From positions 1 through 59,435 of the forward strand of contig CAMDGU010000012.1 of NCBI GenBank assembly GCA_945897885.1: a DNA stretch of 59,435 nucleotides, written 5' to 3'. Source of the stretch: Chitinophaga pinensis (GTDB lineage: Bacteria; Bacteroidota; Bacteroidia; NS11-12g; UBA9320). Made by a program: the position numbers and the translations under genes. Below the pieces are notes generated by a model. The model did not search any database. It saw nothing but the letters and a program-made list of their open reading frames with translations, and was not told the DNA's origin. The first letter of the stretch is position 1, and every line of letters begins with the position of its first letter. This document shows, piece after piece, positions 1-59,435 of this stretch.

Positions 1-558
1 AGTAAGTGGATGTACCCAGTATCCATTGGTGTACTGGTTTTTTCTTTCATTTTATATACGGCCTTTATCAAAGGGAAAGATTCCTATAACTACGATTTAA
101 ACGGATTGCGAAGCGATAGTAAAGATGCCGGAAAATGGTTTGCCTCAAATATTAAATCAGAGGATGTTATTATTTCGGAACCTGATTATATGATGGAATC
201 TGCGGTGTATTACCATTACCAGCCCTTTTATTTACCTCGCGAAAAAGTGTTTAACACCTACGTGCATTTTACCAAAGCCAATGCCGAGGTTATGAGTTTA
301 AAAACCTTGAATCATATAGCCGATAGCTTTAGTGCCAAGGGCAAAACAACCTATTTGGTATTAGGTAAAAACTTTACCCGCGATACCATTTACCGCTATT
401 CCTACAATAAGCAATATATAGTGGATTCGGCTTCTCTGGCTGTTTTAAAAACCAATTATCAGTTAATGGATTCGTTTAATAATAATTGGTTTTGCGATGA
501 GCATTATTTTATTTTTAAGAGAAAACCTATAATTGCCACGAAAGCACAAAACCACTAA
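1..558 (+). CDS. C-terminal part of a membrane protein (5' truncated by window)
   Basis: The frame is open from base 1, so the gene begins outside the window; 185 codons are visible. The visible part starts with one hydrophobic segment (PVSIGVLVFSFILYTAF) and continues as a soluble tail of about 150 residues. That layout fits the C-terminal end of a polytopic membrane glycosyltransferase (GT39/PMT-like) with a periplasmic tail, but no catalytic motif is in view and this is only a guess. The last residues (IIATKAQNH) are encoded by a GCCACGAA-type intergenic repeat that also occurs near 54331-54404. The stop lies 4 bp before the hutI start, so the two are probably cotranscribed. Confidence 0.6.
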   Translation, partial: SKWMYPVSIGVLVFSFILYTAFIKGKDSYNYDLNGLRSDSKDAGKWFASNIKSEDVIISEPDYMMESAVYYHYQPFYLPREKVFNTYVHFTKANAEVMSLKTLNHIADSFSAKGKTTYLVLGKNFTRDTIYRYSYNKQYIVDSASLAVLKTNYQLMDSFNNNWFCDEHYFIFKRKPIIATKAQNH

Positions 559-575
559 ACAAATGCCACAAAAAC
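531..575 (+). repeat. CACNAA-type degenerate repeat at gene junction
   Basis: Reads GCCACGAAAGCACAAAACC and then ACTAAACAAATGCCAC, a run of CACNAA-like units. It covers the last codons of the upstream gene and the hutI start codon. A related and longer stretch lies at 54331-54404. Confidence 0.5.
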
Positions 576-1792
576 ATCTTTACACCAATATAAAATCCCT
601 TTATGGAATTACCACTAACCGTCCCAAGTTTAAGGCGGGTAAGGATATGGCTGATTTTAAAAGCATAGATAATGCCTGGCTTTTAGTTTCGGAAAATGGA
701 ACCATTGAAAATTTTGGAGAAATGCAAACAGTACCTGAATTTTCAGGGCCTGTGACCAATTGCACCGGAAAATTAATTCTTCCCTGTTTTGTGGATAGCC
801 ACACCCATTTAATCCATGCCGGCAGCCGCGAAAATGAATTTGTTGACCGCATTAAAGGATTAACCTATGAGCAAATAGCCCAGCGTGGCGGCGGGATTTT
901 AAACTCCGCTGCAAAACTAAATTTGGCTACGGAAAATGAATTGTTTGAATCGGCTTTTGACCGCCTCAATCAGGCTATAGCTTTGGGAACAGGAGCCATA
1001 GAGGTAAAAAGCGGCTACGGATTATCGCTTGAAAATGAATTAAAAATGCTGCGAGTGGCCAATCGCCTGAAGTCGATTTCACCCATTCCGGTAAAGATTG
1101 CCTTTTTGGGGGCTCATGCCCTGCCAGCTGGATATAAAACAGAGCCTGATAAATTTATCGACCTAATTGTAAACGAAATGCTACCGGCTATAGCGGCAGA
1201 AAACCTGGCGGATTATATGGATGTGTTTTGCGAAACCAAGTATTTTTCGGTAGCACAAATGGAACGCCTGTTGGATGCCGGCTGGAAATGTAATTTAAAA
1301 CCCAAAGTGCATGTCAACCAGTTTAACAGCATAGGTGCGGTGCAAGCTGCCGTTAATAAAAAAGCCATTTCGGTAGACCATTTGGAAGTGATGACGGATG
1401 ACGATTTTAAAGCCTTAAAAAATTCAGAAACCCTTCCTGTGGCAGTTCCTGCCTGTTCGTTTTTTATAAAAATACCCTATGCCCCGGTTCGTAAAATGAT
1501 AGATTTGGGATTGCCGGTAACTCTGGCCACCGATTATAACCCCGGTAGCAGTCCGTGTTTGAGTATGCCGTTTGTGGTTTCCTTAGCCTGTATAAATATG
1601 AACCTATTGCCCGAAGAAGCTTTTAATGCTGCCACCCTTAACGGTGCGGCAGCCCTTGAACTGCAAGCCGATTACGGAAGCATTGAACCAGGGAAAAAAG
1701 CAAATTTCATCATCACCAAACCGGTTGAATCCTTAAATTATTTGCCTTATAGTTTTGCGGAGAATTGGGTGGAGAGAGTGGTGGTAGATTGA
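563..1792 (+). CDS. hutI: Imidazolonepropionase
   Basis: This is HutI, the amidohydrolase that opens the ring of imidazolone-5-propionate to give N-formimino-L-glutamate in histidine degradation. It has the family metal motif HTHLIHAGSRENEF near residue 80, GAIEVKSGYG, HVNQFNS, the VDHLE histidine, and the metal-site aspartate in ATDYNPGSSP. The length of 409 residues fits the family. I chose the ATG at 563; an upstream in-frame TTG at 533 would overlap the previous gene and adds only repeat-derived residues. No other hut genes are in the window, so the rest of the pathway must be elsewhere. Confidence 0.95.
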   Translation: MPQKHLYTNIKSLYGITTNRPKFKAGKDMADFKSIDNAWLLVSENGTIENFGEMQTVPEFSGPVTNCTGKLILPCFVDSHTHLIHAGSRENEFVDRIKGLTYEQIAQRGGGILNSAAKLNLATENELFESAFDRLNQAIALGTGAIEVKSGYGLSLENELKMLRVANRLKSISPIPVKIAFLGAHALPAGYKTEPDKFIDLIVNEMLPAIAAENLADYMDVFCETKYFSVAQMERLLDAGWKCNLKPKVHVNQFNSIGAVQAAVNKKAISVDHLEVMTDDDFKALKNSETLPVAVPACSFFIKIPYAPVRKMIDLGLPVTLATDYNPGSSPCLSMPFVVSLACINMNLLPEEAFNAATLNGAAALELQADYGSIEPGKKANFIITKPVESLNYLPYSFAENWVERVVVD

Positions 1793-1975
1793 GAGTTTTA
1801 AATTATAAGTTCTTTTATGGAAAGTATTTTCAGTTGGTTACAATTTGTAACCAACTCTATATTTTAGTAACGGTATTCTATAATAAAAACCAAATTAAAA
1901 GTCCATTTGATGATTTGTGAAATATTTATAATTTGCGGAGATAGAAAGTATGATGGTTAGCGGTAATTTTACAAA

Positions 1976-2602
1976 ATGAAAAAAATTTTGAGGTTTTTAT
2001 TATTAGTTGTTGCTTGGATAATTTTTCCACCATTTTATTTATTCTTAATTTTTAAAGATAAGACTCTTAAAAAACGGTCTAAAATAGTCGCTTACATTTC
2101 TGTAGTTATTTCTCCCTTTACATTATGGTTGATTGTAATTATAGCCTCCCACCAGCCAAGTAAATTTTCAATGGATACCATGGAAGAAACTCTAAATATT
2201 GAAATCTCGGAAAACTATGATGTAAAAACAAATAGAATAAATTATAAGGGGCAGGATTATAATGCGATAATTATATTGAAGCTGTCTGATGAGGCAATTA
2301 ATAATCTTAAAGGCCAAATTGAAAAATCTCCTTTCTTCAATTTGAAACATGACTTCTCTGGGAATAACGAAATTGAATCGGAGAAAAGTGACACTCTTCT
2401 TTATTGGAAAGTTAGAAATTATTTGGAGAAAGAACATTTAACTGGATATTGGATAAAGAAAGATGAACTTACATATGAATTTTATTCTCCCGTCTTAAGC
2501 GATATTCCCAATTCAGCTATATTATTCCATGAAGGATTTGATATAAATGCTAGTGTATCACTAAAGGATAAAACTCTAAATTATGAATACATAAAATACT
2601 AA
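1976..2602 (+). CDS. Small membrane-anchored protein of unknown function
   Basis: 208 residues. I do not recognise a family. Two N-terminal membrane segments (about residues 5-27 and 37-57) are separated by a basic loop (KDKTLKKRSK), followed by a soluble, charged C-terminal domain of about 150 residues. It is AT-rich like its surroundings. The gene is flanked by TTAGCGGTAA (1957-1966) and the inverted TACCGCTA (2605-2612). The same decamer precedes the acyltransferase gene at 36546-37637 in the same relation to the start codon, so this may be an accessory insertion. Confidence 0.7.
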   Translation: MKKILRFLLLVVAWIIFPPFYLFLIFKDKTLKKRSKIVAYISVVISPFTLWLIVIIASHQPSKFSMDTMEETLNIEISENYDVKTNRINYKGQDYNAIIILKLSDEAINNLKGQIEKSPFFNLKHDFSGNNEIESEKSDTLLYWKVRNYLEKEHLTGYWIKKDELTYEFYSPVLSDIPNSAILFHEGFDINASVSLKDKTLNYEYIKY

Positions 2603-2701
2603 ACTACCGCTACTGCAAATCTGCAATAGGGGGGGGGTCGTGCTCCGCAGACAGTTTTGTTGTTACAGATAGTCTAGGTTATAATAATTGAGTTTTCCCC
2701 C

Positions 2702-2774
2702 GCCTTGATTCGTGTCCTCACGAATCATATTGATTTTCTTACTTTTTTCCGATTCCTGAGACACGAATCAAGGC
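2702..2774. repeat. Nested palindromic (REP-like) element
   Basis: A perfect 15-bp inverted repeat has arms at 2702-2716 (GCCTTGATTCGTGTC) and 2760-2774. Inside the left half is a second perfect hairpin, GATTCGTG (2707-2714) pairing with CACGAATC (2719-2726). The left arm can therefore pair with either of two partners. It lies just upstream of the helicase gene, with no open frame of note. A poly-G tract of 9 bases sits nearby, around 2629-2637. Confidence 0.7.
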
Positions 2775-2822
2775 TGTATAATTTACCATCCATTTAACCA
2801 CCGTTCCCTCTCTGCTATTATC

Positions 2823-2830
2823 TACCTTTG
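2823..2830 (+). promoter_or_regulatory. -7 box (TACCTTTG) 4 nt before helicase ATG
   Basis: TACCTTTG matches the Bacteroidota -7 consensus TAnnTTTG and ends 4 bases before the ATG at 2835. No good -33 TTTG is visible at the usual distance, so this is a partial promoter match that would give an essentially leaderless mRNA. Confidence 0.4.
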
Positions 2831-2834
2831 CAGC

Positions 2835-4148
2835 ATGGTTGGCAAAAACAAGGATGAAAAGGCAATTCTAAATAAATTACGCATTACGGAATTAAACGCC
2901 ATGCAGGAAAGTGCCTATAAGGCCATCATTTCCTATGCGGAGGTGGTATTGCTTTCGCCTACCGGCACGGGTAAAACCCTAGCTTTTTTACTCCCTATTA
3001 TTGCCCAATTAAATCCCGACTTGAAAGGCATTCAGGTGCTGATACTCGTTCCTTCCCGCGAACTTGCCATACAGATAGAACAAGTGGTGAGAGAAATGGG
3101 CAGCGGATATAAAGCCAATGCTGTTTATGGGGGGAAAGCCGGCTCAAAAGACCGGGAAGATTTGAAACATCCACCGACTATATTAATTGGTACCCCCGGC
3201 CGGGTAGCCGACCATATACGCAGAGAAACCATTGATGTGAGTGAGATTAAAACCCTCGTATTGGATGAGTATGACAAATCACTGGAAATAGGTTTTGCCA
3301 CTGAGATGGAAGAAGTTATAGCTGCCTTGCCCAATGTTAAAAAGAAGGTGTTGACCTCTGCTACCCAAAAGGTAAAGATTCCACCGTTTGTAGGACTGAG
3401 CAACATAAAACACCTCAACTTTATCAAGGACATTGAAATACCGCTGGTATTGAAAACTGTGGTTTCACCGAATGAGGATAAACTGGAAACCCTTGTAGAA
3501 TTGCTGAAACACATTGGCAAAAAAAGCGGCATTGTATTTTGTAATTTAAAGGATAGCATACAAAAGGTAAGTGATTACTTAACCGAAAATAAAATTGATT
3601 CCGTAAGTTTTTATGGTGGCTTGGAACAGATAGACCGGGAACGGGCGCTTATCAAATTCAGGAATGGAACGAGCAGCTTATTGATTGCCACGGATTTGGC
3701 CGCAAGGGGTATTGATGTTCCCGAAATGGATTTTATCATTCATTACAAGTTGCCCGCAAGGCCCGATGAATTTGTGCACCGCAACGGCCGAACCGCTAGA
3801 ATGAACAGCGAAGGGACGGCCTATATTCTAAAATGGGAAAACGAAGAATTGCCTGTTTTTATAAAAGGAGCAGAGGTACTTAAATTAAAAGACACCAAAG
3901 AAGATTTAACCAACGAATGGGATACCCTTTATATTTCTGCCGGCCGAAAGGATAAAATATCAAAAGGCGATATAGCAGGTTTGTTTTTAAAACAAGGGAA
4001 TTTAACCATGGATGAATTGGGTATGATTGAATTAAAACAGGAATGTACTTATGTATCCGTACCCCGTTCAAAATCAAAAAAACTTATTTTTTTATTGAAC
4101 AACAGCCGATTAAAAAAGGTAAAAGTAAGAATCAGTCTTTTGGTATAG
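2835..4148 (+). CDS. DEAD-box RNA helicase, DbpA-like
   Basis: An ATP-dependent RNA helicase, likely acting in ribosome assembly or RNA turnover in the cytoplasm. Visible motifs are a Q-motif glutamine near residue 24, motif I SPTGTGKT (41-48), PSRELA, GTPGR, motif II as DEYD (144-147) in place of DEAD, SAT (175-177), ATDLAARGID and HRNGRTAR. The last ~70 residues (GDIAGLFLKQGNLTMDELG, then YVSVPRS and LKKVKVRI) match the DbpA-type RNA-binding domain, which in E. coli DbpA recognises 23S rRNA. The protein has 437 residues. The DEYD variant keeps the two catalytic acidic residues. It is flanked by repetitive sequence on both sides. Confidence 0.92.
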   Translation: MVGKNKDEKAILNKLRITELNAMQESAYKAIISYAEVVLLSPTGTGKTLAFLLPIIAQLNPDLKGIQVLILVPSRELAIQIEQVVREMGSGYKANAVYGGKAGSKDREDLKHPPTILIGTPGRVADHIRRETIDVSEIKTLVLDEYDKSLEIGFATEMEEVIAALPNVKKKVLTSATQKVKIPPFVGLSNIKHLNFIKDIEIPLVLKTVVSPNEDKLETLVELLKHIGKKSGIVFCNLKDSIQKVSDYLTENKIDSVSFYGGLEQIDRERALIKFRNGTSSLLIATDLAARGIDVPEMDFIIHYKLPARPDEFVHRNGRTARMNSEGTAYILKWENEELPVFIKGAEVLKLKDTKEDLTNEWDTLYISAGRKDKISKGDIAGLFLKQGNLTMDELGMIELKQECTYVSVPRSKSKKLIFLLNNSRLKKVKVRISLLV

Positions 4149-4570
4149 TTTTGCTGTCATTCCGACGATAGGATGAATCTAAGTTAGAATTAAAGAGATG
4201 CCTCGTACCTCGGCATGACAAACTACCATGATATGCATTTGCTCTGATTTGTCATTCCGACGATAGGAGGAATCTAAACTTAGGTTGAGAGATGCCTAGT
4301 AACTGGGCATGACAAATTCTTTAAACTAACCTTGGCTGAGACTTGCCATTCCGACGAAGGAGGAATCTTTTATTCATTAGCAGAGATGCCTCGTGCCTCG
4401 GCATAACAAACTACCATGATTAGCATTTGCTCTGATTTGTCATTCCGACGCTAGGAGAAATCTTGTTATTCATTAGCAGAGCTGCCTCGTGCCCCGAGCA
4501 TGAAATTAGCTAAAAAGACTTCATATTTTCATAACACATATCTTAACTTAAACTTATTATTTTTGCGGAT
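4149..4570. other. Gene-free gap filled by repeats
   Basis: 422 bp without a credible gene. It is occupied mostly by four copies of a dispersed-type element (4156-4504). A -7-like box TATTTTTG (4558-4565) lies 5 bases before the next ATG. Confidence 0.7.
4156..4504 (+). repeat. Four copies of a ~64-bp element with inverted ends
   Basis: Copies are at 4156-4219, 4251-4313, 4345-4407 and 4439-4504. Each begins GTCATTCCGACG, then a variant of AGGAGGAATCT, and ends with a variant of GATGCCTCGTGCCTCGGCA followed by TGAC. The ends GTCATTCCG and CGGCATGAC are imperfect inverted repeats (8 of 9). The spacer between copies 1 and 2 (AAACTACCATGATATGCATT and on) recurs between copies 3 and 4, so a 188-bp block was duplicated: 4211 corresponds to 4399 and 4251 to 4439. 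Confidence 0.85.
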
Positions 4571-5317
4571 ATGATAAATGGTAAAAAAATAGTGATTGTA
4601 TTACCCGCATATAATGCAGCACTCACTTTAAAACAAACCTATGACGAAATACCTTTTGATATTGTAGATGATGTGGTTTTGGTAGATGATGCCAGTAAAG
4701 ACAATACGGTGGAAACCGCCAAACAAATAGGGATTAAACATGTTATAAAACATGAAAAAAACCGTGGTTATGGAGGAAATCAAAAATCATGCTATACTAA
4801 GGCATTAGAATTAAATGCTGATATTATTATCATGCTTCACCCTGACTATCAGTATACCCCGAAACTTATTGCCCCTATTGCGGGAATTATAGCCAATGAT
4901 TTATATCCGGCTGTATATGCTTCCCGAATTTTGGGTAAAGGCGCCTTAAAAGGCGGAATGCCAATTTATAAATACATTGCCAACCGGTGCCTTACACTGT
5001 TTCAAAATATTTTAATAAGCCAAAAACTTTCTGAATATCACACCGGTTACCGCGCTTTTAGCAAGGAAATATTTAGCAAAATAGATATTGAAGCCAATTC
5101 TGATGATTTTATTTTTGATAACCAAATGACGGCTCAGGTATTTATGGCCGGCTTTGAAATAGGAGAGTTAACCTGCCCGACCAAATATTTTGAAGAAGCG
5201 TCATCAATAAATTTCAAACGCAGTTCTATCTACGGATTGGGTGTGTTATGGGTTTCCATCCAATACCGTTTGCAAAAATGGGGATTGGGAAAATATAAAA
5301 TATTTAAAGCGATATAG
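4571..5317 (+). CDS. Family 2 glycosyltransferase (DPM1/GtrB-like)
   Basis: 248 residues with a GT-A fold N-terminus: IVIVLPAYNAALTL, then VVLVDDASKDNT (nucleotide-sugar binding acidic pair), NRGYGGNQKS and HPDYQYTPK (metal and acceptor region). Members of this family transfer a sugar from a nucleotide sugar to a lipid carrier or a surface glycan at the cytoplasmic face. There is no C-terminal membrane pair of the GtrB kind, so the protein is probably peripheral. The substrate cannot be told from the sequence. It starts 5 bases after a TATTTTTG box and is followed after 33 bp by the VIT1-like gene. Confidence 0.85.
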   Translation: MINGKKIVIVLPAYNAALTLKQTYDEIPFDIVDDVVLVDDASKDNTVETAKQIGIKHVIKHEKNRGYGGNQKSCYTKALELNADIIIMLHPDYQYTPKLIAPIAGIIANDLYPAVYASRILGKGALKGGMPIYKYIANRCLTLFQNILISQKLSEYHTGYRAFSKEIFSKIDIEANSDDFIFDNQMTAQVFMAGFEIGELTCPTKYFEEASSINFKRSSIYGLGVLWVSIQYRLQKWGLGKYKIFKAI

Positions 5318-5350
5318 ATATTTTCTATCCTAAATTTCTCACATTAAGTT

Positions 5351-6031
5351 ATGGAAGATCATAAACAAGGTTCAGAATCTGTTCAGGATATGGTAATAGG
5401 CATGAGTGATGGGCTTACTGTTCCTTTTGCTTTGGCAGCCGGATTAAGCGGAGCAGTGGCTTCTTCGGGTATAATACTTACTGCCGGAGTTGCCGAAATA
5501 ATAGCAGGAAGCATTGCCATGGGATTAGGAGGATATCTAGCAGGGACTGCTCAGGTAAATCATTATAACTCAGAATTAAAACGTGAATATTTTGAGGTAG
5601 ACGAGTTTCCGGAAAAAGAAAAACAGGAAGTTAGGGATGTTTTTAAAGATTATGGATTAAGCGAAAAATTGCAGAATGAAATTGCTGAAGAAATGTCGAA
5701 AGACAAGGATAAGTGGGTTCAGTTTATGATGCGTTTTGAGTTGGATTTGAATACACCCGATCCGAAACGACCATTAAAAAGTGGTGCAACCATTGCTTTA
5801 TCTTATATCGTTGGTGGTGCTGTCCCCATGCTTCCCTACGTATTTACTGACAACTCAGAAACAGGACTTAAATTTTCAGCAATTCTAACTTTAATTGCTT
5901 TGTTTATTTTTGGAATTTTTAAAAGTAAAGTTACTGGGCAGCCAATATTTACAGGTGCATTGAAGGTATTATTTATTGGTGCATTGGCAGCAGCAGCAGC
6001 CTATAGCATTGCAAAGGCGATGGGAGTTTAA
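5351..6031 (+). CDS. VIT1/CCC1-family metal transporter
   Basis: 226 residues, matching the VIT1/CCC1 family of iron/manganese transporters. The N-terminus (VQDMVIGMSDGLTVPFALAA) is the family's first membrane helix with its conserved aspartate. A second helix carries AEIIAGSIAMGLGGYLAGTA, followed by an acidic cytosolic domain (about residues 80-140, many Glu/Asp) where plant VIT1 binds metal, and three C-terminal helices. It probably moves Fe2+ or Mn2+ out of the cytoplasm; direction and metal are inferred. It lies close behind the glycosyltransferase, with no functional link visible. Confidence 0.88.
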   Translation: MEDHKQGSESVQDMVIGMSDGLTVPFALAAGLSGAVASSGIILTAGVAEIIAGSIAMGLGGYLAGTAQVNHYNSELKREYFEVDEFPEKEKQEVRDVFKDYGLSEKLQNEIAEEMSKDKDKWVQFMMRFELDLNTPDPKRPLKSGATIALSYIVGGAVPMLPYVFTDNSETGLKFSAILTLIALFIFGIFKSKVTGQPIFTGALKVLFIGALAAAAAYSIAKAMGV

Positions 6032-6036
6032 TGGTA

Positions 6037-6903
6037 TTAAATAAGCCGTTTACCAAATGAACTGAGAATTATCCGGTAGCCAAATACGAGTGTAAAGTAG
6101 GTGTCGTTTTGATTTGAATTTCCTCTTTTTTGGCCATGGATAGCAACATATCCTGTTGTATGTCTATCAGCTAATTCTGCGGCTTCCTTACCTTTTAAAT
6201 ATTCTAAAGAAAGATTGTCATAATACACTGTGCTAACATCATCTAAATAATCGGTAAAACTTTTTCGGGCAGTAAATTCACAAAAAACGGATGCCTTTTT
6301 ATTTATATCCTTACTAAATCCAATTGTAACAGGTATAATTATTGAAAACCTTGAATAAGGCTTTGCCCCATCGTATAAGCCCTGACCTTCAGTACCTGAC
6401 TTTTTTAGATTATAACTCATTCCGTTGTATTTGGCTTTAGGGTTAAAATAAATAAATCCTATACCTAGAGTTGTATAAATTTGGGAAAAATTATTTTTTA
6501 TGAATCTTTTTTTTGAATTTTTATTGGCGGTTAAAAAATTGTATTTAATGGTTGGCAGTATTTCAAAAACGCTAGTTTTAACCGACAAATTTCTTCGCTT
6601 TCTATATTTCTCCTCACTATATTTCTCCTCTGCACTTAAATAAACAAAATTAGCACTTGTCCTAAATTCAAAATGATTAGACAAAGCCCAGTCAGCTGAT
6701 GGACTAATTGAAAAACGAATTGACTCCCTATCAAAGTCTTTAATAAAATGTGAACCATCGCCACCAGCACCACCCAAATCGCCCAATAATGAGCTGTTGC
6801 CTATACCTACCTGATATGAACTTATATTAAAATTTGATTGGGTCTGAGTTGTTTCAAAAAACAAACACGAAAGAGAGGCTATATGGTATAGCGCGTTTTT
6901 CAT
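6037..6903 (-). CDS. Probable outer-membrane beta-barrel protein
   Basis: 288 residues. An N-terminal hydrophobic stretch (MKNALYHIASLSCLFF) looks like a weak signal peptide. The rest alternates polar and hydrophobic residues with many aromatic strand ends (FRTSANFVYLS, TTLGIGFIYF, YFTLVFGYRI) and ends in a strand near the C-terminus, as in small outer-membrane barrels of this phylum. No specific family is recognised. It is convergent with the VIT1-like gene (5 bp between stops). Confidence 0.65.
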   Translation of the reverse strand: MKNALYHIASLSCLFFETTQTQSNFNISSYQVGIGNSSLLGDLGGAGGDGSHFIKDFDRESIRFSISPSADWALSNHFEFRTSANFVYLSAEEKYSEEKYRKRRNLSVKTSVFEILPTIKYNFLTANKNSKKRFIKNNFSQIYTTLGIGFIYFNPKAKYNGMSYNLKKSGTEGQGLYDGAKPYSRFSIIIPVTIGFSKDINKKASVFCEFTARKSFTDYLDDVSTVYYDNLSLEYLKGKEAAELADRHTTGYVAIHGQKRGNSNQNDTYFTLVFGYRIILSSFGKRLI

Positions 6904-7022
6904 AAGTAGGTTTTAGTTAAAGAAATTATATTAATTATGATTCAATATTTCAATTTATATAGAAAATAACTTAGTATGCAGTGATATCAAATAATATTGA
7001 GAACCTAAAACGTAAGCATAAA

Positions 7023-7055
7023 AAAACGGGCTACCACTAAGTGATAGCCCGTTTT
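7023..7055 (-). terminator. Rho-independent terminator of ahcY
   Basis: Inverted repeat with arms at 7023-7037 and 7041-7055 (AAAACGGGCTACCAC / GTGATAGCCCGTTTT, one G:U-type mismatch) and a 3-base loop. On the minus strand it is followed by a T run. It lies 17 bp beyond the ahcY stop. Confidence 0.85.
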
Positions 7056-7072
7056 AAATTATTTAAAAAATA

Positions 7073-8386
7073 TTAATATCTGTACATGTCAGATTTAAAA
7101 GGTCCGTTAATATTTACACCAATATAATTGGCTTGTTCAGTTGTTAAGGTTGTTAATTCAGCACCAACATGCGCCAAGTGCAACATGGCAACTTTTTCAT
7201 CTAAATGCTTTGGCAACACATAAACTTTATTTTCATAATTTTTGTGATTGTTCCATATTTCTAATTGAGCTAAAACTTGATTCGTAAATGAATTAGACAT
7301 GACAAATGAAGGATGCCCCATAGCTACACCAAGGTTTACCAATCTACCTTCTGCTAATACCATGATATCTTTTCCATCTACATTATATACATCTACCTGA
7401 GGCTTTACAGTATACATTGTGTTGCTATAATTTTCATTTAACCACGCCATATCTATTTCATTATCAAAATGGCCAATATTACAAACTACAGCCTTATCGC
7501 GCATCATTTTGAAATGTTCAGGTCTTACGATATTGCAATTTCCAGTAGCAGTAACAATGATATTACATTCAGGAATTGCATTTTCTAACGTTTTAACTTC
7601 ATAACCATCCATAGCTGCTTGTAAAGCACAAATTGGGTCAATTTCAGTTACCATTACACGAACACCATTGTTACGTAAACTGTCAGCACTTCCTTTCCCT
7701 ACATCACCATAACCGCAAACTACAGCTACTTTACCCGCAAGCATAAGGTCAGTTCCCCGACGTATGGCATCTACCAATGATTCTTTACAACCGTATTTAT
7801 TATCAAATTTTGATTTTGTTACAGAATCGTTGACATTAATGGCTGGCATTACCATTGTTCCATTTTTCATTCTATCATATAATCTCAAAACTCCGGTAGT
7901 TGTTTCTTCACTTAGTCCCTTAATACCTGCAGTTAATTCAGGATATTTATCAAAAACCAAATTGGTAAGATCACCACCATCATCCAAAATCATATTTAAA
8001 GGCTGGCCGTTTTCAAAGGCAAACAATGTTTGCTCAATACACCAGTCAAATTCTTCATTGTTCATACCTTTCCAAGCAAAAACCGGCGTACCTTCAGCAG
8101 CAATAGCGGCGGCGGCATGGTCTTGTGTTGAAAAAATATTACAAGATGACCACGTAACGTCAGCTCCTAATTCTTTTAAGGTTTCAATAAGAACAGCTGT
8201 TTGAACAGTCATGTGAAGGCAACCGGCAATATTGGCTCCTTTTAAAGGTTTTAGAGCACCAAATTCCTTTCGGAGGCTCATTAATCCGGGCATTTCAGCT
8301 TCTGCTAAAAGAATTTCTTTTCGGCCCCATTCGGCTAGACTAAGGTCTTTTACTTTGTAATTCAAGGTTAATGTTTGTGTTGTCAT
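7073..8386 (-). CDS. ahcY: Adenosylhomocysteinase
   Basis: S-adenosylhomocysteine hydrolase, which splits SAH into adenosine and homocysteine and so relieves product inhibition of methyltransferases. The 437-residue protein has the NAD-binding motif CGYGDVGKG (about 224-232), the substrate-site stretch [17 protein letters not shown] (about 184-200), [11 protein letters not shown] near residue 86, and the C-terminal KSDMYRY, which is a conserved family end. It is divergently arranged with a bacilliredoxin gene over a 137-bp gap. A TATTTTTG box on the minus strand (8401-8408) lies 14 bases before its ATG. A strong terminator follows. Confidence 0.97.
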
Positions 8387-8466
8387 TTTTAAATTAAGTG
8401 CAAAAATAAGATTTTAAAATTTATTTACTGAAATAACGATCAGTTCATTTATTATTAAACCATTTA

Positions 8467-8498
8467 TTGTCTACTTTGTTTTAATGATTGTAGATTTG
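8467..8498 (+). promoter_or_regulatory. Promoter of the bacilliredoxin gene
   Basis: A -33 TTG (8467-8469), 21-bp spacer and -7 box TAGATTTG (8491-8498) match the Bacteroidota primary-sigma consensus. The ATG is at 8524, giving a leader of roughly 20 bases. Confidence 0.6.
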
Positions 8499-8523
8499 TA
8501 TAAAATTTAATAAAAAAAATATC

Positions 8524-8940
8524 ATGCCATACCCAGAAATGTTAGTGTCCCCGATGAGGGCTGAATTATCGAATAACGGTTTTGAAGAACTGAAAAGCGT
8601 TGCAGATGTTGAGAATGCTTTTGAAAATACAGATGGCACCATGTTGCTAGTGGTAAATTCTGTATGTGGATGTGCTGCAGGTTCTTGCCGCCCCGGGGTT
8701 GTTCATTCATTAAACAGTGATAAAAAACCTGAGAAATTAGTTACAGTATTTGCAGGTCAAGATCTAGAAGCAGTGGCTAAAGCTAGAGAGAATATGGTTC
8801 CATACCCGCCTTCAAGTCCGGCAATAGCTTTGTTTAAAGATGGTAAACTGGTTCATATGATTGAACGCCATATGATTGAGGGCAGAACGGCTGAGATGAT
8901 TTCGGATAATTTAAAACATGCCTACGAGCAATATTGTTAG
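8524..8940 (+). CDS. BrxA/BrxB-family bacilliredoxin
   Basis: 138 residues, full length for the BrxA/BrxB (formerly UPF0403/DUF1094) family. It has the diagnostic Cys-Gly-Cys motif in VNSVCGCAAGSCRPG (C48, C50, plus C55) and the conserved PYPPSSPAIALFKDGKLVHMI segment on a thioredoxin fold. In Bacillus these proteins remove bacillithiol from oxidised protein thiols; many Bacteroidota make bacillithiol, so the same role is plausible. It lies divergent from ahcY, and a strong terminator follows. Start ATG at 8524. Confidence 0.92.
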   Translation: MPYPEMLVSPMRAELSNNGFEELKSVADVENAFENTDGTMLLVVNSVCGCAAGSCRPGVVHSLNSDKKPEKLVTVFAGQDLEAVAKARENMVPYPPSSPAIALFKDGKLVHMIERHMIEGRTAEMISDNLKHAYEQYC

Positions 8941-8959
8941 GGAGTAAAATTCTAGTATA

Positions 8960-8996
8960 AAAAAGGCTGATTGAAATTTCAATCAGCCTTTTTTTA
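8960..8996 (+). terminator. Rho-independent terminator after bacilliredoxin gene
   Basis: Near-perfect palindrome AAAGGCTGATTGAAA / TTTCAATCAGCCTTT followed by a T run, 20 bp after the stop. The A run on the other side lets it also serve the convergent gene ending at 9022. Confidence 0.88.
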
Positions 8997-9021
8997 TTTA
9001 AAAAAATAATAAATAGTTATT

Positions 9022-9555
9022 TTATTTGGCAATAGGGTTGGCTACCACTTCAAACTCGATTTTTAATTTAATTTTAACTGCTTCTAAAACTGGTCCGCTA
9101 GTTACTAATTTGCCAGCAATGGTTAGTGATGGTTTGCGAGCATAATCCAAAAGGTTTACATCCAAAGGTATAATATCAAATTCTTTAACGGCTCCAGGAT
9201 CTAATGATATTTCGGCAATGTGAACATTAGTAACACCAGGTGCTTCAATGGTAATAAAACCACTTTGAAGTATACCGAAATCGGCGGTAGCCGGGCTTTC
9301 AATAATTGCAGTAATTTTTTTGGCTTTAACCGATTTTATTTTGCTAATATCTGCTCCATTGGATGTAGCTAAACTGTCAAGATTTATAGATTGAGTTGTA
9401 GGGTCAAGAATAATTTCACCTGCTACAGAGGTTGCAGGAATAGTAAATGATACATCTTTGGTGTTTAAACTAAATTTAATGTCAAATAGTTCTTCATCAC
9501 ATCCTGAAAAGGAAAAGGCAATAAGACTAAATACTAATAATTTGAGTGCTTTCAT
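9022..9555 (-). CDS. Lipoprotein of unknown function
   Basis: 177 residues from the ATG at 9555, which gives a clean lipoprotein signal (MKALKLLVFSLIAFSFSGC; lipidated Cys19). A start 24 bases further upstream would put hydrophilic residues before the signal. The mature part is rich in Thr, Ile and Val with alternating strand pattern (SFTIPATSVAGEIIL, KAKKITAIIESP), suggesting a beta-sandwich. No family recognised. It is convergent with the bacilliredoxin gene. Confidence 0.75.
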   Translation of the reverse strand: MKALKLLVFSLIAFSFSGCDEELFDIKFSLNTKDVSFTIPATSVAGEIILDPTTQSINLDSLATSNGADISKIKSVKAKKITAIIESPATADFGILQSGFITIEAPGVTNVHIAEISLDPGAVKEFDIIPLDVNLLDYARKPSLTIAGKLVTSGPVLEAVKIKLKIEFEVVANPIAK

Positions 9556-9709
9556 GTTGGTATGTTTTAAATATTTCAAACAAATTTAATTTAAAAATAT
9601 AGATTAACAAATTTCAACGTTACATGTGTATTAAATTTACCTTATCCATTGATAATGTATTAAGAAATATGAAACGATAATTACTCAACCCTTTTTAAAA
9701 ATTAATAGT

Positions 9710-10801
9710 ATGAAAAATCTCAGATTCAGCATCACCTTAGGATTTGTAATCACTACAATTGTTTCATTTTCTCAAACAGTGGATTGGCAGTATTTTAAAA
9801 TGAATGGCAACGAATGCCAAATTTTTATTACGAAAGGAAATTCGAGGATTATTGTACCGGCCAATTGTTTTTGGCTGAATGGGAAACCTTATCAAGGTCC
9901 ATTAACCCTTGCTTTTAAAGAATACAAAGACCAAGCTGATTTCATATTTGGAGATTTAACTTTAAGGTATGAAGTTAACGGGAAACTAAACACATTGCAA
10001 AGTGGAGGAATGTTTGAAATTGATATTAAAACTGAATCGGCTAAGACTTTAAGTTTTGCTCCTAAAAAAACAGTTGTTGTAAAATTTGCAATAGAACCAA
10101 AATTTGACGTAGCCGGTTTGGAGCCGTATTATTTTGACCCCGTTACAAAAAATTGGATTAAGAATACCCGATTTGGCAAAACTAAGGAAAGCAATCAGCC
10201 TATTTCTGATAATCAATCAGACCTTTGGCAGGATGACCCATTGGTAGCACAATTTAACCGCGACCCTGAGTGGAATGGAGATAATGTAGATTGTTATACT
10301 ATACAGGTTGTAGACCGAAAAAATCCAAATCAAACTATTGATACCCTTATTTGTCCTCAAGGCTACAATCCTTTGGATAGTAGATATAACAGTTACCTTT
10401 CTGACCAGGCTTTTAAAACCATGCAAATAGATAAAATGGGTTTGTTTAATTATGACAAAATTTTTAATGATGAAAACAATGTACCCATGTTTGTGAAACT
10501 AAAAACCAAAGATGGAAAACCTTTTGAATTGACAGACCGATTGTATGTGGTTTATAAAGTAACCAACTCTGTTATTTATTACACTAAGGAGGAATTGGCT
10601 GAAAAATTTTCACTCTTGCCACGAAACGATATTAAAATATTTGTTTATAATGCCGATGGAAGGATATCAAGGGTTCCGGATAGTTTTTGGAAAAACTTTG
10701 ATGCCAGACTCATGCGAGGTAAAACCATCGAATTGCCTTTTGAAACTTTAAAATTAGCAAGACTTACCAAAGAAGAGTTTGCAAAATATGCCGGGCTTTA
10801 A
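9710..10801 (+). CDS. Secreted protein with a ZU5-like N-terminal domain
   Basis: 363 residues. Signal peptide about residues 1-21 (ITTIVSFSQ, cut near SFSQ). The segment IIVPANCFWLNGKPYQGPLT, then LAFKEYKDQADFIFGD and LQSGGMFEIDI resembles the ZU5-like domain that recurs in Bacteroidota surface proteins (pattern: VPANAF, then G-P-V/L-T, then an S-GGMFEI strand). The C-terminal half is unassigned. Function unknown; probably periplasmic or surface exposed. It is the first gene of a forward run, followed after 13 bp by the next secreted protein. Confidence 0.75.
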   Translation: MKNLRFSITLGFVITTIVSFSQTVDWQYFKMNGNECQIFITKGNSRIIVPANCFWLNGKPYQGPLTLAFKEYKDQADFIFGDLTLRYEVNGKLNTLQSGGMFEIDIKTESAKTLSFAPKKTVVVKFAIEPKFDVAGLEPYYFDPVTKNWIKNTRFGKTKESNQPISDNQSDLWQDDPLVAQFNRDPEWNGDNVDCYTIQVVDRKNPNQTIDTLICPQGYNPLDSRYNSYLSDQAFKTMQIDKMGLFNYDKIFNDENNVPMFVKLKTKDGKPFELTDRLYVVYKVTNSVIYYTKEELAEKFSLLPRNDIKIFVYNADGRISRVPDSFWKNFDARLMRGKTIELPFETLKLARLTKEEFAKYAGL

Positions 10802-10814
10802 ATATTTAAAAATC

Positions 10815-11462
10815 ATGAACAAAGCAATCATTTTTATAGCATTTATAGTTTCCTTTTCCAAAGCAAATGCTCAATCTCCGGCATTAGCTTTGGAAGACAT
10901 GAAACATTACCGGATACAATTGGACAACCGGAGCAACCGCCATTTAATGGGAGTTCCCAAACAATTACTCGACGGATATTGCAAGGGAATATATAAAGCA
11001 TATTATCCCAAGGCTGTTTTTAATGAAGTGAATTTTGGCGATTTTTTAAGCCATTTTCGTTGGGGTGAGCCTGTATTGAATGAGACCGTATTGTGCGGTG
11101 ACGATTACTGCTCAAACATAGCCTATAACGAATTATTCAGCCGATTTAATATGTATCTTGACTACTATGAACATAATTTTTATAACAATCAAACGGCCAG
11201 AATGGAACGAAAGGTTGAGTTTGTGCAATTGGTTTATAGCATAGATGTAGCAGGAAAGTTATACATTTTTAAGGGCCCCCTTTTTAGGTTGGATGAAATA
11301 GAAAAAACCATTTTGGTGAAAAATGATAGTAATAATGCCGAACCGCAAAGTATTAAATACACGTTTGAATTAGCGCGATTTTACTCAGTAGAAATAACTG
11401 ATAAAGACCTAAAAACCAAAGAGAAACGGACTAATCAGGAGGATAATTTTCAGGAGCATTAA
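10815..11462 (+). CDS. Secreted protein of unknown function
   Basis: 216 residues from the ATG at 10815, which follows the previous stop by 13 bp and yields a proper signal peptide (MNKAIIFIAFIVSFSKANAQ). An earlier in-frame ATG at 10779 overlaps the preceding gene and disrupts the signal. The mature protein has many Tyr/Phe and an acidic/basic C-terminal tail (KDLKTKEKRTNQEDNFQEH). The segment EFVQLVYSIDVAGKLYIFKG faintly recalls GldN-type gliding/secretion proteins, but too weakly to name it. Probably in an operon with the preceding gene. Confidence 0.7.
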   Translation: MNKAIIFIAFIVSFSKANAQSPALALEDMKHYRIQLDNRSNRHLMGVPKQLLDGYCKGIYKAYYPKAVFNEVNFGDFLSHFRWGEPVLNETVLCGDDYCSNIAYNELFSRFNMYLDYYEHNFYNNQTARMERKVEFVQLVYSIDVAGKLYIFKGPLFRLDEIEKTILVKNDSNNAEPQSIKYTFELARFYSVEITDKDLKTKEKRTNQEDNFQEH

Positions 11463-11518
11463 ACTGGTAAATTTGATTTTTTTAAAAAGTTGTCAAATTT
11501 TAATTCTAAATTTGCCTT

Positions 11519-11830
11519 GTGAAAAAATCACTCAGGATAAAATCACTTACACTTTTGCTATTATTGGCAGTAAGCATTTTTCCATTCAAGGTTTTTTGCC
11601 ATACCGAAGATTCCAAAGATTTTAACTCTATATCAATAAGCCAGGAATCCTCTCACCACGATTGTCCGTTTTGTTCATTTCAGTTTTACCATGAGTTTGA
11701 GCAATCACAAAATGTATTTGTTTCAACTCAGGAAATTATACTGCAATCGGTTGCGTTTAATTTTACAACACAAGTAGTTTCTTTCTCAAAGGCTTCAAAA
11801 AATAAGGGCCCCCCAATTCAATTTTTGTAA
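11519..11830 (+). CDS. Small secreted His/Cys-motif protein upstream of a TonB receptor
   Basis: 103 residues from a GTG that lies 4 bases after a TAAATTTG box (11507-11514). Signal peptide about residues 1-27. The core HHDCPFCSFQFYHEF contains two Cys and nearby His residues, and the end reads KGPPIQF. Short periplasmic proteins with a Cys-x2-Cys/His cluster and a terminal R/K-G/A-PP motif recur next to outer-membrane receptors (DUF2946-like pattern). Metal binding is an inference from the His/Cys cluster. The TonB receptor gene follows after 89 bp. Confidence 0.7.
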   Translation: MKKSLRIKSLTLLLLLAVSIFPFKVFCHTEDSKDFNSISISQESSHHDCPFCSFQFYHEFEQSQNVFVSTQEIILQSVAFNFTTQVVSFSKASKNKGPPIQFL

Positions 11831-11919
11831 ACAAATTTTTAGGTTCACTCCTAAAAAAGCTTTAAAATTTTTAGCACTTACATCTTAGTGCTTGTTTAAT
11901 TTTTTTACATGAATTGCTT

Positions 11920-14193
11920 TTGAAAACAAAAATTTTATCCGTTTTGCTTCTGATGTTATTTGGTTTAACCAAAGCATATAGCCAAAACTATGAACTGAAG
12001 GGAATATTAAAAGACAGCGTAACCAATGAAGTTTTGGCGTATGCCACCGTTTATAATATTACTCTATCAAAAGGGACTCAAACCATTGCCGACGGGAGTT
12101 TTATACTAGAAACATCCAATGGAAAAAACCTTATAAAAATTGATCATATTGGCTGTGATACCAAATTTTTAACACTCAATTTTTCTAAAAATACCGATAC
12201 TGTAATTTATATGGCTCACCATCAACATGAGCTGGAAGATGTGATTATTGTAGCTGAAAAAAACAAACTGATTCAATTGGAAAAGGACCGTCTGAAGTAT
12301 GATGATATTGTAATTTCCGGATCTAAACCTATTGCTTCAATTTTGGATAAAATGCCTGGTGTGAGTAGTTTGAAAACAGGTTTTACTATTGCCAAACCAA
12401 TGATACAGGGAATGTATGGTAGCCGTGTAATTGTGTTGAACAACGGATTGAAACAGGAAGGACAGCAATGGGGGCAAGAGCATGGACTCGAAATAGACCC
12501 ATACAATACAGGCCAAATAACCTTGGTTAAAGGAGCTGAAGCTTTGCGATATACCGGAGATGCCATTGGAGGAATTTTATTAATTGAACCTTTGTACAAT
12601 GCCGATGATACCTTAAAAATGTCAATGACTACAGCCTTTACGGATAATGGGCGACAAGGAAATTTAAGCGTTTCGGCTGAAAAATTATTGACCAAAAAAC
12701 TCGGTTTAAGATTACAAGGAACCTATAAAAAAGCAGGAAACCTGAACACGCCCGATTACTATTTGCCCAATACAGGTTTTGAGGAACTGAACGGAAGCCT
12801 GACTTTGAAATGGCAACCATCCAAACATAGCATCTTTGAAGTTTTTTCAAGCATTTACAATAACAAACCGGGGATTCTTTCAACCTCTCACATCGGAAAC
12901 CTGACCGATTTGCAAAAAATAATTGATAATGAAACCACACCTGAAAAGGGAAGTTTCACCTATACCATTGCCCGACCATATCAGCAAATAAACCACTTTC
13001 TAAATAAGGCTAAATGGAAGTATGAAATTTCCCCCTCACTAAATTTGGAGGCTGTTTATGGATTTCAAATAAATAAACGTAAAGAGTTTGACAGCCATAA
13101 TTACTTTAATAAAACTGCACCCAGTTTAGATTTTACGTTACACACCCATCAATTGGATTTTGTAATTAACAAAACCTTTAAAAAAGGATTTTTTTTGAAA
13201 ACCGGATTGAACGGGTATTATCAAACCAACACCTATATCGGACGCTTTTTTATCCCGAATTATAAAAAATCGGAAGTGTACCAATTCGCTTTATTGAGAT
13301 ACAAAAAAAACAGACACGAATTGGAAGTTGGCTATCGAGCCGGAGCTATTAATTTGGATGCATATAAATGGGTAAATAACGTGATTGTGCATTACCCATT
13401 TGAATACAGAGGTATTTCATGGCAGGCAGGATGGCTTTATAAAATAAGTACTGATTGGCAAACAGCATTGCAAATTGGCAGGGTGTGGCGAAACCCAAAC
13501 ATCAGCGAACAGTTTAGTGAAGGCCTGCACCATGGGGCTGCTGCTATTGAATATGGCAACAAAAATTTGAAGCCTGAAAATGCTGTTTCCATAAACGGAA
13601 CTTTAAAATATCGCCATAACAAAACGCTTTTTGAAACCGAAGTTTTTGTAAAGCAGGTTAAAAATTATATTTATTTGAGACCAAAGTTTCCGCCTGAACT
13701 TACTATTCGCGGAGCCTTTCCGGCGTTTGAATACGTGCAAACAGACGCTTTGTTTGCCGGAGTGGATTTATTATTAAACCAACAATTACCTCAAAATTTT
13801 TCATTTATAGAAAAAGTAAGCATCCTAAATGTGTATGACCAAAAATACACGACATACATAAATGGAATACCTCCTTACAGGTTAAATCATTCGTTGGTTT
13901 ATAAAATGGCCAAGTTTAAGTGGCTCTCAAATTCAGCAGTAACTTTTTCAATGGTACAGGTTTTAAAACAAAAACGATATACGGAAGGTTCTGATTATAT
14001 GCCGCCACCTGAAGGATACGTCCTTTTAAATGCGGCTTTTACCACAAACGTATCGCGATACAAAAATTTACTTGTATTTTTATCTGCAGATAATATTCTC
14101 AATGTAAGCTATCGTGATTACCTAAATCGTTTTAGATACTATGCCGATGAAACCGGGCGAATGATGGCATTAGGTATAAATATTAAATTTTAA
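11920..14193 (+). CDS. TonB-dependent outer-membrane receptor
   Basis: 757 residues. TTG start at 11920 gives KTKILSVLLLMLFGLTKAYSQ as signal peptide (a second TTG lies 6 bases upstream at 11914; no usable ATG). After the signal comes a carboxypeptidase-regulatory-like domain (about 25-105: LKGILKDSVTNEVLAYATVY), then the plug (about 130-225: SILDKMPGVSS, GMYGSRVIVLNNGLKQEGQQ, LVKGAEALRYTGDAIGG), and a 22-strand-type barrel ending in MMALGINIKF. HHQHELEDV before the plug is His-rich. It imports an unknown ligand using TonB energy; neighbours hint at a metal. A lipoprotein gene follows after 25 bp. Confidence 0.9.
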   Translation: MKTKILSVLLLMLFGLTKAYSQNYELKGILKDSVTNEVLAYATVYNITLSKGTQTIADGSFILETSNGKNLIKIDHIGCDTKFLTLNFSKNTDTVIYMAHHQHELEDVIIVAEKNKLIQLEKDRLKYDDIVISGSKPIASILDKMPGVSSLKTGFTIAKPMIQGMYGSRVIVLNNGLKQEGQQWGQEHGLEIDPYNTGQITLVKGAEALRYTGDAIGGILLIEPLYNADDTLKMSMTTAFTDNGRQGNLSVSAEKLLTKKLGLRLQGTYKKAGNLNTPDYYLPNTGFEELNGSLTLKWQPSKHSIFEVFSSIYNNKPGILSTSHIGNLTDLQKIIDNETTPEKGSFTYTIARPYQQINHFLNKAKWKYEISPSLNLEAVYGFQINKRKEFDSHNYFNKTAPSLDFTLHTHQLDFVINKTFKKGFFLKTGLNGYYQTNTYIGRFFIPNYKKSEVYQFALLRYKKNRHELEVGYRAGAINLDAYKWVNNVIVHYPFEYRGISWQAGWLYKISTDWQTALQIGRVWRNPNISEQFSEGLHHGAAAIEYGNKNLKPENAVSINGTLKYRHNKTLFETEVFVKQVKNYIYLRPKFPPELTIRGAFPAFEYVQTDALFAGVDLLLNQQLPQNFSFIEKVSILNVYDQKYTTYINGIPPYRLNHSLVYKMAKFKWLSNSAVTFSMVQVLKQKRYTEGSDYMPPPEGYVLLNAAFTTNVSRYKNLLVFLSADNILNVSYRDYLNRFRYYADETGRMMALGINIKF

Positions 14194-14218
14194 ATCAAAT
14201 TAATAGTCAAAACAAATT

Positions 14219-14782
14219 ATGAAAACAAAATCAAATTTAAAAGCAATCCTTTTTTTAGGCAGTTTTATGGCATTAGCCATCAGTATTAACAGTTGTAAAG
14301 ATCCCGAAAATCCAACACCTCCAACAAATGAGGAAGAATTGATTACAACTCTTAAGGTTGAACTTACAGACACCCTTTCGGGACAAAAATTAAACTATTT
14401 TTTTAGAGACTTAGATGGAGAAGGAGGAAATGCTCCTAGCCAATGGGATACTATAAAATTATCCAATAGCAGTTTTTATAAGGTTTCTATAAAATTTTTG
14501 AATGAATCCAATTCAAATGCGGTTCAAGATATAACTCAGGAAATTTTGGCTGAGCAAGCCGATCATATAGTATGCTCCACTCCACAAGGTGTTAATACCA
14601 TAATTACAGTGACCGATACAGACGGAACTTATAAGTTGGGGTTAGCTTCAACATGGAAAACAACCACTCCTTCAATCGGAAATATTACAATAATCCTTAA
14701 ACATCAGCCCGGCATTAAAAACGGAAGTTGTGATCCCGGTGAAACCGATGTGCAAGTTACTTTTCCAACTGTTATTAAATGA
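14219..14782 (+). CDS. Lipoprotein paired with the TonB receptor
   Basis: 187 residues. Lipoprotein signal MKTKSNLKAILFLGSFMALA, continuing ISINSC, with Cys26 as the lipid site, followed by a Pro/Glu linker. The mature part has LVEL-type strands, FFRDLDGEGGNAPSQWDTI, DITQEILAEQADHIVC, ASTWKTTTPSIGNITIILKH and GETDVQVTFPTVI. I recall this pattern from lipoproteins that regularly sit beside TonB receptors in Bacteroidota, but could not verify it here. It is probably the cell-surface or periplasmic partner of the receptor. A strong terminator ends the run. Confidence 0.75.
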   Translation: MKTKSNLKAILFLGSFMALAISINSCKDPENPTPPTNEEELITTLKVELTDTLSGQKLNYFFRDLDGEGGNAPSQWDTIKLSNSSFYKVSIKFLNESNSNAVQDITQEILAEQADHIVCSTPQGVNTIITVTDTDGTYKLGLASTWKTTTPSIGNITIILKHQPGIKNGSCDPGETDVQVTFPTVIK

Positions 14783-14804
14783 AAATTTAATTATTAGATG
14801 CTTT

Positions 14805-14836
14805 CATGTAGCCTTTTTTAAGGCTACATGTTTTTA
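14805..14836 (+). terminator. Terminator of the TonB receptor run
   Basis: Perfect 11-bp stem CATGTAGCCTT (14805-14815) / AAGGCTACATG (14820-14830) with a 4-base loop, followed by TTTTT. It begins 22 bp after the lipoprotein stop. Confidence 0.9.
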
Positions 14837-15271
14837 TATATTTAGTTTACCTTGTTTATTAATTATTAAGGAAATGATAATAATCATATTTGTGTAATTG
14901 CATAGAAATAGATATAATTTTGTGTATTAATTGGTGAACACAACTTTTTAAAGTCTATGCTATGAAAAAAAACTACTTATTCTGCCCTGTAAATCGTCAG
15001 CATAAAGTGGACTAAAATTATTCAAATATTTTTTAAATTCATTTGAAGGACAATTTTAACGAATAATGACTATCAATAAAGGAAAAAAGGGTTTTGTTCT
15101 TATAATTTTCTTCAAGAAAAAACAATTTAAAAATCGATATTTACTAAATATTCAAATTTTTTGAACACAATTATCATTTTGTTGCACTTGAGTAAAAAGT
15201 AAATCAAGAGTTATACCTAATTTAATTATAGGGTTAGGGAAAATTGTAGTTATTGTAAAGTTTTGAAATTT
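14837..15271. other. Long gap with a promoter and a 17-codon ORF
   Basis: About 435 bp with no ordinary gene. It holds a good promoter match (14889-14922) and, 39 bp after it, a 17-codon ORF (14962-15015, MKKNYLFCPVNRQHKVD). The rest is AT-rich, with no hairpin I would call a terminator. It could encode a small RNA or short peptide; there is no homology evidence either way. Confidence 0.4.
14889..14922 (+). promoter_or_regulatory. Candidate promoter in gene-free gap
   Basis: TTTG (14889-14892), 22-bp spacer, TAATTTTG (14915-14922): both Bacteroidota boxes match with acceptable spacing. No annotated gene on the plus strand follows for kilobases, so the transcript would be a small RNA or short ORF. 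Confidence 0.5.
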
Positions 15272-15946
15272 CTATGCTTCTAGCTTGTATCCGACACCTT
15301 TTATTGTTGATATAAGTTTTTCGCCTATCTTTTCTCTTATTTTTCTGATATGTACATCAATTGTTCTGTCAACTACATATACGTCATCACCCCAAACCTC
15401 AGATAGAATTTTTTCTCTTGTAAATACTTTTCCAGGCTTGGTAGCTAATAAAAATAATAAATCAAATTCTTTTTTTGGCAAAACCATTTTCTTGCCTTCA
15501 ACAGAAATAGAGTAAGAGGTTCTGTCTATTATCAGTTCACCAATTGTCAGAGTTACTTGTTCATAATCTGGATTTTTTCCACGTTTTAAGATGGCTTTAA
15601 TACGACTAAGCAAAACTCTGGGCTTTACGGGTTTATTTATATAATCATCAGCACCGGCTTCAAATCCTGCAATTTCCGAATATTCTTCAGAACGGGCTGT
15701 TAAAAACATGATAAATGTATTCTTGGTTTCGGGAAATAATTTTATTTGACGGCAAGCCTCAATACCATCCATTACAGGCATCATCACATCCATTAGGATT
15801 AATTCCGGCTTAAATGATTTCGACTTTAGAATAGCGTCGGTTCCGTTTGATGCAGTTTCTACCTGATAATCCTCCCGCTCAAGTAAATATTTTATAAACT
15901 CAAGTATATCTGGTTCATCGTCTACTATCAGTATTTTTGGTGGCAT
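15272..15946 (-). CDS. OmpR/PhoB-family response regulator (orphan)
   Basis: 224 residues from the ATG at 15946; the frame extends 24 bases further but the receiver core starts at PPKILIVDDEPDIL. Receiver domain 1-120 with the acidic pair DD near residue 10, phospho-acceptor D53 in LMDVMMP, LTAR threonine and NKPVKP lysine. A C-terminal winged-helix DNA-binding domain follows (VLPKKEFDLLFLLATKPGKV, then DVHIRKIREKIG and STIKGVGYKLE). No histidine kinase gene is adjacent, so the partner is elsewhere. Target genes unknown. Confidence 0.92.
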   Translation of the reverse strand: MPPKILIVDDEPDILEFIKYLLEREDYQVETASNGTDAILKSKSFKPELILMDVMMPVMDGIEACRQIKLFPETKNTFIMFLTARSEEYSEIAGFEAGADDYINKPVKPRVLLSRIKAILKRGKNPDYEQVTLTIGELIIDRTSYSISVEGKKMVLPKKEFDLLFLLATKPGKVFTREKILSEVWGDDVYVVDRTIDVHIRKIREKIGEKLISTIKGVGYKLEA

Positions 15947-16019
15947 ATTTTTATTTAAACCTTTTATCAAAATTCGCCTCTTAAAATTAACTGCAGATTA
16001 ACAACTTATTACGTGAATG

Positions 16020-17270
16020 TTACCTTAGTAACTCTGCCAATTTGGCTTCAAGCTCTTCGCCTCTTAAGCCTTTTGCTATTATCCGACCATTTTTATCAAG
16101 TAACACGGTAAATGGAATAGAGTTTACCTGGTAGGTTTGAGCTGCTGAGCTCTTCCATCCTCCTAGGTCACTAACGTGTTTCCATGTCAGACCATCTTTT
16201 GCTATTGCCGCTTTCCACTTATCTGCATTGTCATCTAATGAAACTCCTAATATTTCAAAACCCTTATCTTTATAGGAATTGTAAAGTCTTACAACATTTG
16301 GATTTTCTTTTCGGCATGGTCCACACCATGACGCCCAAAAATCTATTAAGACAATCTTACCTCGCAATGATGATAACTTAACCACACTGCCTTCTAAATT
16401 TTTTAAAGCAATTTCAGGAGCCAATCCTCCAACTTCTAATGGTGCTATTGATTCAATGGTTGTTTTTAAATCGGCGGTATATTTTGAAGCTGGCATAGTT
16501 GCCTTCATTTTTTCGTAGGCAATTTGCATTAAACTGAAATTAGGTTCTTGAAAAAGAAATGTAGCCGCGTAATAAGAAGCAGGGCCGCCTTCTTTGGATA
16601 CCACAAATTTTGTAATGTCATCCGTTCTGTTTTTTTGCATGCTCTGAAATCTATTTCCAACAGCTAATCTTAAGCTGTCCGTAACAGTTGTAGGGTCAAT
16701 TTCAGAAATTTCACGGTTAAAGTCTTGTAAATTTTTATCGTGATTTAAATAAATATTATAAAGCTCATTCATCAACTGGGTTGGTTTGTCGCCATTAGTT
16801 GTGTAGGTTATCCAGCCTGAATTTTTGATAGCCAATGAAACTTTGCTGCCTTTTCCTAAGATTACAGGAATTCCCGGAGGTTTGTTTGAATTAAATGATA
16901 TGAAACATATCGTCGGCTCTGTTAATTTTGAAACGGTGAAACTGAAATTGCCCTTGTTATCTACCAAAACGCTGTCAATAAACACAAATTCAGTTTTTGT
17001 TAATTCCTGAAGATAAACCGATTTTACAGGGTTTCCTTCAATGGTTCCCTTTACTATGGTTTGTGATGATGCTTTTTCTAAGGTGGTAAAAAGAGGTGCA
17101 GCAATAGTTGGATCTGCTAGCACTGCATTAAAATTTTTATCCAATACAGCTTGTATTTTTAGGCTGGATGGTGAAAGTGAACTTTCGGCCTTACTCTCCG
17201 ATCCTTTATTAGCACACGATATTACCAAAACATTTATAAGGGCGAAAGCCAGAAAAAAGGGATTTTTCAT
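16020..17270 (-). CDS. TlpA-like thiol-disulfide lipoprotein with DUF4369 domain
   Basis: 416 residues from the ATG at 17270, which gives the lipoprotein signal MKNPFFLAFALINVLVISC (Cys19). About residues 55-145 form a DUF4369-type beta domain (KGTIEGNPVKSVYLQELTKT). A helical linker follows, then a C-terminal thioredoxin fold with active site WASWCGPCRKEN (about 309-320), the catalytic cis-Pro in NSIPFTVLLDKNGRI, and EILGVSLDD. It is a reductase or oxidoreductase of periplasmic cysteines. It is the last gene of a reverse run, 95 bp downstream of pdxJ. Confidence 0.9.
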   Translation of the reverse strand: MKNPFFLAFALINVLVISCANKGSESKAESSLSPSSLKIQAVLDKNFNAVLADPTIAAPLFTTLEKASSQTIVKGTIEGNPVKSVYLQELTKTEFVFIDSVLVDNKGNFSFTVSKLTEPTICFISFNSNKPPGIPVILGKGSKVSLAIKNSGWITYTTNGDKPTQLMNELYNIYLNHDKNLQDFNREISEIDPTTVTDSLRLAVGNRFQSMQKNRTDDITKFVVSKEGGPASYYAATFLFQEPNFSLMQIAYEKMKATMPASKYTADLKTTIESIAPLEVGGLAPEIALKNLEGSVVKLSSLRGKIVLIDFWASWCGPCRKENPNVVRLYNSYKDKGFEILGVSLDDNADKWKAAIAKDGLTWKHVSDLGGWKSSAAQTYQVNSIPFTVLLDKNGRIIAKGLRGEELEAKLAELLR

Positions 17271-17365
17271 ACTGCAAACCACGCTTAAAAATTAATATTA
17301 ACCAAATTTCTTACTCCACATTAAAGCCATTTAACCAATTTAAGTCTTGGTTGTTTTTAGGATTA

Positions 17366-18079
17366 TTAGGTCAATTGGTTTTTGTATAACTGAATGGTGT
17401 TGTGGAGTCCCAGATACAAGCTATCACAAATCAAAGCATGACCAATAGAAACCTCTAAAAGATTAGGAATATTTTGTTTGAAATATTTAAGGTTTTCTAA
17501 ACTTAAATCATGGCCGGCATTAATTCCAATACCCAGTTCATTGGCGATTTTTGAAGCTTTTACATAATCTAAAATTGCTTCTTCCTTGTTTATTGAATAA
17601 TGCCTGGCATAATGTTCGGTATAAAATTCAATTCTATCGGTTCCTGTTTCTTTTGCACCATGCACTAGTTCTGCTATTGGGTCTAAAAAAATAGAAGTTC
17701 TGATTCCTTTTTCATGAAACCTTGAAATGACGTTTGTTAAAAAATCTTTTTGTTTTACTGTATCCCACCCGGCATTACTTGTAATGGCATCAGGTGCATC
17801 GGGTACCAAGGTTACTTGTTCTGGTTTTACTTTTAACACCAAATCAATGAAATCTTGAGTTGGATTTCCTTCAATGTTAAACTCGGTAAATACCACATAC
17901 CGCAATTTTGTAACATCCTCATATCGGATATGTCTTTCATCGGGGCGGGGATGCACTGTTATGCCTTCGGCTCCAAAATGCTGGCAATCGATGGCTACTT
18001 TTATCACATCCGGATTATTACCACCACGGGCATTACGAATGGTAGCTATTTTATTTATATTTACGCTGAGTTTGGTCAT
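17366..18079 (-). CDS. pdxJ: Pyridoxine 5'-phosphate synthase
   Basis: PdxJ condenses 1-deoxyxylulose 5-phosphate with 3-amino-2-oxopropyl phosphate to make pyridoxine 5'-phosphate in the DXP-dependent vitamin B6 pathway. The 237-residue length fits the family. Recognised motifs are [33 protein letters not shown] (phosphate and substrate loop), TLVPDAPD, the [12 protein letters not shown] glutamate region, [12 protein letters not shown] and [11 protein letters not shown]. It follows the helix-hairpin-helix/barrel gene by 18 bp. A TAATTTTG box 13 bases before its ATG could give it its own promoter. Confidence 0.97.
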
Positions 18080-18097
18080 TGTATTGGGTAGGCAAAA

Positions 18098-20149
18098 TTA
18101 GTTAAAGCCATAGCTTATCAATAGATTTATTTCATGCAATTTGTTTGCATTAATTAAGGAGTATCCGCTACCGATGGTTTTTCTATCATAATAATTGGTA
18201 AAAGCATAGCGGCATTGAATTATCAGGTCTTTGAAATGGTATTTACCAAGGAAATAAAATTTTGTTCCTGAGCCACTGAAACCCGGCACCGACCATGAAT
18301 AAAGCACATCATTTTCAACAGCATAAATGCGCGCATTATAATCACTCACATTAAAAAAAGCAATGCGACTGGTAATGGAAATAGGTGAACGGAATTTTCG
18401 GTAAATGAAATCGGTGTAAACTAAATTTCCGGATTCAATATTGCCATGGGGTGTTATATACTTTGAAAATTCGAGCCGAGCTTTAAAATTAATGGTTGGC
18501 AATATTATAAACTCGGTATGTATTCTGAAATTTGTTTTTTCATACCAGTTTAGCGTATTAAAATTTTCAGATTCCAAATTGATTAGTTCTTGCTTGGTTC
18601 GTAATCGTAAATAAAAAAGCGAGGTTTTTCCAGGTTTGTAATTTAGTTCGGTAAGATAATCAATTCCTTTACCTTGGCCATCGGTGCTAAAACTATACCA
18701 AGGTAATTTATAGGCATCCAAAAAACCTGAAAAGGTTAATTTTTTTGAAAAATTACAAGTTAACCCGACATATGTGCCACGTTCATTATTCGGATTTGAG
18801 TTTTCTGAAAAGGCGTTGGTATTATACCAAATAAACTGCTTTGAGTAATATCTGTTAGCAATTACCAAATCTATAGCTTTGCCAATACTTATATAAGCTC
18901 CGGCAATATAGCCGTTTGATTTATTTGTGCCCGCAGTAGCTTCACCAAAAAGGTTTATATTTTTTAAATAGTAATTGAAATTGAGGCCTGTTTTATAAAA
19001 GTTTGTACCTGAAAAATAGTAACGGTTATAAATTTTATCATCCAATTGCATCGGTTTGTCATAGGCATTAAAAATTGCTGTTAAGCCCAAGGACAAATTT
19101 TTTCCTTGGTATGTAAAGTTTTGTCCCGCCAAAGTTTTTGTTATGTTTTTTTCTTTACTTATCTCAAGTTTTGTACGATGAAAGCCTTCTGTAGCAAAGG
19201 ATGTTGAAATAGTTTCAAAGCCATTTTCGGTAGCAATGGTATCTATGTTTCCATCAATTTTATTCCTCGAAATAAATGTGGTTGATTCAAATTTTTTAAA
19301 ACCCAGTGTAATTCCTCCACCTCTTAAAAATTCGTTTTCATTAAAAGCCCGGTAGGGCCTTAAGCCAATATTAGGGCGCTTTACATTCATTACCAATGCC
19401 GATTTACCAAATCCCAAACCGCTGGCAATGGTAAGTCCCTGGCCAAATGAAGCCTGAAAATCACCTAACGCAATTTTTTTAACAAAACCTTTTTTGCTTA
19501 TAAAAAAATGTGCTGAATAATAATCAAATCCTAAGTGGTTGCTACGGGTAAAAAAATCTTCTCCTTCATCCTTTTCAGCATTAAAGCCATACAACAATGA
19601 ATTATTGTAATTGGCTTTAAATCGAATTTGATAGCGATACGGTGAGCCTGGAAAATATAAGTTTGAATCGGCCGTCAGGGCTTCAAATCCTTTGCTTATG
19701 GGCCTTGAGCTAGAGAACAAACCTATCAAATCTTTATCTGATTTTTTAAAGTATTGCCCCATTTGTTTAAATTCAAAGTTTGTTTCAGAAATAGTGACAA
19801 GAGGAATTAAAAGCTTTAAAATTTCGTTGGTAATTTCATCGATGGTTTGAAGTTCCAAAGTTGAAACAAAATCTCCATATTCCATTCTATGCTTAATGAT
19901 GGCTCTAGCCTGAAAAGGAGTAAGAAAATTTAAAGACAACAATTCAAACGGTGTCACTTTGTTTAGATTTATTTTATTTGTTGAACTATAATTTACTTGA
20001 TCAATCAAATCATTATAGTCAACGGCTTGGTCTGTATTCTCAAGATATTTCTCAAGTTTTTTTAATTGCTCTTCATCTGATTGTGCTTTGGCCAAGTAGG
20101 GGAATTGCCAAAAAAGCAATAAAACTAAAAAAAGTTTAAATTTTTTCAT
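18098..20149 (-). CDS. ComEA-like helix-hairpin-helix protein fused to an outer-membrane barrel
   Basis: 683 residues from the ATG at 20149, which follows repeated-strand gene 20136-20972 with a 14-bp overlap and gives a good signal peptide (MKKFKLFLVLLLFWQFPYLA, then KAQ). Residues about 58-118 form a helix-hairpin-helix domain (KINLNKVTPFELLSLNFLTP, FQARAIIKHRMEYGDFVST) of the ComEA type that binds DNA non-specifically. The remaining ~560 residues look like an outer-membrane beta-barrel with many aromatic strand ends. This fusion recurs in Bacteroidota, to my knowledge without a known function; a role in DNA uptake or surface DNA binding is a guess. Confidence 0.8.
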   Translation of the reverse strand: MKKFKLFLVLLLFWQFPYLAKAQSDEEQLKKLEKYLENTDQAVDYNDLIDQVNYSSTNKINLNKVTPFELLSLNFLTPFQARAIIKHRMEYGDFVSTLELQTIDEITNEILKLLIPLVTISETNFEFKQMGQYFKKSDKDLIGLFSSSRPISKGFEALTADSNLYFPGSPYRYQIRFKANYNNSLLYGFNAEKDEGEDFFTRSNHLGFDYYSAHFFISKKGFVKKIALGDFQASFGQGLTIASGLGFGKSALVMNVKRPNIGLRPYRAFNENEFLRGGGITLGFKKFESTTFISRNKIDGNIDTIATENGFETISTSFATEGFHRTKLEISKEKNITKTLAGQNFTYQGKNLSLGLTAIFNAYDKPMQLDDKIYNRYYFSGTNFYKTGLNFNYYLKNINLFGEATAGTNKSNGYIAGAYISIGKAIDLVIANRYYSKQFIWYNTNAFSENSNPNNERGTYVGLTCNFSKKLTFSGFLDAYKLPWYSFSTDGQGKGIDYLTELNYKPGKTSLFYLRLRTKQELINLESENFNTLNWYEKTNFRIHTEFIILPTINFKARLEFSKYITPHGNIESGNLVYTDFIYRKFRSPISITSRIAFFNVSDYNARIYAVENDVLYSWSVPGFSGSGTKFYFLGKYHFKDLIIQCRYAFTNYYDRKTIGSGYSLINANKLHEINLLISYGFN

Positions 20150-20972
20150 CTTTTGCAATACCGGGTGAAAAGGTAATAGCTCCGGCCGAAATAGCATTTA
20201 AGTATGGATGCATTGCAAAAGCTAAATTTACTGTGATATCTTTTGTTTTATAATTTATGCCAAAGCTTGGATTTGCCGGTTTGTTGAATACTCCCGCCTT
20301 GATAGTAAGGTTTTTTGTAGCTTGATAATTAACCCCAACTTTTAAATTTCCTTTACCGTTCATTATTTGGTTCCACTCCGCCATAAGTATAATTTTTGAA
20401 CTGGATTTATAAAAAAATGAGGTGTTGGTTATAAATGGTAATCGTTCATCATTGTAATTGGAAATCGAAACTCTGGCAGGATTTATAACTTGCAATGCAA
20501 AATCAAAATTTGAATTGAAAGAGCTGTAGATAGCAGCTTCAAAATTAAGTAAATGTTTTACTGGGTAATTCTCTTTGGGTAATTGCAATCGCAAGTAATC
20601 CAAACTAATCCCACCTCCAAAATTGGAGCTGAATTTTTTGGCCACTGATAATTTTAATAATCCTTCATTATAATGTTGATTGCCAAAAAAGCTGTAACCT
20701 AATCCTAATACCTGTGTTTTGCTTACTTTGTAATTAGCTGCAAGGCAAGCATGATTCAGCCCTTCAACAAAATACTGCGATTGAAACCCTAAGGAAATAG
20801 AATTTTGTTTTGCAAAAGCCAAACTCCCTTGATGATTGTATGCCGAAAATGGATCGGATTTAAAAGAAGAAATAGTTCCAAGGCTCAAAGATACTGCACC
20901 CTGTGACGAGGGAAATATGGTGGCTTTGCAGTTAAAAGCACAAAAAAGCAATATCAATAAGGGCTTATTCAA
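20136..20972 (-). CDS. Outer-membrane beta-barrel protein
   Basis: 278 residues. The start is a TTG at 20972; the next upstream in-frame codons run into a stop, and no ATG is available before the signal peptide NKPLLILLFCAFNCKATIF. The sequence is strand-rich (SISLGFQSQYFVEGL, NLKVGVNYQATKNLTIKAG) and ends in a repetitive barrel pattern similar to PorV/PorQ-type small porins. The N-terminal GAVSLSLGTISSFKSDPFSA resembles the conserved start of such proteins. It overlaps the helix-hairpin-helix gene by 14 bp, so the two are probably translated together and may form one envelope complex. Confidence 0.7.
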   Translation of the reverse strand: MNKPLLILLFCAFNCKATIFPSSQGAVSLSLGTISSFKSDPFSAYNHQGSLAFAKQNSISLGFQSQYFVEGLNHACLAANYKVSKTQVLGLGYSFFGNQHYNEGLLKLSVAKKFSSNFGGGISLDYLRLQLPKENYPVKHLLNFEAAIYSSFNSNFDFALQVINPARVSISNYNDERLPFITNTSFFYKSSSKIILMAEWNQIMNGKGNLKVGVNYQATKNLTIKAGVFNKPANPSFGINYKTKDITVNLAFAMHPYLNAISAGAITFSPGIAKDEKI

Positions 20973-21036
20973 GGCTAAATCTTATGCAAGAAACAAAAAG
21001 ATTTTGAAAAATTAAAGGAAATTTAGGTTGTAATAT

Positions 21037-21369
21037 TTACAAACCTTCTCTTATTTCTACCAAAAATTGCCTTACTTTTTTTAATGAAGCCAATATTTCC
21101 ATATTTTTTTCAGTTGGCTGGCGGCGCGATTTTAATTTTTCTTTTGCACCTTGAAGCGTGTGTCCTTGTTCTTTGGTAAGAAAATGAATGAGTTTAATGG
21201 TTTCAATATCAGCTTTGGTATATAGCCGGTTCCCTTTTTTATTTTTTTTAGGGGCTAAAACATCAAATTCTTTTTCCCAAAAACGCAACAAAGAAGGAGC
21301 TAAATTCATCATGGTTGTAACATCGCCCATGCTGTAATATAATTTTTCAACAGCTTCGTTTTCCTCCAT
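21037..21369 (-). CDS. MerR-family transcriptional regulator
   Basis: 110 residues. An N-terminal winged helix of the MerR type (YYSMGDVTTMMNLAPSLLRF, WEKEFDVLAPKKNKKGNRLY) is followed by TKADIETIKLIHFLTKEQGH and a short C-terminal helix. No effector-binding domain or metal-binding cysteines are present, so it is a short MerR that probably responds to no metal. Its ATG overlaps the stop of the M23 peptidase gene (TAATG), which indicates coupled translation. This peptidase/MerR pair beside alaS is a usual Bacteroidota arrangement. Confidence 0.9.
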   Translation of the reverse strand: MEENEAVEKLYYSMGDVTTMMNLAPSLLRFWEKEFDVLAPKKNKKGNRLYTKADIETIKLIHFLTKEQGHTLQGAKEKLKSRRQPTEKNMEILASLKKVRQFLVEIREGL

Positions 21370-22340
21370 TAGTCAAACGACTGATTATGGGCATTAGATA
21401 ATTTTAAGATAGCCTCGTATTGTTCAGGACTTAAATCGCTATAATAATAGTTGGCAGGATTTACAGGGTCATTATTTTTCAATACTTCGTAATGCAAGTG
21501 CGGACCGGTACTTTTTCCGGTATTACCCACATAGCCTATTACTTGACCACGAGTAACTTTTTGACCGCGTTTTACTTTGAATTTACTAAGGTGAGCATAG
21601 CGGGTTTTATATCCGTAGCCGTGGTTAACAATAATGCAATTGCCGTATCCCCATTGTTTTGACTCGGTAAGTTCAATAACACCATCTCCTGTTGTGGTTA
21701 CAGGAGTACCTACCGGAGAAGTAAAATCCATGCCGGCATGAAATTTTCCGGTGCGGTATATCGGGTCAATACGATGTCCAAATCCGGAAGCAACGCGTTT
21801 TAAATCTCTATTTGAAACCGGTTGGATGGCAGGAATACTCATCAGCATGGCATTTTTTGCTTTGGCCAATTTAGTAAGTTCATCGTAGGATTTACTTTGC
21901 ACGTACATCCTCCGGTTTATTTGGTCCAGCGACTCATGAAGCTTAACCAAAGTCTTTGAATTATCGAAATTTTTAAGGGTTTTGTAACGGTCGTTTCCTC
22001 CTATACCTGCATTGCGAACCGCCTCATCAATTGGCGCTGCCCCAAATATTTCACGGTATATTTTATCATCTCGTTCTTCAAGGCTGGCCATTACTTGTTC
22101 CACTTTTTTAGCCTTTTCATCCAATAGGTCAATTTGCATTTTGTATTGGGCAATTTCACGTTTTAATAATTTTTCTTTTGGAGAATCAAGAAAGCTATAG
22201 GCTAAGGAAAGGAAAATAAAACCGGCCACAACAGAGGCAGAAATAAAGCCAAATACGCGTAATAGTTTTACCCATGCACTCGTTTTAACGTGTACATATT
22301 GCAAATTGGTGGGGTCAAATCTATACTTGATTTTCTTCAA
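21369..22340 (-). CDS. M23-family peptidoglycan endopeptidase, membrane anchored
   Basis: 323 residues. A single N-terminal membrane segment (about 27-50, VFGFISASVVAGFIFLSLAY) is followed by a coiled coil (about 58-95, LLKREIAQYKMQIDLLDEKA) and the LytM/M23 domain (about 185-310). Zinc ligands are seen in HAGMDFTSP and HLHYEV, with RYAHLSKF in between. It cuts peptide cross-links of peptidoglycan or activates amidases during division or growth. The zinc ligands are intact, so it is probably an active enzyme. It overlaps the MerR gene by one base. Confidence 0.93.
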   Translation of the reverse strand: MKKIKYRFDPTNLQYVHVKTSAWVKLLRVFGFISASVVAGFIFLSLAYSFLDSPKEKLLKREIAQYKMQIDLLDEKAKKVEQVMASLEERDDKIYREIFGAAPIDEAVRNAGIGGNDRYKTLKNFDNSKTLVKLHESLDQINRRMYVQSKSYDELTKLAKAKNAMLMSIPAIQPVSNRDLKRVASGFGHRIDPIYRTGKFHAGMDFTSPVGTPVTTTGDGVIELTESKQWGYGNCIIVNHGYGYKTRYAHLSKFKVKRGQKVTRGQVIGYVGNTGKSTGPHLHYEVLKNNDPVNPANYYYSDLSPEQYEAILKLSNAHNQSFD

Positions 22341-22564
22341 CTATATTGGGTTTTGGTGTAATTTTGCGCTTTATGATTTAAAGCTTGGCGAAAATAAGTT
22401 TTTTGGCCAAAAACACAAAATTTAAATTGATGAAATGCCCAAAATTACCTATCTCAGAATCAAGGATGAGGCAAATGAGCATTCCATCTGACCCTAAAAT
22501 AAAAGATAGAAAATTACAAATCGAAGATTCGATAATACACTAAATATAGATATAAAATTATCAT
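22341..22564. other. Divergent intergenic region between M23 gene and alaS
   Basis: 224 bp of AT-rich sequence between two divergent genes. It should hold both promoters, but I see no clear TTTG/TAnnTTTG pair and no T-box-like fold upstream of alaS. Confidence 0.4.
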
Positions 22565-25189
22565 ATGAACTCCACCGAAATAAGACAAAAATTTTTAGAT
22601 TTTTTTGAGTCAAAAGGCCATAAAATAGTCTCTTCAGCACCCATTGTTGTAAAAAATGATCCAACCTTAATGTTTACCAATGCTGGCATGAACCAATTTA
22701 AGGATTATTTTTTGGGAAATAAAATAGCGACTGAAAAGCGGGTGGCAAATACTCAAAAATGTTTGAGGGTTTCGGGCAAACACAATGACCTTGAGGAAGT
22801 AGGTGTTGATACATACCACCACACCATGTTTGAGATGCTGGGCAACTGGAGTTTTGGTGATTATTTTAAAAAAGAGGCTATTGAATGGGCATGGGAACTG
22901 CTTACTGAAGTTTACCAATTGGATAAAAACCGATTGTATGTAACGGTTTTTGAAGGCAGTAGGGAGGATAATTTAGAATTTGATACCGAATCCTATGATT
23001 ATTGGGAAAAGTATATTGACAAAGACCGAATTTTAAGGGGAAATAAAAAGGACAACTTCTGGGAAATGGGGGATACCGGACCTTGCGGGCCTTGTAGCGA
23101 AATTCACTATGACCTGCGACCCGATATAGAACGCTTTGAAGTAGATGGAAAAACATTGGTAAACAACGATCACCCGCAGGTAATTGAAATTTGGAATAAT
23201 GTGTTTATGCAATTCAACCGTAAAGCTGATGGTAGCCTTGAAAATTTGCCAGATAAACACGTAGATACCGGAATGGGTTTTGAGCGATTGGTTAGAGCAA
23301 TTAATGGTAAAAACTCAAATTACGATACCGATATATTTTTGGATACAATTAATGAACTGGAGCTTATTTCAGGTAAAAATTATGGAGAAACCGAAAAAAC
23401 AGATATAGCCTTTCGGGTAATAGCTGACCATATTCGTGCCATAAGTTTTACAATTGCCGATGGACAATTACCTTCCAATAACGGAGCAGGGTATGTTATC
23501 CGCAGAATTTTAAGACGTGCCATCCGTTATGGTTACAGTACTTTATGGTTTAAACAGGCTGAGATTTATAAATTGGTAATGCCTTTGGCTACAAAATTTG
23601 AAAAGGTTTTTCCTGAATTGTATGAGCAAAGAGAGTTTGTGAGTAAGGTTATTTTGGAGGAGGAGAAAACGTTTTTAAGCACCTTATCAAAAGGTTTGGA
23701 AATATTGCACGGACTTTTTGAAAAAGAAATTAATAAAGTAATACCTGGAAATCATGCCTTTGAATTGTATGATACCTTTGGTTTCCCAATTGATTTAACA
23801 AAATTAATTGCTTCTGAAAATGGATTTACAGTGGATGAAAAAGGCTTTGAAGCAGAACTTTTAAAACAAAAAACCCGGAGCCGCAAGGATGCCGAAAAAA
23901 CAACCGGAGACTGGAACGTATTAAAAGAAGACGATGACCAACAATTTATAGGGTATGATTTTACAGAAGCTACTCTAAAAATTTGTCGCTACCGCATGGT
24001 TAATGCCAAAGGGAAAGATAACTATCAGGCGGTGTTTTCCATTACCCCTTTTTATGCCGAAAGTGGCGGACAGGTTGGCGATACCGGTATTTTAATAGGT
24101 TTGGACAATGATGAAAAAATAAAGGTTTTGGACACCACCAAAGAAAATAATTTAATCATTCATTCCCTAGAAAAACTTCCGGCAAACCTTACTCAAAAAT
24201 TTGAAGCAAAAGTGGATACATCACGTCGACAAGATATTACCAAAAATCATTCGGCTACCCATTTGCTTCATGCGGCTTTAAAAGAAATTTTAGGAAATCA
24301 CATTGCTCAAAAAGGTTCGCTGGTGGAGCCCGAAAGATTGCGTTTCGATTTTTCGCATTTTGCCAAAATTAGCGATGATGAATTGTCTAAAATTTCAATA
24401 ATTGTTAAAAACAAGATTATAGAAAATATAGCCCTTGATGAAAAACGCGATGTGCCTATTGAAATAGCCAAAGGAATGGGAGCCACAGCTTTATTTGGTG
24501 AAAAATATGGGGATACCGTTCGTGTTATCATTTTTGACCAAAACTTTTCAATGGAATTGTGTGGCGGAACCCATGTAAAAAATACAGGCGAAATAGGTAA
24601 TTTGATTATTACAACCGAAACAGCTGTAGCTGCCGGAGTACGCCGTATTGAAGCCATCACAGGAGCTAAGGCTGATGAATATATTGCACAAAAATTAGAG
24701 GTTTTGGAATACGTGAAATCAGCTCTTTCTAATCCGGCCGATGTATTAAAAACCATTAATCAACTGGTAGCTGATAACCATGCCTTAAAAAAGCAATTGG
24801 AAACCTATGAAGTAGAAAAAACAGCCGGTTTGAAAACTGATTTGAAACAAAAAATTACAAATTCCAATGGTCTTAATTATTTAATACAAACGGTTGATAT
24901 TGCCAATGCCGATAGATTAAAAGATTTGTGTTTTCAATTGAAAAATGAGACCGAAAATCTGTTTGCAGTATTGGGGTGTGTTATAAATGACAAGCCTTTG
25001 CTATCCATTACTATTAGCGAAAACTTAGTAACCGAAAAGGGCTGGAATGCAGGCCAGCTCATTCGTGATTGGGCCAAAGAAATAGATGGCGGCGGAGGAG
25101 GTCAACCATTTTTTGCAACTGCCGGTGGTAAGAAAAAAGAGGGATTGAACGGGGCTTTAGAATTGGCGAGGAAGTTTGTGATTGCTTAA
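22565..25189 (+). CDS. alaS: Alanine--tRNA ligase
   Basis: 874 residues, full length. Class II catalytic core at the N-terminus (TEIRQKFLDFFESKGHKIV, MFTNAGMNQFKDYFLG, then the HNDLEEVGVDTYHHTMFEM motif 1/2 region and DTGMGFERLV). The editing domain has HSATHLLHAALK and the Cys in MELCGGTHVKNTGEIG, both zinc ligands that clear mischarged Ser/Gly-tRNA. A C-terminal DHHA1-type domain ends with GGGGGQPFFATAGG. It charges tRNA-Ala. It is divergent from the M23 peptidase gene, and a terminator-like hairpin follows at 25281. Confidence 0.98.
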   Translation: MNSTEIRQKFLDFFESKGHKIVSSAPIVVKNDPTLMFTNAGMNQFKDYFLGNKIATEKRVANTQKCLRVSGKHNDLEEVGVDTYHHTMFEMLGNWSFGDYFKKEAIEWAWELLTEVYQLDKNRLYVTVFEGSREDNLEFDTESYDYWEKYIDKDRILRGNKKDNFWEMGDTGPCGPCSEIHYDLRPDIERFEVDGKTLVNNDHPQVIEIWNNVFMQFNRKADGSLENLPDKHVDTGMGFERLVRAINGKNSNYDTDIFLDTINELELISGKNYGETEKTDIAFRVIADHIRAISFTIADGQLPSNNGAGYVIRRILRRAIRYGYSTLWFKQAEIYKLVMPLATKFEKVFPELYEQREFVSKVILEEEKTFLSTLSKGLEILHGLFEKEINKVIPGNHAFELYDTFGFPIDLTKLIASENGFTVDEKGFEAELLKQKTRSRKDAEKTTGDWNVLKEDDDQQFIGYDFTEATLKICRYRMVNAKGKDNYQAVFSITPFYAESGGQVGDTGILIGLDNDEKIKVLDTTKENNLIIHSLEKLPANLTQKFEAKVDTSRRQDITKNHSATHLLHAALKEILGNHIAQKGSLVEPERLRFDFSHFAKISDDELSKISIIVKNKIIENIALDEKRDVPIEIAKGMGATALFGEKYGDTVRVIIFDQNFSMELCGGTHVKNTGEIGNLIITTETAVAAGVRRIEAITGAKADEYIAQKLEVLEYVKSALSNPADVLKTINQLVADNHALKKQLETYEVEKTAGLKTDLKQKITNSNGLNYLIQTVDIANADRLKDLCFQLKNETENLFAVLGCVINDKPLLSITISENLVTEKGWNAGQLIRDWAKEIDGGGGGQPFFATAGGKKKEGLNGALELARKFVIA

Positions 25190-25278
25190 AATTAAACCCT
25201 TCAGGTTTGAGTTTTAAAAACCAATGAAATCTTTAGATACTTAAGGCACTATAATAGAAGCCATAGATAATTTTAATA

Positions 25279-25306
25279 AAAAAGCCTGCAATGCCGGGCT
25301 TTATTT
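25279..25306 (+). terminator. Terminator after alaS
   Basis: AAAGCC (25281-25286) pairs with GGCTTT (25297-25302), extended by an A run before and TTATTTT after. The inner stem is short and imperfect. Confidence 0.6.
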
Positions 25307-25340
25307 TAAGGTTGTTAGGGTGAGCCAAAATTAAGTTTAT

Positions 25341-25626
25341 GTGCAAGGAAGTTTTGATTTTGCATATCATGAAAATGTGTATATGGATTTTGGAGAATTG
25401 CTCTTTACCTCTCTATCCGAAAAAGATGAGTGGCCTGATACCTGGAATGAAGATCAATTGGAATTTTTAATAAACAGCGAAGCTCAAGCAATATTAATTA
25501 ATAATGAAATTGACTATGATGACGATGATATTTTTTTTTGGTTTCCAATTTAATTCCGAACCCAAAAGTTATCTTGAAACAGGCGTTATAGTTTGCCGTA
25601 AAATTGATATTTGGTGGGGAGGATAG
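25341..25626 (+). pseudogene. Small acidic protein gene with a frameshift in a poly-T tract
   Basis: From a GTG at 25341 the frame runs 70 codons and stops at 25551-25553 just after a run of nine T (25531-25539). If one T is removed, translation continues for about 28 coding-like residues (FFGFQFNSEPKSYLETGVIV, CRKIDIWWGG) to a TAG at 25624-25626, for a protein of about 94 residues. The acidic stretch DYDDDDIFF leads straight into it. I do not recognise a family. The shift may be a real mutation, a phase-variable tract or a sequencing error. It lies after the alaS terminator. Confidence 0.55.
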
Positions 25627-25767
25627 CTCTTGATTTAAAGCAAAAGCATTAAAAAAATGGAGAAATAAGTTTTTAAGGTTTCTTTACAACCCTAAGCTGC
25701 GAATTATGGAATAATTATTATAATCTGATGCATTTTAAAGCTCATATCATGCTTTTGTAAAATTTTG

Positions 25768-25798
25768 TTTGGGAATTTTTAAAAATCAATTACTTTCG
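25768..25798 (+). promoter_or_regulatory. Candidate promoter of the universal stress protein gene
   Basis: TTTG (25768-25771), 19-bp spacer, TACTTTCG (25791-25798), one mismatch to TAnnTTTG. The ATG is 20 bases further on. Confidence 0.45.
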
Positions 25799-25818
25799 AA
25801 GTATAAATATGTAAAAGT

Positions 25819-26628
25819 ATGGACTATAAATTCAAGAAAATTTTGATTGGTTTTGACAATTCCCGTGCATCGGAAGTAGCTTTGGAAAAAGCCCTTCAAA
25901 CATGCAAAGCATTTGGTTCCGACCTTTATGTTGTAAACGTAAAAACCCCAAAATCTACTCAGGCAGATTATAGTGCCATTGTAAATGAAAAAGCTATTCC
26001 TTTTGGTGTAAAAATTCATTATTTGGAACGCCGTGGAACTGTTAGCAAAGAAATAGCCGGCGCCGAACGAGATTTGGGAGCCGATTTGATTTTTATGGGT
26101 GCTCATGGAAAAAAAGGATTTCAACCCTATTGGATAGGTAGTAATGCCGGAAGGGTGGTTAGTGCCTCTTCATGTCCGGTAATTACGGTTCAGGAAGATG
26201 CGGCCAATATGAGTTTTAAAGATATTATTTTGCCTTTAGATGATAGCATGGAAACTCGCCAAAAAGTTCCTTATGCCGTAGTTTTGTCAAAAGGATTTAA
26301 TGCCACCATTCATATTTTAGCTGTTAGCAAGGATAAAGAAGAAGATACCAAAAGACGTTTGGTAGCCTATACGCATCAAACTGAAACATACTTTGATGAA
26401 CGAAATGTGCCTTACACCGTTGAATTGCGACAAGGAAATAATGTGCCACAAACCTGTATTGATTATGCTATTGAGAAAAAAGCAGGACTAATAATGATGA
26501 TGACCGGAACAGAAAGTGGAGGCTGGTTTATGGGAACCTATGCACAACAGCTTATCAATCATTCAACTACTCCAATTTGTGCCATCCATAGCCGCGATAT
26601 GCTATTGGGCGGAGCAACTGGGTATTAA
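25819..26628 (+). CDS. Universal stress protein with two UspA domains
   Basis: 269 residues made of two UspA-type alpha/beta domains (about 1-140 and 141-269). The first carries the ATP-binding pattern GAHGKKGFQPYWIGS (G-x2-G-x9-G-S) and FDNSRASEVALEKAL; the second ends GTESGGWFMGTYAQQLINHS, where the G-x2-G-x9-G pattern is less complete. Such proteins act in the cytoplasm during starvation or stress, with exact roles unknown. It is convergent with the SDR gene, one base between stops. Confidence 0.92.
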   Translation: MDYKFKKILIGFDNSRASEVALEKALQTCKAFGSDLYVVNVKTPKSTQADYSAIVNEKAIPFGVKIHYLERRGTVSKEIAGAERDLGADLIFMGAHGKKGFQPYWIGSNAGRVVSASSCPVITVQEDAANMSFKDIILPLDDSMETRQKVPYAVVLSKGFNATIHILAVSKDKEEDTKRRLVAYTHQTETYFDERNVPYTVELRQGNNVPQTCIDYAIEKKAGLIMMMTGTESGGWFMGTYAQQLINHSTTPICAIHSRDMLLGGATGY

Positions 26629-26629
26629 A

Positions 26630-27412
26630 TTATTTACTCATTGGTACGTTACCGTTTCCGCGAATAATTAGTCCTGCAGCCGGCTGAGCAGTTGGCATTA
26701 TCACCAAATCATTAATAGTAACATTTGGCTTTCGACTAATACACCACAAAATTGCTTCTGCAATATCATCAGCTACCAAGTTTTCAAATCCTTCATAAAC
26801 TTTTGCAGCTTTTTCTTCATCACCTTTAAATCGAACTAATGAAAACTCTGTTTCTACAGCGCCTGGATGAATACCGGTTACTCGTATTCCGTGCTCTGCT
26901 AATTCGCGTCGCATGGATTTTGTAAGAGCATCTACAGCATGCTTGGTTCCGCAATACACATTTCCGTTAGGGTAAATTTCTTTACCTGCAATACTTCCTA
27001 AATTAATAATGTGCCCTTTCTTGTTAGCTAACATAAGGGGCATCACCATTCTTGATACATACAAAAGACCTTTTATGTTGGTATCTATCATTTCATCCCA
27101 ATCATCCAAATTTCCTTCGGCAAAGTTGTTTAACCCTGCAGCAAGACCTGCATTATTTACCAATACATCAATATTTTTCCACTCTTCAGGTAACGAATTT
27201 ATAAACGATTCAACTTCGGAGCGATTTCTTATATCTACTACTTTTGTTAAAACTTTGGCACCCAATGCAGATAGTTCATCACTTACATCAATTATTTTAT
27301 CGGCTCTTCGTCCACAAATTATTAAATTATAACCTGCCTTTGCTAATTGATTTGCCGTTGCTCTACCTATTCCGGACGTTGCTCCTGTTACGAGTGCTAT
27401 TTTTGAAGTCAT
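26630..27412 (-). CDS. Short-chain dehydrogenase/reductase (YdfG-like)
   Basis: 260 residues of the classical SDR family, an NAD(P)-dependent oxidoreductase. Cofactor motif TGATSGIG at the N-terminus, with ICGRRADK after strand 2 suggesting NADP preference, structural NNAG, and catalytic Ser in INLGSIAGKEIY with Tyr/Lys in YCGTKHA. The sequence resembles the YdfG type that acts on 3-hydroxy acids such as serine, but the substrate is not shown by the sequence. I take the ATG at 27412; the codon before it is a TTG. Confidence 0.92.
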   Translation of the reverse strand: MTSKIALVTGATSGIGRATANQLAKAGYNLIICGRRADKIIDVSDELSALGAKVLTKVVDIRNRSEVESFINSLPEEWKNIDVLVNNAGLAAGLNNFAEGNLDDWDEMIDTNIKGLLYVSRMVMPLMLANKKGHIINLGSIAGKEIYPNGNVYCGTKHAVDALTKSMRRELAEHGIRVTGIHPGAVETEFSLVRFKGDEEKAAKVYEGFENLVADDIAEAILWCISRKPNVTINDLVIMPTAQPAAGLIIRGNGNVPMSK

Positions 27413-27495
27413 CAAATCTGTAATTATTTTAATAGTTAATAATCATTTTTGGGATTGCGAAATTAAAGATTAAAATTTGCATTGAATAAAATCTT

Positions 27496-27855
27496 ATGGC
27501 ATACCATACCACGCATAACGAACATTACATCCTTATTGAACCTGAAAATGAATATTTGGAGGTGGAAGACCTTGATGATATTATCAATCAAATTTTGGGT
27601 GATTTTTCAGAGGTAGGTTATGTTATATTTTTTATTGGCACCCTTGATTACTTTAATCAGGATGATATGGAGCAAATGGTTTTTCTAAATGAAGAATTGA
27701 CGGCTAAGGGCGGGTATTTACTAACTGTTTCAACATCCGAAAGTATTGCAGAACAATTTAAGGGTAAAATAAATATTGCTGCATCTATCGATGAGGCAAT
27801 TGATGCCATCGAGTCTGAATGGTTGGATAGCGAGTTGTTTTCTGAGGAGAGCTAG
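27496..27855 (+). CDS. STAS-like protein
   Basis: 119 residues with the alternating strand/helix pattern of a STAS (SpoIIAA-like) domain: HYILIEPENEYLEVEDLDDI, VIFFIGTLDYFNQDDM, LTAKGGYLLTVSTSESIAEQ, and INIAASIDEAIDAIE. No serine at a typical phosphorylation site is certain. Its stop is in the same frame as the ribonuclease Z gene, with only one codon between the TAG and the TTG start of that gene, so they are surely cotranscribed. This pairing with rnz is, as I recall, common in Bacteroidota. Role unknown. Confidence 0.75.
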   Translation: MAYHTTHNEHYILIEPENEYLEVEDLDDIINQILGDFSEVGYVIFFIGTLDYFNQDDMEQMVFLNEELTAKGGYLLTVSTSESIAEQFKGKINIAASIDEAIDAIESEWLDSELFSEES

Positions 27856-27858
27856 GAT

Positions 27859-28770
27859 TTGGAGAGTAGGCTTACCATATTGGGCTGTGGCTCAGCAGCA
27901 CCTTCGCTATTGCGGGCTAATACTGCTCAAATTTTAGAAATGGCCGGTAAGGTAATTTTAATTGATTGTGGTGAAGGAACGCAATGGCAAATGCTGAAAC
28001 GAAAAATTAGTGCCTTCAAAATAGATATAATATTTATTAGCCATTTACACGGTGATCATTATTTGGGTTTGCCTGGTTTGCTTAATACATTATCGCTTTA
28101 TGGTCGCGAAAAACCTTTAAAAATATTTGGCCCCAAAGGGATTAAAAGTTTATTATTTCATAATTTTAAAGAGGCTGAGATTTACCCAAATTACGAAGTT
28201 TTAGTTACAGAGATAAACAATAAAAAAAGTAAGAAAATTTTTGAAGATAATGAGATTACTATAACAGCAATTCCTTTGCAGCATAGAGTTCCTTGCTATG
28301 GTTACCATTTTGATAACAATCATTATTCCTTAAAAATTAATAAAGAAAAATGCGATTTAGCTTTATTAGGTTTTGATGTCATTAAGGAATTTAAAAGTGG
28401 AAATGATTTTGTAAAAGAAGGTGTAAACTATTCGTATAAAGATTATACAGCACCTTATCATATTGAACATTCGTATACATTTATAACCGATACCTTGTTT
28501 TTGCCTGAATTGGCCCCGATTTTTTTTAAAACCAATTTACTTTACCACGAATCTACTTATCTGAACATTCTATTGGACAAGGCAATTACTACCTACCACA
28601 GCACTGCTTTGCAGGCTGCTGAAATGGCTAATTTATGCCAAGCTAAATTATTGGTTTTAGGGCATTTTTCGTCCCGCTATCCGCAAACAAACGAACTGCT
28701 CACGGAGGCAAAAATAATATTTGAAAATACTGAGCTTGCTGAGGATGGTAAGGTATTTATTATTAAATAA
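27859..28770 (+). CDS. rnz: Ribonuclease Z
   Basis: 303 residues. RNase Z removes the 3' trailer of tRNA precursors. It has the beta-lactamase-fold metal motif FISHLHGDHYLGLPGLL (H-x-H-x-D-H), DCGEGTQWQ, HRVPCYGY, FITDT (metal-binding Asp), LYHEST and VLGHFSSRYP. Start is a TTG at 27859: the sequence RLTILGCGSAAPS that opens the fold begins three residues later, and the codon two before the TTG is the stop of the preceding gene. No ATG lies near enough to replace it. Confidence 0.95.
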   Translation: MESRLTILGCGSAAPSLLRANTAQILEMAGKVILIDCGEGTQWQMLKRKISAFKIDIIFISHLHGDHYLGLPGLLNTLSLYGREKPLKIFGPKGIKSLLFHNFKEAEIYPNYEVLVTEINNKKSKKIFEDNEITITAIPLQHRVPCYGYHFDNNHYSLKINKEKCDLALLGFDVIKEFKSGNDFVKEGVNYSYKDYTAPYHIEHSYTFITDTLFLPELAPIFFKTNLLYHESTYLNILLDKAITTYHSTALQAAEMANLCQAKLLVLGHFSSRYPQTNELLTEAKIIFENTELAEDGKVFIIK

Positions 28771-28936
28771 TTGCTTAAAAATTTTAAACCATGAAGAATT
28801 GATTTGAAGGTTTTTCCAATCTACCTATAAACTGGAAATGACAAAATAATTAATGAAATAATTGGTTATCCACAAGCGTTATTCTTTTTACCCCATCAAA
28901 CCTAACCTTAAGTGAGATTATATTTGATGGTTACAC

Positions 28937-31468
28937 ATGACCAAATACGATAAAGATATGAGAAGCCGAGGTAAGGTAGTGGATGATTTTGAAAATGAGC
29001 TGAAACCTGCTCCTAAGCCTAAGGCTGGTGGTTCTAAAACCACCAAAAGTAAGGCGAAATCTGAACCATCATTTACAACAGACGATGTTAGCAATATTCT
29101 ATTGCTTAAGGATGAAACCACACGCAAGATATTAGGTATTTTAATGATCTGTTTCTCTTTGTTTTCAATGGCATCTTTAATTTCATTTGCGCTGTATTGG
29201 AAGAATGACCTGAGTATTTTACAAGGTAATATTTCTGATCCTTATCAAGCTGTAAATAATTTTGACATCAAAAATTGGATGGGAGTGCTGGGAGCCAATT
29301 TTGGGCATATTCTAATGTATAAAGGCTTTGGGCTTTTATCTCTTCTTGTACCTGTGTTTTTAATGCATTACGGATTATTATTACTTGTAGATAAAAAAAT
29401 AATAAACCCGGTTACTTGGTTAAAATATATTGCTACCGCGGGTATTTGGTTTATGCTAGCTTCAGGTTCTTTGTTCTATAGTTTTAGCCCTGTTTTAGGT
29501 GGTGGTGTTGGATTTTGGATGTTTAGTGGAATAAGCGAAATGCTTGGATTATTTGGGGCATTACTGATATTGGCTGTTACCGCGTATGCCATTATGTGGT
29601 TGATTTTTAAATATGAACCTATCGGTATAAAAAACTATGCTCAAAAGTTGATTCCGGGAATGGTCAAACCAGCCGGAGAGGAATATAATGATGACGATGA
29701 AACACAGGTGTATGCGGGAGATACTTTGTTTGAAAAGGACAGAATAGAACTTGATAATTTTGAAGAAGATGACGAAGAAACTCAAGAATTTAGTTTTACA
29801 ATAGTTGAGGATAAGGGTAAAAAGAAAGAAGTAGACGAGCCTGAATTAACCTTAAAGGTGAATGAAATACCAGTTGAACCAGAAATAGATCCGCCATGTG
29901 TTGCCGAACAAAAGAAGGAACTAGAAACTGAGGAACATTATGGTGTTGATACACCTTATGACCCAAGGCTTGATTTGCGGGATTATCAGTTTCCTGATAT
30001 TGATTTTTTAAATGAATATGGAGGAGAAGGGCAAAAGGAGGTGAGCATAGAGGAACTGGAGAAAAGCAAGAATATGATTGTTGAAACACTTAAAAATTAC
30101 AACATAAGTATTGCCAGTATCAAAGCCACAACGGGTCCCACGGTTACTTTATTTGAAATTGTTCCCTCGGCCGGGGTAAAAATTTCTAGAATTAAAAATT
30201 TAGAGGATGATATAGCATTAAGTCTTGCTGCTCTTGGTATTCGTATTATTGCACCAATTCCCGGAAAAGGAACAATTGGTATAGAGGTTCCGAATAAAAA
30301 TCCAAAAATTGTTTCGATGAAATCCATGCTTTTAAGTCCTAAATTTCAAAAGGCTGAGATGGATTTGCCTGTTTGTTTGGGTAAAACTATTTCGAATGAA
30401 GTATTCGTGTCTGATCTTGCAAAAATGCCCCATTTGCTAATGGCTGGTGCTACAGGACAGGGTAAGTCGGTTGGGTTAAATGCTTTGTTAGTCTCCCTTT
30501 TATACAAAAAACATCCTGCTGAACTAAAGTTTGTGCTTGTAGATCCTAAAAAGGTGGAACTCACTTTATTCAGAACCATTGAACGCCACTATTTAGCTAA
30601 ATTGCCAGGAGACAGTGAGGCTGTAATTACGGATAATAAACAAGTAATTACTACTCTGAAATCTCTTTGTGTTGAAATGGATAGCCGCTATGAATTGCTT
30701 CAATGGGCTATGGTTAGAAATATTAAAGAATATAACTCTAAGTTTATAAGCCGAAAACTAAACCCTACTGAAGGACATCGATTTTTGCCATATATAGTAG
30801 TTATTATTGATGAGGTGGCAGATTTGATAATGACGGCCGGAAAGGAAGTGGAGCATCCGATTAGCAGATTAGCCCAGTTGGCTCGTGCTATTGGAATTCA
30901 TCTGGTGCTAGCCACACAGCGACCTTCGGTAAATATTATTACAGGAACCATTAAAGCTAATTTTCCTGCCAGAATTGCATTTAGGGTGACGTCAAAAATT
31001 GACAGCAGAACCATTTTAGACGCCAACGGTGCAGATCAATTAGTAGGCCGTGGCGATATGCTTTATTCGAATGGAAATGACTTAATTCGTTTACAATGCC
31101 CTTTTGTTGACACACCGGAGGTCGAAAAAATAACCTCATTTATCGGTTCACAAAGGGGCTATTCTCAAGCGTATGTTTTACCAAAAGTGGCTGATGAGGA
31201 TGGAGAAGTAGATATGGAAGATATGTCACCTGACGACTGGGACAGCCTATTTGAGGATGCTGCAAGAGTAATTGTAAATAGCCAGCAGGGCAGTACTTCT
31301 TTGCTACAGCGTAAAATGAAAATTGGATATAACAGAGCAGGGCGCTTGATAGATCAAATGGAAATTGCTAATATTGTAGGCCCGTTTAAGGGGAGTCAAG
31401 CACGTGAAGTATTGGTAAAAGACGACACAAGCTTGGAACACATATTGCAAGAGATATTAAAGAAATGA
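28937..31468 (+). CDS. ftsK: DNA translocase FtsK
   Basis: 843 residues, full length. The N-terminal part has four membrane segments between residues about 60 and 225 that place it at the division septum. A charged linker (about 240-370) leads to the FtsK/SpoIIIE motor: an alpha domain, then Walker A GATGQGKSVG near 504, Walker B VVIIDEVADLIM and LARAIGIHLVLATQRPSVN. A C-terminal gamma winged helix (RKMKIGYNRAGRLIDQMEIA, then NIVGPFKGSQAREVLV) reads DNA orientation. It pumps DNA and helps resolve chromosome dimers. Its last four bases overlap lolA (ATGA). Confidence 0.97.
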   Translation: MTKYDKDMRSRGKVVDDFENELKPAPKPKAGGSKTTKSKAKSEPSFTTDDVSNILLLKDETTRKILGILMICFSLFSMASLISFALYWKNDLSILQGNISDPYQAVNNFDIKNWMGVLGANFGHILMYKGFGLLSLLVPVFLMHYGLLLLVDKKIINPVTWLKYIATAGIWFMLASGSLFYSFSPVLGGGVGFWMFSGISEMLGLFGALLILAVTAYAIMWLIFKYEPIGIKNYAQKLIPGMVKPAGEEYNDDDETQVYAGDTLFEKDRIELDNFEEDDEETQEFSFTIVEDKGKKKEVDEPELTLKVNEIPVEPEIDPPCVAEQKKELETEEHYGVDTPYDPRLDLRDYQFPDIDFLNEYGGEGQKEVSIEELEKSKNMIVETLKNYNISIASIKATTGPTVTLFEIVPSAGVKISRIKNLEDDIALSLAALGIRIIAPIPGKGTIGIEVPNKNPKIVSMKSMLLSPKFQKAEMDLPVCLGKTISNEVFVSDLAKMPHLLMAGATGQGKSVGLNALLVSLLYKKHPAELKFVLVDPKKVELTLFRTIERHYLAKLPGDSEAVITDNKQVITTLKSLCVEMDSRYELLQWAMVRNIKEYNSKFISRKLNPTEGHRFLPYIVVIIDEVADLIMTAGKEVEHPISRLAQLARAIGIHLVLATQRPSVNIITGTIKANFPARIAFRVTSKIDSRTILDANGADQLVGRGDMLYSNGNDLIRLQCPFVDTPEVEKITSFIGSQRGYSQAYVLPKVADEDGEVDMEDMSPDDWDSLFEDAARVIVNSQQGSTSLLQRKMKIGYNRAGRLIDQMEIANIVGPFKGSQAREVLVKDDTSLEHILQEILKK

Positions 31469-32142
31469 AACTAGAAGCATTTAAAAAAATCTTAAACTTT
31501 CGTTCAATCACGCCCTTGGCGTTAGTATTGACGATTTTTTTATCTTCAGCCTTTGTAAATACAGACAAAGCTGCCAGCCAAATTCTTGATAAAGTAAGTA
31601 AGAACTATAAGTCTTACAAAACTATCAAAGCCTCTTTCAAAATTAAAATTTTCAATAAACAAGACAAAAGTTCACAATCTGAAAAGGGTACTTTATATGT
31701 AAAAGGTAAAAAATTTAGAGTAGAAATGGATGGTCAGGAAATTTATTGTGATGGTAAAACTATGTGGACATTTTTGAAGGATGCCAATGAAGTTCAGATT
31801 AGTAATTACAATCCTAAGAGTTCAGACATTAACCCAAGTGAAATTTTTACCGTTTATGAAAAGGGATTTTTATCTAAATTTATTGGAGAAGGTAAAAAAG
31901 GAACCGTGGTTACAGAGCAAATTGAACTTACACCTACCGATAAAAAGAAACCATTTTTTAAAGTAAAACTAACTATTGATAAAGTAGCAAAGAAAATTTT
32001 GGACATGACAGTAATGAGTAAAAACGGTGTAGAGTCTTTATATGAAATAACTAGTTTTAGCCCGAACTTAAAAATAGAAGATGCCTTTTTTAAATTTGAT
32101 AAAAAATCGAAACCTAGTGTAGTGGAAATTGATTTAAGATAA
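31465..32142 (+). CDS. lolA: Outer-membrane lipoprotein carrier LolA
   Basis: 225 residues. LolA ferries lipoproteins through the periplasm from LolCDE to the outer membrane. An N-terminal hydrophobic signal (TPLALVLTIFLSSAFVNT) is followed by the family pattern SYKTIKASFKIKI, GTLYVKGKKFRVEMDGQEIY, CDGKTMWTFLKDANEVQISN and a C-terminal IEDAFFKF. The start ATG overlaps the ftsK stop (ATGA), a translational coupling also usual for this pair in Bacteroidota. A terminator lies 23 bp after the stop. Confidence 0.9.
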   Translation: MKLEAFKKILNFRSITPLALVLTIFLSSAFVNTDKAASQILDKVSKNYKSYKTIKASFKIKIFNKQDKSSQSEKGTLYVKGKKFRVEMDGQEIYCDGKTMWTFLKDANEVQISNYNPKSSDINPSEIFTVYEKGFLSKFIGEGKKGTVVTEQIELTPTDKKKPFFKVKLTIDKVAKKILDMTVMSKNGVESLYEITSFSPNLKIEDAFFKFDKKSKPSVVEIDLR

Positions 32143-32164
32143 AAAATCGTTAATTATAATATTT

Positions 32165-32204
32165 AAAACCCCATTTCTTAACTGATATGGGGTTTTGTTT
32201 TTTT
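32165..32204 (+). terminator. Terminator after ftsK-lolA
   Basis: Perfect 10-bp stem AAAACCCCAT (32165-32174) / ATGGGGTTTT (32187-32196) followed by GTTTTTTT. Confidence 0.9.
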
Positions 32205-32272
32205 ACAATGCACCATTAAATAACACTTGATATTCCGTTAAAATCCCTTTAGGTTTGAAGAAAAATATAAAT

Positions 32273-33019
32273 ATGTTTAGAAAAATAATTTTTGCTTGTT
32301 CTCTCATCGGTGCCATTTCTTTTCAAAGTTGTAAAACAGAAGAAGGAGATCCTGAACCAACACCTATTAAGGCCCCAGAAGTGACTCTTCCCGCAGCTAT
32401 TAAAAATGTAGATGGCGTTTTAGCAGCCATTGTTACAGCCACAAAAAATGCTGGCACTGAGTTGAAGGTAGGTAGCGCTTTTGCAATGTTTTATAAGAAC
32501 AAAAGCCCTCTTGTAAAACTTGATGCGGGGACAGTAAAAATTAATACAAAGGCCACTACTAAAAGTGATGATAATACCTATTTCTATACTTCATCAGTGA
32601 CTGAACCTAAAGGCTTAGAATATCAAAGTCAAGTTTATTGGCAAGCTACAGGCAGCACTGCCAATGATGTTCCATCTATAAATAACAATGATGGTTCTGG
32701 ATTACCAAATGTTCCTGTATTACCTGAATATTTAAATATGAATGTGGAGCAAGATGCTTTGGTTAACTGGGGTTCAAGCTTTGGTGGAGATTCAACTATT
32801 TTTATTTTGAAAGGGACTTCAGGAACCTACAAGCGAGTTTTAAATACAGCTACGTCATCTCATAGTATTCCTAAAGCTGAAATAGTTAAACTTGGATTAG
32901 GAACTGCTAACCTACAGGTAATAACCTATAAATTGGAGTTTAGAGCTTTAGGAACTAAAAACTATGCTTTCTTAAAACAAAGTATTGGTATTTGTAGTAA
33001 AGTTAATATTACCTTGTAA
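32273..33019 (+). CDS. Lipoprotein of unknown function
   Basis: 248 residues from the ATG at 32273 (a TTG 18 bases upstream is possible). Lipoprotein signal MFRKIIFACSLIGAISFQSC, Cys20, followed by an acidic Pro-rich linker. The mature part is strand-rich (VNWGSSFGGDSTIFILKGTS, LQVITYKLEFRALGTKNYAF) and may be a carbohydrate-binding-like beta sandwich. No family recognised. Flanked on both sides by terminators, so it is monocistronic. Confidence 0.75.
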   Translation: MFRKIIFACSLIGAISFQSCKTEEGDPEPTPIKAPEVTLPAAIKNVDGVLAAIVTATKNAGTELKVGSAFAMFYKNKSPLVKLDAGTVKINTKATTKSDDNTYFYTSSVTEPKGLEYQSQVYWQATGSTANDVPSINNNDGSGLPNVPVLPEYLNMNVEQDALVNWGSSFGGDSTIFILKGTSGTYKRVLNTATSSHSIPKAEIVKLGLGTANLQVITYKLEFRALGTKNYAFLKQSIGICSKVNITL

Positions 33020-33041
33020 AATTCTTAAAGCTATAAGAACT

Positions 33042-33070
33042 AAAAACCGCAGATTTCTGCGGTTTTTTAG
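33042..33070 (+). terminator. Terminator after the 32273 lipoprotein gene
   Basis: Perfect 12-bp palindrome AAAAACCGCAGA / TCTGCGGTTTTT with the T run, 22 bp after the stop. Confidence 0.9.
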
Positions 33071-33082
33071 TTTAAAGCTATT

Positions 33083-33676
33083 ATGAAAAAATATTTTCTA
33101 TTTGCATTAATATTCTTTGGTTTAGGATGCTCAAATCATAAATTCGAAACTATTACCATAGCAATTTTGCCTTTGGGATTAGATGAAAAGCATGAGTATA
33201 TAATTGATGAGGTAAAAAAGTCGATTTCTCAAAAAACGGAGTTCAAGGTTGTAGTTTTAAATCCGGTGGATATGCCAAAGTCAACTTATTATGAACCAAG
33301 GAAACGCTATAGGGCCGAAAAAATTTTAAAGTATCTTAAAGGAGTCAAACCTGATTCAGTGGATTATATAGTAGCCATTACCTCAGAGGATATTAGTACC
33401 GCAAAGAACGGCAAAAAAGATTGGGGCATTTTTGGCTTAGGTTATAGACCGGGGGTGGCTTCGGTAGTTTCTTTATTTAGGTTAGGAAATAATAAAAAGG
33501 TTTTAACTCGAAGAGTTATGAAAATTACTAAACATGAATTGGGTCACAATTTTGGATTACCCCACTGCAAAAAATCAAAAACCTGTGTGATGAGTTCTGC
33601 CGAAGGTTCAATAAAAACTGTGGATAGGGTGAGTAATATATTTTGCAAGGCCTGTCAATCTGGGTTGGCCAATTAA
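33083..33676 (+). CDS. Archaemetzincin-like (M54) zinc protease, lipoprotein
   Basis: 197 residues. Lipoprotein signal MKKYFLFALIFFGLGC (Cys16). The zinc site HELGHNFGLPHC (about 151-162) is followed by C168-V-M170, a 17-residue stretch and CKAC (about 188-191). This is the archaemetzincin pattern HExxHxxGx3C, Cx4-5CxM, x17, CxxC. All three His, the Glu and the four Cys are present, so an active metalloprotease with a structural zinc knuckle is expected. Archaemetzincins are usually cytosolic; a lipid-anchored one is unusual. Its stop overlaps the convergent pnuC gene by 4 bp. Confidence 0.88.
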   Translation: MKKYFLFALIFFGLGCSNHKFETITIAILPLGLDEKHEYIIDEVKKSISQKTEFKVVVLNPVDMPKSTYYEPRKRYRAEKILKYLKGVKPDSVDYIVAITSEDISTAKNGKKDWGIFGLGYRPGVASVVSLFRLGNNKKVLTRRVMKITKHELGHNFGLPHCKKSKTCVMSSAEGSIKTVDRVSNIFCKACQSGLAN

Positions 33677-34230
33677 TTTCTAGTCGAATTTAGGATTGTT
33701 TTTTGCCAACTAATTAGGCCAAATATTCCAATTATAAAGATTATTGCTGCGTAAACGGCTGTTGGGTAAAGTTCTTTTTTGTAATAAACAACCATCATAA
33801 GTGCATCAGCCACAAGCCACCAATACCAATTCTCCAATTTTCTTAATGCAGTTAAACATTGCCCGATGATACTTAAGCTGAATATAGCAGCTTCGGCAAC
33901 AGGGTAACTGCAGTTGGTATAATGGTTTAAATAGTATGAAGTAAGAGGCAATAGTGCTAAGGTAACCGTTATCCAAATTGTTTTTTCTTTTGAAGATGAC
34001 GTGGTTGGATTTTTAAAACTTTTTCTATTCCAGTTGACCCAGCCTACAATACCGGTTAATAGAAATATAACTTGCACCACAAAGTCACCATAAAGCCTTT
34101 GTTGCCAAAAAATAAACATGAAACAACCGATATTGATGAACCCAACCGGCCAGGTTAGAAGGTGGTTTTTATAAAGCAGATACACTGCAATAATTCCTGT
34201 TATAACCCCAATCCATTCTATTAGTTCCAT
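33673..34230 (-). CDS. pnuC: Nicotinamide riboside transporter PnuC
   Basis: 185 residues, typical PnuC length. About seven membrane helices; conserved features are the aromatic-rich substrate site in LENWYWWLVADALMMVVYYK and the N-terminal EWIGVITGIIAVYLLYKNHL, TWPVGFINIGCF pattern, plus ISWQK at the end. It takes up nicotinamide riboside (some homologues take thiamine or riboflavin), coupled to cytosolic phosphorylation. No kinase gene is adjacent. No riboswitch is evident upstream in the 106-bp divergent region shared with the arginine decarboxylase gene. Confidence 0.9.
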   Translation of the reverse strand: MELIEWIGVITGIIAVYLLYKNHLLTWPVGFINIGCFMFIFWQQRLYGDFVVQVIFLLTGIVGWVNWNRKSFKNPTTSSSKEKTIWITVTLALLPLTSYYLNHYTNCSYPVAEAAIFSLSIIGQCLTALRKLENWYWWLVADALMMVVYYKKELYPTAVYAAIIFIIGIFGLISWQKTILNSTRN

Positions 34231-34336
34231 TTGTTTGGCGAAATTAAATATTTGTAAGTGTATTAAAGAATCAATTTTATCAAAGATTTAAATCAATTAC
34301 TTTTGCAATTAAATTTAAAAGTAACTCTATTACATA

Positions 34337-35728
34337 ATGAAAAATAAATACGTTGACTTGATTCAGCAGACCTTCAATTTTCCCCAAGAAGAATTTCAGT
34401 TAGAAGATAATACCCTTGTTTTCCATGACATATATTTAATGGATTTAATAAAACAGTATGGAACACCTCTGAAGTTTCATTACTTACCAAAGATTTCTGA
34501 AAATATAAAGAAAGCCAAAATGTGGTTTAATGTGGCTATGGCCAAATGCGATTATCAGGCCAAGTACCATTATTGCTATTGTACCAAAAGCAGTCATTTT
34601 CAATTTGTGTTGGAAGAAGCTTTAAAAAATGATATCCATATCGAAACCTCATCAGCATTTGATATAGATATTATTGAATCCTTGTTTGCAGAAGGAAAAA
34701 TTACCAAGCAGCAATACATTATTTCCAATGGATTTAAAACCGATGCTTATATTGAAAATATTGCCCGAATTATAAATGATGGTTTTGAAAATGCATTACC
34801 CATCTTAGATAATAAAAGTGAGCTGGATAGGCTAACTTCCTTAACCGATAAACCTTTTAAAATAGGAATTCGATTAGCTGCTGAAGAGGAACCAAAGTTT
34901 GAGTTTTATACCAGCCGTTTGGGTATTGGATACAAGGATATTGTACCTTTTTATCTGGATCAAATTAAGGATAAAACTAATGTTGAAGTTAAAATGCTTC
35001 ACTTCTTTATTAATACAGGTATTGCAGATACCGCCTATTATTGGAACGAATTGCACAAATGTTTGAAGGTATATTGTGCCTTGAAAAAAAGTTGCCCAAC
35101 CTTGGATTCGCTAAACATTGGTGGAGGATTCCCAATTAAAAACTCTTTGTCATTTGAATACGATTATGCCTATATGGCTGAAGAAATAGTAGCTCAGATA
35201 AAACAAGTTTGCCATGAAAATCATATTCCTGAGCCAAATATTTTTACGGAGTTTGGTTCGTTTACAGTCGGGGAAAGTGGTGGAGCCATTTATCAGGTGC
35301 TTTATCAAAAGCAACAAAACGACCGTGAAAAATGGAACATGATTGACAGCAGTTTTATGACTACTTTGCCTGATGCCTGGGCCATTAACAAAAAGTTTTT
35401 GATGTTGCCAATTAATCGCTGGGACAGAACCTATGAAAGGGTTCTTTTAGGAGGATTAACCTGCGATAGTGATGATTATTACAACTCTGAGCAGCATGTG
35501 AACGCCATTTATTTGCCGCGATATAATAACGATGACCCACTTTACTTAGGCTTTTTTCACACCGGAGCCTATCAGGAAAGTGTGGGTGGATATGGCGGAA
35601 TTCAGCATTGCCTTGTGCCTGCCCCAAAACATGTTATTATTGATAAAGATGCCGATGGCGTGGTATCTACCCGTATCTTCTCAAAAGAACAGAGCTATAA
35701 GAGCATGTTGAAGATATTGGGGTATTAG
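34337..35728 (+). CDS. Arginine decarboxylase, short PLP fold-type III form
   Basis: 463 residues, a PLP-dependent decarboxylase of the alanine-racemase fold. The PLP lysine is K84 in YHYCYCTKSSH. Other motifs are ETSSAFDIDI, SRLGIGY, HFFINTGIAD, LNIGGGFPI, FTEFGSFTVGESGGAIYQVL (phosphate and substrate contact) and GGLTCDSDDYY with the catalytic Cys/Asp of the second monomer. Length and motifs match the short arginine decarboxylases of Bacteroidota that feed agmatine to polyamine synthesis; meso-diaminopimelate or carboxynorspermidine decarboxylase are alternative family members. A TACTTTTG -7 box occurs upstream, without a clear -33. Confidence 0.85.
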   Translation: MKNKYVDLIQQTFNFPQEEFQLEDNTLVFHDIYLMDLIKQYGTPLKFHYLPKISENIKKAKMWFNVAMAKCDYQAKYHYCYCTKSSHFQFVLEEALKNDIHIETSSAFDIDIIESLFAEGKITKQQYIISNGFKTDAYIENIARIINDGFENALPILDNKSELDRLTSLTDKPFKIGIRLAAEEEPKFEFYTSRLGIGYKDIVPFYLDQIKDKTNVEVKMLHFFINTGIADTAYYWNELHKCLKVYCALKKSCPTLDSLNIGGGFPIKNSLSFEYDYAYMAEEIVAQIKQVCHENHIPEPNIFTEFGSFTVGESGGAIYQVLYQKQQNDREKWNMIDSSFMTTLPDAWAINKKFLMLPINRWDRTYERVLLGGLTCDSDDYYNSEQHVNAIYLPRYNNDDPLYLGFFHTGAYQESVGGYGGIQHCLVPAPKHVIIDKDADGVVSTRIFSKEQSYKSMLKILGY

Positions 35729-35818
35729 TTAACAGTCAAAAGCAGTGTTGAACTAAGGCGCATTGGATGCATGGGCAGAAAAGTTGCTTTTAACCTTAAG
35801 CTAGTTGATTTGTTTTTC

Positions 35819-36400
35819 TTATTCAGGTATGGTCTCTCTTGGTGGAATAAATTTAATATCGAAGCCAACCTTCCATTCAACTTTTGATGGGTCATATGGT
35901 ATATTTTTAATTTTTGCTGTCACAACAAATTGCTCTTCTTCTGTCCAGTTCCGAATCACATATCTTCCTATTTTTTTGATTTTAAAATAATCTACAATTA
36001 TTTTAAATCCTCTATTCTGAATTGTGTCGCCTGGTGATGAAATTGATGAACTAACATAACATCCTCGAAACATATTATCTGGTATGTTATTCGATAAAAA
36101 GGCTTGTAAATCTTTAATTTTTATTTCAGTCAAACTTTTCGGTGCTAAAAATAGTCTTGGGGGTTTGTTAAAGTCTACTCCTGTTCCGCAATAATAGTAA
36201 ACGTATTTGTTGTGATAAAATATTTTGGAGGTGTCAATCAAAATGAAATTATGATTTCCATAATATATTGATGGAGGAGAAGGTAGTTTGGGGTTCCTAT
36301 TTACATTTTTTATTACATAATAAATAAATTTATTGTCGTCTTGTTTTGTGTTACAAGAAAACTGTATTAGGGTAATTAGTATAATAAAAATCTTGTGCAA
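35819..36400 (-). CDS. Lipoprotein of unknown function
   Basis: 193 residues from a TTG at 36400; the upstream in-frame codons reach a stop after four codons and no ATG precedes the signal. Lipoprotein signal HKIFIILITLIQFSC, Cys16. The mature part is Tyr/Lys/Ile rich (KFIYYVIKNVNRNPKLP, GFKIIVDYFKIKKIGRYVIR). No family recognised. The gene starts 21 bp after the outer core of the attC-like element and is in the same orientation as the acyltransferase, as expected for consecutive cassettes. Confidence 0.65.
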   Translation of the reverse strand: MHKIFIILITLIQFSCNTKQDDNKFIYYVIKNVNRNPKLPSPPSIYYGNHNFILIDTSKIFYHNKYVYYYCGTGVDFNKPPRLFLAPKSLTEIKIKDLQAFLSNNIPDNMFRGCYVSSSISSPGDTIQNRGFKIIVDYFKIKKIGRYVIRNWTEEEQFVVTAKIKNIPYDPSKVEWKVGFDIKFIPPRETIPE

Positions 36401-36420
36401 AGGGTTTTCTTAGAACGGTA

Positions 36421-36552
36421 TATAACGGTTTGCAGCTACAAGAAGTTGGCGATTTCGAAGCACAAAACTGTCTGCCACCACTAAACTTGATACGAAGCAC
36501 AAAGCTTCATTTAACCACTGAACCGCCAATTTCTTGTAGGTGCTGTTATGCG
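36421..36552 (-). repeat. attC-like imperfect inverted repeat
   Basis: Read on the minus strand: GCATAAC (36546-36551 region), arm 36524-36545, a ~72-base middle, arm 36433-36451, and CCGTTATA (36421-36428). The arms CAGCTACAAGAAGTTGGCG and CGCCAATTTCTTGTAGGTGC(TG) pair almost fully, with three extra bases in one arm. The middle contains GAAGCACAAA twice and a small hairpin GAAGCACAAAGCTTC (36494-36508). The layout (core, arm, variable centre, arm, core) with extra-helical bases is that of an integron attC site, and the acyltransferase stop codon lies inside one core. Confidence 0.55.
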
Positions 36553-37637
36553 TTCGTGCTTTTTTCAAGTCTACTTATTATTCTTTTACCTATCTCTTGA
36601 AATGGAACTTCTATTGTCTTGTAAAGTATGCTTGACACAAAAATAGTAAAAACAGAAACGATAGAAAATCGTGCAATATAATTTAATGTTCCATTGTCTA
36701 AATAGTCGATAAAATTTAACCGTGTTAGCCAATGTAAGACAGCAAAATGTACTAAATACATACTAAAACTAATTTTGCCAATGTAGTTTATAATTGGATT
36801 TACAATAACTATAAATCGAAAAGTGCTAAGAGCATATCCCAATAGTAAAAATCCGATGCTAAAAAGAATATGATTTGGAAAAACGAATTGAATTCCTGTC
36901 CCTAATTGAGCAAGTAATAGTCCGCTAAATACTAAAATTGATTTCCCGGAAATGTTTCTCATACTTTCATTCTCTATGACTAAAAAATATAACAATATTC
37001 CCAAACAAAAAACAGGTAATTGACTAGGGAAATATAAAAACAGGTAATTACTCCATAAGCTATTATCACTAATTAGTTGAAATTTCATAAAAAACAATTG
37101 AAGTAAAAATTTTACGAGTGTACTATAAATAAATAAATTAAAGGCTTGATTTAAATTTTTCACTCTTGAAAATAAAAGTGGTAAGACAGCATAAAACGTC
37201 ATTTCAACTGCAATTGACCAGCCTCCAGGAACTAAGCTTGTTATCCAATACGGATTAAAACCGTGTAAGAATGTAAAATTGGAAATAATGTTTAGAACAG
37301 TAATATGTGTTTCGTCACCAAGCCAATATCTTGCTCCTAAACCGTCTTGAAATAAATAATAGCAAATGCCTATATAATACATTGGGGCAATTCTAAAAAA
37401 TCTTCTCAGGAAAAAATTACGAATTGGGGATTTTTCTCTTGTTAACCTGTTTTTAAAAGAAAGGAATAAAGTAAATGCACTTGCAAGATAGAATAATTGA
37501 ACACCTCTAGCCCCCTCCCCAATTATATTGGCAATTATTTTAGGCACATTAAAATGTCCGTATTGACATGTATGTACCATTATTACACCTAAAATTGCTA
37601 ATCCTCTTAATGCATCAATATAGTCTAATTTTTTCAT
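36546..37637 (-). CDS. Acyltransferase family 3 membrane protein (OafA-like)
   Basis: 363 residues with about ten membrane helices, of the acyltransferase-3 family that acetylates surface polysaccharides or other extracytoplasmic sugars. The N-terminus has the family motif YIDALRGLAILGVIMVHTCQ with the catalytic-type His, followed by FFLRRFFRIAPMYYIG (conserved Arg pair). No SGNH domain is fused, so this is the membrane part alone. The gene is reverse and its TAA stop forms part of the core of the attC-like repeat. TTAGCGGTAA and GTTATGCG occur on the minus strand before its start (37672-37688). Confidence 0.85.
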   Translation of the reverse strand: MKKLDYIDALRGLAILGVIMVHTCQYGHFNVPKIIANIIGEGARGVQLFYLASAFTLFLSFKNRLTREKSPIRNFFLRRFFRIAPMYYIGICYYLFQDGLGARYWLGDETHITVLNIISNFTFLHGFNPYWITSLVPGGWSIAVEMTFYAVLPLLFSRVKNLNQAFNLFIYSTLVKFLLQLFFMKFQLISDNSLWSNYLFLYFPSQLPVFCLGILLYFLVIENESMRNISGKSILVFSGLLLAQLGTGIQFVFPNHILFSIGFLLLGYALSTFRFIVIVNPIINYIGKISFSMYLVHFAVLHWLTRLNFIDYLDNGTLNYIARFSIVSVFTIFVSSILYKTIEVPFQEIGKRIISRLEKSTNA

Positions 37638-37757
37638 TGTCTTTTTACGTTGTGTTAGTTTTTAGCATGACGCATAACTTACCGCTAAGCGAAACAAAAC
37701 TAATCAAAATATTGGCTGGAGATAAATTTAGATTTTAACTCCTTGTAAAATTCCCCC

Positions 37758-37789
37758 TTTGGGCATTAAGCACCATTCCGTTATCTTTG
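37758..37789 (+). promoter_or_regulatory. Promoter of mtaB, start codon 6 nt after -7 box
   Basis: TTTG (37758-37761), 20-bp spacer, TATCTTTG (37782-37789); the ATG is at 37796. Both boxes match the consensus. A transcript starting about 6-7 bases after the -7 box would begin at or next to the ATG. Confidence 0.75.
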
Positions 37790-37795
37790 CGCCCG

Positions 37796-39106
37796 ATGTC
37801 GCAATCCGTTGCTTTTTATACATTAGGTTGTAAGCTTAATTTTTCTGAAACGTCTACCATTACACGGCAGATGGAAACTCACGGGTTTGTTAGAAAAGAT
37901 TTTCAACAAGGGGCCGATATTTATGTCATAAACACTTGCTCTGTTACCGACCATGCCGACAAAAAATGCCGCAAAGTTGTAAAAGAAGCTTTAAAGTATA
38001 ATGCCGCTGCCAAGGTGGTGGTAATAGGATGTTATGCCCAATTAAAACCACAAGAAATAGCAAGTATCTCGGGAGTTAGTATGGTTTTGGGAGCTGCCGA
38101 AAAATTTAATCTGGTAGAGAATTTGGCTAAAATAGATGAGGAGGGAAATCCATTGGTGCTTAATAAAAATATTAAAGAAACCAACGTGTTTGTTCCCGGA
38201 TTTTCGTTTGGTGAACGAACCCGCTCGTTTATGAAAGTACAGGATGGATGCGATTATTTTTGTTCCTTCTGCACCATACCGCTGGCACGGGGAAAAAGCC
38301 GTAGCCAAACCGTGGCGGAAACCATAAAGGTAGCCAAAGAAGTGGCTGCGACAGGAATTAAAGAAATTGTGCTAACCGGTGTAAACCTTGGTGATTTTGG
38401 GGTTGGGCATGGTGAAACCTTTTATGATTTGGTAAAAGAACTGGATAATGTGGATGGTATAGAACGCTACCGTATTTCAAGCATTGAACCAAATTTGCTA
38501 ACCGACGATATCATCCGATTTGTAGCACAAAGCAAGAAATTTGTTCCTCATTTTCATATCCCGTTACAAAGCGGTTCGGATGATATTTTAAAACTAATGC
38601 GAAGAAAGTATCAGCGCGATTTATATGTTAATCGGGTAAATACTATTAAATCATTAATGCCGCACTGCTGCATTGGTGTGGATGTAATTGTAGGATTTCC
38701 TCAAGAAACCGAAGAGGCTTTTTTAGAAACCTATAATTTTTTGAACGAACTTGATGTTAGTTACCTCCATGTTTTTCCCTACAGTGAAAGACCCAATACC
38801 ACCGCCAGAAAATTAGAAGGTTCAGTGCCCGTGAAAACCAGAATGGAACGGGCCAAAATGTTAAGGATACTAAGTGAAAAAAAACGCCATAAATTTTATA
38901 CGGATAATCTTGGTAAAACGTTTACAGTGCTATATGAAGCCGAGGAGGATAACGGAACCATGTATGGATTTACCGATAATTATATAAAAATTGAAACACC
39001 TTATGATCCTTTATTGGTAAATGAATTGGTGAAAGTTCAGTTGCTTGAAATCAACGAAAATATGAATGTCATTCCACTAGAACTTTCCACCTGCCTGCAT
39101 AATTAA
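37796..39106 (+). CDS. mtaB: tRNA t6A37 methylthiotransferase MtaB
   Basis: 436 residues from the ATG at 37796. A radical-SAM methylthiotransferase: the N-terminal UPF0004 domain has Cys residues in YTLGCKLN, INTCSVTD and VIGCYAQL for one iron-sulfur cluster, the radical-SAM core has CDYFCSFC (CxxxCxxC) in DGCDYFCSFCTIPLARG, and a C-terminal TRAM-type stretch follows. The start YTLGCKLN is the MtaB signature (t6A to ms2t6A at position 37 of ANN-decoding tRNAs), distinguishing it from MiaB. Its leader is nearly absent. The lgt-like gene follows after 38 bp. Confidence 0.95.
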   Translation: MSQSVAFYTLGCKLNFSETSTITRQMETHGFVRKDFQQGADIYVINTCSVTDHADKKCRKVVKEALKYNAAAKVVVIGCYAQLKPQEIASISGVSMVLGAAEKFNLVENLAKIDEEGNPLVLNKNIKETNVFVPGFSFGERTRSFMKVQDGCDYFCSFCTIPLARGKSRSQTVAETIKVAKEVAATGIKEIVLTGVNLGDFGVGHGETFYDLVKELDNVDGIERYRISSIEPNLLTDDIIRFVAQSKKFVPHFHIPLQSGSDDILKLMRRKYQRDLYVNRVNTIKSLMPHCCIGVDVIVGFPQETEEAFLETYNFLNELDVSYLHVFPYSERPNTTARKLEGSVPVKTRMERAKMLRILSEKKRHKFYTDNLGKTFTVLYEAEEDNGTMYGFTDNYIKIETPYDPLLVNELVKVQLLEINENMNVIPLELSTCLHN

Positions 39107-39144
39107 ATCAGCGCAATATCTTAATTTCTTAACTCAAAAAAATA

Positions 39145-40341
39145 ATGTACCCAACCATATACCACGCCATAAAAGACCTTTTTGGATTTGATGTTCCATT
39201 TTTGCAAGTAGCCAATACGTTTGGTTTTTTTGTGGCCATTGGTTTTTTAGCAGCCAATTATGTAATGACTTTGGAACTTCGCCGAAAGGAAAAGGAAGGG
39301 ATATTGTTACCAACCACCCAAATGGAAAAATTTGGGTACCCTTTGTCAAAAGGTGATTACATAGTAAATGGATTCATAGGATTTATTTTTGGATATAAGA
39401 TTTTGCCAATTGTGTTTGACAGTTCATTGATGGCGAATGGCGCTCAGGAGTATATTTTTTCGTTAAACGGCAATTGGATTACGGGAATTTTATTAACCGG
39501 ATTGATGGTGTATCTGAAATGGCGAGAAGATAAAAAACAACGTTTGCCTGAACCAAAAGAACAATTGGTGGTGGTGCATCCATGGCAGCATATGGGGTAT
39601 ATAACCTTGGTGGCAGCCGTTACCGGTATTTTGGGAGCCAAAGTTTTTCATTGGTTTGAATATTGGAGCGATTTTATGGCTGACCCTCTGGGGATGCTTT
39701 TTTCCGCCAGTGGACTTACTTTTTTTGGAGGATTGATTTTCGGTGGTGCCGGAGTTTTGTGGGTAGCTAATAAACAAGGAATTCCACCTTTAAGGATGCT
39801 GGATATTGGAGGTCCTGCAATGATGTTGTCATATGGAGTTGGCCGTTTGGGTTGCCACTTTAGCGGCGATGGCGATTGGGGAATTGTAAATACTGCACAA
39901 AAACCATCTTGGTTGTCGTTTATGCCTGATTGGTTTTGGGCTTATAACTATCCCGATAACGTATCACATGAATGTGATCCTACGGGAGGTACTATGCCGT
40001 GCGATTTTTTGCAAACTCCATATTTGCAATTGCCGGTTTTTCCAACCCCTATGTATGAGGCAATAGCTGCCATAGCTCTTTTTGGGGTTTTGTGGTTACT
40101 GCGTAAAAAAATAAAACCTGCCGGTGCTTTGTTTGGAATTTATATGATGATGGCCGGGGTGGAACGTTTTTTAATAGAGCAGATAAGAGTAAATAGCACC
40201 TATGATTGGGGATTAATTAAACCTACACAAGCCGAAATTATTTCAGTGGTTTTATTTTTAGGCGGTATTGCTTTGCTTAGTTATGCTTACCGGGGTAAAA
40301 GCAAAATGAGCGAAATTCCATTGCCTCCTTCTGAAGGCTAG
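39145..40341 (+). CDS. Prolipoprotein diacylglyceryl transferase (Lgt) family protein
   Basis: 398 residues with about eight membrane helices. Lgt features are the family-type GVGRLGCHFSGDGDWG (conserved Arg of the active site), GGLIFGGAG, PTPMYEAIAAIA and RFLIEQIR. Lgt transfers diacylglycerol from phosphatidylglycerol to the lipobox Cys of prolipoproteins. This protein is longer than the usual ~270-residue enzyme, with extra sequence in the N-terminal half. The many lipoproteins of this window need an Lgt, but whether this is the only one in the genome cannot be seen. Confidence 0.85.
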   Translation: MYPTIYHAIKDLFGFDVPFLQVANTFGFFVAIGFLAANYVMTLELRRKEKEGILLPTTQMEKFGYPLSKGDYIVNGFIGFIFGYKILPIVFDSSLMANGAQEYIFSLNGNWITGILLTGLMVYLKWREDKKQRLPEPKEQLVVVHPWQHMGYITLVAAVTGILGAKVFHWFEYWSDFMADPLGMLFSASGLTFFGGLIFGGAGVLWVANKQGIPPLRMLDIGGPAMMLSYGVGRLGCHFSGDGDWGIVNTAQKPSWLSFMPDWFWAYNYPDNVSHECDPTGGTMPCDFLQTPYLQLPVFPTPMYEAIAAIALFGVLWLLRKKIKPAGALFGIYMMMAGVERFLIEQIRVNSTYDWGLIKPTQAEIISVVLFLGGIALLSYAYRGKSKMSEIPLPPSEG

Positions 40342-40406
40342 ATTTTGAGTCATGTTGCCTTAATAGAGTATAAGTTTTAAACTTTAAATTAACTCTGGTG
40401 TGTCGC

Positions 40407-40437
40407 CTCCCCCTTTGTAAAGGGGGCAGGGGGATTA
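40407..40437 (+). repeat. Left 31-bp inverted repeat of the DUF559 unit
   Basis: The 31 bases at 40407-40437 recur exactly as the reverse complement at 40858-40888. It contains the perfect palindrome CCCCCTTTGTAAAGGGGG (40409-40426). Confidence 0.9.
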
Positions 40438-40468
40438 TTTATAAAGTCCTTTAATTTGTAATAAATTA

Positions 40469-40852
40469 ATGTATTATCTGCCTTACAATAAAAACCTCAG
40501 GGATTTTTCCAGATACCTAAGAAAAAATTCAACTTTGTCAGAGATTCTTCTTTGGAATGAATTGAAAAATGAAAAAATGTTAGGGTATCAGTTTAACCGT
40601 CAAAAGCCCATTCATAGGTATATTGTTGACTTTTATTGCAAAAAATTAAATTTAGTAATTGAAATAGATGGTTGTAGTCATGGTTTTGAGGAAGTGTATT
40701 TAAATGATATAAAAAGGGAAGAAATTCTGAAATCTATCGGATTAAAATTTTTAAGATTTGATGATATGGAAGTAAAACTGAATAGAAATAATGTTTTGAG
40801 AGTAATTGAGGATTATATTAAAAACTTTGAGGAGGAGAAATCTGTTTTATGA
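40469..40852 (+). CDS. DUF559 endonuclease-domain protein
   Basis: 127 residues, the whole protein being a DUF559 domain of the Vsr/PD-(D/E)XK-like nuclease fold. Visible are NSTLSEILLWNELKNEKMLG, FNRQKPIHRYIVDFYCKK, LNLVIEIDGCSH (acidic active-site pair with E and D) and KSIGLKFLRFDDMEV. The gene lies inside a pair of perfect 31-bp inverted repeats (40407-40437, 40858-40888), 31 bp from the left one and 5 bp from the right. It may help move or maintain that repeat unit. Its direction and spacing argue against an operon with the neighbours. Confidence 0.88.
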   Translation: MYYLPYNKNLRDFSRYLRKNSTLSEILLWNELKNEKMLGYQFNRQKPIHRYIVDFYCKKLNLVIEIDGCSHGFEEVYLNDIKREEILKSIGLKFLRFDDMEVKLNRNNVLRVIEDYIKNFEEEKSVL

Positions 40853-40857
40853 TTGAG

Positions 40858-40888
40858 TAATCCCCCTGCCCCCTTTACAAAGGGGGAG
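40858..40888 (+). repeat. Right 31-bp inverted repeat of the DUF559 unit
   Basis: Exact reverse complement of 40407-40437. It begins 5 bp after the nuclease stop codon. Confidence 0.9.
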
Positions 40889-41010
40889 ATTGCTACCTTA
40901 GTTTTGCAACAATGTATATTTCACTTAAATGTTATTAGAATAAAAAATTATTTAATCATCAAAACCCCCAAATCATTTTTTTTTAATAATTTCACAGGGT
41001 AAATTAATGT

Positions 41011-42939
41011 ATGAAAAAAGTCTACTTTTTTGTAATAATAGCTTGTATTTTTCTTTCAAATTTTGCCAAAGGTCAGGCAGATACTGTTCAAACCTTTACA
41101 TTTAAGGATTCGACCAAGCGGAGCGGAATGTTTAAGTTTCCTGCAGCTACTGAAAAATATCGGAAGGTATTAATGTATTACACCTTAAAGTGTTATCCAA
41201 AAGTTTCAAAATATGATGGTAAATATGCCTGTGGCGAATGGGATTACTTAACTTACACTTTTGTAACCGATAAGAAAGGTGTGACTTATGAAATAGCACG
41301 TTATATTACACCGTATGGCATCAATCTTTCACTTGGCCCTAATGGATTTACCTGGATTTATGATGTTACAGATTATATGCCATTACTTACCGATTCAGTA
41401 AAACTTGCAGCTGGCAATACTCAGGAATTACTGGACCTTAAGTTTATATTTATAAAAGGAACTCCGCCGGCAGAGGTTGTAAAAATTAATCAGGTTTGGA
41501 ATACCGGTGCAGCATCCTACAGTTATAAAAATTTGGATTCAAATAAAGTATTAAAGTCAAAATCAATTTTTGTTGAACCTAATGCCTCCGTATTAAAGTT
41601 TAGAAGTCGCATTACCGGTCACGGTCATAATAGTAATGATGGCAAGTACCCGCATTGCTGTGAGTGGAAAACCAACACCCATTATTTATATTCTGGTAAC
41701 CAATTAGTAAAAGATTGGCAAATTTGGCAAACCTTGGATTGTGCTGATAATCCTGTATTTCCTCAAGGTGGAACCTGGCCTTATGCGCGTGAAGGATGGT
41801 GCCCGGGCGATAGAGTAAAGGACACTGAATTTGATATAACCCGATTTAAAACGGGTGATAGCCTTCAAATGGACTACAAAATTACCCCTGTACCTGGTGA
41901 TAATCCTGGTATGGGTGGTGGTAACTATGTAATGGCCATGCATGTTATTCAATATGGCAAATCTACTTTTGCTAATGATGCTGAAGTTTACGATGTTATT
42001 TCGCCAAGTTCGGCACAAATCAATGGTAAATTTAGTCCTGCTTGTGAAGAACCGAAAATTGTGATTCGGAATAATTCAACGGATACCATGACGTCTTTAA
42101 ATCTTGAATATGGTATTTCAGGCGGATATTTTATGAAATATAAATGGACAGGTAAACTTGGATTTTTACAAACACAAACCATTCAGTTACCCATTTATGA
42201 TGCTGGATTTTACAGAGGGGATGGTAAAAATATTTTTAATGCCACTATTACGAAACGTAATGGCAAAGTTGATAGTTATGCAGAAAACAATACCATGCAA
42301 TCACCTTACAAAATGCCTGATGTATACAAAGATAAATTGTATGTGGAGTTTAAAACGAATAATAACCCATCCGAAAATAGGTATGAAATAAGAGATTCGC
42401 GTGATAGTGTAATTTTAAACAAGGTTAATTTAGCTGCCAATAAAATATATCGTGATACTTTAAAAAATCTAAAGCCTGGATGCTACACACTTGAATTATT
42501 AGACGAAGGAACCGATGGGTTGAATTTCTGGGCAAATACTTCTCAGGGATCAGGTTATTTGAGATTAAGAAAAGCAACAGCTAATACCATATTGAAGAAT
42601 TTTGGGGCAGATTTTGGCTACCGAATTTATTATTCATTTATAGTAGATAGTTTGCAAAAAGGCCAGCAACCTGTTTATCCCATTGAACCTGCTGAGGAAG
42701 ATGTGATGATTATTCCAAATCCAAATAAAGGGGATTTTACAATACTTACCTCCGGATTAATAGGTATTTATGAACTTGAAATAATAGATGCTACAGGAAA
42801 TATAGTGCTAAAAAGAACTGTAAATACAGAAATTGAGCAGGATATAATGGTGAAAAACCTTCAGGTTTCTTCAGGAATTTATTTTGTAAAACTAACAAGC
42901 GGCAGTAAGAAAATTGTAAGGCGTTTGTTGGTGGATTAA
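41011..42939 (+). CDS. PNGase F-like glycosidase with T9SS sorting domain
   Basis: 642 residues. Signal peptide MKKVYFFVIIACIFLSNFAKG. The central part resembles peptide-N-glycosidase F: ACGEWDYLTYTF (likely catalytic Asp region), GHGHNSNDGKYPHCCEWKTN, and NPVFPQGGTWPYAREGWCPG with a Cys-rich pattern that would form disulfides. PNGase F cleaves N-glycans from Asn. The C-terminus (about 565-642) is a type A T9SS sorting domain (IIPNPNKGDFTI, then YELEIIDATGNIVLKR and GIYFVKLTSG), so it is exported across the outer membrane and surface anchored or released. The substrate in this organism is inferred only. Confidence 0.88.
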   Translation: MKKVYFFVIIACIFLSNFAKGQADTVQTFTFKDSTKRSGMFKFPAATEKYRKVLMYYTLKCYPKVSKYDGKYACGEWDYLTYTFVTDKKGVTYEIARYITPYGINLSLGPNGFTWIYDVTDYMPLLTDSVKLAAGNTQELLDLKFIFIKGTPPAEVVKINQVWNTGAASYSYKNLDSNKVLKSKSIFVEPNASVLKFRSRITGHGHNSNDGKYPHCCEWKTNTHYLYSGNQLVKDWQIWQTLDCADNPVFPQGGTWPYAREGWCPGDRVKDTEFDITRFKTGDSLQMDYKITPVPGDNPGMGGGNYVMAMHVIQYGKSTFANDAEVYDVISPSSAQINGKFSPACEEPKIVIRNNSTDTMTSLNLEYGISGGYFMKYKWTGKLGFLQTQTIQLPIYDAGFYRGDGKNIFNATITKRNGKVDSYAENNTMQSPYKMPDVYKDKLYVEFKTNNNPSENRYEIRDSRDSVILNKVNLAANKIYRDTLKNLKPGCYTLELLDEGTDGLNFWANTSQGSGYLRLRKATANTILKNFGADFGYRIYYSFIVDSLQKGQQPVYPIEPAEEDVMIIPNPNKGDFTILTSGLIGIYELEIIDATGNIVLKRTVNTEIEQDIMVKNLQVSSGIYFVKLTSGSKKIVRRLLVD

Positions 42940-42947
42940 CTAATTAA

Positions 42948-43495
42948 TTAAAGATTAAACTTTCCAATTTTCCTTATTGATTCTAAAAATATAAACATCC
43001 AAAAATCTAACCAATTTGCTTGTTTCTCGCAAACAAGGTCATTTTTTTCAGCCAAGCGTTGTGATCTTAAATTATTTACATGAATAATGGATATTATTGA
43101 ATCGGTTAGTTCATTTTCAAAGGCAAAATTAATAAAAAGTCGTGCCGCTTCAGGTGCATAACCAAGCGCCCAATGCCGTTTAAAAATATGATAGCAACTT
43201 CCAGTGCAGCCTTTCCATCTATTTCCTAAGCAAACGAACCGCATTGCCTAATAAAGCTATTTGACTTTTTATCTATTAAAGCCTACATACCCAAACAGTT
43301 TATGGAATTTCGTGTAAACTTACGTTCCATCGGGCTTTTTGAGCGTTCCAAATCGGTGTCGTCAAACGAGGGGAAATATTCTATCGCTTCTTTGTCTTTA
43401 AAAAAATCAGCCCAAGGAAGGATATGGTTTTCTGTTAATTTTTTGGTAATAGGGTGCTTAGATTCTAATCCGTCGGGGTAAATGTATGGCTTCAT
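42948..43495 (-). pseudogene. GNAT-family N-acetyltransferase, decayed
   Basis: Two reverse fragments are pieces of one RimJ/RimL-type acetyltransferase. The N-terminal piece (43283-43495) reads PYIYPDGLESKHPITKKLTE, then HILPWADFFKDKEAIEYFPS and DDTDLERSKS. The C-terminal piece (42948-43244) reads GYAPEAARLFINFAFENELT, SIISIIHVNNLRSQRLAEKN. The acetyl-CoA site loop is in the C-terminal piece. About 45 residues of the middle are missing between them and stops separate the pieces, so this is a broken gene with an internal deletion and frame change. The window ends the C-terminal piece just after the T9SS protein gene. Confidence 0.8.
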
Positions 43496-43644
43496 TTTTT
43501 TTAGGGTCAAGGCAAATTTAAATTTCAACGATGGGAACATTATTAAGTGAAACATACAAATTTGAATGTTTTAACGAAACTTTATAACGAAAAACAGTGT
43601 TATTCATAATAACTTTGCCGTTTTATTTTAATACATAAAAACCA

Positions 43645-44652
43645 GTGATTGAAACCGATATATTAGTAATAGGGGCCGGCCCGTGTGGATTATTTACCGT
43701 TTTTGAAGCCGGACTTGTTAAACTGAGATGCCATTTGATAGATGCTTTGCCTCAACCTGGTGGACAACTTGCAGAAATTTATCCTAAAAAACCTATTTAC
43801 GATATTCCCGGATTTCCGATGATAATGGCAGGTGAATTGGTAAGTAATTTGATGAAGCAAGCTGAACCCTTCAATCCAGGATTTACGCTGGGCGAACGGG
43901 CTGAGCACATAGAAAAAATGGAAGATGGGCGCTGGAAGGTCACAACCAATAGAGGAACTGTTCACGCAGCTCCGGTAATTGCAATTGCTGCCGGCTTGGG
44001 TAGTTTTGAACCCCGCAAACCCGAAATTCCAAACCTTTTAAATTTTGAAGATAAAGGTGTAGAATATATCATTAAAGACCCTGAAAAATTTCGTGATAAA
44101 AATGTGGTGATATCCGGAGGAGGTGACTCTGCTTTGGATTGGACTATTTTTTTGGCTGATGTAGCCAAACGTGTTACTTTGGTTCACCGAAGGTCAAGTT
44201 TTAGGGGGCATTTAGATTCGGTTCATAAGGTAACGGAACTTGCCGCAACCGGTAAAATTAATATAGTGACCAATTCAGAAGTTACAGGATTAAATGGTTC
44301 AGATAATTTGGAGTCTGTAACTATTACAAATTTTGATACGGAAGATATTACAAATTTAGAAGCAGATTATTTTATTCCTTTGTTTGGGTTATCACCTAAA
44401 CTTGGGCCTCTTAAAAATTGGGATTTAAATCTCCATAAAGAATCGATTACAGTTAACCCCATAGATTGCAGTACAAATATTCCGGGTATATACGCCGTTG
44501 GCGATATTAATGATTATCCCGGAAAATTGCGTTTAATTTTGTGTGGTTTTCATGAAGCTACAATGATGGTTCAGTCGGCTTACAAGTATATTAATCCTGA
44601 TAAAAACTTGGTACTTAAATATACTACTGTAAGCGGTGTTAAAGCTTTTTAA
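43645..44652 (+). CDS. Ferredoxin--NADP reductase (thioredoxin-reductase type)
   Basis: 335 residues, a FAD-dependent enzyme of the TrxR-like ferredoxin/flavodoxin--NADP reductase group. FAD motif VIGAGPCGL near the N-terminus, PGGQLAEIYPKKPIYDIPGF, NADPH motif VVISGGGDSALDW (about 152-164), VTLVHRRSSFRGH, and YAVGDINDYPGKLRLILCGF with the C-terminal FAD contact. No redox Cys pair (CxxC) is present, so it is not a thioredoxin reductase. Start is a GTG at 43645; a TAACTTTG box is 27 bases upstream. The ferredoxin gene follows 6 bp later and is its likely partner. Confidence 0.93.
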   Translation: MIETDILVIGAGPCGLFTVFEAGLVKLRCHLIDALPQPGGQLAEIYPKKPIYDIPGFPMIMAGELVSNLMKQAEPFNPGFTLGERAEHIEKMEDGRWKVTTNRGTVHAAPVIAIAAGLGSFEPRKPEIPNLLNFEDKGVEYIIKDPEKFRDKNVVISGGGDSALDWTIFLADVAKRVTLVHRRSSFRGHLDSVHKVTELAATGKINIVTNSEVTGLNGSDNLESVTITNFDTEDITNLEADYFIPLFGLSPKLGPLKNWDLNLHKESITVNPIDCSTNIPGIYAVGDINDYPGKLRLILCGFHEATMMVQSAYKYINPDKNLVLKYTTVSGVKAF

Positions 44653-44658
44653 TAAACA

Positions 44659-44991
44659 ATGGAAGCAGTAATAAATATTAATGTTACAGACCTTTTAGGA
44701 AATAAACATCAAATAAAGGCACCTACGGATATGGGTCTAAATTTAATGGAAGCCATAAGGGCTAATGATTTGCAAATAAAAGCAACTTGTGGTGGAATGG
44801 CTATGTGTGCCACATGTCATGTAGTTGTAATCAACAGTCATTTATTGCCAGCTATGTCAGAGGATGAAGAAGCGATGTTGGATGATGCCTTTTTATTAAA
44901 TATTCCTCATAGCCGCCTCAGTTGCCAACTCATGTTAACTCCGGAAATGGATGGAATGGAAGTGAAATTGGGAGAGGGGACAGGGGAGTGA
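44659..44991 (+). CDS. 2Fe-2S ferredoxin (adrenodoxin type)
   Basis: 110 residues. Cluster-binding cysteines C44, C50, C53 and C89 (CGGMAMCATC, then LSCQ) give the adrenodoxin-type C-x5-C-x2-C-xn-C spacing, on a beta-grasp fold starting INVTDLLGNKHQIKA. It carries electrons; the ferredoxin--NADP reductase encoded 6 bp upstream is the obvious partner. The reaction they feed (cytochrome P450, Fe-S assembly or other) is not shown here. Convergent with proS across a likely terminator. Confidence 0.95.
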   Translation: MEAVININVTDLLGNKHQIKAPTDMGLNLMEAIRANDLQIKATCGGMAMCATCHVVVINSHLLPAMSEDEEAMLDDAFLLNIPHSRLSCQLMLTPEMDGMEVKLGEGTGE

Positions 44992-45005
44992 AAAGTGATA
45001 AGTTT

Positions 45006-45044
45006 AAAACTAAAAGTATAAAACAACTCTTAACTTTTAGTTTT
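45006..45044. terminator. Bidirectional terminator between ferredoxin gene and proS
   Basis: Perfect 12-bp stem AAAACTAAAAGT (45006-45017) / ACTTTTAGTTTT (45033-45044), 15-base loop, placed between the two convergent stops. It is AT-rich. Confidence 0.6.
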
Positions 45045-45055
45045 TAGCTTTTACT

Positions 45056-46531
45056 TTAATACGCTCTTGCAAACAAAACCCTTTGTTTACTGGGTTTTCT
45101 GCTTAGTATACAAAGTCCTTCTTCTAAAGTGGTATCTAAAGGAATACAGCGAATGGTAGCTTTGGTTTCATCTTTTATTTTTTCTTCTGTTTCAGGGGTT
45201 CCATCCCAGTGGGCACTCACAAATCCGCCTTTTTCTAAAGCAGCCTCAAATTCAGCCCACGTATTTACCACATGAATATTGCTTTGCTGGTAAGCCTTGG
45301 CCTTTGTGTAAATAGTATTTTGAATATCCTCCAGTAGGTTTTGAATGGTTTCGGTTAGTCCATCCATGCTCACACTCATTTTTTCTTTGGTATCGCGGCG
45401 GGCTATTTCTACCGTGTTGTTTTGCAAATCTCTAGGCCCAATAGCAATCCTAACAGGAACACCTTTCAATTCATATTCGGCAAATTTCCAGCCGCTGCGT
45501 TGGGTATCGCGGTCATCATATTTGACCGAAATACCTAATTTTTTTAAAGCTTCCTGCAAAGGTTTTACTTTTTGAGAAATGGTTTCCAATTCTTCCAAGC
45601 CTTTGTAAATAGGGATAATTACAACTTGTATTGGTGCTATAGTTGGTGGGAGGATTAATCCTTCATCATCGGAATGAGCCATAATTAAAGCACCCATTAA
45701 TCGGGTACTTACCCCCCAGCTGGTGGCCCACACATATTCCTGTGTGCCTTCTTTGGTTGCAAATTTTACATCAAATGCTTTGGCAAAATTTTGTCCCAAG
45801 AAATGGGAGGTTCCCATTTGCAAAGCTTTTCCATCCTGCATCATGCCTTCAATGGTATAGGTTTCATCTGCTCCTGCAAATCGCTCGTTGGGGGTTTTAA
45901 CTCCTTTTACGACAGGTATGGCCAAAAAGGTTTCGGCAAATTCTGCGTATACATCCAGCATTCGTTCTGCTTCTTCAATGGCTTCCTGTCTAGTAGAGTG
46001 AGCAGTATGTCCTTCTTGCCATAAGAATTCGGCAGTTCTTAAAAATAAACGGGTTCGCATTTCCCATCTCACCACATTAGCCCATTGATTTATCAATAAT
46101 GGTAGGTCGCGGTAACTTTGAATCCAGTTTTTGTAAGTACTCCAAATAATAGCTTCTGAGGTGGGTCTTACTATCAGTTCTTCTTCCAATTTTGCATCAG
46201 GGTCTACTATAAGTTTTCCCGGATTATTAGGGTCCGACTTTAAGCGGTAATGGGTAACAACGGCACATTCCTTAGCAAATCCTTCGGCATTTTTTTCTTC
46301 GGCTTCAAATAAACTTTTAGGTACAAAAAGAGGAAAATAGGCATTGCTGTGTCCAGTTTCTTTAAACCTTTTGTCTAATTGCTGCTGCATTTTTTCCCAA
46401 ATAGCATAGCCATAAGGTTTAATAACCATGCAGCCTCTAACGGCTGAATGTTCTGCTAAATCTGCATTTACAACTAAATTGTTGTACCATTTTGAATAAT
46501 CGTCTTCTCGCTTAATTTTTTGAAATGCCAT
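45056..46531 (-). CDS. proS: Proline--tRNA ligase
   Basis: 491 residues, class II prolyl-tRNA synthetase of the shorter archaeal/eukaryal-like type (no editing insertion), as usual in Bacteroidota. It starts [20 protein letters not shown], has motif 2 in [28 protein letters not shown], motif 3 in [20 protein letters not shown] and the anticodon-binding domain in [15 protein letters not shown] and [13 protein letters not shown], and ends in the family tail [10 protein letters not shown]. It charges tRNA-Pro. The C-terminal zinc-type domain ([11 protein letters not shown]) is present. Confidence 0.97.
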
Positions 46532-46621
46532 CGGGTGTTTTTATGTTGTATCTTTGGTATAGTAATTGTAAAATCTTAAACGCAAAGGTAAAATTAAATG
46601 CACAATTAAATAATTCGTATC

Positions 46622-48364
46622 ATGAAGACTCTATTACAATTTATTGCTATTTTATTGGTTCTTGGTTCTTGTAGTTCTATGAAAGGAACTTCGCGCAGTG
46701 ATTTGGGCCAGTACGATGATGTATATGCCACCCCGGCAGATGATAAAGAGGAGGTTCAGAAAAAAAGTGAGCCAACTCCTGTGGCAAAAAATAACAACGA
46801 AACAAAAACACCTCCGGTGGAGGAACCCGTTTACCGAAAATATAAAGAAGGGGAAGCTGAGGATATAGTAAGAGAGCCTCAAAGTTCATCGAGAAATGAT
46901 AATTATAACTATTCGCAAGATGGCGACAATTATAATTATGATGATGACGATGATTTTTCATACGGACGATCTTTTCAACGGTTAAGATATGGTGATGGCT
47001 ACAGCGATGGCTATCGCGATGCATTATATGATAATTACAGCCGCGGTGGCGGGTATTACAGTTCGTATTACAATAATCCTTACTGGGGCTGGGATAGGCC
47101 ATTAAGAAGTCGTTTTTGGGTTGGATATAACTCCTGGAACGGATGGAACGTAGGCTATAATTATGGATACCCCGCCTGGGGTTGGAGAACCAGTTATTAC
47201 CCGTGTTATAATAATTTTTATGACCCATGGTTTGGGTATTCAGGTGGTTGGGGGTATTATTCAAATATGTATTATGGTGGAACACCTTACGGTTATTATG
47301 ATCCTTTTTACAGCCCTTATTATGGAAGCTGGGGACATTATAATAATGGTTGGGGTGGTGGTTATTACAGAGGATATGGTGGAGGTTATTATAACAATTA
47401 TAGCCCTTGGCATCGTCCGGTTTATGTGTACTCAAGCAATAATGGTGGAAACAATGGAGGTAACAATACCCCTTACAAAGGCAAAATGACCGGTCCGAGA
47501 GAAACTATAGGAAGCAATACACCAACAAAATCGCGTAACGACCAGGTATCGCCTCGCAGCCGTGGAGGGATGGTTCAACAAACACCTAATGATGGAAGTG
47601 AAAAGTATGACCCAAAGAATAATCCAAGAGGTGCTATGGTAGGTGATGGAAGCAATAAGGATCCAAAGGATGCCGGAAGAAATACGAATGATAATGGAAA
47701 AGAAGTGTCAGGGGCTCCCACTAAAGGCAATACAGGAAGAGGAAATACACCCGATAATAAATCCAATGAAAACACCTACACTCCTGAAAAAGGGACCGTA
47801 TCTCCTGATAATGGAGGAGAAAAAACCAAACCTCGCGTAATAGATCGTACAACTCCTGATTATAAAGGTGGCGAAACTCCATCTCGCGGCAGTGAAACTC
47901 CAAAGGAATATGAAAGACCTTCAAATAATGGCGACGGTTCAAGAAATAGAACTCCAGAAACAAAGGATGATAAGAGTAAATCCTATGATACACCTAGTAG
48001 AACCTATGAGCAACCAAAGGAGGAACGAAAAACCCGTAGCAGAAGTGATGAACCCACAGAAAGTAGAACACGATCTGATGAACCGAGTAATACTCCGAAT
48101 AGAACTTATGAGCAGCCTAAAGAGGAGAAGAAAACCAGAACGCGCAGTTATGACGCACCTGCTGAAAGAAGAAGTGACGAACAGCCAGCCAATAATAATT
48201 ATCAAAGAAGGGAAGAACCTCGAAACACACCGGCACCCCGGTCATACGACGGCGGTGGAAATAGAAGCGGCGGTGGAAATGGCGGCGGTGGTTCCACAAC
48301 CCCAAGCGGCGGAAATTCAGGAAGTTCAGGCGGTTCATCTTCACCAAGAGGAAGAGGTAGATAA
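46622..48364 (+). CDS. Low-complexity lipoprotein (Gly/Tyr/Trp-rich, then charged repeats)
   Basis: 580 residues. Lipoprotein signal MKTLLQFIAILLVLGSC (Cys17). Residues about 85-280 are rich in Tyr, Gly, Asn and Trp (WGWDRPLRSRFWVGYNSWNG and many YGG/YYN units). Residues about 290-580 are hydrophilic, with two near repeats (RTYEQPKEERKTRSRS and RTYEQPKEEKKTRTRS) and a final GGGNGGGGS/SSPRGRGR tail. It is probably disordered and surface exposed. Such proteins are common but unclassified in Bacteroidota. The porin gene follows 28 bp later, so they may be cotranscribed. Long ORFs on the other strand are shadows of the Tyr/His-type codons. Confidence 0.75.
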   Translation: MKTLLQFIAILLVLGSCSSMKGTSRSDLGQYDDVYATPADDKEEVQKKSEPTPVAKNNNETKTPPVEEPVYRKYKEGEAEDIVREPQSSSRNDNYNYSQDGDNYNYDDDDDFSYGRSFQRLRYGDGYSDGYRDALYDNYSRGGGYYSSYYNNPYWGWDRPLRSRFWVGYNSWNGWNVGYNYGYPAWGWRTSYYPCYNNFYDPWFGYSGGWGYYSNMYYGGTPYGYYDPFYSPYYGSWGHYNNGWGGGYYRGYGGGYYNNYSPWHRPVYVYSSNNGGNNGGNNTPYKGKMTGPRETIGSNTPTKSRNDQVSPRSRGGMVQQTPNDGSEKYDPKNNPRGAMVGDGSNKDPKDAGRNTNDNGKEVSGAPTKGNTGRGNTPDNKSNENTYTPEKGTVSPDNGGEKTKPRVIDRTTPDYKGGETPSRGSETPKEYERPSNNGDGSRNRTPETKDDKSKSYDTPSRTYEQPKEERKTRSRSDEPTESRTRSDEPSNTPNRTYEQPKEEKKTRTRSYDAPAERRSDEQPANNNYQRREEPRNTPAPRSYDGGGNRSGGGNGGGGSTTPSGGNSGSSGGSSSPRGRGR

Positions 48365-48392
48365 ATCCATTCATTATAATAAAATTTAATTT

Positions 48393-49892
48393 ATGAAAAA
48401 GTTAATAATATCAGGCTTAATGGGAATATTGTGCATCCCGGCCATGGCACAAAATGATATTGATGCCATACGTTACACCAACAAAAAATTTGGTAGTACA
48501 GCTAAATCCATGTCAATTGCTGGTGCAGTTGGTTCTTTGGGAGCCGATGTGTCATCAGCTTCTGTAAACCCTGCCGGATTAGCCCAATATAAAAAGGGCG
48601 AGTTTAGTTTTTCCGTAGGATTTGTGAATAATAGAAATGTTAGCACCTATATGGGCAATTCGTTGGCCGATAACGCTTTTAAAATGAAGGTTCCCAATTT
48701 TGGGCTTGTGTTTGCCAATAAAACCGCTACTAAAAAAGAGGAACGGGGTTGGAAAAGTTATTCGTTTGCTTTTAATATGGCTCGGGTGGCAGATTTTAAT
48801 AGGGTGGTAAATTTTTCGGGAACCAATACGCAAACAAGTTTGATGGATTATTTTGCTGAGCGGGCAAATGGTTTGAGCGTAAGTCAAATAAGAGCCACCG
48901 ACGATGATTTTGATAATGGATTTGCCTCCAAAACAACAATGGCTTGGGAGTCTTATTTATTCGATTCCGTTGGTAACAAAAAATATGCAGCCAATGCCAG
49001 TCCTATTTTTCATAATATAAATCAGAAAGGGGTAATGCAACAACAAGGCGGTATGAATGAGTATAATTTTTCATTGGCCGGAAATTATAGTGATGTGGTG
49101 TATTTAGGTGCAACATTAAGTTATACATCAGTAAATTTTAAAGAAACCAGAACTCACGCTGAAACCAATGATCCTGCCAATACCAATGCCTTTGTCATGG
49201 ATAATTTTACCTATTCTGAACATTTAAATACAACGGGTGGTGGGTTTTCAGGCCGATTGGGAATAATTCTAAAGGCACATGATTACTTGCGAGTCGGAGC
49301 TAGTTTTCAAACCCCTCAAATAATAAATCTAGACGATGAATATGATTTTGGAATAAACTCTACCCTAAGAAATGGTGACAGTTATAATTTTGAAAGTAAG
49401 AAAGGGACTTATGCGTATAGTTTGTTAACTCCATCAAGATATACTGTAAGTGCAACAGGTATTATGGGTAAAAAAGGCTTTATAAGTGCCGATTTGGAAG
49501 GAGTGGATTATTCAGCCATGCGATTGCGAAGTGATATCCAAAATAGCGCTATGGAAACAGCCAATGATGTTATTAGAAATAACTACACCAATGCTATTAA
49601 TTATAGAATAGGCGGCGAGTTGGTAATTGATGAGTTTAGGCTCAGAGGTGGTTTTGCAAGTTATGCCTCACCGTTTAAAGCCAGCAGTACTTCTAACCTC
49701 CGTTCCGATTATATAACAGGTGGTTTAGGAATTAAAGATAAAAACTGGGCTTTGGATTTTGGCTTGGTTCACAACATAGGTAAAGATGTATTTCAGCCTT
49801 ATGTTCTTAATGATAACACTCGTCCACAATCCATAGCTGAAAATAAATTTTCAGGAAACACCATGGTAATAACATTTACATCCCGGTTTTAA
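48393..49892 (+). CDS. OmpP1/FadL-family outer-membrane protein
   Basis: 499 residues. Signal peptide MKKLIISGLMGILCIPAMAQ. The mature N-terminus SMSIAGAVGSLGADVSSASVNPAGLAQY carries the conserved NPAG motif of the FadL/OmpP1 (TodX) family, followed by a long barrel (GGGFSGRLGIILKAHDYLRV, FQTPQIINLDDEYDFG) ending in VITFTSRF with a C-terminal Phe. The family moves hydrophobic molecules across the outer membrane by lateral diffusion; the substrate is unknown. A terminator follows. Confidence 0.88.
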   Translation: MKKLIISGLMGILCIPAMAQNDIDAIRYTNKKFGSTAKSMSIAGAVGSLGADVSSASVNPAGLAQYKKGEFSFSVGFVNNRNVSTYMGNSLADNAFKMKVPNFGLVFANKTATKKEERGWKSYSFAFNMARVADFNRVVNFSGTNTQTSLMDYFAERANGLSVSQIRATDDDFDNGFASKTTMAWESYLFDSVGNKKYAANASPIFHNINQKGVMQQQGGMNEYNFSLAGNYSDVVYLGATLSYTSVNFKETRTHAETNDPANTNAFVMDNFTYSEHLNTTGGGFSGRLGIILKAHDYLRVGASFQTPQIINLDDEYDFGINSTLRNGDSYNFESKKGTYAYSLLTPSRYTVSATGIMGKKGFISADLEGVDYSAMRLRSDIQNSAMETANDVIRNNYTNAINYRIGGELVIDEFRLRGGFASYASPFKASSTSNLRSDYITGGLGIKDKNWALDFGLVHNIGKDVFQPYVLNDNTRPQSIAENKFSGNTMVITFTSRF

Positions 49893-49924
49893 TGCTTTAA
49901 TCAGGAAAATTTAATAATAAAATG

Positions 49925-49948
49925 AAACGGGGGAAACCCCGTTTTTAG
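49925..49948 (+). terminator. Terminator after the FadL-family gene
   Basis: AAACGGGG (49925-49932) / CCCCGTTT (49937-49944), 4-base loop, then TT; 33 bp after the stop. Confidence 0.85.
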
Positions 49949-49978
49949 TGTAATTTTAAATGATTTAATTAAACTATT

Positions 49979-51328
49979 ATGAAATATAAAATACTACCAA
50001 TTCTTATATCATGTGCCACTTTAGTCAATGCCCAGAACTATGATTTTAAGAATTATCGGTATCGGGTAAATGGTTATAAGTCATTAAATTTAAATAGCAA
50101 TTTTAGTGAGAATTCAAACGCTAAAATCAACGCTCCAGTATATAGTAATAGTAATTTGGCTGGCTTATTTAATGGAAATTATTCAAGATTTATTAATACT
50201 GAAAAGCACATGAAGAATTTAAGTTATGGATTAGATATGAGTGGTAGTCTAAAAAATTCAAACTATCAAAATAATGCGAGGTCATTTAATCTTTCAAACG
50301 TTCATTTTAATTTGGATGATTATTTTTATAAAGGGAATTCTTTTCTGGTAAACCGCTGCTACCTCAGTGGAAGTTTTAATGTAAATGAGGTAGATCCTAC
50401 TCAACCTATTCAAAAACAGAGGGATTATAATTTAAAAGGCCAATATGAAATAGGCATAGGAAAAGGAAGGTTAGAATATATTTCTGACCCTGTTTTAGCC
50501 AATTTTATTTTAAAAGATATGAAAAAGAAAGAAATTATTGATTCTTATTCTCCCAATCAGGTAGAGTCTTTTGGTAACAAAATCAGTCAAATTCTATCTA
50601 TTCGTATGATTGATTATCGGTTTAGAATGATTGACCAAATAAGTATGCTTGATTCTTTTTTATCAAAAGAAGTTATAAATCAAAAATCAAATGCAATTTA
50701 TTTTACTAGTCTTTATGATAACTGGCTTTATGCAAATCGTTTTCAAAGATTTTCAGGGCAACGAAATGAGTTTTTAATAGGAAATAATGTTTGGGATAAT
50801 AATTCAAGACAAAAGTTTAAATCTGATTCAATTCAGAATAGAAATTATTTTTACAATACTTTTTATCTTGCTTATCAGTATTCTTCGGAAAATCCTGTTA
50901 GGCTTGCGTTTCAGCGGTCAAGGATATTCAGAGCCGAAATAAGAAAAGAAAATAGTGCCACCGATTATAGCCTAGTATACTCTAGTTACAAGAATAAATC
51001 CTATCAAATAAATTTAGCATTTACGGAAGGTATAGGATGGTATCCCAATACCCGAACTTATTTAAGTACGAGTGTAAAAACGCAGGTTAATTATCAGTTT
51101 AAACATAGTTTAACTCGAACTGGATGGCTTGATTATAATTTAGGAGATATACTTACTGCCAGTTTAAGCCCAAATGCAAATTTGTATTATTTCTTCTCCC
51201 CCCGTTTTAAATTAAATGCTTCTGCTTCTTTAGATTTAAATTATTTTAAGTTTTGGAATCAGTCAAGTAATACCTACTTCAATTTAGGTACATCTTTTAA
51301 TGCGGGCATATCCTATGTGTTCTTTTAA
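49979..51328 (+). CDS. Outer-membrane beta-barrel protein of unknown function
   Basis: 449 residues. Signal peptide MKYKILPILISCATLVNAQ. The rest is Asn/Ser/Tyr/Phe-rich and strand-like (SNSNLAGLFNGNYSRFI, TYLSTSVKTQVNYQFK, KLNASASLDLNYFKFW) and ends in FNAGISYVFF with a C-terminal Phe, as for outer-membrane barrels. Residues about 150-250 are more helical (VLANFILKDMKKKEIIDSYS). No family recognised. Its own terminator separates it from the FadL-type gene upstream. Confidence 0.7.
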   Translation: MKYKILPILISCATLVNAQNYDFKNYRYRVNGYKSLNLNSNFSENSNAKINAPVYSNSNLAGLFNGNYSRFINTEKHMKNLSYGLDMSGSLKNSNYQNNARSFNLSNVHFNLDDYFYKGNSFLVNRCYLSGSFNVNEVDPTQPIQKQRDYNLKGQYEIGIGKGRLEYISDPVLANFILKDMKKKEIIDSYSPNQVESFGNKISQILSIRMIDYRFRMIDQISMLDSFLSKEVINQKSNAIYFTSLYDNWLYANRFQRFSGQRNEFLIGNNVWDNNSRQKFKSDSIQNRNYFYNTFYLAYQYSSENPVRLAFQRSRIFRAEIRKENSATDYSLVYSSYKNKSYQINLAFTEGIGWYPNTRTYLSTSVKTQVNYQFKHSLTRTGWLDYNLGDILTASLSPNANLYYFFSPRFKLNASASLDLNYFKFWNQSSNTYFNLGTSFNAGISYVFF

Positions 51329-51340
51329 AACAAAGGAAAA

Positions 51341-51790
51341 TTATTTTACTGCAATAACCGAAATTTCAACATTAGCACCTTTTGGCAATGCTGAAACCTG
51401 AACCGTTTCACGAGCCGGGAAATCCGATTTAAAATAACTGCCATACACCGCATTTATTTTTGCAAAATTTCCAAGGTCAGTTACAAAAATGGTAGATTTT
51501 ACAATATTGGAATAATCCATATTGGCAGCTTTTAATATTTCACCAAGATTCTTCATTGCCTGATGGGTTTCAGCTTCAATATCGGTTTGAATCATATTAC
51601 CGCTTGAAACCTCAATGGCAATAGCGCCTGAAACATACAATGTATTTCCGCTTAGCACAGCTTGGTTATATGGCCCTATTGGAGCCGGGGCATTTGGAGT
51701 ATTTATGATGGTTTTCATAGATGTGGTTTTACAACTTTCGGTTAGTAATGTTAAAAATAATATATATGTTAAAATGTGGATGCTTTTCAT
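51341..51790 (-). CDS. RidA-family protein with a lipoprotein signal
   Basis: 149 residues from the ATG at 51790. RidA-family proteins hydrolyse reactive enamines/imines, such as those made by threonine dehydratase. The RidA core is complete: NTPNAPAPIGPYNQAVLSGN, LYVSGAIAIEVSSG, KSTIFVTDLGNFAKINAVYG and FPARETVQVSALPKGANVEI with the catalytic-type Arg. Unusually, the first 20 residues (KSIHILTYILFLTLLTESC) form a lipoprotein signal with Cys20. An alternative in-frame start further in (MKTIINT) would give an ordinary cytosolic RidA. The stop is 12 bp from the convergent barrel gene. Confidence 0.85.
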   Translation of the reverse strand: MKSIHILTYILFLTLLTESCKTTSMKTIINTPNAPAPIGPYNQAVLSGNTLYVSGAIAIEVSSGNMIQTDIEAETHQAMKNLGEILKAANMDYSNIVKSTIFVTDLGNFAKINAVYGSYFKSDFPARETVQVSALPKGANVEISVIAVK

Positions 51791-51819
51791 AATTAAGTGA
51801 TAAGAAAACACACCCCTAA

Positions 51820-51835
51820 CCCCTCTCAAGAGGGG
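51820..51835. repeat. GC-rich palindrome CCCCTCT/AGAGGGG
   Basis: CCCCTCT (51820-51826) and AGAGGGG (51829-51835) with a 2-base centre, followed by AATCTGCTACG. It resembles the ends of the DUF559 flank repeats (palindromic C/G tract followed by AGATTGCTACC) and is solitary here. Confidence 0.6.
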
Positions 51836-51885
51836 AATCTGCTACGACCGACATTTTCAAATTTTCAAATTGCTTCATTTTTAAA

Positions 51886-52959
51886 TTACCCCATTCCTCC
51901 TTCTTTCATTCTTTCAGCATTTTCAGCCAATTGAAGTTGTTCTATAATTTCCTGAATGTCGCCGTTCATTACCTCGGGCAAATTATAAAGAGTTAACCCA
52001 ATTCGATGGTCTGTTACACGGCCCTGAGGGTAATTATAGGTTCTTATTTTTGCACTTCTGTCGCCGGTGCTTACCATCGTTTTTCGTTTTCCGGCAATGG
52101 CCGCTTCGTGCTTTCGCACTTCTTCTTCGTATAGTTTTGATCGCAACATATTCATTGCTTTTTCGCGATTTTTTAGCTGAGTTCGCTCTGTTTGGCAAAT
52201 TACCACCACACCGGTAGGTCCATGCGTAAGCTGAACCTTGGTTTCTACCTTATTTACGTTTTGCCCACCTGCTCCTCCACTTCGTGAGGTTTCCATTTTT
52301 ACATCAGCAGGGTTTAAGAAAAAATCTACTTCTTCTGCTTCGGGCAATACAGCTACCGTAGCCGCTGATGTATGAACCCGTCCACTAGCTTCCGTTTCAG
52401 GAACCCGCTGCACACGATGCACACCGCTTTCAAATTTCATGGTACCATAAACATCTCTACCGTTTACCTCTACCACCACTTCTTTATAGCCTCCGGCCGA
52501 ACCTTCGTTTTCATCCAATATGGAACTTTGCCAGCCTTTCTTTTCAAAATATTTAAGATACATGCGCAAAAGGTCACCGGCAAAAATGCTGGCTTCATCA
52601 CCACCTGTTCCGCCCCTTATTTCTAAGATTGCATTTTTTGCATCTTCAGGATCTTTTGGAAGTAACATAGCCCGGGTATTTTTTTCTAATACTTCCTGTC
52701 GGGCCGTTAATTCCTCAATTTCCATTTTGGCCATATCTTTTAATTCATCATCCTTTTCGGTATTTAGAATGTGTTTGGCTTCGGAAAGATTTTTTACTAA
52801 AACGCGGTATTCCTGATATACTTCGTCTACCTCTTTCAGGTCAACGTATTCTTTATTCAGTTGTTTAAATTTTTGCATGTCCGACATTGTATCGGCACTG
52901 CTCAATAACAGTTCAACTTCTTTAAAACGGGCATGTATGGCTTCTAGCTTATCCAGCAT
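51886..52959 (-). CDS. prfA: Peptide chain release factor 1
   Basis: 357 residues from the ATG at 52959. RF1 ends translation at UAA and UAG. The GGQ catalytic loop is in [20 protein letters not shown] (Gln methylated by PrmC in other bacteria). The region [15 protein letters not shown] and the [15 protein letters not shown] stretch, just after the PxT stop-codon reading element, identify RF1 rather than RF2. A good promoter (52967-52999) places the transcript start about at the start codon. prmC is not in the window. Confidence 0.96.
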
Positions 52960-52966
52960 AAGGCTG

Positions 52967-52999
52967 CAAAGATATATTAAAAGCCCTCTAACCCCCAAA
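52967..52999 (-). promoter_or_regulatory. Promoter of prfA, start codon 7 nt after -7 box
   Basis: Minus strand: TTTG (52999-52996), 21-bp spacer, TATCTTTG (52974-52967), then 7 bases to the ATG at 52959. Both boxes match the consensus, and the -33 box overlaps a short CCCTCTAACCCCCAAAGG stretch. Confidence 0.75.
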
Positions 53000-53052
53000 G
53001 GATGAACTAAACAAACTTATATGAATCTTGAAAGTCTTATTTTCGTAGCTTA

Positions 53053-53523
53053 ATGAATCTCTTAAAAGCAGTATTTTTAGCACTTATTTTTATTCTACTT
53101 CACAAGAAGTCTAACGCTCAAAATATTGATTATAATAAAATACGAGATAGTTTGACTTCATTAACCTGTGGGAAGCAGGATAAAGAATTGGTTAATCGAA
53201 CTGTATTAAAACTTGAAGCTTTTGATACCAATTTATTAAGGAAAAATATTCAGCAGTATTATTATGACTTGGGTTATGCCTATTATATTCAGTATGCATT
53301 TACCAATGATACCAACCGTTTAAGAAAAAGCATTCAAACTTTAGAAAAAGCTATTTGTCATAAACCGAAATATTCAGCAGCACTTTGGATGTTATCTCTT
53401 GATTATCATTTTTTGAATAATTGCCCTAAGAGTTTGTATTATTTAAACAGGCATAAAAAGGCAACACCGAAAAAGAGATGGATGAAAGATCAATTTATTT
53501 CTATTGAGAAAAAGTGTGGGTAG
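53053..53523 (+). CDS. Small secreted TPR-like protein
   Basis: 156 residues. Signal peptide MNLLKAVFLALIFILLHKKS, then NAQ. The mature part is helical with one or two TPR-like repeats (QQYYYDLGYAYYIQYAFTND, QTLEKAICHKPKYSAALWML) and a basic C-terminus. Cysteines in the mature part (TCGKQD, NNCPKS, KKCG) could form disulfides. No specific family recognised. Divergent from prfA. Confidence 0.7.
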   Translation: MNLLKAVFLALIFILLHKKSNAQNIDYNKIRDSLTSLTCGKQDKELVNRTVLKLEAFDTNLLRKNIQQYYYDLGYAYYIQYAFTNDTNRLRKSIQTLEKAICHKPKYSAALWMLSLDYHFLNNCPKSLYYLNRHKKATPKKRWMKDQFISIEKKCG

Positions 53524-53531
53524 CGATTTTT

Positions 53532-54416
53532 TCAAAACGAATAAACCCCAATCGTGGCCGAATCCTGAAGATACAGTCGGTCATTTTCTAATCGAATGTT
53601 TAAAAAAGACGCGTTGTTGAAAAGGGTGTTTTGATTAAGTTTATAGGAATCTTTTTCAAAAGTAGAAGGATTATAAGTGTATAAATCAGAGTAGGTAGAG
53701 TAAATAAGGTTTTCTTCTTTGGTTTGAAACGAAGTAAATTTTTCTAAAGGAATGGTTTTGATATAATTTCCTAAAATATCAAAAACCAATAAACGGTCAT
53801 TGTTGGTTTTTAGGTAAACAAATTTGCCGTCGTCGAGTAGCATTTGCGGGGTTAAAATAGTATCGGCTACATTTGCCAGATTAATGGATTCGGATTGCAA
53901 GTCACCTTGTTTGTCGGCTTTTTTAAGTTTAAAATTATCAGGGTCAAAAAACCAAAAACCATTGTCATAGCTGCGGCAAACAGCCTGAATATTATTAACT
54001 CCTAAGGTTTTGTAGAGGTCGGTTTCACCGCGGTAGTTTAACATATTATCAAAATACACCAACTTGTTTTGGTCTTTATAAAATACATAAATTTCTAAAG
54101 GATTTCCTGCATCTATCATGTTGGCATCACCCAAAACTTTAAAATTTGCTTCCGTTAATTTTTTGCCTTTTTTATCAAATTTTTGAATATCATTTTTTTG
54201 GGTTAACACAAATACGTTTCCCAATTTATCGGTGGTAAAAAATTTAAACTGACCTTTTATTTCTCCTTCCAACCTTAATTCAGGTGTTAGGTTAAAAGAA
54301 CAAAAAAGAAGTAAAAGGCTTAAAAATTTTTGCCACGAAGGCACAAAGGCACTAAGTTTCACAAAGTATTTCGTGATTCTTTTGTGTTTTTGTGATTTGG
54401 TGGCTAAAGGCATCAT
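53532..54416 (-). CDS. Secreted protein, possibly a beta-propeller-like repeat
   Basis: 294 residues from the ATG at 54416, which overlaps the lpxH stop (ATGA), indicating coupled translation. A hydrophobic signal-like segment (FLSLLLLFCSFNLTPELRLE) begins only around residue 31; the preceding ~30 basic residues (PLATKSQKHKRITKYFVKLS) are encoded by the CACNAA-type repeat. A GTG at 54344 would give a normal signal start. The mature part has repeated strand units with D-K/N-G turns (FDKKGKKL, FDNMLNYRG, FDILGNYIKT) of the 6-bladed propeller kind. Function unknown. Confidence 0.75.
   Translation of the reverse strand: MMPLATKSQKHKRITKYFVKLSAFVPSWQKFLSLLLLFCSFNLTPELRLEGEIKGQFKFFTTDKLGNVFVLTQKNDIQKFDKKGKKLTEANFKVLGDANMIDAGNPLEIYVFYKDQNKLVYFDNMLNYRGETDLYKTLGVNNIQAVCRSYDNGFWFFDPDNFKLKKADKQGDLQSESINLANVADTILTPQMLLDDGKFVYLKTNNDRLLVFDILGNYIKTIPLEKFTSFQTKEENLIYSTYSDLYTYNPSTFEKDSYKLNQNTLFNNASFLNIRLENDRLYLQDSATIGVYSF
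54331..54404 (-). repeat. CACNAA-type degenerate repeat with inverted arms
   Basis: Plus-strand left arm GCCACGAAGGCACAAAGGCAC (54332-54352) and right arm (54384-54404) pair imperfectly (16 of 21). The centre is TAAGTTTCACAAAG-rich. It lies in the first ~25 codons of the 53532-54416 gene and is related to 531-575. Confidence 0.65.
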
Positions 54417-55237
54417 AGATTGTATTTTAGCAAAGCAACATCTGTTCCGTTAAACTCGGCATAGGTATAAAACTTAAACCAATCGCCCAGATTTATATAA
54501 CGCGATTTGGCACCCATCGGTATATCCAAAGCCAAATGACGGTGTCCAAAAATCATATAATCATAGTGAGTGGTTTGCAATACTTCTTTGCAATACTGCA
54601 CCAACCATTCTTTTTCCAGATCAATCTCCTCATTTTCACATGTAATTTTATTTTTATTTTTTAAATCAAGGTCATGTGGAATGCCCTTTTTTATAATTGA
54701 ATTGGATGAGGGCATTTCAAGATGCATTTGGGCCAAGCGGCTTTTTGAGGAAAAGTAATTGGCTAATCCAATACCTATAGAAGGATGCAGAAAAGCAAAC
54801 GTACGTTGGCACAATTCACTGCGGAATATTTTTTTTAAAAGCTTATATTTTTCATCACCTTTGCCCAGTCCATCACCGTGATGAATGAAAAATTTCTTAC
54901 CATCCCGTTCAAAAATATATTCGTTGCTGTGCACTTTTGCTCCAAATTCCTGTTCAAAGTAGCCAAACATCCACATATCATGATTGCCTTTAAAAAAATG
55001 AAGCTTTATTCCGCTATCCGCTAATTTGGCCAAGCACCCAAACAGGCGGGTGTAGCCTTTTGGTACCACATATTTATATTCAAACCAAAAGTCAAAAACA
55101 TCCCCTACCAAAAATATTTCATTGGCGTTGGGGGCAATGGATTCAAGCCACGCCACTAATTTTCGTTCACGAACTAAACTTTCCTGTGCATTAGGAACAC
55201 CCAAATGAAAATCGGATGCAAAATATAGGTTACCCAC
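54413..55237 (-). CDS. lpxH: UDP-2,3-diacylglucosamine diphosphatase, LpxH-type
   Basis: 274 residues, a calcineurin-like metallophosphoesterase. LpxH hydrolyses UDP-2,3-diacylglucosamine to lipid X in lipid A synthesis. All metal motifs are intact: SDFHLG, LVGDVFDFW, KGNHDMW, HHGDGL and GHRHLA. Start is a GTG at 55237 that lies 5 bases after a TAAGTTTG box (55243-55250); the active-site strand NLYFASDFHLG begins at residue 3, so no longer N-terminus is needed. Its stop overlaps the next gene (ATGA). E. coli LpxH is 240 residues; this length is usual for the Bacteroidota form. Confidence 0.92.
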   Translation of the reverse strand: MGNLYFASDFHLGVPNAQESLVRERKLVAWLESIAPNANEIFLVGDVFDFWFEYKYVVPKGYTRLFGCLAKLADSGIKLHFFKGNHDMWMFGYFEQEFGAKVHSNEYIFERDGKKFFIHHGDGLGKGDEKYKLLKKIFRSELCQRTFAFLHPSIGIGLANYFSSKSRLAQMHLEMPSSNSIIKKGIPHDLDLKNKNKITCENEEIDLEKEWLVQYCKEVLQTTHYDYMIFGHRHLALDIPMGAKSRYINLGDWFKFYTYAEFNGTDVALLKYNL

Positions 55238-55394
55238 AATTGCAAACTTAGTTCATTTTTGAGAGTTTAAAATACTTGCAAATTGTTTTCATAATGGCTT
55301 TAATTTTATTCAGTGTGGTCTTTTATGTCATACTGTAGAAAACAAATTTAAACGACTGTAAAATATAGTTTTATTTTCGCCGTTCACAATTTAT

Positions 55395-55955
55395 ATGACA
55401 AAAACACTTAACTTATTTGCAGCCCTTCTTGTGGCATTTTCTTTTGCTTCTTGCAGTAAATCAAGCGATGATGTAACTGATCCAATTACAAATCCCAAAG
55501 ACACTACCAACAATAATGGTGGAGGAGGAACTACAGAAACAGGCTTAAATACCAATCCTGATTTTAGTTTTTATTTTGATGGTCAAAAAATAGAATTATC
55601 AAAAGTGCAAGCCGATTATGGCGGTAAAACCTATTTTATGTGTTTTGCCAAATCCGGTAAATTTAATTTGGATATGGCAATTCCTATGCCCAAAGGAGTA
55701 GTAGCATCTAATAAAGTATTCAGCATTGAAAACGACCAATACACAGGTATGGGATTTTATATTGATGCCGATGATAAAAAATGGTATTTGGAAGGGGGAA
55801 ACATTAATGTTACAAAAAATGCAGCCAATACCATGTCGGGAACTTTTTCAGCCAAGGCCTTGCTTATAGATTATACCGACCCGAATAATGCCATCCGTTT
55901 GGATTCAGTAAATATTACCAACGGGGTTTTTAATAATTTGAAAGTGAAGGGGTAG
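55395..55955 (+). CDS. Lipoprotein of unknown function
   Basis: 186 residues. Lipoprotein signal MTKTLNLFAALLVAFSFASC (Cys20) with an Asp/Thr/Asn/Gly linker (NNNGGGGTTETGLN) before a beta-rich domain (FSFYFDGQKIELSKVQADYG, FNLDMAIPMPKGVVASNKVF, GTFSAKALLIDYTD). The pattern is that of small surface or outer-membrane lipoproteins of this phylum. No family recognised. Confidence 0.75.
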   Translation: MTKTLNLFAALLVAFSFASCSKSSDDVTDPITNPKDTTNNNGGGGTTETGLNTNPDFSFYFDGQKIELSKVQADYGGKTYFMCFAKSGKFNLDMAIPMPKGVVASNKVFSIENDQYTGMGFYIDADDKKWYLEGGNINVTKNAANTMSGTFSAKALLIDYTDPNNAIRLDSVNITNGVFNNLKVKG

Positions 55956-56017
55956 GGTTTTTTTTATCGGAACTTTGGTTTCGGTGGGAAGGCACCTGCC
56001 GTTAAGCGGAATTATTT

Positions 56018-56038
56018 CGGTTGGTGGGACACCAACCG
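56018..56038. repeat. Hairpin CGGTTGGTG/CACCAACCG
   Basis: 9-bp perfect stem with a 3-base loop (GGA) in a 146-bp gap between two genes. No T run follows directly, so it is not a standard terminator; it may be a dispersed palindrome. Confidence 0.5.
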
Positions 56039-56101
56039 ATAAGAAAATGTTTTGAAAGGTTTTGCAACAGCTACTGCTATTATCGGATGGTGTTCGTTCG
56101 A

Positions 56102-56587
56102 TTAATTTGAGCTTTTAAAGTTACAATTTCTGTTCATAATTGGTTGTCGCCACTCCGTTACCCCACCACTTCTTGGAAAACTAACGTAATACGGTTTACA
56201 ATAATATTTAAGTTTAAAATATCCATATAAGTATGGCCACGTTAATATGACCTTGGATTTAGAAATCAAAATATTGCAGGGCCCATTATTCCTAAAGCCA
56301 AGAATAACCTCATGATTTTTCCTAAATCTGATTAACAAGAATGTTGAATCTCCTTGCTCAGCTTGAATAAAGTCCCTAATATTTTCATTTGTTCCTTTTT
56401 TAAAAAATTTCACTTCGGAACTTAAAATCAATCCATTCTTAACACATTGTTTCCCATTTAATTCAAGATTAATCTTAAGGGTATCTGGAATGCTTTGAGC
56501 GTTACAGTATATCACGGAAATTAAAAGCATTAACAAAAACAATGATCGGGCTGTATAAATTTTCCGGATTATATTATGGGATGACAT
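56102..56587 (-). CDS. Small secreted protein of unknown function
   Basis: 161 residues. Signal peptide about 12-31 (YTARSLFLLMLLISVIYCNA, ending QS) after a basic N-terminus. The mature part has strand-like stretches (LKINLELNGKQCVKNGLIL, EVILGFRNNGPCNILI) and an aromatic-rich basic C-terminus. No family recognised, and base use is like its neighbours. No good start other than the ATG at 56587. Confidence 0.6.
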   Translation of the reverse strand: MSSHNIIRKIYTARSLFLLMLLISVIYCNAQSIPDTLKINLELNGKQCVKNGLILSSEVKFFKKGTNENIRDFIQAEQGDSTFLLIRFRKNHEVILGFRNNGPCNILISKSKVILTWPYLYGYFKLKYYCKPYYVSFPRSGGVTEWRQPIMNRNCNFKSSN

Positions 56588-56756
56588 TTTTCAAATTACC
56601 TTAAATAAAGTTTCAATTTTTGGGGATGTTTTTAAACGCTTTCCGATAACTTATATATATGCTCAACAAACTTGAGTGAATGCACCCTGTTTTGGATAGC
56701 TTTGTTCTACTCTGGTTGTTTTATCTCAATTAAAATTAGACTTAATTTTCAAATCA

Positions 56757-59435
56757 TCAATGTGCCTCCAGCCAATTCATCCCGCTTCCTGATTCCACAA
56801 CCACCGGAACTTCCAGTTTCATGGCATTTTCCATGGCTTTAATAATTACAGGAGTTACTTCATTCAATTCATTTTTGGGTACATCAAACACTAATTCATC
56901 ATGCACTTGAAGTATCATTTTGGTTTCAAATTTATGTTCCCTTAATTTTTTGTCTACTTCAATCATCGCCAGTTTTATCATGTCGGCAGCACTCCCTTGT
57001 ATGGGGGCATTAATGGCGTTTCGCTCGGCAAAACCTACCACCGTGCGGTTGTTGCTGGTAATATCGCGAATGTAGCGGCGGCGGCCGGCAAGGGTATGCA
57101 CATACCCATGCTCACGACAAAAATTAATGGTATCGCTCATGTATTGCTTTATTCCACTAAATTTTTCAAAATAATTATCAATAATTTCTTTGGCTTCGCC
57201 ACGGCTTATGCCTACCCGTTGCGAAAGCCCAAAAGCTGAAATACCATAAATAATTCCAAAATTTACAGTCTTTGCTTTTCGTCGCATGTCGCTGTCTACT
57301 TGGTCTATGGGCACATTCCACACTTTACTGGCTGTGGCAGTATGAATATCGATGCCCTGATTAAAAGCCTCTATCATTCCGGGGTCTTTGCTTATAGATG
57401 CAATTATCCGCAATTCAATTTGCGAATAATCGGCACTTAGCAAAATATGGTTTTCATCACGGGGAATAAATGCTTTACGAATTTCTTTTCCCTTTTCGGT
57501 TCGTATCGGGATATTTTGAAGGTTTGGATTGTTGCTGCTAAGCCTTCCGGTAGCTGCTACCGCTTGATTGTAGGATGTATGAACCCTCCCCGTTAAAGGG
57601 TGAATCAATAATGGCAATGCATCTACATAGGTAGATTTTAGTTTTTGCAATTGACGAAAATCCAAAACTTTTTGCGGTAAAGGATGCAAGTGAACCATGG
57701 TGCTCAAAACCTCTTCACCGGTTTGGTATTGGCCGGTTTTGGTTTTTTTGGCTTTTGGGTCAAGCTTTAAATTATCAAAAAGAATTTCGCCTAGTTGCTT
57801 GGGGCTGGCAATGTTAAATTTAACTCCTGCTAGTTCATAAATTTCCTTTTCAATTTCCAAAGAATCGGTCAACAATTGAGAGGAAAGCTCTTTTAATGCG
57901 GCATTGTCAATTTTTACTCCTTCATGTTCCATAGCTGCTAATACTGGAACCAAGGGCATTTCGATATCGGTTAATACTTTTTCCGTTTCCTCGGCTTTAA
58001 GCATGGGCCTGAAAGTTTCGCCCAACTGAAAAGTAATATCGGCATCTTCTGCTGCATATTCCTTTGCTTTTTCAATATCTACTTCACGAAAGTTCAATTG
58101 TTCCTTTCCTTTTTTACCAATTAGTTCGGTAATGGAAACCGGCTTATAGCCCAAATATTTTTCGGATAAAATATCCATCCCATGTTTTTGGTCAGGCTCC
58201 AATAGATAATGGGCCAGCATGGTATCAAACAGTTTTCCTTTCAGTTCAATCCCGTAATTGGCCAGTATGGCAAGGTCGTATTTTATATTTTGCCCCGTTT
58301 TTTCAATACTTTCATTTTCAAAATGTGGCCTAAAACGATTCAGCAATTCCTGAGCTTCTTTGCGATTTGCCGAAAAAGGAACATACCAGGCTTCCTGTTT
58401 TTTAAAGGAAACGGAAAGACCAACAATTTCGGCTACCAATACATCCAATCCTGTAGTTTCGGTATCAAAACAAAACTGGGTGTGTTTATCAAATTCGGCT
58501 AACAGTTCTTTAATTTCAGAGTCTGATGTGGCCAAATGATAGATATGTTTTGTATTGTTAATTGTTTTAAAAATTTCATTAGAAGCTTCAATTTCGTTGG
58601 CCAGTGTTTCAGCGGTATGGGATGGTGTGGCAAACATATCCACTTGCCCGTTGGCCGTGGCTTTATCTACTTTAGTTGAGGAAGCTACCGCAGCCACATT
58701 TTGAGTTACTGGCGTTCCTAAAACACGCTGTGCCAATGTTTTAAATTCCAGTTCAGCAAAAACAGCTTTTATTTTTTCGGCATCCGGTTCTTCTTTACGC
58801 AAGGCTACTTCATCAAACTCAAGGGGAACATTAATATTAATGGTTGCTAATCGTTTAGATAACAAAGCCTGTTCTCCGAAATTAATAAGATTTTCTTGAA
58901 GCTTTCCTTTAAACATATGGGTGTTCTGCAGAAGGTTTTCTATTGAATCGTAATCCTGAATTAGTTTTTTAGCTGTTTTTTCACCAACTCCGGGTACTCC
59001 GGGAATATTATCGGATGCATCACCCCACAATCCCAAAATATCAATCACTTGTTCAACCCTTTCAATTTCCCATTTGTACAATATTTCTTTTACTCCCAAT
59101 ACCTCAAACGTATTGCCCATGCGAGGCGGTTTGTAGATGTAAATATTGTCTTCTACTAATTGTCCAAAGTCTTTATCCGGCGTCATCATAAAGGTCACAA
59201 AACCTTGTTTAGCTGCCTTTTTAGCCAAAGTGCCTATTACATCATCGGCCTCATACCCATCCATGTTAAACATGGGGATATTAAAAGCATCAATAATTTT
59301 AAAAATAAATGGAATATTAGAGCGTAAATCCTCGGGCATAGCCTCGCGGTGGGCTTTGTAGGCTTCAAATTCAATATGCCTTTCGGTAGGGGCTGCGGTA
59401 TCAAAACTTATGCCGATATGGGTTGGGTTTTCTTT
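56757..59435 (-). CDS. polA: DNA polymerase I (N-terminus cut by window end)
   Basis: The frame stays open to the window end, so about 892 codons are seen and perhaps 40-50 N-terminal residues are missing. The in-frame ATG at 59339 is internal (TAAPTERHIEFEAYKAHREA comes before it). Domains in order: 5'-nuclease with LWGDASDNIPGVPGVGEKTA; 3'-5' exonuclease with FDTETTGLD and intact acidic residues, so proofreading is expected; polymerase with motif A DYSQIELRI, motif B AKTVNFGIIYGIS and motif C VHDELVFDV. It fills gaps and removes RNA primers. Confidence 0.97.
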   Translation of the reverse strand, partial: KENPTHIGISFDTAAPTERHIEFEAYKAHREAMPEDLRSNIPFIFKIIDAFNIPMFNMDGYEADDVIGTLAKKAAKQGFVTFMMTPDKDFGQLVEDNIYIYKPPRMGNTFEVLGVKEILYKWEIERVEQVIDILGLWGDASDNIPGVPGVGEKTAKKLIQDYDSIENLLQNTHMFKGKLQENLINFGEQALLSKRLATININVPLEFDEVALRKEEPDAEKIKAVFAELEFKTLAQRVLGTPVTQNVAAVASSTKVDKATANGQVDMFATPSHTAETLANEIEASNEIFKTINNTKHIYHLATSDSEIKELLAEFDKHTQFCFDTETTGLDVLVAEIVGLSVSFKKQEAWYVPFSANRKEAQELLNRFRPHFENESIEKTGQNIKYDLAILANYGIELKGKLFDTMLAHYLLEPDQKHGMDILSEKYLGYKPVSITELIGKKGKEQLNFREVDIEKAKEYAAEDADITFQLGETFRPMLKAEETEKVLTDIEMPLVPVLAAMEHEGVKIDNAALKELSSQLLTDSLEIEKEIYELAGVKFNIASPKQLGEILFDNLKLDPKAKKTKTGQYQTGEEVLSTMVHLHPLPQKVLDFRQLQKLKSTYVDALPLLIHPLTGRVHTSYNQAVAATGRLSSNNPNLQNIPIRTEKGKEIRKAFIPRDENHILLSADYSQIELRIIASISKDPGMIEAFNQGIDIHTATASKVWNVPIDQVDSDMRRKAKTVNFGIIYGISAFGLSQRVGISRGEAKEIIDNYFEKFSGIKQYMSDTINFCREHGYVHTLAGRRRYIRDITSNNRTVVGFAERNAINAPIQGSAADMIKLAMIEVDKKLREHKFETKMILQVHDELVFDVPKNELNEVTPVIIKAMENAMKLEVPVVVESGSGMNWLEAH

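Follow-up and report, generated by a model that had tools for sequence, protein, structure and literature searches.

An integron-like gene cassette with a folded attC-like site in a Bacteroidota genome and the XerA-like recombinase family associated with such sites

A Solitary Gene Cassette at a Secondary Chromosomal Site

The stretch analyzed here, referred to as the window, comprises 59,435 nucleotides of a genome assembly assigned to Chitinophaga pinensis (Bacteroidota; contig CAMDGU010000012.1). It holds an acyltransferase gene and a folded attC-like site, which together form a complete gene cassette within an insert between two conserved chromosomal genes. The features of the insert are:

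35729-37780, minus strand: whole insert, 2.05 kb, absent from three close relatives (G003, G004, and G005); the flanking genes are ~50 bp apart in G004
35819-36400, minus strand: following gene, 193 aa, without a Pfam match and without an attC after it
36421-36428, minus strand: right core CCGTTATA (R'); its TTATA is assigned to the next unit, as conservation among copies stops at CGTT
36424-36553, minus strand: attC-like recombination site, about 130 nt; covariance-model match with E 2.1e-22 (the model includes the window sequence), fold z-scores below
36426-37677, minus strand: complete gene cassette, bounded by the TT of its left core and the G of its right core; start and end are complementary over 9 bp, and the same boundary rule holds in relatives
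36432-36454, minus strand: right hairpin arm (inverted repeat I1)
36521-36543, minus strand: left hairpin arm (inverted repeat I1)
36545-36553, minus strand: R'' core ACGCATAAC, the bases directly before the hairpin
36546-37637, minus strand: acyltransferase gene (PF01757, Pfam E 2.5e-28), stop codon within R''
37670-37678, minus strand: left core GTTATGCGT, at which the cassette starts and which serves as R' in the circle; identical to the reverse complement of 36545-36553

All elements on which the original prediction was based, i.e., the minus-strand cores, the open reading frame, its stop in GCATAAC, the arms, and the start of the next open reading frame at 36400, are present in the sequence. 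On the minus strand, GTTATGCG is read at 37678-37671, and the acyltransferase reading frame (37637-36546) terminates with a TAA inside GCATAAC at 36551-36545. The hairpin arms are 23 nt long and 87% complementary; they flank a spacer as described, albeit one of 66 nt and not ~72 nt. An ortholog of the acyltransferase was not found in 57 relatives, where the best identity was 33%. The sole match in an Rfam scan of the region, mir-73, lies below its cut-off and is meaningless.

The window unit is solitary, and the second gene (35819-36400) lacks an attC; this gene is possibly a cassette whose site was lost. As originally noted, the window contains no tyrosine recombinase reading frame. The cassette occupies a secondary chromosomal site separate from the integrase gene. 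In this respect it resembles CALIN and other lone cassettes at secondary sites, which it differs from in its attC type and in belonging with an integrase from a new family.

Matching Cassette Ends and Transfer as a Unit

The two ends of the window cassette, GTTATGCGT and ACGCATAAC, are exact reverse complements over 9 bp. Such complementarity is a prediction of an integron cassette circle, because both stretches become neighbors in the circular form and pair. The same relationship is seen among further copies of the element. Within each copy, conservation ends at CGTT and the following bases vary among copies, but these bases are the reverse complement of those before the next copy (GTTACCAGC/GCTGGTAAC, GTTGGGTGC/GCACCCAAC, and GTTAGTAGCC/GGCTACTAAC). 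When 65 adjacent pairs were picked by similarity alone, 34 had a cassette-end match of at least 9 bp, compared with 0.38% of random pairings, and the same test recovered linked cassettes in a class 1 integron. About half of the adjacent pairs have no 9-bp match; in some of these an element between the two was missed, while others look degenerate. Cassettes have a median size of 864 bp, with the largest at about 10.5 kb, and among 100 cassettes that have an ORF of at least 80 aa, the longest reading frame points along the array in 97.

Movement of a cassette can be followed between two genomes. In G006 (L059) the cassette lies after attI, and the same cassette lies after another attC in G419 (L260). 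The two are ~90% identical through gene and attC and diverge at GTT on both sides, i.e., the transfer occurred as a precise unit with breakpoints at GTT. One cassette body (L260, reverse complement of 1628-2906, and L075, 9027-10309) is 97% identical in two families, and identity ends just past R''. This body has a 127-nt attC in one family and a 73-nt attC in the other, an attC swap that is unexplained by simple recombination or cassette exchange at R'.

Distribution of the Site

DNA similarity searches found the element six times in the genome of the window and in 33 of 58 relatives, one of which has 16 copies within 44 kb in a single orientation. This recurrence shows that the element is not a product of chance. 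The original proposal of an integron-like cassette, perhaps as a distinct Bacteroidota element, is supported, as the same site lies beside many unrelated genes and is not tied to one acyltransferase. With 31 divergent copies, including the window sequence, as the basis of a covariance model, matches were obtained for 213 of the 295 genomes sampled from the class (about 70%; taken as Bacteroidia from the named Bacteroidota relatives) and for 123 of 155 genera, but for none of 11 genomes outside the phylum. Plasmid-borne members occur in Chryseobacterium and Flagellimonas.

The cores had been described as fitting GTTRRRY only in part, and across the family the canonical attC core fits only 5 of 108 cassettes. 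Some cores at L165 (7824-10317) and L173 (6347-9131) read GTTGCCAAC or its complement GTTGGCAAC, so that R' and R'' are similar whichever way they are read. In a Rufibacter array next to an I2-less integrase (L175, 11874-17474), the sites are much shorter, with ~62 nt between cores; the cassettes otherwise match.

Integrase Genes, attI-Like Sites, and Arrays

Tyrosine recombinases are found at the start of arrays. A tyrosine integrase, suggested as a feature to look for nearby, is encoded elsewhere in the same genome (G000:C78), on a contig that ends ...GGGTATAAGCAAGTT, exactly at the attI-like core. Past the integrase stop codon lies a conserved stretch with AGTT at its end (TATAAACAAGTT in several loci). 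In eight loci, the first cassette starts at an attI-like GTT core located 73-159 bp past the integrase stop, and the first 9 bp of this cassette complement R'' of the first attC. Chains of two to nine linked cassettes extend downstream of the integrase, among others in the cultured genera Winogradskyella, Algibacter, Seonamhaeicola, Arundinibacter, Flavobacterium, and Algoriphagus. In a minority of loci, mostly with integrases without the N-terminal extension, the array is upstream and divergent. Several contigs of metagenome-assembled genomes (e.g., L101, 1-20) break off within an array or at, or close to, the attI core, so that short-read assembly is likely to fragment these systems.

A XerA-Like Integrase Outside the IntI Clade

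The catalytic residues R, K, H-x-x-R, H, and Y are invariant or nearly invariant columns in the alignment of the integrases (A1). The predicted integrase structure (pLDDT 82) is closest to XerA (4a8e, Z 22.6), followed by IntI4 (2a3v, Z 18.1), and the XerA model NF040815 is matched with 230 bits, above its cut-off. From the catalytic-lysine region to H-x-x-R, nearly all new integrases measured have 58-59 residues, compared with 100 residues in canonical IntI and 65-66 in Xer. Hence, the IntI-specific insertion (I2) is missing from the new integrases. Canonical IntI proteins form a single clade (100/100), outside of which the new integrases fall, and the integrase of L059 scores 206 bits against the TIGR02249 cut-off of 265. 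The system works like an integron, yet its integrase is not a member of IntI by clade, by I2, or by cut-off. This distinction from canonical IntI goes beyond the original prediction.

Many members possess an N-terminal domain of about 80 residues, which some array-bearing members lack. Its top Foldseek match is 4o66 with an E of 0.43, and no match reaches a Z of at least 5. A motif suggested HARP (SMARCAL1) or DUF5710 as the identity of this domain, but fold comparison did not support either. At L179, L184, L185, and L195, related integrases lie in very long open frames of >600 aa, recombinase included.

One genome, G062, encodes both a canonical IntI and an I2-less integrase. Four consecutive sites, 3.7 kb from intI, have the wrong orientation and no attI match, and an assignment of these sites to the canonical IntI was rejected; the I2-less integrase has a site about 1.2 kb downstream.

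Cargo

Some cassettes contain whole anti-phage systems. A complete Shango operon (SngA, SngB, and SngC) is present in a single 5.9-kb cassette with matching ends of 10 bp (L059, 3633-9426; G006:C12). A type III restriction-modification system and a short Argonaute-SIR2 pair form a 9-kb unit between two attC sites with matching 9-bp ends (L056, 137-9015; G039:C3). The anti-phage cargo and the occurrence on plasmids suggest that the system is a likely route of gene flow in the phylum. On a Flagellimonas plasmid (NZ_CP092416.1; L206, 5900-7930), cassettes with a RibD_C/DHFR-like gene and erm(F) lie beside a divergent I2-less integrase.

Fold and Strand of the Site

The original prediction had been made dependent beforehand on a single-strand hairpin. 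The site folds, and the fold has conserved, strand-asymmetric irregularities. For the window site, the fold of the bottom strand has a z-score of -3.09 and that of the top strand -1.95. When 108 cassettes are folded as the circular form, 101 of them have the more stable fold in the bottom strand, by a mean of 4.1 kcal/mol. In the displayed examples, an end stem of 9-10 bp is followed by a one-sided bulge of 4 nt; a few pairs then lead to a 1x1 mismatch and on to a long stem. Of the 13 arm pairs compared across 31 divergent bottom strands, 12 carry compensatory changes, and at one pair 29 of the 31 strands have G.T, where the opposite strand has A.C. These features fit the folded bottom strand as the presumed form of recognition, as in integrons; the strand preference is a prediction from folding, and the way in which cassettes were linked into chains favors sites with good arms.

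Proposed Mechanism and Alternatives

Having observed the anatomy, the end match, precise transfer units, the integrase link, and a strand-biased covarying fold, we consider it very probable that the window contains one captured cassette of a Bacteroidota integron-like system with a XerA-like recombinase, an attI-like site, and an attC folded as a single strand. In this system, the XerA-like tyrosine recombinase would cut the GTT core between G and TT. Circular cassettes would be inserted at the attI-like site beside the integrase gene or at the cores of resident cassettes, and this reaction would be performed by the integrase described here. Recognition of the cassette site would require it to be single-stranded and folded, with the bottom (non-coding) strand as the most likely substrate. 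In the predicted fold, the cassette ends would pair as a stem of 9-10 bp, and the adjacent 4-nt bulge, the 1x1 mismatch, and the G.T pair would mark the strand.

Alternatively, directly repeated GTT cores might recombine as double strands, as in Xer recombination, and the hairpin would serve otherwise, e.g., in transcription termination. XerA proteins, the closest solved relatives of the integrase, act on double strands. However, a duplex site does not call for an R'' that is complementary to the opposite end of the same cassette, and it does not call for compensatory changes in a stem or for a G.T pair specific to one strand; we regard this alternative as unlikely.

It is considerably less probable that a canonical IntI acts in trans on what are ordinary integron cassettes, with the adjacent XerA-like recombinases as passengers. 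Canonical IntI exceeds the cut-off in 93 of 345 genomes from other classes of the phylum, and the attC sites of canonical IntI also have paired ends (control L207). On the other hand, no canonical IntI above the cut-off is found in the 58 relatives, although 33 of them carry sites, and it is the new integrase that lies at the array start with attI. Furthermore, the sites track the new integrase and not IntI: among 18 genomes of the phylum, all having canonical IntI, presence of the new attC type is associated with that of the new integrase (6/7 vs. 1/11; Fisher p 0.0025). Spread of a MITE, REP, or IS200-like palindrome by a transposase, with its position after genes due to chance, would account for a short palindrome in many intergenic places but is the least plausible origin, being already contradicted by the cassette-by-cassette end match and further opposed by single-orientation arrays, by movement of whole gene and site as a unit, and by the fixed start beside the integrase.

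Relation to Known Integrons and Implications

The integron-like system proposed here shares with integrons of canonical IntI (class 1, the Vibrio superintegron, and Salinibacter) an attI, arrays in one direction, R''/R' pairing in the circle, a GTT core, a bottom-strand bias, and the C-terminal SPLDxL motif of the integrase. In contrast, the new integrase lies outside the IntI clade and has no I2 insertion, and its cores are mostly not GTTRRRY. While canonical sites have an unpaired spacer and extrahelical bases, the new sites have a 4-nt one-sided bulge and a G.T pair. The new integrase and its array mostly run in the same direction, and cassettes reach up to about 10 kb. XerA (NF040815; PDB 4a8e and 5hxy) is closest in both sequence and fold. 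Known XerA uses a single chromosomal dif site, whereas the new system comprises an attI and arrays of attC sites, and its integrase frequently has an additional N-terminal domain.

Integrons are held to originate from a Xer-like enzyme that gained the I2 helix, and I2 is held to be required for cassette capture (PMC7790495). Direct proof of this link is missing since deletion of I2 kills IntI1 (PMC7790495). IntegronFinder requires an IntI domain (PMC9668308), and its version 2.0 reported Salinibacter as a new complete integron in Bacteroidetes proper, where earlier only In0 was found (PMC9024848). The family described here breaks the expectations stated in these three papers. A literature search, whose scope excluded preprints and most subscription journals, found no prior description of this integrase/attC family.

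Integron-type capture through folded single strands probably works without the I2 helix, as either an older state or an independent origin, and this system is probably the main integron of the Bacteroidia, missed by finders that rely on the IntI domain. With sites in about 70% of the sampled genomes of the class, the census of integrons differs from the earlier picture (PMC9024848). Moreover, a natural I2-less family with full integron anatomy makes the question of whether I2 is essential testable.
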